Virus record (IMG/VR): IMGVR_UViG_3300046011_007256
Location: 1 to 22,746 of that record
Direction: 5' to 3' (one strand)
DNA from: a virus
Length of the DNA: 22,746 nucleotides
Shown here piece by piece: positions 1 to 22,746 of this stretch (within the stretch, counting starts at the first letter, position 1; the number at the start of each line of letters is the position of its first letter). Below the pieces are notes generated by a model. That model worked only from the letters and a program-made list of their open reading frames with translations. It did not search any database and was not told where the DNA came from. The position numbers were made by a program, and so were the translations under genes.

Positions 1-2
1 CT

Positions 3-521
3 ATTTCAGCAGGTGAGTCACAATCTGTATTGGATTTATATGTATTATCTTATAATATAAATAATCAATTAACTACAGCTTCACCATCATTAAAACAAAA
101 TATAACTACATATCTTTCTCAATATAAAATGGTTAATGATTCCGTTAATATTAAAGATGGATTTATTATTAATATTGGAGTTAATTTTGATATAATAATA
201 TTACCAAATTACAATAGTAATGAAATTTTATCCAAATGTATTTTAGCTTTACAAGATTATTTTGCTATTGATAAATGGCAAATTAATCAACCAATTGTTT
301 TAAGAGATATTTATGTTCTTTTAGACAGAATTGAAGGTGTTCAAACAGTTAAAACTGTTAACATTACTAATTTGGTTGGAGAAAATTTAGGATACAGTAA
401 ATATGCTTACGATATTCAAGGCGCTACTCAATCAAATGTAGTTTATCCTTCATTAGATCCTAGTATTTTTGAAGTTAAATATCCAAACCAAGATATTCAA
501 GGAAGAGTAGTACCTTTATAA
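3..521 (+). CDS. Baseplate wedge protein, gp6/J-like, C-terminal part (truncated by window edge)
   Basis: The frame is open from base 3, so the gene starts upstream of the window. The TTG at base 30 that gives a formal start is an internal Leu codon, since I-S-A-G-E-S-Q-S-V precedes it in frame. The visible part has the shape of the C-terminal end of J-like/T4 gp6 baseplate wedge proteins: a hydrophobic beta segment (INIGVNFDIIILPNYN), a helix ending in a Trp (LQDYFAIDKWQINQP), then an I-x-L-R-D-I-Y-x-L-L-D-R-I-E-G-V-x-x-V element. Members of this family build the wedges around the tail hub in contractile tails. The next gene starts 9 bases downstream, and the following genes are virion-structural, which fits a baseplate operon. 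The family call is from remembered pattern, not from a search, and only the C-terminus is visible. Confidence 0.6.
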   Translation: MSAGESQSVLDLYVLSYNINNQLTTASPSLKQNITTYLSQYKMVNDSVNIKDGFIINIGVNFDIIILPNYNSNEILSKCILALQDYFAIDKWQINQPIVLRDIYVLLDRIEGVQTVKTVNITNLVGENLGYSKYAYDIQGATQSNVVYPSLDPSIFEVKYPNQDIQGRVVPL

Positions 522-530
522 TAAAATAAA

Positions 531-1667
531 ATGGCAGTATTAAAAATATTCCCCGAAAAAGACGCTACATTATATTCAGCATATCCTAGTATGAATACAG
601 GATTGGATGAAATTATTGAAGCCTCACTTGTCACTGAAGCATATTCTGACCCTAGTCCTCAAGCAAGTAGATTTTTGATTCAATTTTCTAATGATGATAT
701 TAATTCTGCTATTTCTTTAATCCCAACAAATAAATACCAATCAGGTAGTTGGAATGCTACTTTACAATGTTTTATTGCTAATGCTCAAGGTTTAAACCTA
801 GACACTACTTTAAAATGCTTTCCTGTAGCAAAATCTTGGGGAATGGGTACTGGAAGATATTTAGATAATCCTATAACAACTAATGGTACCTCATGGATAT
901 GGGCTGATTATGCAGGAAATACTCCTTGGACATCAAGTATACCAACAGGTGCAACCTCTTCTTATACATCATCAGTAGATGCTGGTGGAGGTATTTGGTA
1001 TACAGGTTCACAATATTCTGCTTCTATAACTTTTACTTACAGATCAGATAAAGATATAAATTTAAATGTAACCAATACTGTTAGAGCTTGGACAACAAGT
1101 TCAGTAGCAGCTCAATTACCTAATTATGGTTTTATCTTAAAACAAGATACTGAATTTGTAAATAGTACTGATTTCCAACCACAATTAAAATATTTTTCAG
1201 TTGATACTAACACTATTTACCCACCAGATTTGCAAATTAGTTGGGATGATTTTTCATGGAATACAGGTTCTTCAACTCAAACAATTTTAAATACTCTTCC
1301 AGCTATAATAAATTTAGCCGAAAACCCAGGAGTATTTTATAGTCAAAGTATAAATAGATTTAGAATAGATGCCAGACCAGAATATCCAATTCAATTATGG
1401 CAAACATCTTCTGTTTACTTAAATAATTACTATTTACCTTCAGGTTCAACAACTTACGCTATAAAAGATTTAGAAACTAATGAATACATAGTTAATTTTG
1501 ACAATACTTATACTCAGGTGAGTGCTGATGCTACATCTAGTTATTTTGATGTTTATATGAACTTTTTACAACCAGAAAGATATTATACTATTTTAATCAA
1601 AACTACTATAAACGGCTCAACAATAGTATTTAACGACCAATATTCATTTAAAGTAATTAACGGATAA
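531..1667 (+). CDS. Virion structural protein with DNRLRE/CBM96-like N-terminal beta domain
   Basis: A 378-residue, beta-rich, Ser/Thr/Asn/Trp-rich protein without a signal peptide or membrane segment. Residues 5-55 resemble the DNRLRE/CBM96-type beta-sandwich opening (K-D-A-T-L-Y, then P-S-M-N-T-G, then R-F-L-I-Q-F). That fold is common in surface-exposed and adhesin-like proteins. The rest is rich in W-x-T/S patches and looks like further beta domains, with a C-terminal strand-rich unit around residues 280-378. The position directly after the baseplate wedge gene and before the 1641-residue tail protein points to a baseplate or tail accessory component. The leader is A-rich with no Shine-Dalgarno. 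A TTTATAA element overlaps the upstream stop codon 10 bases before the ATG. The stop shares one base with the next ATG (TAATG), suggesting coupled translation. The exact role is unknown. Confidence 0.6.
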   Translation: MAVLKIFPEKDATLYSAYPSMNTGLDEIIEASLVTEAYSDPSPQASRFLIQFSNDDINSAISLIPTNKYQSGSWNATLQCFIANAQGLNLDTTLKCFPVAKSWGMGTGRYLDNPITTNGTSWIWADYAGNTPWTSSIPTGATSSYTSSVDAGGGIWYTGSQYSASITFTYRSDKDINLNVTNTVRAWTTSSVAAQLPNYGFILKQDTEFVNSTDFQPQLKYFSVDTNTIYPPDLQISWDDFSWNTGSSTQTILNTLPAIINLAENPGVFYSQSINRFRIDARPEYPIQLWQTSSVYLNNYYLPSGSTTYAIKDLETNEYIVNFDNTYTQVSADATSSYFDVYMNFLQPERYYTILIKTTINGSTIVFNDQYSFKVING

Positions 1668-2011
1668 TGTCAGAAATAATAACTTTAATAAATACTTCAT
1701 ATAATAAAAACCAATATGAAAGGGTTATTGATACTTCTTTTACCCAATTAGTTCAACCTCAAGTTACTGCTTCTGTAGGACCTACAATAACCGTTCCTGA
1801 ATTTTTCCAAAATTACCAAGATATATTCTTTACTATACCTAAATTTGGAGAAACGAATTCTCATGAGTACCTTATTAAAACGAGCCAAGCATATATTGGA
1901 GACACAACCTTAGAAGATCCAACAATACAAGCTCTAATAGACGAAGTAACATCCTTAAGACAAGAAAATTTAGAATTACAACAACAACTTTTATCAGGTA
2001 GCATTAAATAA
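1667..2011 (+). CDS. Small tail/baseplate-region protein with C-terminal coiled coil
   Basis: A 114-residue protein, start and stop each overlapping a neighbour by one base (TAATG at both ends). Residues about 1-80 are mixed beta with a F-F-Q-N-Y-Q-D-I-F-F-T-I-P-K segment. Residues about 88-110 form a clear heptad-like helix (I-x-x-L-I-x-x-V-x-x-L-x-x-E-N-x-x-L-x-x-Q-L), a likely oligomerisation coiled coil. Tight coupling to the proteins on either side argues for a stoichiometric structural partner of the large protein that follows. No family is recognised. A neck, baseplate or fibre-attachment adaptor is possible, but nothing in the sequence decides it. Confidence 0.55.
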   Translation: MSEIITLINTSYNKNQYERVIDTSFTQLVQPQVTASVGPTITVPEFFQNYQDIFFTIPKFGETNSHEYLIKTSQAYIGDTTLEDPTIQALIDEVTSLRQENLELQQQLLSGSIK

Positions 2012-5000
2012 TGGCTGAAATAATTAATATACAACCAGTAAATCCATTAACTTTTGAGTTTCAAGAGTATTCTTCAAATGATTTAAATCTGATTTCTACT
2101 CAGGAAACAGAAGTTACTTTTGATCCTTCAATAGACTATATTGAATATTATGTTTATGATTTAAGTGGTTCAATTTTAGTTTCAAACATATATGGTTTTC
2201 CTGGTTATAAGTTAATTAATAATCAAGTATCTATAGATCCTGTAGGTGATTTAGCTTCTTTTGGTTATGAACAAGGATCCTATAATACTTTATATAACTT
2301 TTTAAAAAGAAAATTAGGTTCAAATCCTTTATCTACTTATTATATTGATGAAATAAGTGCTGATAGAACAGAAATTAGATTAAATACTACTGAAATCTTA
2401 AATGAAGATGTTGTATTTTTAACTAATGAATTCATAACTGAAATTCAGGACTCACAATTTGATTATATAGATTTTTATTTAAATTTTGGGGACAATCAAT
2501 TAATTATTGCTAATAATATTTTATTAGATAATACTAATCCTAATGATCCTACAATATTAATTAAATTATATGAACCTTTACCACCTCAATTTACTTTAAA
2601 AAATCCATGTTGGGTAGTAGAACAAATTGCTAATCCTATTGCTTACAATATTTCTATTACTCCAACTTTTGATATTATAGATGATAATATTTATTTAAAA
2701 GGTCCAAACTTTAATTTAGATGCATTAGATAAGATAAATAATTCCACTAATTATTCTAATTACCAAACTTTATCTTCAACAAATTCTTCATTATCTCAAG
2801 GAACAGGTAGTTTAAATTATCAATTAAATAATATTTTAGCACAAACTGGAATAACTGTAAATATTGATTACTCTGATTATTCTAATTTTATTCATTTCTC
2901 TTCAGCTCAAACCAGACTAGAAAACTTTTATTATAAATTACAATTATTAGAAAATTATAGTTACAGTGCTAGTTTATCATCAAATTCTTCAAGTGGTTCT
3001 TACTATGTTTCATCTAGTAATATAATATGGCAAGCTAAAATAAATGAAATAATTACAGGATTTGACAGTTACGAATACTACCTATACTATTCTTCAGGAT
3101 CTACTGCTTGGCCTAAAACAAATAGTGCCCCTCCTTATATTAATGTTTCAACAACATCTGTTACAGGATTAAATTGGCTATCAGGTCAATTATTAGTAGC
3201 TGAAGAATATGATATTGAAAATAACAATGCTTTAACATTAGCTATTCCATCTTATATTATAGAAGATGAACAAAATACTGATTTTGAATTATTTGTTGAA
3301 ATGATAGGTCAAATGTTTGATAATATTTTTATTTATTTACAAAATATTACCACAAAATTTGATGCTGATAACCGTTTAACTTATGGTGTATCAAAAGATT
3401 TAGTAGCAGACATTTTAAGAGACATGGGTATTAATATATACCAAAACAATTTCTCTAGCAATGATGTATACCAGGCTTTAATTGGTATTACCCCGTCTGG
3501 TAGTTTATATAATTTACCATTTACAACAACTCAATTACCCGTACCATCAGGTTCTTTCCTTGATTATATAACAACATATGTAACTGCTTCTTCAACATCA
3601 TCTTTAGCTCCTACTGATGATATTAATAAAGAACAATATAAAAGAATTTATCATAACTTACCTTTATTATTAAAGAAAAAAGGTTCTGTTACTGGTTTAA
3701 GAGATTTAATAACTACTTATGGTATTCCTGATACTATTTTAAGAATTAATGAGTTTGGAGGTAAAGATAAAAATTCAAACAGTTATGACAATTGGGAAGA
3801 TACATACAATTATGGATTTTATACAAGTGGTTCTGCTTTCATTACTTCTTCTTTTGAATTAAACGATGCTTGGAATGCCACAGGAGTTGTACCTCAAGCA
3901 ATAGAATTTAGATTTAAAACAGACGGATTACCTTATAATACTGCTAGTATAGCAACTCAAAGTTTATGGTCAACAGATTATGAAATGACTTTAACTTTAA
4001 AATACACAGGTTCAGGTTATACTAGTGGTTCATATTCTGGTTCAACTGTTGATCCTTATTACCAATATGCTACTTTAGAGTATTTTCCTGATCCATCAAA
4101 TTCTCCAACATCATCTGCTACTATATATTTACCTTTTTACGATGGAGGATGGTGGTCTGTATTATTAAATAGAAATGCTTACGGAGACTTTACATTATAT
4201 GCTAAAAATAAAAATTATGAAGGTTTTGATGGTAATACAATAGGATTCCAAGCATCTTCATCAGTAATAACCCCAGATGAAAGTTGGGAGAATATAGCAG
4301 TATCTACTTTTGGTTCAGCCTCTTACAAAATATTTACAGGTTCTTTCCAAGAAATAAGATATTACGCAACAACAATTTCAGAAAGTACTTTTGATGCTTA
4401 CGTAATGAATCCTTATTCAACTGAACAAAGTGAGTATTTGATTTTTAGAGCACCTTTAGGAGGTGAATTGTATACAGAATCTGTTTCTGTTCATCCTAGA
4501 GTAACAGGTTCTTGGACACCAATACCTTCCTTTGATAGTGATAATAGTGATTTCTATATAAGTTCAGGTGGTGAATTTGTTCCAAATACAGAAGTATTTT
4601 ACTTTGATCAAGTTCCAGCGGGTATTCAAAATGCTGTTTCCCAAAAAATAAAACAACAAAATATTGTTTTACCTTATAGTACAAGTTTATCTAATATTCC
4701 TGATTCAAATGTATTATCTCCGTTTATTTCAGTTCAACAATTTCCTTCAATAAGTTCTAGTTATACTAGAGATATTGATTATGTTGAAGTAGGATTTTCA
4801 CCACAAAACGAAATAAATGAAGATATTAATTCACAAATTGGATATTTCAATATTGGAGAAGTAATTGGAGATCCAAGATTCCAATCTTCATCTTTAGATA
4901 CTTACCCTGCTTTAGATGCCATAAGATATTCTTATTTTGAAAAATATACTTCAAATTACAATTATGTAGATTACATAAGATTAATTAAATTCTTTGATAA

Positions 5001-6936
5001 CTCTTTATTTAAAATGTTGCAAGATTTTACTCCTGCAAGAACAAGTTTAGCATCTGGTATAATAATAAAAAATACTTTATTAGATAGAAACAGGTATAGA
5101 GTTCCTCAAGTAAATACTTCTGAATCAATAGCTAATATAGGTAGTGGTTCTGTAAACATTCCTTATGTAGTTGAAGATCAAACCATAACAGGTTCAATAG
5201 ATGTAGGTACAATTTCTGGTGGAAGTGGAGGTTCAATGCCTGATTTGTTTGGACAAACTCAATCTTTTGATAGATTTGTAAATATTACTCAAAGTTGGTC
5301 AGGTACAACACCATCATTAAGTGGTTCTGTTTCATTTACAGATTATTCTCAAACAGAATTTTATGATGGAGAATTTAGTGGCTCAGCTATTTTAGTTGAA
5401 GATGGTGATTTAAATGATTGTAATGTTGAAATAGTACAAGTAGGTACTTATTTAGATGGCACATATATTAATGTTGGAGATAATTCAATCCAACCAATAT
5501 TATATGATTTTAATGCAGATTTTACTTATTATTTATCATTTCAATATCAATTAGCTAATTCTACATCTATTACCTTAAAAGATAATATTGGAACTGTATA
5601 CTTTACAGATAGTAATTCTACAGGAGTAACAGTAGTTAGAAATGTATATCAATTAGAAGTTAATAATCCTATAATAAAATTAGGATGGATTAAAACTGGA
5701 GCAGGTAGTGTAGGTGCAGGATATGTTACTATTTTTGAATCATATATAGAACCTGATTGTTTAGTAACAGCAAATGATGTTCAAATTGACAGACCAAGTT
5801 CAAAATATATGGACGTTGATTTTAACAGTAGTCAAATCCAAGCTGTAAACCAACAAGTTATTTTGAGTGGAAGTGCCACTAAAGCTACTGTTCCTGATTC
5901 AAATTACTCACCTGAAACAGGATGGGCAAATGCAAGATATTATGGTTCTGATTATACAGGACAATATAATTATTCACAATCATTTGCTTCATCAAGTTTT
6001 CCAACGGGTTATCCAATAGATAATTTTGCTAATTATTTTATGTATTTTGACTGGATTGGTCCATCTGATCCAGAATACCCAGGAGGGGGTGTTGTACATG
6101 GAATTTATTTAATAGATATTGAAGGTAATGCTATACCATTAACTATAAATAATTATAATTTATTTATAACTGAAAATACTTTTGTTGGAGGACAAACAGC
6201 ATATATTTTACCAGCTGTTTATTCTGCTGGAAAAACAAGTGTTACAGTAAATATAGTTGACGGTGGAGCTTATTATCAAACTATTTTTGCTAAAACAGGA
6301 AGTGAAGGAAACTTTACTACATATTGGAGTAATAGTACTTCATCCCCCATATATGTTCCTCGTTTCCATTCTCAAAGTATTTCTACTTTTAATGATACTG
6401 GTTCTGATATTGGGTATAAACCATGGTTATATTCTTTATTAACATTAAATGATCCTACATCAGGTTCTATAAATTATTATGGTTTTAATTTTTTGAATGT
6501 TTATAATCCAAATACAACAGAAACTATAGTAACTGATTCTTATGTATTACCTACTGATACTTTATTTCCTCTTCAAAACTATGACTTTATAAGAATAGCT
6601 GATACTGGTTCTTCCCCTACTTCTTCATTAGATGATACCTTTTATGCTTTAGGATTATACCAAATAAAAGAAATATATACAGGAAGTACAGTACCTATTC
6701 AAACATCAAGTTTATCTATTGTTCCTTTAATGAATGATACTACAGCTGTAGCAACAGCCACAGGTGGTAATCCTGATTATCAAAGATTTAGAGTATTTAG
6801 AAGAATTCCAAGTGAAATCTCAGTCACAATACAAAATATCCAATCATATAAAGATCCAGGATTTTTAATACCTTTTAATTTTAATCCTAAATATAATGTT
6901 TATGATTTAGCTAAAAAAGCAGGAATAATTCAATAA
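2011..6936 (+). CDS. Giant tail/baseplate protein with tail-protein-I-like segment and LamG-like domain
   Basis: A 1641-residue protein rich in Ser, Thr, Tyr, Asn and Gly, typical of phage fibres and baseplates. Residues about 415-470 (D-F-E-L-F-V-E-M-I-G-Q-M-F and following helices) and about 545-585 (H-N-L-P-L-L-L-K-K-K-G-S-V, then G-L-R-D-L-I-T-T-Y-G) resemble the K-G-T-x-x-x-L-R-x-L helical region of P2 gpI-like tail proteins. Residues about 620-805 look like a concanavalin A/LamG jelly roll (A-I-E-F-R-F-K-T, then W-E-N-I-A-V-S, then G-S-F-Q-E-I-R-Y-Y), a fold used for glycan binding. Later parts contain further beta modules and a conserved-looking C-terminus ending in D-L-A-K-K-A-G-I-I-Q. 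Gene order after a gp6-like wedge would match T4 gp7, but no gp7 homology is claimed. It is either a baseplate wedge protein carrying an inserted receptor-binding domain or a tail fibre. Confidence 0.6.
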   Translation: MAEIINIQPVNPLTFEFQEYSSNDLNLISTQETEVTFDPSIDYIEYYVYDLSGSILVSNIYGFPGYKLINNQVSIDPVGDLASFGYEQGSYNTLYNFLKRKLGSNPLSTYYIDEISADRTEIRLNTTEILNEDVVFLTNEFITEIQDSQFDYIDFYLNFGDNQLIIANNILLDNTNPNDPTILIKLYEPLPPQFTLKNPCWVVEQIANPIAYNISITPTFDIIDDNIYLKGPNFNLDALDKINNSTNYSNYQTLSSTNSSLSQGTGSLNYQLNNILAQTGITVNIDYSDYSNFIHFSSAQTRLENFYYKLQLLENYSYSASLSSNSSSGSYYVSSSNIIWQAKINEIITGFDSYEYYLYYSSGSTAWPKTNSAPPYINVSTTSVTGLNWLSGQLLVAEEYDIENNNALTLAIPSYIIEDEQNTDFELFVEMIGQMFDNIFIYLQNITTKFDADNRLTYGVSKDLVADILRDMGINIYQNNFSSNDVYQALIGITPSGSLYNLPFTTTQLPVPSGSFLDYITTYVTASSTSSLAPTDDINKEQYKRIYHNLPLLLKKKGSVTGLRDLITTYGIPDTILRINEFGGKDKNSNSYDNWEDTYNYGFYTSGSAFITSSFELNDAWNATGVVPQAIEFRFKTDGLPYNTASIATQSLWSTDYEMTLTLKYTGSGYTSGSYSGSTVDPYYQYATLEYFPDPSNSPTSSATIYLPFYDGGWWSVLLNRNAYGDFTLYAKNKNYEGFDGNTIGFQASSSVITPDESWENIAVSTFGSASYKIFTGSFQEIRYYATTISESTFDAYVMNPYSTEQSEYLIFRAPLGGELYTESVSVHPRVTGSWTPIPSFDSDNSDFYISSGGEFVPNTEVFYFDQVPAGIQNAVSQKIKQQNIVLPYSTSLSNIPDSNVLSPFISVQQFPSISSSYTRDIDYVEVGFSPQNEINEDINSQIGYFNIGEVIGDPRFQSSSLDTYPALDAIRYSYFEKYTSNYNYVDYIRLIKFFDNSLFKMLQDFTPARTSLASGIIIKNTLLDRNRYRVPQVNTSESIANIGSGSVNIPYVVEDQTITGSIDVGTISGGSGGSMPDLFGQTQSFDRFVNITQSWSGTTPSLSGSVSFTDYSQTEFYDGEFSGSAILVEDGDLNDCNVEIVQVGTYLDGTYINVGDNSIQPILYDFNADFTYYLSFQYQLANSTSITLKDNIGTVYFTDSNSTGVTVVRNVYQLEVNNPIIKLGWIKTGAGSVGAGYVTIFESYIEPDCLVTANDVQIDRPSSKYMDVDFNSSQIQAVNQQVILSGSATKATVPDSNYSPETGWANARYYGSDYTGQYNYSQSFASSSFPTGYPIDNFANYFMYFDWIGPSDPEYPGGGVVHGIYLIDIEGNAIPLTINNYNLFITENTFVGGQTAYILPAVYSAGKTSVTVNIVDGGAYYQTIFAKTGSEGNFTTYWSNSTSSPIYVPRFHSQSISTFNDTGSDIGYKPWLYSLLTLNDPTSGSINYYGFNFLNVYNPNTTETIVTDSYVLPTDTLFPLQNYDFIRIADTGSSPTSSLDDTFYALGLYQIKEIYTGSTVPIQTSSLSIVPLMNDTTAVATATGGNPDYQRFRVFRRIPSEISVTIQNIQSYKDPGFLIPFNFNPKYNVYDLAKKAGIIQ

Positions 6937-6949
6937 AAAACAAAATTTA

Positions 6950-6962
6950 ATATATTTATAAC
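6950..6962 (+). promoter_or_regulatory. Candidate phage promoter, TATTTATA motif
   Basis: In the 36-base gap before the 219-residue virion protein, TATTTATA occupies 6953-6960, followed by AAC and an A-rich leader, 12 bases before the ATG. The same element recurs before several other genes in this window at similar spacing. The promoter function is inferred from recurrence and position only. Confidence 0.4.
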
Positions 6963-6972
6963 AAAAATACAA

Positions 6973-7632
6973 ATGGGATATTTAAATAACACAGTAGTAA
7001 CAGTAGACGCTATTTTAACAGATACAGGACGTCAATTACTCGCTCAACAAAACGGTCAATTTAGAATTACTCAATTTGCCTTAGCAGATGATGAAATTGA
7101 TTATACTCTTTACAACCCTAATCACCCATCAGGTTCTGCTTATTATGGTCAAGCAATTGATAATATGCCTTTATTAGAGGCATTTCCTCAATCTACCCAA
7201 ACCATGAAATATAAGTTAATTACTTTACCTCGTGGTACAGCTAAATTACCAATTTTGGACATTGGATATGCATCGATTTCCTTAACTCAAGGAGCAACAT
7301 TAGCAATCACTCCACAAACCCTAAATTATTTGGGTGGAAATACTTTTGAAACTTCAGGATATGCAGCAACAATTTCTGATGTAAGAACAATGAAAACTTT
7401 TGAAGGAGTTGGTATTACAGATCCAGCAGTTACTGCTTTGAATTTAACAAATCAAACAACTACTTTAGGTACTAGTGTATCTAAAACAGTAATTGGTACT
7501 GTAATTAATTTAACAGCCACTACTGTAAATACTTTATTTGGTTCAAATAATTTCTTACAAGCAACTCTACAAATTGTTGGTAGAGACAGTGGTGCTCGTA
7601 TAACTGTTCCTATCATTATAAATAAAGCATAA
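6973..7632 (+). CDS. Conserved phage virion (tail) protein
   Basis: A 219-residue protein. Its N-terminus, with V-D-A-I-L-T-D-T-G-R-Q-L-L-A-Q followed by F-R-I-T-Q-F-A-L-A-D-D-E-I-D-Y, matches a pattern I associate with structural proteins in many aquatic T4-like phages. The continuation (N-P-N-H-P-x-G-x-A-Y-Y-G, then M-P-L-L-E-A-F-P, then M-K-Y-K-L-I-T-L-P) belongs to the same pattern. The C-terminal half is Thr-rich beta structure. It has its own putative promoter and an A-rich leader without Shine-Dalgarno. It precedes two proteins that share a C-terminal domain, so it probably belongs to the same tail substructure. The precise location in the virion is unknown. Confidence 0.65.
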   Translation: MGYLNNTVVTVDAILTDTGRQLLAQQNGQFRITQFALADDEIDYTLYNPNHPSGSAYYGQAIDNMPLLEAFPQSTQTMKYKLITLPRGTAKLPILDIGYASISLTQGATLAITPQTLNYLGGNTFETSGYAATISDVRTMKTFEGVGITDPAVTALNLTNQTTTLGTSVSKTVIGTVINLTATTVNTLFGSNNFLQATLQIVGRDSGARITVPIIINKA

Positions 7633-7647
7633 TAAAATATATAAAAC

Positions 7648-8685
7648 ATGTCTTTTGTAAGATTACAACCCGATGATTTTGTAGTAAGCTCTGATGCTAT
7701 TTCTTCCATTTGTTGGACAACTGGAAACCCAGCATTAACTTCTTTCTTTACCTCATCTGTTCAAGTTAATGGAAGTTCAGGAAATTATTATATAAACGTA
7801 TATGATACTACATCTACTTCCTCAGTCCAATTTGCAATTGCTTATGGTAATGCAAAAGGAAGTGGTAGTGCTAACTATAATAATTTAGTAAATGGTAAAT
7901 CTCCAACTTCAACTATTTATGGTCAATGGCAAGATTTAGTAATTGGAGATGAAAATACCAATTTTATATTTGGTACCATTACATCATCAGAATTTTTTGC
8001 CTTACCTATTGAAAGAGCTTGTTATAAAGAATCTATTTTCTTAGGTTCAATGACATTAAGACTTTCAGGAAGCTCAGGTTCAATTTCATTAACTGATAAT
8101 AGTAGTTTATATGCTACAGGAAATGGTTTAGCAGTTCAATTTGGTGCCGCTGGTAGAGTATTTCAATTAGTATCTGGTTCAGCAGGAACCATTAATACAA
8201 GTTTAAATGCTAATGGTTATTCATCTACTTCTGGTTCTTATGGTTGGTTATTACCTGATATTGGAACTATTATATTAAATCCTTTAGCATTAGCTCAACC
8301 AACATCTAGTGGTGGTATTGGTTTTGTATATAGTGGATCAGCTGCAGCAACAGGAACTATTAATGTAAGTCCTAATTTATCTTTATTTAGAGCAATTTCA
8401 GGTTCAGGTAATTTTCAGTTAAATTCTCAAGAAACAATTTCTTCTGATTATATATTTATAAGACCAAGAAGTTCAGAATTCAATTATTCTGAAAACCCAA
8501 GCTTTATTTCTGGTTCAACAGGTGAAGTATTATATTCTAACTTTATTAATAATCCTCAAACATATATTACAACGGTTGGATTATATAATGATTCAAATGA
8601 ATTATTAGCTGTAGCTAAATTATCAAGACCATTACCTAAAAACTTTACAAAAGAAGCATTAGTTAGAGTTAAACTAGATTTCTAA
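7648..8685 (+). CDS. Virion structural protein, paralogue A (shared C-terminal domain)
   Basis: A 345-residue Ser/Gly/Asn-rich beta protein. Its C-terminal 70 or so residues contain E-F-N-Y-S-E-N-P-S-F, then G-E-V-L-Y-S-N, then T-T-V-G-L-Y-N-D, then L-L-A-V-A-K-L-S-R-P-L-P. This block is repeated in recognisable form in the next gene. I associate it with tail-associated structural proteins of T4-like aquatic phages. The N-terminal 270 residues are not evidently related to the next protein, so the common block probably serves attachment or assembly and the N-terminus carries the specific role. It follows the 219-residue protein by 15 bases without a strong promoter motif, so it is likely co-transcribed. 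Confidence 0.6.
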   Translation: MSFVRLQPDDFVVSSDAISSICWTTGNPALTSFFTSSVQVNGSSGNYYINVYDTTSTSSVQFAIAYGNAKGSGSANYNNLVNGKSPTSTIYGQWQDLVIGDENTNFIFGTITSSEFFALPIERACYKESIFLGSMTLRLSGSSGSISLTDNSSLYATGNGLAVQFGAAGRVFQLVSGSAGTINTSLNANGYSSTSGSYGWLLPDIGTIILNPLALAQPTSSGGIGFVYSGSAAATGTINVSPNLSLFRAISGSGNFQLNSQETISSDYIFIRPRSSEFNYSENPSFISGSTGEVLYSNFINNPQTYITTVGLYNDSNELLAVAKLSRPLPKNFTKEALVRVKLDF

Positions 8686-8690
8686 AATGA

Positions 8691-9665
8691 ATGGGTGCCT
8701 ACAAACAATTCCTAGCTTCGGACATAATAGTTACTCCTCTAACTGTAAATAAATCATTTACTTTTATAGGAAATGATGCTTTAATAGGATCTAATGTTGG
8801 AATTGATAGATTTTTAGGATTAAATACTAGTTCATTATTTAACCCATTAACTGATCCTACTACAGGACAAAATGGTACTCAATATCAAAGACTAATATAT
8901 GATTCTGTTAAAGAATTATATTATTCAAATTATTTAGAAAATCCATTTGGTTCTCCTGTCAACACAGCAAGTTTAGTTCCCGGTTCAGATCCATCAGGAG
9001 ATGTTATTGTAGGTACAGGTGGTTCTCCTGGATTATATGATAATTATCAACAATCTAGTTTATCTTTTGGAAGATATTTTCCAACATCATCTGATGCGGT
9101 GATTGGAGTCCTATCAATTCCTGTAGGATTATTTGGAAACTATATCCAACCAGGTTCTTTTATATGGTCAGCAGATAGTGGTTCAGTTTATGATGATGGA
9201 CAAGGTAATTTATTATTTTCTGGTACAGATGATATTTGTGGAAATATATTTTATGCTCATGGTATAGCTGTAATTTCTACTTGTAGTTTTGATGGAGGAG
9301 CTTTATATGGAAGTGCAATTTATGGAACATCAGTTTATGGTGCAACTGCAGGAGTTATACTAAACATGATAACTTCTTCAAATGTAACTTGTTCATTTTC
9401 TTCTTCATTAACCATTTATGAAACACAATATAAATGTACTGCTAGAGAAAATGAATTTAACTTTAGCCAAAACCCATCTATACTTTCAGGCTCAAGTAAT
9501 GAAGTTTTATATAATTTTGCAACAGGTTCTTATTTTACACCATACGTAACAACAATTGGTTTGTATGATGAATTCCAAAACTTATTAGCAGTTGGGAAAT
9601 TATCTCAACCACTACCCCTATCCCCAGTAACAGACACAATAATTTTAGTAAACATAGACAGATAA
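8691..9665 (+). CDS. Virion structural protein, paralogue B (shared C-terminal domain)
   Basis: A 324-residue protein with the same C-terminal block as its upstream neighbour: E-F-N-F-S-Q-N-P-S-I-L, then E-V-L-Y-N, then T-T-I-G-L-Y-D-E, then L-L-A-V-G-K-L-S-Q-P-L-P. The N-terminal region differs. The middle contains Gly/Tyr-rich repeats around residues 200-225 (A-L-Y-G-S-A-I-Y-G-T-S-V-Y-G-A), which look like short beta turns. The chosen start is the ATG at 8691. An ATG four bases earlier lies in another frame and does not open this protein. The pair probably arose by duplication and replacement of the N-terminal domain. The function is structural by context only. Confidence 0.6.
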   Translation: MGAYKQFLASDIIVTPLTVNKSFTFIGNDALIGSNVGIDRFLGLNTSSLFNPLTDPTTGQNGTQYQRLIYDSVKELYYSNYLENPFGSPVNTASLVPGSDPSGDVIVGTGGSPGLYDNYQQSSLSFGRYFPTSSDAVIGVLSIPVGLFGNYIQPGSFIWSADSGSVYDDGQGNLLFSGTDDICGNIFYAHGIAVISTCSFDGGALYGSAIYGTSVYGATAGVILNMITSSNVTCSFSSSLTIYETQYKCTARENEFNFSQNPSILSGSSNEVLYNFATGSYFTPYVTTIGLYDEFQNLLAVGKLSQPLPLSPVTDTIILVNIDR

Positions 9666-9666
9666 T

Positions 9667-10107
9667 ATGTGGTTATACAACGAACAAGTTATAAATTCAA
9701 TAGATGACATGCCTCTAGGTACTTTCGGTTTTATATACATTGTAAAACATGTTCCAAGCGGTAAAGCCTATTTGGGTAAGAAATCGTTATTTCATAACGT
9801 AAAGAAAAAATTAACAAAAAAAGAATTAGCAGAACAAACAGGACCTGGTAGAAAACCGATTTCAAAAGTGGTTCAAAAAGAATCGGATTGGAAAACGTAC
9901 TATGGATCTGCTAAACCTATTTTAGAACTCATTAAGGAAGGTAAACAAGAGGAATTTACTCGTGAGATTTTACAGTTTGTTTCTAATAAAAAACTTTTAA
10001 CTTACTATGAATGTAAATATTTATTTACAAATGGTGTATTAGAAAATTCGGATGGGTGGTATAATGATTCAATCCTTGGAAAATTCTACATAAGTGATTT
10101 TAAATAA
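9667..10107 (+). CDS. GIY-YIG-like endonuclease protein (stand-alone)
   Basis: A 146-residue protein with the two short strands of the GIY-YIG fold at residues about 20-37: G-F-I-Y, then a P-S-G-K spacer, then A-Y-L-G-K-K. A long Lys-rich insertion follows (about residues 38-75), then S-D-W-K-T-Y-Y-G-S, R-E-I-L, and a probable catalytic Glu in T-Y-Y-E-C-K-Y-L-F. The C-terminus, Y-N-D-S-I-L-G-K-F, also looks conserved. I recall this architecture in many T4-like phages as a putative endonuclease. It lacks the DNA-binding repeats of homing enzymes. It starts one base after the tail gene stop, in the same transcription unit. It could be a nicking or repair nuclease rather than a mobile element. 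Substrate and role are not determinable here. Confidence 0.6.
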   Translation: MWLYNEQVINSIDDMPLGTFGFIYIVKHVPSGKAYLGKKSLFHNVKKKLTKKELAEQTGPGRKPISKVVQKESDWKTYYGSAKPILELIKEGKQEEFTREILQFVSNKKLLTYYECKYLFTNGVLENSDGWYNDSILGKFYISDFK

Positions 10108-10140
10108 TTGACATTTTCGGTAAATTTTTTAATATTTATC
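10108..10140 (+). promoter_or_regulatory. Candidate promoter for the homing endonuclease gene
   Basis: TTGACA at 10108-10113, a perfect sigma-70 -35 box, is followed after 17 bases by AATATT at 10131-10136. The latter overlaps TATTTATC at 10133-10140, a one-base variant of the recurring window motif. The gap to the ATG at 10145 is only 4 bases, so any transcript would be almost leaderless. This is suggestive only in DNA this AT-rich. Confidence 0.35.
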
Positions 10141-10144
10141 ATTG

Positions 10145-10825
10145 ATGATAGGTATTTATAAAATTACAAACCCAAAAGGTAAAATATATATAGGTCAATC
10201 TACTAATATAGAAGATCGTTGGGAAAAAGGACACAAATATAATTCGGGAAGTGGTAAAAAATTTAAAAATTCTTTAAATAAGTACGGTTGGAAAAATCAT
10301 AAAAAAGAAATCCTTGAAGAATGTATAATAGAACATTTATCTGAAAGAGAAACATATTGGATTGAATATTACGATAGTTATAAAAAAGGACTTAATTCAA
10401 CATCAAAAGGAGGAATACAAGGTTATAAAGATGAACAATGGAGGAAAAACCACTCAAAAGGATTAAAAGGTAGAAAAGGAGTTTGGGAAGGTAAAACTCG
10501 TCCTGAACATAGTGCTTTTTTAAAAGAAAAGGGTTGTGGTTTATCTTATGAAAGAACTCAAGAACATAAAGACAATCTTTCTATAATGATGAAAGAAGTA
10601 TGGAAAAATAAAAAAGAAGAAATAAGTAAAAAAATTACACAAAATAAAATAGGAAAAGGACTTAAACCTATTATTTGTGATACTTTATTCGGAATGGAAT
10701 TTAAATCATTATCAGAAGCAAGTGAAGTTTTAAATCTAAATAAAGGTAACATATGTGAAGTTTTAAAAGGTAATAAAATTCATATTAAAGGATTTGTTTT
10801 TCGATATAAAGACTTTGTATCTTAA
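10145..10825 (+). CDS. GIY-YIG homing endonuclease (Seg/I-TevI type, NUMOD domains)
   Basis: A 226-residue protein from the ATG at 10145. The TTG three bases earlier is a less likely start. The nuclease domain opens with G3-I4-Y5 and I14-Y15-I16-G17. The expected catalytic Arg is at about residue 25 and the metal-binding Glu in S-E-R-E-T-Y-W-I (about residues 66-73). A Gly/Lys-rich region with G-R-K-G-x-W-E-G-K-T-R-P-E-H resembles NUMOD3. The C-terminal S-L-S-E-A-S-E-V-L-N-L-N-K-G-N-I segment, ending in G-F-V-F-R-Y-K, resembles NUMOD1/IENR1 DNA-binding helices. Such free-standing enzymes cut a related genome lacking the insert and spread by repair. It sits between the tail block and the small-protein block, with its own promoter-like sequence. 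The class is confident; the target site is unknown. Confidence 0.88.
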   Translation: MIGIYKITNPKGKIYIGQSTNIEDRWEKGHKYNSGSGKKFKNSLNKYGWKNHKKEILEECIIEHLSERETYWIEYYDSYKKGLNSTSKGGIQGYKDEQWRKNHSKGLKGRKGVWEGKTRPEHSAFLKEKGCGLSYERTQEHKDNLSIMMKEVWKNKKEEISKKITQNKIGKGLKPIICDTLFGMEFKSLSEASEVLNLNKGNICEVLKGNKIHIKGFVFRYKDFVS

Positions 10826-10836
10826 TTTTTTTTTTA

Positions 10837-10848
10837 TATATTTATAAT
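10837..10848 (+). promoter_or_regulatory. Candidate phage promoter, TATTTATA motif
   Basis: After the homing endonuclease and a T-run, TATTTATA lies at 10839-10846 within TATATATTTATAATAA, 14 bases before the ATG of the first FDLKK-leader protein. The leader is A-rich with no Shine-Dalgarno. Assigned by recurrence of the motif. Confidence 0.4.
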
Positions 10849-10860
10849 AAATAAAAAGAT

Positions 10861-11100
10861 ATGGATAATTTTGATTTAAAGAAATATTTAGTAGAAAATA
10901 GATTAAAGGAAACTACTTTAACCGAAGCTAAATATAATGAATTTATGTTAGAATGGATGGTTCCTGGGAAAGAATCTAATACACTAATGTCTAAAAATTT
11001 AAAAGAATTATTTAATTTTATTGATGAAAAAAATATAAAAGACTATACTGTTAAAGGATGGGATGGGAGAAAATGGGATACTTTAATTAGTAGTTTATAA
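10861..11100 (+). CDS. Small protein with FDLKK leader, putative internal head protein
   Basis: A 79-residue protein. The N-terminal 22 residues form an amphipathic leader (N-F-D-L-K-K-Y-L-V-E-N) followed by L20-T21-E22 before A23. This matches the (L/I)xE site cut by T4-type prohead proteases. The leader is nearly the same as those of the next gene and of the gene at 19474, while the bodies are unrelated. The remaining roughly 56 residues are helical and charged, with a W-D-G-R-K-W-D-T-L motif near the end. By analogy with T4 internal proteins, whose N-terminal targeting peptides are removed in the capsid, it may be packaged in the head. The body has no recognised family. Confidence 0.55.
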   Translation: MDNFDLKKYLVENRLKETTLTEAKYNEFMLEWMVPGKESNTLMSKNLKELFNFIDEKNIKDYTVKGWDGRKWDTLISSL

Positions 11101-11112
11101 CAAAACAAAAAT

Positions 11113-11316
11113 ATGAGCAATTTTGATTTAAAAAAATACTTAATAGAAAACAAGATTACTGCTAATTCTATTATCAAAGAGGATGTAAATAGTCTTTCTA
11201 AAGAACAAATGGAATTAATGAAAGGAATATATAATCTAGTTAAAAATTCATCAGTTACATATGAAGATGTAATAACTGTATTAGAAAATATGATTGATGT
11301 CTATAATGACAACTAA
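11113..11316 (+). CDS. Small protein with FDLKK leader, putative internal head protein
   Basis: A 67-residue protein beginning M-S-N-F-D-L-K-K-Y-L-I-E-N, closely matching the leader of the preceding gene at protein and DNA level. A possible processing site I21-K22-E23 precedes D24. The mature part would be only about 44 residues, helical and acidic (L-S-K-E-Q-M-E-L-M-K-G, then Y-E-D-V-I-T-V-L-E-N-M). It starts 12 bases after the previous stop with an A-rich leader, and a TTTATAA element overlaps that stop. Tandem arrangement with the previous gene suggests duplication of the leader with divergence of the cargo. No function is recognised. Confidence 0.5.
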   Translation: MSNFDLKKYLIENKITANSIIKEDVNSLSKEQMELMKGIYNLVKNSSVTYEDVITVLENMIDVYNDN

Positions 11317-11318
11317 AA

Positions 11319-11329
11319 ACATTTATAAA
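11319..11329 (+). promoter_or_regulatory. Candidate phage promoter, CATTTATA variant
   Basis: CATTTATA at 11320-11327, a one-base variant of the recurring TATTTATA element, lies 16 bases upstream of the ATG at 11344 and is followed by an A-rich, G-free leader. Function is inferred from recurrence. Confidence 0.35.
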
Positions 11330-11343
11330 AAATAAACAACAAA

Positions 11344-11709
11344 ATGAAAGATTTTATAAGAATGCAAAAACTAGCAGGTTTAATTACAGAAACCCAAGCT
11401 AATAAAATGTTAGAAAAAAGAGGTATGATCACACATAAAACCCCACAAGATTATGTATTATTAATTTGGGATGTAGAAAATGATGATATTATGAATCCTT
11501 CACTAAAAATGGTTTTTACATCAAATGATGAATCTAATTTAGACATACCTAAAGGACAATTAGCTGATTTAATACAAAATGAATTAGGAGAGGAAATTTC
11601 AACAGAGGATTTTGATATTGAGGGACCTATGAGTTATGATGAATTTAAAAATAACTACAAAATGACTATACCTGCTAAATTAATATATGGTATAGATGAT
11701 ACTATTTAA
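11344..11709 (+). CDS. Small acidic protein with MQKLAG-type leader
   Basis: A 121-residue acidic protein. The first 16 residues (F-I-R-M-Q-K-L-A-G-L-I-T-E) form a short amphipathic helix of a kind I recall at the N-termini of many small hypothetical proteins in Bacteroidota and aquatic phages. I14-T15-E16 is a possible prohead-protease-like site, although the following Thr is not the preferred small residue. The body (about residues 30-121) has alternating strands and helices (D-Y-V-L-L-I-W-D-V-E, then D-L-I-Q-N-E-L-G-E-E-I) and could be one compact alpha/beta domain. It is the last gene before a hairpin, so it may end the small-protein transcription unit. Function is unknown. Confidence 0.5.
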   Translation: MKDFIRMQKLAGLITETQANKMLEKRGMITHKTPQDYVLLIWDVENDDIMNPSLKMVFTSNDESNLDIPKGQLADLIQNELGEEISTEDFDIEGPMSYDEFKNNYKMTIPAKLIYGIDDTI

Positions 11710-11730
11710 TAAAGTAAAAAATATTTAGTT

Positions 11731-11755
11731 AAGCTTGGGAAACCAAGCTTTCTTT
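11731..11755 (+). terminator. Stem-loop with GAAA tetraloop, probable terminator or 5' UTR element of primase
   Basis: A perfect 8-bp stem (AAGCTTGG at 11731-11738, CCAAGCTT at 11743-11750) closes a GAAA (GNRA) tetraloop at 11739-11742 and is followed by TCTTT. This is the only convincing hairpin in the intergenic DNA of the window. It could be an intrinsic terminator, although the T-tract is short and broken. Alternatively it could be an RNA-stability or translation-control element in the primase leader, 13 bases before the ATG. Confidence 0.55.
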
Positions 11756-11763
11756 ATTACATT

Positions 11764-12702
11764 ATGGTTATGCTCAATCAACCACTGATTGCCTTAGTCA
11801 ATTCTGTATTAGGTAATGGTAAACCAACAGCAAGAGGTAACTACGCTTATAGTTGTCCATTCTGTAACCACCATAAACCTAAGTTAGAAATCAATTTTAC
11901 TGAAAACCAAAAAGGAGAGAATCCTTGGCATTGTTGGGCTTGTGATAAAAAGGGTAAAAAAATAATTCAAGTATTTAAACAAAAAACAGCCTCACCTGAA
12001 AAAATGGCTGAATTAAAAACCATTATTAAATATTTTAATCCTTACGATAAACAAGAAAATGTAATTGAAAAGGTTTCTTTACCTAAAGAATTTAAATCAT
12101 TAACCAATATTCAGAAATTAGACATTATAGGAAGACATGCTTTATCTTATGCCAAATCTAGAAACATTAGTGAAGAAGATATTTTAAAATACAATATTGG
12201 ATATTGTGAATCAGGACCTTACAAAAACACAATTATAATTCCTTCTTACAATGAAAATGGAGAATTAAATTATTTTACAGGTCGTTCATTTGAAAAAGAA
12301 ACTCAAAGAAAATATAAAAATCCAACAGTTTCTCGTAACATCATACCATTTGAAATATTTATAAATTGGGATTTGCCTATCATATTGTGTGAAGGACCAT
12401 TTGATGCCATTGCTATTAAGAGAAATGTTATTCCATTATTAGGTAAAAACATACAATCAAATTTGATGAAAAAGATTGTAATGTCTAGTGTAGAAAAAAT
12501 ATATATAGCTTTAGATAAAGATGCTCAAAAACAAGCTCTATCATTTTGTGAGCAATTGATGAATGAAGGTAAAGAAATTTATTTAGTAAATATGAAAGAT
12601 AAAGACCCAAGTGAAATGGGATTTGAACATTTTACTAAATTAATACAAGAAACAACTCCCCTAACATTTTCAGAATTGTTAGGAAAAAAGTTATCAATAT
12701 GA
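11764..12702 (+). CDS. DNA primase, T4 gp61-like (zinc finger plus Toprim)
   Basis: A 312-residue protein that should synthesise RNA primers for lagging-strand replication together with a helicase. A CHC2-like zinc-binding domain is visible: C31-P-F-C34 (with H36 and H37 nearby) and H56-C57-W-A-C60. Residues about 200-290 are a Toprim domain, with the catalytic Glu in L-C-E210-G-P-F-D-A and the D-x-D pair in A-L-D251-K-D253, followed by K-D-P-S-E. The length is close to that of T4 gp61. The start may be the ATG at 11764 or the one at 11770; neither has a Shine-Dalgarno. The stop overlaps the next gene as ATGA, coupling it to the nuclease. No helicase is in this window; in T4-like phages it is encoded separately. 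Confidence 0.85.
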   Translation: MVMLNQPLIALVNSVLGNGKPTARGNYAYSCPFCNHHKPKLEINFTENQKGENPWHCWACDKKGKKIIQVFKQKTASPEKMAELKTIIKYFNPYDKQENVIEKVSLPKEFKSLTNIQKLDIIGRHALSYAKSRNISEEDILKYNIGYCESGPYKNTIIIPSYNENGELNYFTGRSFEKETQRKYKNPTVSRNIIPFEIFINWDLPIILCEGPFDAIAIKRNVIPLLGKNIQSNLMKKIVMSSVEKIYIALDKDAQKQALSFCEQLMNEGKEIYLVNMKDKDPSEMGFEHFTKLIQETTPLTFSELLGKKLSI

Positions 12703-13481
12703 ATAAAAAAAGAAACATCAAACATGTAAACAACAGAATATTAGAAATTTCTGAAGATTATAAACAAATTACATTACCTGATTCTCGTTATTATAGAAGA
12801 AATGGTGAATATTATCCTTCTATAACTCACGTTTTAGGTTCTTACCCTAAAGGTAAACATTTTGAAGAATGGCTTAAAAATATGGGTCGTTCAGCTGACT
12901 ATATTGTTCGTAAAGCAGCCGAAGATGGAACCAAAGTTCATGAAATGATTGAAGAATATTTAGAAGGTAAAGAAATGAGTTTTCTAAATGAATGGGGTAA
13001 TCCTCAATACAACCCTGACATCTGGCAAATGTTTTTACGTTTTGTTGATTTCTGGGAAACATATAAACCTGAATTAATAGATCAAGAAATCCATTTATTT
13101 TCAGACACACTTAAAGTAGCAGGTACAACAGATTTGGTTTGTAAAATTAATAACGAACTTTGGATTATTGATCATAAAACATCAAACCATATTCAAACAA
13201 CTTATGAATTACAAGCAGCAGTTTATGCTCATTGTTATGAAGAGTGTTTTGGTGTTAAACCTGATCGTACTGGTATTTTATGGTTAAAATCAACAAAACG
13301 TAAAGGTTCAAAAGATAAAATGCAAGGTAAAGGATGGGAAATGATTTTGCCATCTCGTACACAAGAGGAAAACATTGAAATCTTTAAAACAGTAAAACGA
13401 TTATTTGATTTAGAAAACCCTAATGAGGCTCCTGTATTTACAGAATTTAAAACTACAGTAAAAAGAAATTTGGAAATATAA
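12699..13481 (+). CDS. PD-(D/E)XK nuclease, RecB/Cas4-like
   Basis: A 260-residue protein with the RecB-type nuclease signature in order. A possible upstream acidic residue lies in H-E-M-I-E-E (about residues 85-90). D145 is in A-G-T-T-D-L-V, D158-x-K160 is in W-I-I-D-H-K-T-S, and Q172-x-x-x-Y176 is in L-Q-A-A-V-Y. The N-terminal part (Y-Y-P-S-I-T-H-V-L, then W-L-K) resembles phage and Cas4-like exonucleases of this superfamily. It is probably an exonuclease acting in recombination, end processing or host DNA breakdown. Coupling by ATGA to the primase places it in replication or recombination. No recombinase partner is visible nearby. The family is confident, the specific role is not. Confidence 0.8.
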   Translation: MNKKRNIKHVNNRILEISEDYKQITLPDSRYYRRNGEYYPSITHVLGSYPKGKHFEEWLKNMGRSADYIVRKAAEDGTKVHEMIEEYLEGKEMSFLNEWGNPQYNPDIWQMFLRFVDFWETYKPELIDQEIHLFSDTLKVAGTTDLVCKINNELWIIDHKTSNHIQTTYELQAAVYAHCYEECFGVKPDRTGILWLKSTKRKGSKDKMQGKGWEMILPSRTQEENIEIFKTVKRLFDLENPNEAPVFTEFKTTVKRNLEI

Positions 13482-13492
13482 ACTCTTTTTCA

Positions 13493-13502
13493 TATATTTA
13501 TG
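13493..13502 (+). promoter_or_regulatory. Candidate phage promoter, TATTTATG variant
   Basis: TATTTATG at 13495-13502 sits in the short gap after the nuclease gene, 13 bases before the ATG of the P-loop kinase. It is a one-base variant of the recurring element at the same spacing as elsewhere. A T-run (CTTTTT) precedes it, without a stem. Confidence 0.35.
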
Positions 13503-13515
13503 ACAAATTGTTTCC

Positions 13516-14277
13516 ATGATTGGACTAGTCTCTCTATTAAAAGAAATACAAGGTAAACCCAAAGCTATTTTTATGGCAGGTCCAGCAGGATCAGGTAAAT
13601 CAACTGTTTCAAAACAATTAATCCCATCCAATTTTATAACAATAAATGTAGATGATACCTATGAGGAATTACTTAAATCCTCAGGCATTGGTATGAAGTT
13701 AGCTCAAATGTCACCTGATAAATTAAAAAAAGCAGGTGAATTAATGGGTCAAGCTAGAAAAACTACAGACGTTAAATTCCAAAACGCTACTAAAGATGCT
13801 AAAAATTTATTAATTGATAGCGTAGGAGGTTCACCAAAAACTTTATTAAAGAAAAAACAAGAATTAGAAGATTTAGGTTATGATACTTTGATGCTAATGA
13901 CTTATGTGTCGCCTATTACCTCACTAGAACGTAATATGAAGCGAGACAGATCATTGTTGCCGAGTATCGTGATTCGTTCTTGGCGTGATGTAAATAAAAG
14001 TATAGACACGTATAAACAAGTTTTTGGTAATGATTTTATATTATTAAATAATGACCTTAAAGATGCTGATAAAAGCTTTGATGAAGAATACATTTATAAA
14101 ACATACATTGAACCTTTAGGACAAATAGGTAAAGAAAAATCACCTGAGGAAAAAGCCAAATCAAAAGTAGAATCAGAAAAGATTTATTCAGATATAAAAC
14201 AATCTCTTAATAACCAACCAGAGTTTGATACATTAGAACAAGCACAACAAAAAATCACCAAATTTATAAACAAATGA
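13516..14277 (+). CDS. P-loop kinase (zeta-toxin / polynucleotide-kinase-like)
   Basis: A 253-residue protein with a clear Walker A at residues 22-30 (G-P-A-G-S-G-K-S-T), preceded by the strand A-I-F-M-A. A D-D-T-Y segment follows the second strand (N-V-D-D-T-Y), as in zeta-toxin and polynucleotide-kinase-like enzymes. An Arg-rich lid-like region around residues 133-155 (E-R-N-M-K-R-D-R, then R-S-W-R-D-V) fits ATP and phosphate handling. The C-terminal 50 residues are charged helix. The first 12 residues (L-V-S-L-L-K-E-I-Q) look like the short helical leaders of neighbouring genes. The substrate cannot be told from sequence: sugar nucleotide, nucleic acid end or protein are all possible. The stop overlaps the next start as ATGA. 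Confidence 0.7.
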   Translation: MIGLVSLLKEIQGKPKAIFMAGPAGSGKSTVSKQLIPSNFITINVDDTYEELLKSSGIGMKLAQMSPDKLKKAGELMGQARKTTDVKFQNATKDAKNLLIDSVGGSPKTLLKKKQELEDLGYDTLMLMTYVSPITSLERNMKRDRSLLPSIVIRSWRDVNKSIDTYKQVFGNDFILLNNDLKDADKSFDEEYIYKTYIEPLGQIGKEKSPEEKAKSKVESEKIYSDIKQSLNNQPEFDTLEQAQQKITKFINK

Positions 14278-14618
14278 AATTATTAGACTTACTAAAAGAA
14301 AGCGAATTAGAAAAAGATATTAAAGAAGGACCAGTAGATGAAATCGGAAAATTCTTTGTAGTTAAAAAACCTGGTAAAGGTGTAACCAAAGAAAGTATGG
14401 TATATGAAGCTACCGTATTCGATGAAATCAAAATGGAAGAAGTTAAAGGTGTTTACAAAAACAAATCTGAAGCTAACCGTCATGCAAATGATGCTCTTAA
14501 AGAATATGATATGATGATGAAAGAAGTTGAAGAAGCTATGAATGAATTTAGAGAAGCTAAAAAAGGCATCGACGAAAAGAAAAAATTAGCTAAAGAAAGA
14601 ATCCAAAAACTTAGATGA
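14274..14618 (+). CDS. Small helical charged protein with leader-like N-terminus
   Basis: A 114-residue, Lys/Glu-rich protein. Residues 1-18 form an amphipathic stretch (L-L-D-L-L-K-E-S-E-L) ending in I16-K17-E18 before G19, which fits the (L/I)xE/G processing pattern seen in neighbours. A short beta segment (F-F-V-V-K-K-P, then V-Y-E-A-T-V-F) is followed by a long C-terminal helix (about residues 65-114) that may form a coiled coil. Both ends overlap neighbouring genes as ATGA, so expression is linked to the kinase and the nucleotidyltransferase fusion. A TTTATAA element lies 4 bases before the start, inside the upstream gene. No family is recognised; an internal head or scaffold-like protein is one possibility. 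Confidence 0.55.
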   Translation: MKLLDLLKESELEKDIKEGPVDEIGKFFVVKKPGKGVTKESMVYEATVFDEIKMEEVKGVYKNKSEANRHANDALKEYDMMMKEVEEAMNEFREAKKGIDEKKKLAKERIQKLR

Positions 14619-15814
14619 TAGATTCTATTATAGAAATATTATTTGAAGAAGACTACTCAAAGAAAGTAATCATTTATGTGGGAGGATTTAAACCACCTAC
14701 TAAAGGACATTTTGAGGTAGTTAAAAATGCTTTAGAAGACTTTTCTGACGCAGATGAACTTATCATATATGTTGGAGGAGGTGTAAGGGATAATATTACT
14801 CAAGAAGAATCAATTAAAATATGGGACATTTATAAAAAATATCTTTCCCCAAAAGTTAAAATAGAACCATCTTTTTCACCAATCAAATCAGTTTTTGATT
14901 ACGCTAAACAAAACCCTGAAGAAGAAATTTATTGGGTATTAGGTGCTAGAGAAGGAAATGAAGGTGATTTAGCCGATATTGAAAACCGAACTAAATCTTT
15001 AGATAAATACCCTAATATTGTACTCAAAATAATTACCACTCCAGGTGGTGTTAGTGGAACTAAAGCAAGACAAGCTTTAAAATTAAAAGATAAAGAACAA
15101 TTTTTTGAACTAATCCCAGACATTGAAGAAAAAGAACAAATATGGGATATGGTTTCTCCTATTGTTAAAGAAGAAGAAATAATAGAAGTAGTAACAAATA
15201 CAGACATAATTTGTGATAATTGTGGTTGGGAATGGAAAATAGCAGATGGTGGAGATGATTTATATGTTTGCCACAAATGTGGACATGATAATAATCCTGA
15301 TTTAGAAGAAGCATCTGACCCACAAGCAGGTACAGCTTTGCCTTACGGTTCAGGTTTTGCTCCAGTAAAAGAAAAATCAGATCCTTTTGGATTAAACGAA
15401 TACGCAAAAACATTTGTAAAAGAAGTATTTGAAGAAACTTCAGATTTAAAAGAAAGTATTTTATCTTTATCAAAATATATGTTAAAGAATGGTCTAAACA
15501 TTAAGCCATTACCTAAAGTAAAATTTATAAACAATGATGAAGAAAATGCTTCTAAAATACTAGGTAAAACAGCTCATTACAACCCAGCCGATAAATCTAT
15601 TACGTTATATACTTTTGGTAGACATTCAAAAGATATTTTACGTTCATTTTCTCATGAAATGATTCATCACATGCAAAATTTAGAAGGTAGATTAAACAAT
15701 ATTACTACTACTAACACAAATGAGGATGGAGATTTACCTGAAATTGAAAAAGAAGCATACGAAAAAGGAAACATGATGTTACGTAACTGGGAGGATGGTA
15801 TAAAAAATGTATAG
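14615..15814 (+). CDS. Nucleotidyltransferase / zinc ribbon / zinc metallopeptidase fusion
   Basis: A 399-residue three-part protein. Residues 17-155 are a cytidylyltransferase-like nucleotidyltransferase: G23-G-F-K-P-P-T29-K-G-H32 is the (H/T)xGH motif, and V-S-G-T-K-A-R (about 146-152) matches the ISSTxxR motif, as in NMN adenylyltransferase or FAD synthetase relatives. Residues about 197-226 form a four-Cys zinc ribbon (C-D-N-C-G-W and C-H-K-C-G-H). Residues about 290-399 resemble a gluzincin: H347-E-M-I-H351 plus a probable third ligand in E-K-E380-A-Y-E. A linker with P-Y-G-S-G-F-A-P joins the parts. The N-terminal leader (I-I-E-I-L-F-E-E) has an LxE. The peptidase could process capsid cargo or act on host proteins; the transferase could serve NAD or cofactor metabolism. 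Substrates are unknown. Confidence 0.72.
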   Translation: MIDSIIEILFEEDYSKKVIIYVGGFKPPTKGHFEVVKNALEDFSDADELIIYVGGGVRDNITQEESIKIWDIYKKYLSPKVKIEPSFSPIKSVFDYAKQNPEEEIYWVLGAREGNEGDLADIENRTKSLDKYPNIVLKIITTPGGVSGTKARQALKLKDKEQFFELIPDIEEKEQIWDMVSPIVKEEEIIEVVTNTDIICDNCGWEWKIADGGDDLYVCHKCGHDNNPDLEEASDPQAGTALPYGSGFAPVKEKSDPFGLNEYAKTFVKEVFEETSDLKESILSLSKYMLKNGLNIKPLPKVKFINNDEENASKILGKTAHYNPADKSITLYTFGRHSKDILRSFSHEMIHHMQNLEGRLNNITTTNTNEDGDLPEIEKEAYEKGNMMLRNWEDGIKNV

Positions 15815-16352
15815 ACTTAAGTTAACAAACATATACAAACAAATTAAAGAGGAAGAAACAGCTACTCCTGGACCACAATACAAAATTTATTGTGATATGG
15901 ATGGAGTTTTAGCTGATTTTGATAAACGATTTAAAGATTTAAATCCTGAAAAATTATCAGCTGCTCAATACCAAACCAAATATGGTATAGAAAAGTTTTG
16001 GAATTTTATTGATGAAGAAAATAAAGTAAAATTTTGGGTTGGCATTCCTTGGATGCCAGACGGAAAACAACTTTGGGATTATATCAAAGACAAACAACCA
16101 ACTTTATTATCAGCCCCATCTAGAAAACCAGCTTCTCGTTTAGGAAAAAGATTATGGGTTAAAAACAACATTCCTGGAACTCCTTTAATTTTAGCAGCAG
16201 CTGATAAAAAACAGAATTATTCTGGAAGGAATAAAATACTTATCGACGACCGTCTTGACAACATTGAACAATGGGTATCACAAGGTGGGATAGGAATACT
16301 ACATAAAAATACACAAGATACAATACAACAACTAAAAAAATATGAAATATAA
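15807..16352 (+). CDS. HAD-superfamily hydrolase, 5'(3')-deoxyribonucleotidase-like
   Basis: A 181-residue protein. Motif I is Y-C-D30-M-D32-G-V-L-A-D-F-D, with the nucleophile Asp and the general acid Asp, in the form typical of NT5C-like deoxyribonucleotidases. L-L-S-A-P-S-R fits motif II (Ser), a Lys in A-A-D-K-K-Q fits motif III, and K-I-L-I-D-D-R-L-D-N-I-E-Q-W fits motif IV (acidic pair). The likely reaction is dephosphorylation of deoxynucleoside monophosphates, useful for pool adjustment or host nucleotide salvage. The first 24 residues precede the fold and resemble the leaders of its neighbours (L-T-N-I-Y-K-Q-I-K-E-E). It overlaps the upstream gene by 8 bases and the downstream gene by 11. 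Confidence 0.75.
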   Translation: MYRLKLTNIYKQIKEEETATPGPQYKIYCDMDGVLADFDKRFKDLNPEKLSAAQYQTKYGIEKFWNFIDEENKVKFWVGIPWMPDGKQLWDYIKDKQPTLLSAPSRKPASRLGKRLWVKNNIPGTPLILAAADKKQNYSGRNKILIDDRLDNIEQWVSQGGIGILHKNTQDTIQQLKKYEI

Positions 16353-17130
16353 ATTAAGAGAAAACGAAGAAGATTCTCAATCCAGATTGGCTTTGGATTA
16401 TGATATAATTCTAACTCCAAAATCAGACATTAAAAAAGCAGTAGAGGCTTTAGAAAATCTAGATAACTATGGTTCTTATATTTCAAATATGAGAAATAAG
16501 TCCAATATTGAAAAAGCAATAGAAGATTATTTTGGTCCATCAGTTCCTGTTAAGAAAAAAGCTTTAGAAAAAAAACTAGGCAAAACATTCCCTATTAAAA
16601 CAAAACAAGCAATTGATGACTTAGTTAAATCACTTACCAGTAAACCTAATTTGTTAAAATATACTGTTAAAGATGATAGTATTGTTTTTCCTAAAGGAAC
16701 TAATCCTGCAAAAGATGTAACTAAAAAAATAATCAAAACTGTAATGGATAATGCTGGTATTGATTTTTCAGTAAAAGAAAAAGAATCAGTAAGTGAAGAT
16801 GCTATTACAGATAAAATAAAATCATCTTTTATGAACCAGGTTACTAAAGGTAAAAAAGGACAACCTTATTCTTCAGGTGAAACTTTACCACCTAACACTA
16901 AAATGAAAAAATCTGAGTTAAAAGAAATGATTAAAGAAGAACTTAAAAATCTTTTAAAAGAAAATTTTAAATCATTTGATAACTTAGAATTTGCCATTAA
17001 ACAATATGAAAAAGGTGATAGTTATTACGATATGACTAAGTTAAAAAACATATTTAATCAACTAGAAGATAGTGACCAACAAAAAGCAAGAACAAAATAT
17101 AGCGAATATTTTGGTAAAATAAAAAAATAA
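16342..17130 (+). CDS. Lys/Glu-rich multi-module protein with internal leader-like helix
   Basis: A 262-residue charged, mainly helical protein of no recognised family. The N-terminus (K-Y-K-L-R-E-N) holds an LxE/N site after only seven residues. Residues about 20-150 form one helical unit with a basic middle (K-K-K-A-L-E-K-K-L-G-K-T). Around residues 188-208 there is a second leader-like amphipathic helix (M-K-K-S-E-L-K-E-M-I-K-E-E-L) ending in L-K-E/N, followed by a short C-terminal unit with Y-E-K-G-D-S-Y-Y-D-M. Similar helices occur inside the genes at 19474 and at the start of the gene at 22464. The order suggests two cargo modules joined in one chain. Basic patches would allow DNA contact. 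A head-internal protein is the working guess. Confidence 0.5.
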   Translation: MKYKLRENEEDSQSRLALDYDIILTPKSDIKKAVEALENLDNYGSYISNMRNKSNIEKAIEDYFGPSVPVKKKALEKKLGKTFPIKTKQAIDDLVKSLTSKPNLLKYTVKDDSIVFPKGTNPAKDVTKKIIKTVMDNAGIDFSVKEKESVSEDAITDKIKSSFMNQVTKGKKGQPYSSGETLPPNTKMKKSELKEMIKEELKNLLKENFKSFDNLEFAIKQYEKGDSYYDMTKLKNIFNQLEDSDQQKARTKYSEYFGKIKK

Positions 17131-17700
17131 ATGAAAAACGATTCGGTTTTAAAAAAAGAATTTAAACATAAAGACGTAGAACGTCTTCGTAACTTGGTTC
17201 AAGGCAAGTACGGAGAAAAAACTACTATGGGAACTGGTTATCAGAAAGCAAAAGAATTTCATAATGAAGGTGATGTTTGGGAAGAAGATGGTAGAACTTG
17301 GACTATTAAAAATGGTTTAAAACAAAATATTACTAAATTAGATAAAGCAAAAGAAGGTATTGTATTACCTTTGTTTTGTCCTACTTGTTCTACTACTATG
17401 AAACCACATTTGGATAAAAAATGGTTTGTAATGTACGGACATTGTTTCAATTGTCAAGTAGACTTTGAAGCAAATCTTCGTAAAGAAGGAAAATTAGATG
17501 AATTTGAAAAACAAGTAATCAACCAACACTTAGAAGGAACAATTCATGACTTTGAAGCTTGGTTTGATGAGTTATTAAATGAAAAAGACCAATTCATTAC
17601 CGAAGATGGTGATGTTGAAAATTGGAAAGGTTCTAGTGAATCAAAGTTATTAAAGTACAAAGAGGAGGCTTTAGAATACTTAAATAAACAAAAGAAATAA
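17131..17700 (+). CDS. Zinc-ribbon protein, conserved phage hypothetical
   Basis: A 189-residue soluble protein starting directly after the previous stop. A four-Cys zinc ribbon is formed by C83-P-T-C86 and C105-F-N-C108, separated by M-K-P-H and a W-F-V-M-Y-G-H strand. The N-terminal 80 residues include G-D-V-W-E-E-D-G-R-T-W-T-I-K-N-G. The C-terminal part is acidic with F-E-A-W-F-D-E-L-L-N-E and D-G-D-V-E-N-W-K-G-S. Zinc ribbons of this type act in nucleic-acid or RNA polymerase interaction, or in structural roles. Unlike many neighbours it lacks a leader with an (L/I)xE site. It may be a transcription-related protein, but this is inference. Confidence 0.55.
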   Translation: MKNDSVLKKEFKHKDVERLRNLVQGKYGEKTTMGTGYQKAKEFHNEGDVWEEDGRTWTIKNGLKQNITKLDKAKEGIVLPLFCPTCSTTMKPHLDKKWFVMYGHCFNCQVDFEANLRKEGKLDEFEKQVINQHLEGTIHDFEAWFDELLNEKDQFITEDGDVENWKGSSESKLLKYKEEALEYLNKQKK

Positions 17701-17702
17701 TA

Positions 17703-18323
17703 ATGGAAATCACTATGATCACAACTATTGTAGTTGCTATAATCACTGCGGTTATAGGCCCTGTCGTTATAGAATGGGTTAAAACTAAATTAAGAAAAAA
17801 AGAAAAAGAAGACAATTCACCTGTTAAAGAAGCTATTGACTTAAATGCTTTAATTGATGGTCAATTAGACCAATTAATGGATGAACTTGGTTGTGATAGA
17901 ATTTGGATTGGACAATTTCATAATGGTGGTCATTTTTATCCTACAGGAAAATCCATCCAGAAATTTTCAATTTTTTATGAAAAATTAACTCCTGTTATAT
18001 CTCCAATCCAACATATCTTCCAACAAATACCAGTATCGATATTTCCAAAAACTTTATCTAAACTTTATAAAGATGGAGAATTATCAATTACTAATTATTT
18101 AACAGATGAAACATATGATTTAAATATGTTTGCTAAAGAATACGGAACTAAATCATTTTACATGATTGCCATAGATGATCTAGATGATCATTTTATTGGA
18201 GTAATGGGAATTGCTTTCAATGATAAAGAACATAAATTATCCAAAGAAGAATGGATATTTATACGACAGAAAGTAGGGGCGATTGGTTCCCTTTTAACAG
18301 ACTATTTATACAAGAAAAAATGA
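17703..18323 (+). CDS. Membrane-anchored GAF-like protein
   Basis: A 206-residue protein with one N-terminal membrane segment (about residues 5-25: hydrophobic I/V/A run, with P20), followed by a basic cluster (K-T-K-L-R-K-K-E-K) that would remain cytoplasmic. The soluble part resembles a GAF-type domain: D-R-I-W-I-G-Q-F-H-N-G-G-H-F-Y, then K-F-S-I-F-Y-E, then F-Y-M-I-A-I-D-D, then F-I-G-V-M-G-I-A-F, with C-terminal helices. GAF domains bind small ligands or mediate dimerisation. No output domain is attached. It may sense a metabolite at the host inner membrane or serve in superinfection control or lysis timing. The stop overlaps the next start as ATGA. Confidence 0.6.
   Translation: MEITMITTIVVAIITAVIGPVVIEWVKTKLRKKEKEDNSPVKEAIDLNALIDGQLDQLMDELGCDRIWIGQFHNGGHFYPTGKSIQKFSIFYEKLTPVISPIQHIFQQIPVSIFPKTLSKLYKDGELSITNYLTDETYDLNMFAKEYGTKSFYMIAIDDLDDHFIGVMGIAFNDKEHKLSKEEWIFIRQKVGAIGSLLTDYLYKKK
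18303..18310 (+). promoter_or_regulatory. Candidate phage promoter, TATTTATA, inside the end of the GAF-like gene
   Basis: An exact TATTTATA lies 9 bases before the ATG at 18320, within the last codons of the upstream gene (codons for D-Y-L-Y). Spacing agrees with the other copies. Another exact copy at 18256-18263 is not next to a start and is probably chance. Confidence 0.3.
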
Positions 18324-19453
18324 AAGACATACAAAAAATAAAAGAATTTTTCTCTAAATCTTTAAAAGAAGGTAACGAAGAATACTACAAACCAAAAATC
18401 CGTAAAGATAAAAACAATCCTAACTTTTTATATATTGACATAGCTTATCCTGCAGGTTCAGGTTTTACAACCGCTTTAGGTTCTAAAACTATGTCTGGTA
18501 GAGATAGAGAAGAAGGTGCTACTAAAGCATTAGTAATGGGTAATGAGATCGTTAAGAAATTAGAAGCAAAATATAATATTGAGGATATTGAGGTAAAGGA
18601 TTTAAAAAATGGTAAAGTACAAGTATTTGCTGTATCAGATGATTTTACTAAAATGGCTTCTCCTTCATTAGATGAAGCTAAAACAGCTATTGACATGGCT
18701 AAAAAACAACTAGATCAATTAGGTGCTAAATATGAAATGTCAGGTAATAAATTTAAACCATTTAAGATAATTTATAAACCAATTGGCAAATCAGATGGTT
18801 GGTATGATAAATTTGATGAGATTGTTGATTTATTTAACTTAGGAAGTGCTGTTAAATCATCAATGAGTGAAGCTAAAGAGCAATCATTATATAAAGATTG
18901 GGACCAGTTTGAAAAACCAAGTAAAATTCTAGTTTATTTAAATAATGGTAAAACATTAGAAATTACACCTTTAAAATTAAAAGGAGGTAAAAGAGTTTAT
19001 GACGCTATCTTACAAGCATTTATAGATGATAGACTTGATATTACAAATAAAGTAATACAAGGAATGACTAATAATCTATCAGAAACCAAATCAGAAGATA
19101 AAGTAGATACCATCACAATGGATGTTCCTTTATTCCTTCGTATGTTAGAATACTCAAGAGAAGATGCCTCTCAAGATATGGATTTACATGATGTTACCGA
19201 AAAAGCAATTTCATTAGGTAAAGAAAGAGGTATTTTATCTATGGATGATTATAATGAAATTGTAGGTGCTGCTGAAGAAATAGATGAAGCTACTGACTAT
19301 ATGAAACGTAGAAAAGCTATGGATGATTACACAGCTAGCAAAAAAGACAAACCTAAAAAATCATATAACCCAAACCCTTCAGGCAAAACTGACTATATGA
19401 AACGTAGACAAAAAGATTTAGCTGAGGCCATTTTATCTAAATTAAAAAAATAA
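18320..19453 (+). CDS. Multi-module helical protein with leader, putative head-internal protein
   Basis: A 377-residue protein. An ATG at 18251 would add 23 residues but lies deep in the upstream gene. The ATG at 18320 forms the usual ATGA coupling and gives a leader like those of neighbours: I-K-E-F-F-S-K-S-L15-K16-E17 before G18, an LxE/G site. Residues about 20-170 are an alpha/beta domain (Y-I-D-I-A-Y-P-A-G-S-G-F). Around residue 190 is M-S-E before A, and around 254 L-S-E before T. Residues about 270-330 hold M-D-V-P-L-F-L-R-M-L-E-Y-S-R-E-D-A, then D-M-D-L-H-D-V, then L-G-K-E-R-G-I-L-S-M-D-D-Y. I recall this module in several aquatic phages. The C-terminus carries two Y-M-K-R-R repeats and ends in L-A-E before A. 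Function is unknown. Confidence 0.55.
   Translation: MKDIQKIKEFFSKSLKEGNEEYYKPKIRKDKNNPNFLYIDIAYPAGSGFTTALGSKTMSGRDREEGATKALVMGNEIVKKLEAKYNIEDIEVKDLKNGKVQVFAVSDDFTKMASPSLDEAKTAIDMAKKQLDQLGAKYEMSGNKFKPFKIIYKPIGKSDGWYDKFDEIVDLFNLGSAVKSSMSEAKEQSLYKDWDQFEKPSKILVYLNNGKTLEITPLKLKGGKRVYDAILQAFIDDRLDITNKVIQGMTNNLSETKSEDKVDTITMDVPLFLRMLEYSREDASQDMDLHDVTEKAISLGKERGILSMDDYNEIVGAAEEIDEATDYMKRRKAMDDYTASKKDKPKKSYNPNPSGKTDYMKRRQKDLAEAILSKLKK
19292..19408 (+). repeat. In-frame direct repeat encoding T-D-Y-M-K-R-R
   Basis: Two identical 21-base copies at 19292-19312 and 19388-19408, 96 bases apart start to start and in the same frame, encode T-D-Y-M-K-R-R near the C-terminus of the 377-residue protein. The basic repeat, with a Lys-rich spacer, may bind nucleic acid. 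Confidence 0.7.
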
Positions 19454-19463
19454 CATATTTATA
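19454..19463 (+). promoter_or_regulatory. Candidate phage promoter, TATTTATA motif
   Basis: An exact TATTTATA at 19456-19463 lies in the 20-base gap between genes, 10 bases before the ATG at 19474, followed by an A/T-rich leader with no Shine-Dalgarno. It matches the copies at 6953 and 10839. Confidence 0.4.
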
Positions 19464-19473
19464 ATCACATATT

Positions 19474-20817
19474 ATGAAAAAATTCGATTTAAAAAAAGCA
19501 ATATTAGAAAATAAAGCTACCTTTTTTTCTTCTTTGAATGAAGGTCAATTTTCTTGGATGACACAAGATACAGGAAAACAAATTGGTTCTGAAAGAGAAA
19601 ATACTATTGATGTCTACATGTTTGATAATAAAGGTAATAAATGGTATGAACCAAATTATGAAGGATATGGTGAATTTGGTGGTAAAGATTATTACGAATT
19701 ATTAGACCAAATGAATGGTGGTAGTGGTGATAGAAGTAGAGGTATTAATTTAGCTTTTGATAAAATAAAAACAGATAGTAAAGTATTATATCCTGCTTTA
19801 GTTACTAGATCTAATTTTGATTGGAAATCTCATGATTTCACTGAAGAAGCAGAAAACGATCCTAATCAATCTTGGTATGCTGGTGAAGAGTATGGTTATC
19901 GTGATTATCATGATGAAGAATTAGAAGAAGGTTATATGGGTCAATTTTATGCTCCTGAATACCTAGAACAAAAATACGGTAAGGTGATAGCTAAACAAAT
20001 AGAGGATGAGATTTATGAAATGGACCCAAATGCTTGGGATAGATTTACAGGAATGGAATCAGCTGAAGAAGTTGAAAATTATATCTCTGACATCAAAGAT
20101 ATGATTAATTTAAATGAAGGTGATATTAAAGAAAAAAATAATACCAACATTCATAAAGTAGCTGAAAAATTTGCTAATTATATGTCTAAAAAAGAAGGTA
20201 AAAAATTCACAGTAAATACAGATTCAGTAGATGAATATTCTTTTGATTTAGATTTAGATGGTAAAGAATATGAAGGTGGAAGCTATCTTTTAAAAGGTGA
20301 TAATATTGTCAATGTAGCAATGCCTGGTAATCCATCATATGCTAAAATAAATCAATTTTTAGAAGAAGGTGAAGCTGCTTACGAATATGAAAAAGGTAAA
20401 GAAGCCGGCGAAAAAATAGAAAAGAAAAAAATGAAAATGTCTGAATTAAGAGCCAAAATCAAAGAAATGATTATAGCTGAAATGGATTTAGATGTAACTG
20501 ATGAAACATCAGGATATGATTTCTTAGCTGAATTAGAAGAAATATTAGAAGCAGAAGAAAAAGAAGAAAAAGACAAAAAAGAAGATGCTGACATAGAAGC
20601 AGCTGATGATGTAGCAGTAGGTGATGAAGAAATAACTACCGACACTGAAGTAGCTGAAGTAGATCCTAATGTAAAAGCAGTACAAGATGCTTTAACACAA
20701 GCTCAAACAGCTGCACAACAATTAGGTGATAAAAAATTAATCAACCAAATTGGTAATACAATTACATTCTTTACTCGTGCTCACGTTGTTGAAAAACCAG
20801 GTGGAGCAATAAATTAA
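19474..20817 (+). CDS. Large acidic protein with FDLKK leader, putative processed head-internal protein
   Basis: A 447-residue, very acidic protein. Residues 1-23 are the FDLKK leader (F-D-L-K-K-A-I-L-E-N), with L21-N22-E23 before G24. Residues about 25-95 form a module with W-M-T-Q-D-T-G-K-Q-I-G-S-E and Y-G-E-F-G-G-K-D-Y-Y-E-L-L, which looks like a conserved hypothetical domain. A second L-N-E/G site lies near residue 215, followed by an alpha/beta unit. A leader-like helix (M-K-M-S-E-L-R-A-K-I-K-E-M) comes near residue 325, then a long Glu/Asp/Lys-rich stretch. A C-terminal helical pair (V-Q-D-A-L-T-Q-A-Q-T-A-A-Q-Q-L) follows. The series of leader-like sites suggests a proprotein cut into several pieces. 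The exact function is unknown. Confidence 0.55.
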   Translation: MKKFDLKKAILENKATFFSSLNEGQFSWMTQDTGKQIGSERENTIDVYMFDNKGNKWYEPNYEGYGEFGGKDYYELLDQMNGGSGDRSRGINLAFDKIKTDSKVLYPALVTRSNFDWKSHDFTEEAENDPNQSWYAGEEYGYRDYHDEELEEGYMGQFYAPEYLEQKYGKVIAKQIEDEIYEMDPNAWDRFTGMESAEEVENYISDIKDMINLNEGDIKEKNNTNIHKVAEKFANYMSKKEGKKFTVNTDSVDEYSFDLDLDGKEYEGGSYLLKGDNIVNVAMPGNPSYAKINQFLEEGEAAYEYEKGKEAGEKIEKKKMKMSELRAKIKEMIIAEMDLDVTDETSGYDFLAELEEILEAEEKEEKDKKEDADIEAADDVAVGDEEITTDTEVAEVDPNVKAVQDALTQAQTAAQQLGDKKLINQIGNTITFFTRAHVVEKPGGAIN

Positions 20818-20836
20818 GATTTTAAAATAAAAATAT

Positions 20837-21007
20837 ATGAACACACAAGAATTATTTGAAAAAATTGAAGCACTTTATGAAAGTTTTAAAGCAGAACATG
20901 CTGGAACCTCTAAAGCTGCTCATGGTCGTGCTAGAAAAGCATTAGGTGAAATTAAGAAACTAATTTCTGAATACCGCAAAGCATCTATCGAAGAAAATAA
21001 AAAATAA
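20837..21007 (+). CDS. Histone H1-like (Hc1-type) small DNA-binding protein
   Basis: A 56-residue protein. The pattern S-K-A-A-H-G-R-A-R-K-A-L, then G-E-I-K-K-L-I-S-E-Y-R-K-A-S, resembles the Hc1/histone H1-like family of Bacteroidota and Chlamydiae, in which a short helix is followed by A-R-x-R-K and F/Y-R-K-x-S. The N-terminal helix (Q-E-L-F-E-K-I-E-A-L-Y-E-S-F) also fits. Such proteins bind DNA without sequence specificity and shape the nucleoid. In a phage it could compact packaged DNA, alter the host nucleoid or act on transcription. The stop shares its last A with the following ATG (TAATG), coupling it to the next gene. The A-rich leader lacks a Shine-Dalgarno. Confidence 0.65.
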   Translation: MNTQELFEKIEALYESFKAEHAGTSKAAHGRARKALGEIKKLISEYRKASIEENKK

Positions 21008-22464
21008 TGCCAAACCACGTTTTAACCCCAGACCAATTAGCCAAAGTAGATGAAAAATTAAAAATATATATGGCTGATAAACAGTCTTGGGTTGATCGTT
21101 ATGGAGCAGATGCTGAAAAAGTAATGCGAGGTCGTGCTATCAATGCTGTTAAAAGAGAAACTGAAAAAATGAACAAATTAAAATTAAAAGAACTAGTAAA
21201 AAAATCATTAACAAATGAAGCCGACACCAATATAATGGCTGACTTTGAATCAAAATTAAAATCACATAACTGGTATTATGGAAATGATGATACCGATGCT
21301 CAAACTGTGTATAAAAAAGGTTCAGCCGAAAATGCCGAATTGAAAAAAATTGCTAAGCAATTAGTTGACGCAGGTAAAAGCAAAGAAGCTGCTGATCTTT
21401 ATAACAAATATAATAAATTAGATAAAATTTCTTTTGAAGATTTCATCAAATCACCTCAACCATTTAATTATAAAAGAAAAGAAATGGGATTAAAAGAAAA
21501 TATGTCTGAATCAGGATTAATGGTTTTTGGTAGAACTCCTTTAGACAATAATGCTATTAGTGATTATTTAGATGAAACTGATTATTACGCTGCTTGGGAT
21601 GCTAAACATGGATACTGGTTTTTTCCAGAACAAGAAGAATTTTATGATGAATTAGAAAATGAATTGTCTCAAGATTTTAATAAATTAGGAATTAATGCTA
21701 GATTTGAAGGTATTTTCTCTGAATCATTAAGCGAAGATATTGACTTGGGTCATCAAGATAACGAGCCGCATATGATTAAAGGCGAATTATACCAAATTGG
21801 TAAATACGCTATGAAATTATATGCTATTCTAGAAGAACTAGAAGAAGAAGGTGGTGAATATGATTTTCCTGCTTGGTGGCAGTCAAAAATTACCACTGCT
21901 AAAAATATGATGTCAAGCGCTAAACATTACCTTGACTTTGAATTAAAAGAACCCCAAATTAATGCTGCAGTAGATGCTTTAACAGGTGAAGAATATCATG
22001 AAGGTGAACCTGAACTTGAAGAAAAAAAGTTAACAGCTGCTGAAAAAAAGAAAAAAGAGGAAATAGTTAAAGGAATGAAAGATACTTTTAAAGGTCCTAA
22101 ACCAGCTATGTATGCTATTGCTACAGAAAAAGCTAAAAAAGTAGCTGAAACCTTAGCTAAAAAATTAAAAGAAAACATGGATGAGCCAGTAATTGCTGAA
22201 GCAAAAAAAGTAAAATTTGTTCTATACACAAATCCTGGAAATTCAACTAACGCTGGCTATGTTGCAATTGGAAATGAAGATGTAAGAGAAGTTTTAAGGG
22301 ACGCAAAAAAATATTCTGATAGTTATAAGATATTATATCAAGGAAGCGGTACACAAGATGACTTAGTAAAAGCTAAACAAATGTTTAGTAATTATAGGTT
22401 CGGTAATGAATCAATTGATGAAAAAATATCTGAAACCTTAGCTAAAAAATTAAAGTCTAAATAA
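21007..22464 (+). CDS. Multi-domain helical protein with conserved phage modules, possible processed cargo
   Basis: A 485-residue protein made of several modules. Residues about 25-55 hold W-V-D-R-Y-G-A-D-A-E-K-V-M-R-G-R-A-I-N, which I recall as a recurrent phage motif. Around 170-240 an alpha/beta unit contains Y-Y-A-A-W-D-A-K-H-G-Y-W-F-F-P. From about 244 to 320 runs D-I-D-L-G-H-Q-D-N-E-P-H-M, then Y-Q-I-G-K-Y-A-M-K-L-Y, then F-P-A-W-W-Q-S-K, a helical module common in aquatic phages. Around 369 is M-Y-A-I-A-T-E-K-A-K-K-V. After I-A-E/A near residue 398 comes a small alpha/beta C-terminal unit. Possible (L/I)xE sites lie at S-L-S-E/D (about 241) and I-A-E/A (about 398). E-T-L-A-K-K-L-K occurs twice. 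No enzymatic motif is visible. Confidence 0.5.
   Translation: MPNHVLTPDQLAKVDEKLKIYMADKQSWVDRYGADAEKVMRGRAINAVKRETEKMNKLKLKELVKKSLTNEADTNIMADFESKLKSHNWYYGNDDTDAQTVYKKGSAENAELKKIAKQLVDAGKSKEAADLYNKYNKLDKISFEDFIKSPQPFNYKRKEMGLKENMSESGLMVFGRTPLDNNAISDYLDETDYYAAWDAKHGYWFFPEQEEFYDELENELSQDFNKLGINARFEGIFSESLSEDIDLGHQDNEPHMIKGELYQIGKYAMKLYAILEELEEEGGEYDFPAWWQSKITTAKNMMSSAKHYLDFELKEPQINAAVDALTGEEYHEGEPELEEKKLTAAEKKKKEEIVKGMKDTFKGPKPAMYAIATEKAKKVAETLAKKLKENMDEPVIAEAKKVKFVLYTNPGNSTNAGYVAIGNEDVREVLRDAKKYSDSYKILYQGSGTQDDLVKAKQMFSNYRFGNESIDEKISETLAKKLKSK
22145..22454 (+). repeat. In-frame 25-base direct repeat encoding E-T-L-A-K-K-L-K
   Basis: Identical 25-base copies at 22145-22169 and 22430-22454, 285 bases apart start to start and in frame, encode E-T-L-A-K-K-L-K, once just before the I-A-E/A site and once at the extreme C-terminus of the 485-residue protein. 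It may mark module ends in a composite protein. Confidence 0.7.
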
Positions 22465-22746
22465 TGACTAAAGATGAACTAAAGGAAAAAATCAAAGTAC
22501 TTGTTAAACAAGTATACAAACCAGAAATACTAACTGGTAATGAGAGAATATCCTTAGATGCAGCCAAATTTCCTGTATTAGAAAAATTTCCTGAATTAAA
22601 AGAAATTATTGTTAATTTATTAACTCAACAATATGAAATATTTGTAACCGACATTCAATGGGTTGCTCCAAAACCAACTACTTTTAGAGTTATACTTGGA
22701 AATGGTGAAAATTTTATGTTAACTTATTCTCCAAGAAGTTGGGTTG
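22464..22746 (+). CDS. Hypothetical protein, truncated by window end
   Basis: An open frame from the ATG at 22464, which shares its A with the preceding TAA stop, through the last base: 94 complete codons, with no stop reached. The N-terminus (T-K-D-E-L-K-E-K-I-K-V-L-V-K-Q-V-Y-K) is an amphipathic helix like the internal S-E-L-K-E-M-I-K-E-E helices of upstream genes. The rest (F-P-V-L-E-K-F-P-E-L-K, then F-V-T-D-I-Q-W-V-A-P-K-P, then F-R-V-I-L-G-N-G-E-N-F) is alpha followed by beta strands, probably one small domain. The function is not recognised; it may be another member of the leader-bearing group. Confidence 0.5.
   Translation, partial: MTKDELKEKIKVLVKQVYKPEILTGNERISLDAAKFPVLEKFPELKEIIVNLLTQQYEIFVTDIQWVAPKPTTFRVILGNGENFMLTYSPRSWV

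Follow-up and report, generated by a model that had tools for sequence, protein, structure and literature searches.

The window, i.e. the whole stretch of viral DNA analyzed here (22,746 nucleotides), encodes on its forward strand 3 proteins that begin with a shared FDLKK leader. The gene at 10861–11100 (79 aa) opens with MDNFDLKKYLVENRLKETTLTEAKY... (residues 1–22; 10861–10926), followed by a predicted cut at LTE22/A23 and a body, or cargo, of 57 residues (10927–11097). The next, at 11113–11316 (67 aa), has the leader MSNFDLKKYLIENKITANSIIKEDVN... (residues 1–23; 11113–11181), a predicted cut at IKE23/D24 and a 44-residue body (11182–11313), while an FDLKK-type leader, MKKFDLKKAILENKATFFSSLNEGQF... 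(residues 1–23; 19474–19542; predicted cut LNE23/G24), heads the 447-aa product of the gene at 19474–20817. ORF starts, codon pattern, and leader profile all place these leaders at the N-terminus, as the preliminary description had proposed, and the sites it had located near residues 20–24 fall at 20–22/23, 21–23/24, and 21–23/24. Specifically, a degenerate FDLKK codon pattern finds 3 matches on the forward strand, none on the reverse strand, and none in a backwards-read control. A leader profile drawn from 73 cargo groups among the matches listed, with 2 groups holding near-identical copies from relatives excluded, recovers the genes at 10861 (E = 9.8e-11), 11113 (E = 1.4e-13), and 19474 (E = 0.0063). 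The last is the most divergent copy in the window, and its leader is retained in the orthologues of relatives G017 (LTE/G) and G007 (LNE/G). Downstream of the site, the 3 bodies do not align in pairwise comparison (one without a hit, the others at E = 0.10 and E = 28), so the claim that the remainder of these proteins is unrelated also stands. G017 encodes a 79-aa protein identical to the product of gene 10861; gene 11113 is missing at the corresponding place in that genome, where the primase gene follows the 10861 homologue.

The 3 FDLKK genes listed in the preliminary description are correct, but the leaders of the window were under-counted, as gene 11344 and several others up to about 18.3 kb also carry short N-termini ending in (L/I)xE on the forward strand. 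The gene at 11344–11709 represents a second leader class, MKDFIRMQKLAGLITE (residues 1–16; 11344–11391), which resembles the C-terminus of the scaffold protein (E = 7.4e-5 to a profile built solely from 8 scaffold C-termini). A 10-residue leader, MIGLVSLLKE (13516–13545), precedes a zeta-toxin/kinase-like P-loop protein (Pfam Zeta_toxin, 3.5e-10), and its orthologues in G017, G007, G011, and G008 have LxE at residues 8–10. Leader-like N-termini are also found in the gene at 14274–14618 (MKLLDLLKE; 14274–14300) and ahead of a nucleotidyltransferase-like protein that contains a zinc ribbon and an HEMIH motif (MIDSIIEILFE; 14615–14647; weak Pfam and PHROG matches), the G017 counterpart of which has a different N-terminus in front of the nucleotidyltransferase-like domain. 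Two more are MYRLKLTNIYKQIKE (15807–15851), which precedes a 5' deoxyribonucleotidase-like protein (phrog_2643, 8.4e-26, match from residue 24), and MKDIQKIKEFFSKSLKE (18320–18370), at an inner start of ORF 18251–19453 that is backed by G017.

A promoter-like element, TATTTATAATAAA (10839–10851, forward strand), lies upstream of gene 10861, with similar elements at 13495, 18303, and 19456. Such a shared element is found upstream of 48 of 74 FDLKK leader genes among the matches listed, and its form TATTTATAA(T/C)AAA may mark late transcription starts. TATTTAT is also present within genes of the window, not only upstream of them. The T4 late promoter, TATAAATA, is ruled out as the upstream element, being present at 1 of 74 leader genes among the matches listed.

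A scan of viral contigs for other genes with the leader, a check proposed in the preliminary description, returned many: at least 111 distinct complete FDLKK-leader proteins in at least 75 unrelated cargo groups. The scan constrained residues 1–13 only and left the site region (residues 14–30) free; 7 incomplete proteins and duplicates were removed from the 149 matches listed ahead of clustering. Among the matches listed, (L/I)xE is present in residues 14–30 of 62/75 cargo groups, compared with 18.0 ± 3.5 (maximum 32) in shuffles, and in 8/75, 5/75, 6/73, and 7/64 for windows further downstream, while the relaxed form [LIMVF]xE is found in 71 of the 75 groups and absent in 4. The Glu of the site is residue 23 or 24 in 61/68, and of the 19 leaders in which the TxNS spacer has been lost or altered, 16 still have the site (again among the matches listed). 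A chance motif is ruled out by a codon-permuted control pattern, which gave 0 hits. The FDLKK core sits at the protein N-terminus in 135 of 135 places among the matches listed, a count that is partly built in because nearly all loci were fetched with a pattern demanding ATG. When this demand was dropped in a profile search of 8 genomes and the window, the listed matches were again N-terminal, except one within a fused frame (G003), and the same set yielded no match to scaffold or other core proteins away from protein N-termini. Starts in the uncultured genomes are partly wrong because gene calls were made by a simple script. One scan of bacterial genomes with a relaxed leader pattern returned 3 Clostridia matches; these proteins are unrelated and combine FDLKKxLxEN with a YPGRGI body. 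A literature search with leader strings found no phage paper, judged by title, and no proteomics of immuto, the nearest isolate, turned up in the library searched. The cargo bodies are small (median 94 residues) and net negative in 59/75, and Pfam matched one of the 75 representatives to sigma-70 models (L037, 1.9e-14) and one to DUF7934, all among the matches listed.

The second leader, RMQxLAGxITE, heads at least 65 cargo groups in the viral-contig scan, in addition to window gene 11344; Pfam on 64 of the 65 representatives (a 31-residue protein was omitted) matched 3 DUF models, with one member each. The same peptide matches the scaffold C-terminus in 8/8 genomes, where it is usually preceded by (L/I/V/M)xE. 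Among the matches listed, 8 cargo groups are found under both leaders, and with bodies trimmed at residue 25 their homology extends to within 6 residues of the FDLKK leader end in 7 of 8 best pairs. Unrelated cargo under one leader and homologous cargo under different leaders bear out the proposal that the leader is exchanged as a module. FDLKK appears to be one of at least 2 tag families in this phage group, the other being a copy of the scaffold C-terminus. The predicted structure of the scaffold is mostly helical and of low confidence (mean pLDDT 60.7, pTM 0.25), with the C-terminal peptide forming a short helix beyond a low-confidence linker; this model is consistent, albeit weak.

The nearest isolate is Flavobacterium phage vB_FspM_immuto (NC_055915; host Flavobacterium sp. 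LMO8), and as Flavobacterium is a Bacteroidota genus, this supports the earlier suggestion of a phage that probably infects Bacteroidota. Searched by tblastn through 50,697 phage records (E limit 10), the leader matched only the 4 immuto records. Immuto has 4 FDLKK-type leaders, S77, gp23, and a scaffold bearing the C-terminal peptide; its leader proteins, however, are annotated as hypothetical, one as a cobalamin adenosyltransferase, and the record notes no targeting role. In immuto and G017 the head genes follow the order TerL, portal, S77, scaffold, gp23, i.e. a T4-like gp20/gp21/gp22/gp23 arrangement, in which the scaffold is assigned from where it lies and from its helical composition; it resembles T4 gp22 only weakly (hhalign E 0.004, probability 8%). 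Between protease and scaffold, immuto encodes a small protein with an FDIHKW leader, the body of which stands behind an FDLKK leader in L042 and L084.

The preliminary description had also called for an S77 (gp21-type) prohead protease gene. We find it in 14/14 retrieved records that carry the leader and are 120 kb or longer. The genome of the window phage itself is seen only as a 22.7 kb fragment, which has no head genes; the protease falls outside it, so for this phage the evidence of S77 comes from relatives only. Across leader records of all sizes, 22 of 34 tested have a match, and the 12 without are all below 103 kb. S77 is nevertheless a weak specific marker, because it also occurs in 2 of 7 control records tested (of 18 control stretches), both among the 3 controls over 100 kb. 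A major-capsid search matched 1 of 20 records, which are mostly short, and is uninformative. Such sites are also present in the known kinds of substrate: in 8/8 genomes the S77 protein has (L/I)xE ahead of its protease domain, and in 8/8 the major capsid protein has LLE/G. In 6 genomes unused in setting the regions, N-terminal (L/I)xE is found in 42/52 head-block proteins (14.6 expected) and in 83/149 proteins of the cargo island beside it (47.4 expected), with mild enrichment in the remaining genome too (387/1138, 301 expected). Immuto and G017 served to fix the island size (22 kb), and the test omitted proteins below 60 residues and opposite-strand genes within the island or head block.

In sum, the leader is modular, its site is conserved, long related records carry the protease gene, cargo is exchanged with a second leader, and leader genes cluster near head genes. 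These observations support and extend the earlier claim of a capsid-targeting propeptide family, and we consider it probable that the FDLKK peptide is a removable propeptide of the T4 kind. Late in infection, the peptide would dock the new protein on the inner core of the head under assembly. Cleavage by the S77 protease would then follow the (L/I)xE near residue 23, and the cargo, freed of its tag, would stay in the head until it is ejected along with the DNA when the next host is infected.

Other explanations account for parts of these data. Targeting and cutting would be the same if leader proteins were accessory core or scaffold proteins that help to build the head and are degraded, and only the fate of the cargo would differ. 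The small, mostly acidic bodies fit this possibility, as do the scaffold carrying the same kind of tag and the leader protein family that immuto has between its protease and scaffold genes, but we regard it as rather unlikely given that the cargo includes a sigma-70 factor, that leader-like N-termini in the window precede kinase-like and nucleotidase-like proteins, and that cargo bodies differ among close relatives. Less likely still is a leader that serves as a helix docking to a different late virion or infection factor (tail, baseplate, chaperonin, or membrane), with (L/I)xE left uncut. Some leader genes do sit at a distance from the head block, immuto has GroEL/GroES genes of its own, and its baseplate-region protein 81525 has a leader-like N-terminus; yet the site is conserved at a constant position in a region that the scan left free and survives loss or change of the spacer, cargo found under both leaders is in most best pairs homologous almost up to the FDLKK leader end, and the second leader, interchangeable with FDLKK, looks like a peptide of the scaffold. 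A mobile DNA cassette without peptide function (a recombination or translation start region) would explain both the unrelated genes behind the leader and their promoter-like element, but it is very improbable: across codons 2–13, pS between cargo groups is 0.73 (pN is low there partly through the scan), 40 pairs within one stretch have pS 0.49 vs pN 0.015, i.e. DNA varies and protein is kept, and the cleavage site is retained at residue 23–24.

Building on the capsid-targeting propeptide, we tentatively suggest, with slightly less than even confidence, a portable capsid-import code. Unrelated late proteins, including enzymes and a sigma factor, may enter the head through a tag that is either a copy of the scaffold C-terminal docking helix, at either end of the protein, or an independent FDLKK helix docking elsewhere on the core. 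Each tag would be fenced by an (L/I)xE cut, and a gene that acquires one would therefore become injectable cargo. If so, the tag sequence alone predicts virion-carried genes, injected at time zero, among the unknowns of a large, mostly uncultured phage group, a set in which one would expect proteins for host takeover and counter-defence. The scaffold C-terminus would then be a place where docking information may lie, cargo recruitment by T4-like head cores would become testable in a cultured phage–host pair, and the peptides would be candidates for short tags with which to load phage heads with protein.

Related systems are known. In SPN3US and relatives, a gp245-type prohead protease removes N-terminal propeptides from head and ejected proteins after a short E-ending motif, and 2 of these are of similar size (20 and 24 residues); others span 111–254 residues with an A-X-E type site, and a short portable tag is not among the features described in the portions of these sources at hand (PMC5694885, PMC10052503). 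Phage P1 DarB likewise has an N-terminal capsid targeting sequence, its first 30 residues being enough to carry a reporter into the head, but BLAST reportedly found no sequence common to the Dar N-termini (excerpts of PMC9024508), whereas the FDLKK tag is common and conserved. In T4, the capsid targeting sequences of IPI, IPII, IPIII, and Alt are cut by gp21; as here, a short propeptide at the N-terminus is joined to mature parts that are unrelated, L/I-X-E stands ahead of the cut, and the protease is of the gp21 family (excerpts of PMC9026906). The tblastn at E limit 10 found no amino-acid similarity between the FDLKK leader and T4 targeting peptides, and the T4 IP N-termini differ. The T4 IP tags are also few and 10–19 residues long, whereas FDLKK tags are about 23 residues, unrelated in sequence, and spread over at least 75 cargo groups, and T4 gp22 lacks a C-terminus like the one that the second, interchangeable tag resembles here. 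The principle is known from T4, and what appears to be new is a set of widely shared, unrelated tags, one of which mimics the scaffold tail.

The three window genes 10861, 11113 and 19474 begin with the FDLKK leader where the preliminary description had placed it, always at the N-terminus and with LTE/A, IKE/D and LNE/G at residues 20–24, i.e. at (L/I)xE, the predicted cut site of the S77 prohead protease. The bodies behind the leaders are unrelated, as was also claimed, since the remaining sequences give no mutual alignment. A leader profile from 73 other cargo groups (leader proteins clustered by the body behind the leader), built without near-identical copies of the window leaders, finds all three (E = 9.8e-11, 1.4e-13, and 0.0063), so their likeness is not due to chance.

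The nearest isolate to this 22.7 kb viral record is Flavobacterium phage vB_FspM_immuto (NC_055915; hereafter immuto), via a 1641-aa tail-region protein (34.7% identity, 51% of the query), and the window nucleotidyltransferase is 35.1% identical to its immuto counterpart over 97%. The closest genome found is G017, a viral contig of 165.7 kb, which matches 17 of the 18 called window proteins from 9.6 kb on (42–100% identity; 10 at ≥73%), and one 79-aa leader protein is identical in both. In immuto and G017, the counterpart of the window right half lies between the tail genes and those encoding terminase, portal, protease, scaffold, and capsid, and this gene order indicates that the right half is a cargo island directly upstream of the head genes.

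Other genes with the FDLKK leader, for which the preliminary description proposed a search, are numerous. A DNA pattern fixing residues 1–13 matched at least 119 viral-contig stretches (at least 149 matches), while an exact codon permutation of it had zero matches in the viral-contig scan. The family includes at least 111 distinct complete proteins in at least 75 groups by cargo similarity. When no start codon was required, each of the 135 distinct core occurrences in the retrieved loci (135/135) still had a Met ≤8 residues upstream, nearly all of these loci having come from the ATG-anchored pattern. The unfixed part follows a loose consensus, KxTxNS(K/R)xLxE, and [LI]xE occurs within residues 14–30 in 62 of 75 groups vs 18.0 in shuffles (SD 3.5, maximum 32) and only 8/75, 5/75, 6/73, and 7/64 in downstream windows. 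In 68 proteins a site was found at residue 17 or later, and in 61 of these its E is residue 23 or 24; the residue after the predicted cut is most commonly A, E, D, N or G, and a cleavage-type site is kept in 16 of 19 leaders whose spacer is lost or changed.

Between cargo groups, 73% of synonymous sites differ in leader codons 2–13. For 40 within-stretch pairs, 49% of synonymous and 1.5% of nonsynonymous sites differ there, the latter rate being partly imposed by the scan pattern; the free codons 14–20 are under weaker constraint (pN/pS 0.74 for all pairs, 0.54 for canonical pairs). This high synonymous divergence indicates that leader copies are mostly old as DNA, rather than recent duplications.

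Window gene 11344 begins with MKDFIRMQKLAGLITE, a second leader class. A scan for its motif, RMQxLAGxITE, gave at least 142 matches, and among those listed 132 lie ≤25 residues from the first Met, 8 are internal, and 2 stand at the C-terminus; at least 117 distinct complete N-terminal proteins fall into at least 65 cargo groups. In 8 of 8 genomes, a similar peptide forms the C-terminus of a protein whose gene lies between those for the S77 protease and gp23, the position of the T4 scaffold gp22. When a profile of these eight C-termini alone was searched against 1941 called proteins, its best nonscaffold matches were N-termini of small proteins (immuto 111675, 4.9e-8; immuto 25061, 5.3e-6; window 11344, 7.4e-5). 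Overall, 25 proteins end in a scaffold-type peptide, 16 of them scaffolds by their N-terminus. In the 13 flagged by script, [LIVM]xE precedes the peptide in 13/13; three more were classed as scaffolds visually, and L162, one of these, is without the E. Several of the 9 others also bear an N-terminal leader. Nonscaffold proteins in L060, L071, L111, L164, and L227 end in RMQKLAG-like peptides, often preceded by (L/I)xE and accompanied by an N-terminal leader, giving tags at both ends.

At least 8 cargo groups have members with each of the two leaders (30 pairs of proteins with E ≤1e-5, bodies trimmed at the leader end beforehand; best pair per group 1e-9 to 3e-91). Homology begins ≤6 residues from the FDLKK leader end in 7 of 8 best pairs and ≤16 residues from ITE in 6 of 8, and further in for the remainder. 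A small immuto protein encoded between protease and scaffold has an FDIHKW leader; the same body follows an FDLKK leader in L042/L084, and a third genome has it at the C-terminus of a larger protein. In G003, one open frame (36342–37931) with an internal FDLKK leader joins two leader proteins, separate genes in immuto (117631 and 118632), and is a possible polyprotein.

Peptidase_S77 is found in 22 of 34 tested leader records, including all 14 of ≥120 kb; the 12 without a match are all <103 kb. Of 7 controls tested, 2 also have it, each belonging to the 3 that exceed 100 kb, so its presence alone is weak evidence. S77 proteins carry (L/I)xE just ahead of the protease domain (8/8), and capsid proteins carry LLE/G (8/8). 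In immuto, N-terminal (L/I)xE (residues 5–30) is at expectation over most of the genome and raised in the cargo island and head block. Across six genomes not used to define these regions, it reaches 42/52 in the head block (14.6 expected), 83/149 in the cargo island (47.4 expected), and 387/1138 elsewhere (301.0 expected); the G003 island on its own is not significantly enriched (z 1.65).

This regional enrichment is the test for further leader-like peptides in the window, which individually could be chance. Genes 13516, 14274, 14615, 15807, and 18320 (an inner start of ORF 18251) start with hydrophobic-rich peptides of 9–17 residues ending in LKE, LKE, LFE, IKE, and LKE, respectively. LxE at residues 8–10 is kept in 13516 orthologues of four other genomes, and the E at residue 10 is shared with T4 IPIII, which is processed there (PMC9026906). 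A motif seen by eye, KKS(E/Q)LxxxI(K/R)EEL, recurs N-terminally or internally (window 16342, about residue 190, and 22464; immuto 102294, 102880, and 113188) and may be a third tag class. The 14615–15814 protein combines a nucleotidyltransferase-like domain with a zinc ribbon and, at its C-terminus, a HEMIH metallopeptidase-like motif; it has longer relatives of 1055 aa in G017 and 907 aa in immuto. By eye, 10142–10825 resembles a GIY-YIG homing endonuclease; 9667–10107 matches a PHROG named NAD synthetase, a doubtful name because homing endonuclease families match too. Elsewhere, L037:8509–9108 encodes a sigma-70 family factor behind an FDLKK leader (Pfam 1.9e-14; PHROG sigma factor 2.7e-16), a candidate packaged sigma factor; the adjoining gene starts MIKLLDILRE.

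Of 74 leader genes, 48 carry TATTTAT in their 70-base upstream region (a 75th has too little upstream sequence), compared with 12–16 for the best 7-mers in shuffled regions (eight of 30 shuffles) and 369 of 1911 for all called genes. In the window, it is found ahead of genes 10861, 13516, 18320, and 19474. In immuto, copies stand ahead of the genes for terminase, portal, sheath, tube, and tape measure, as well as ahead of 9 of the 85 genes for replication and metabolism. Leader and structural genes are preceded by an oriented, promoter-like element, TATTTATAA(T/C)AAA, in the window (at 10839, 13495, 18303, and 19456), in immuto, and in seven further genomes; reverse-complementing the core of this element gives the T4 late TATAAATA. 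Counts of ATATTTATAA vs its reverse complement in immuto and the seven genomes are 25:0, 17:0, 14:0, 28:5, 6:1, 4:0, 8:0, and 0:8, the last from G008, a reversed genome. We infer that the TATTTAT element is a late promoter.

The concept of capsid-targeting tags in T4-like phages is already published (PMC9026906), and searches limited to the listings of one literature library found no report of these leader sequences or of such tags in Bacteroidota phages. The new elements are the scale, the fact that two tags are exchanged for one another, and the resemblance of a tag to the scaffold C-terminus. Apart from being unlike T4's own targeting peptides, the FDLKK peptide has the sequence traits by which a capsid targeting sequence of the T4 kind is defined and, as far as sequence can tell, appears to work like one.
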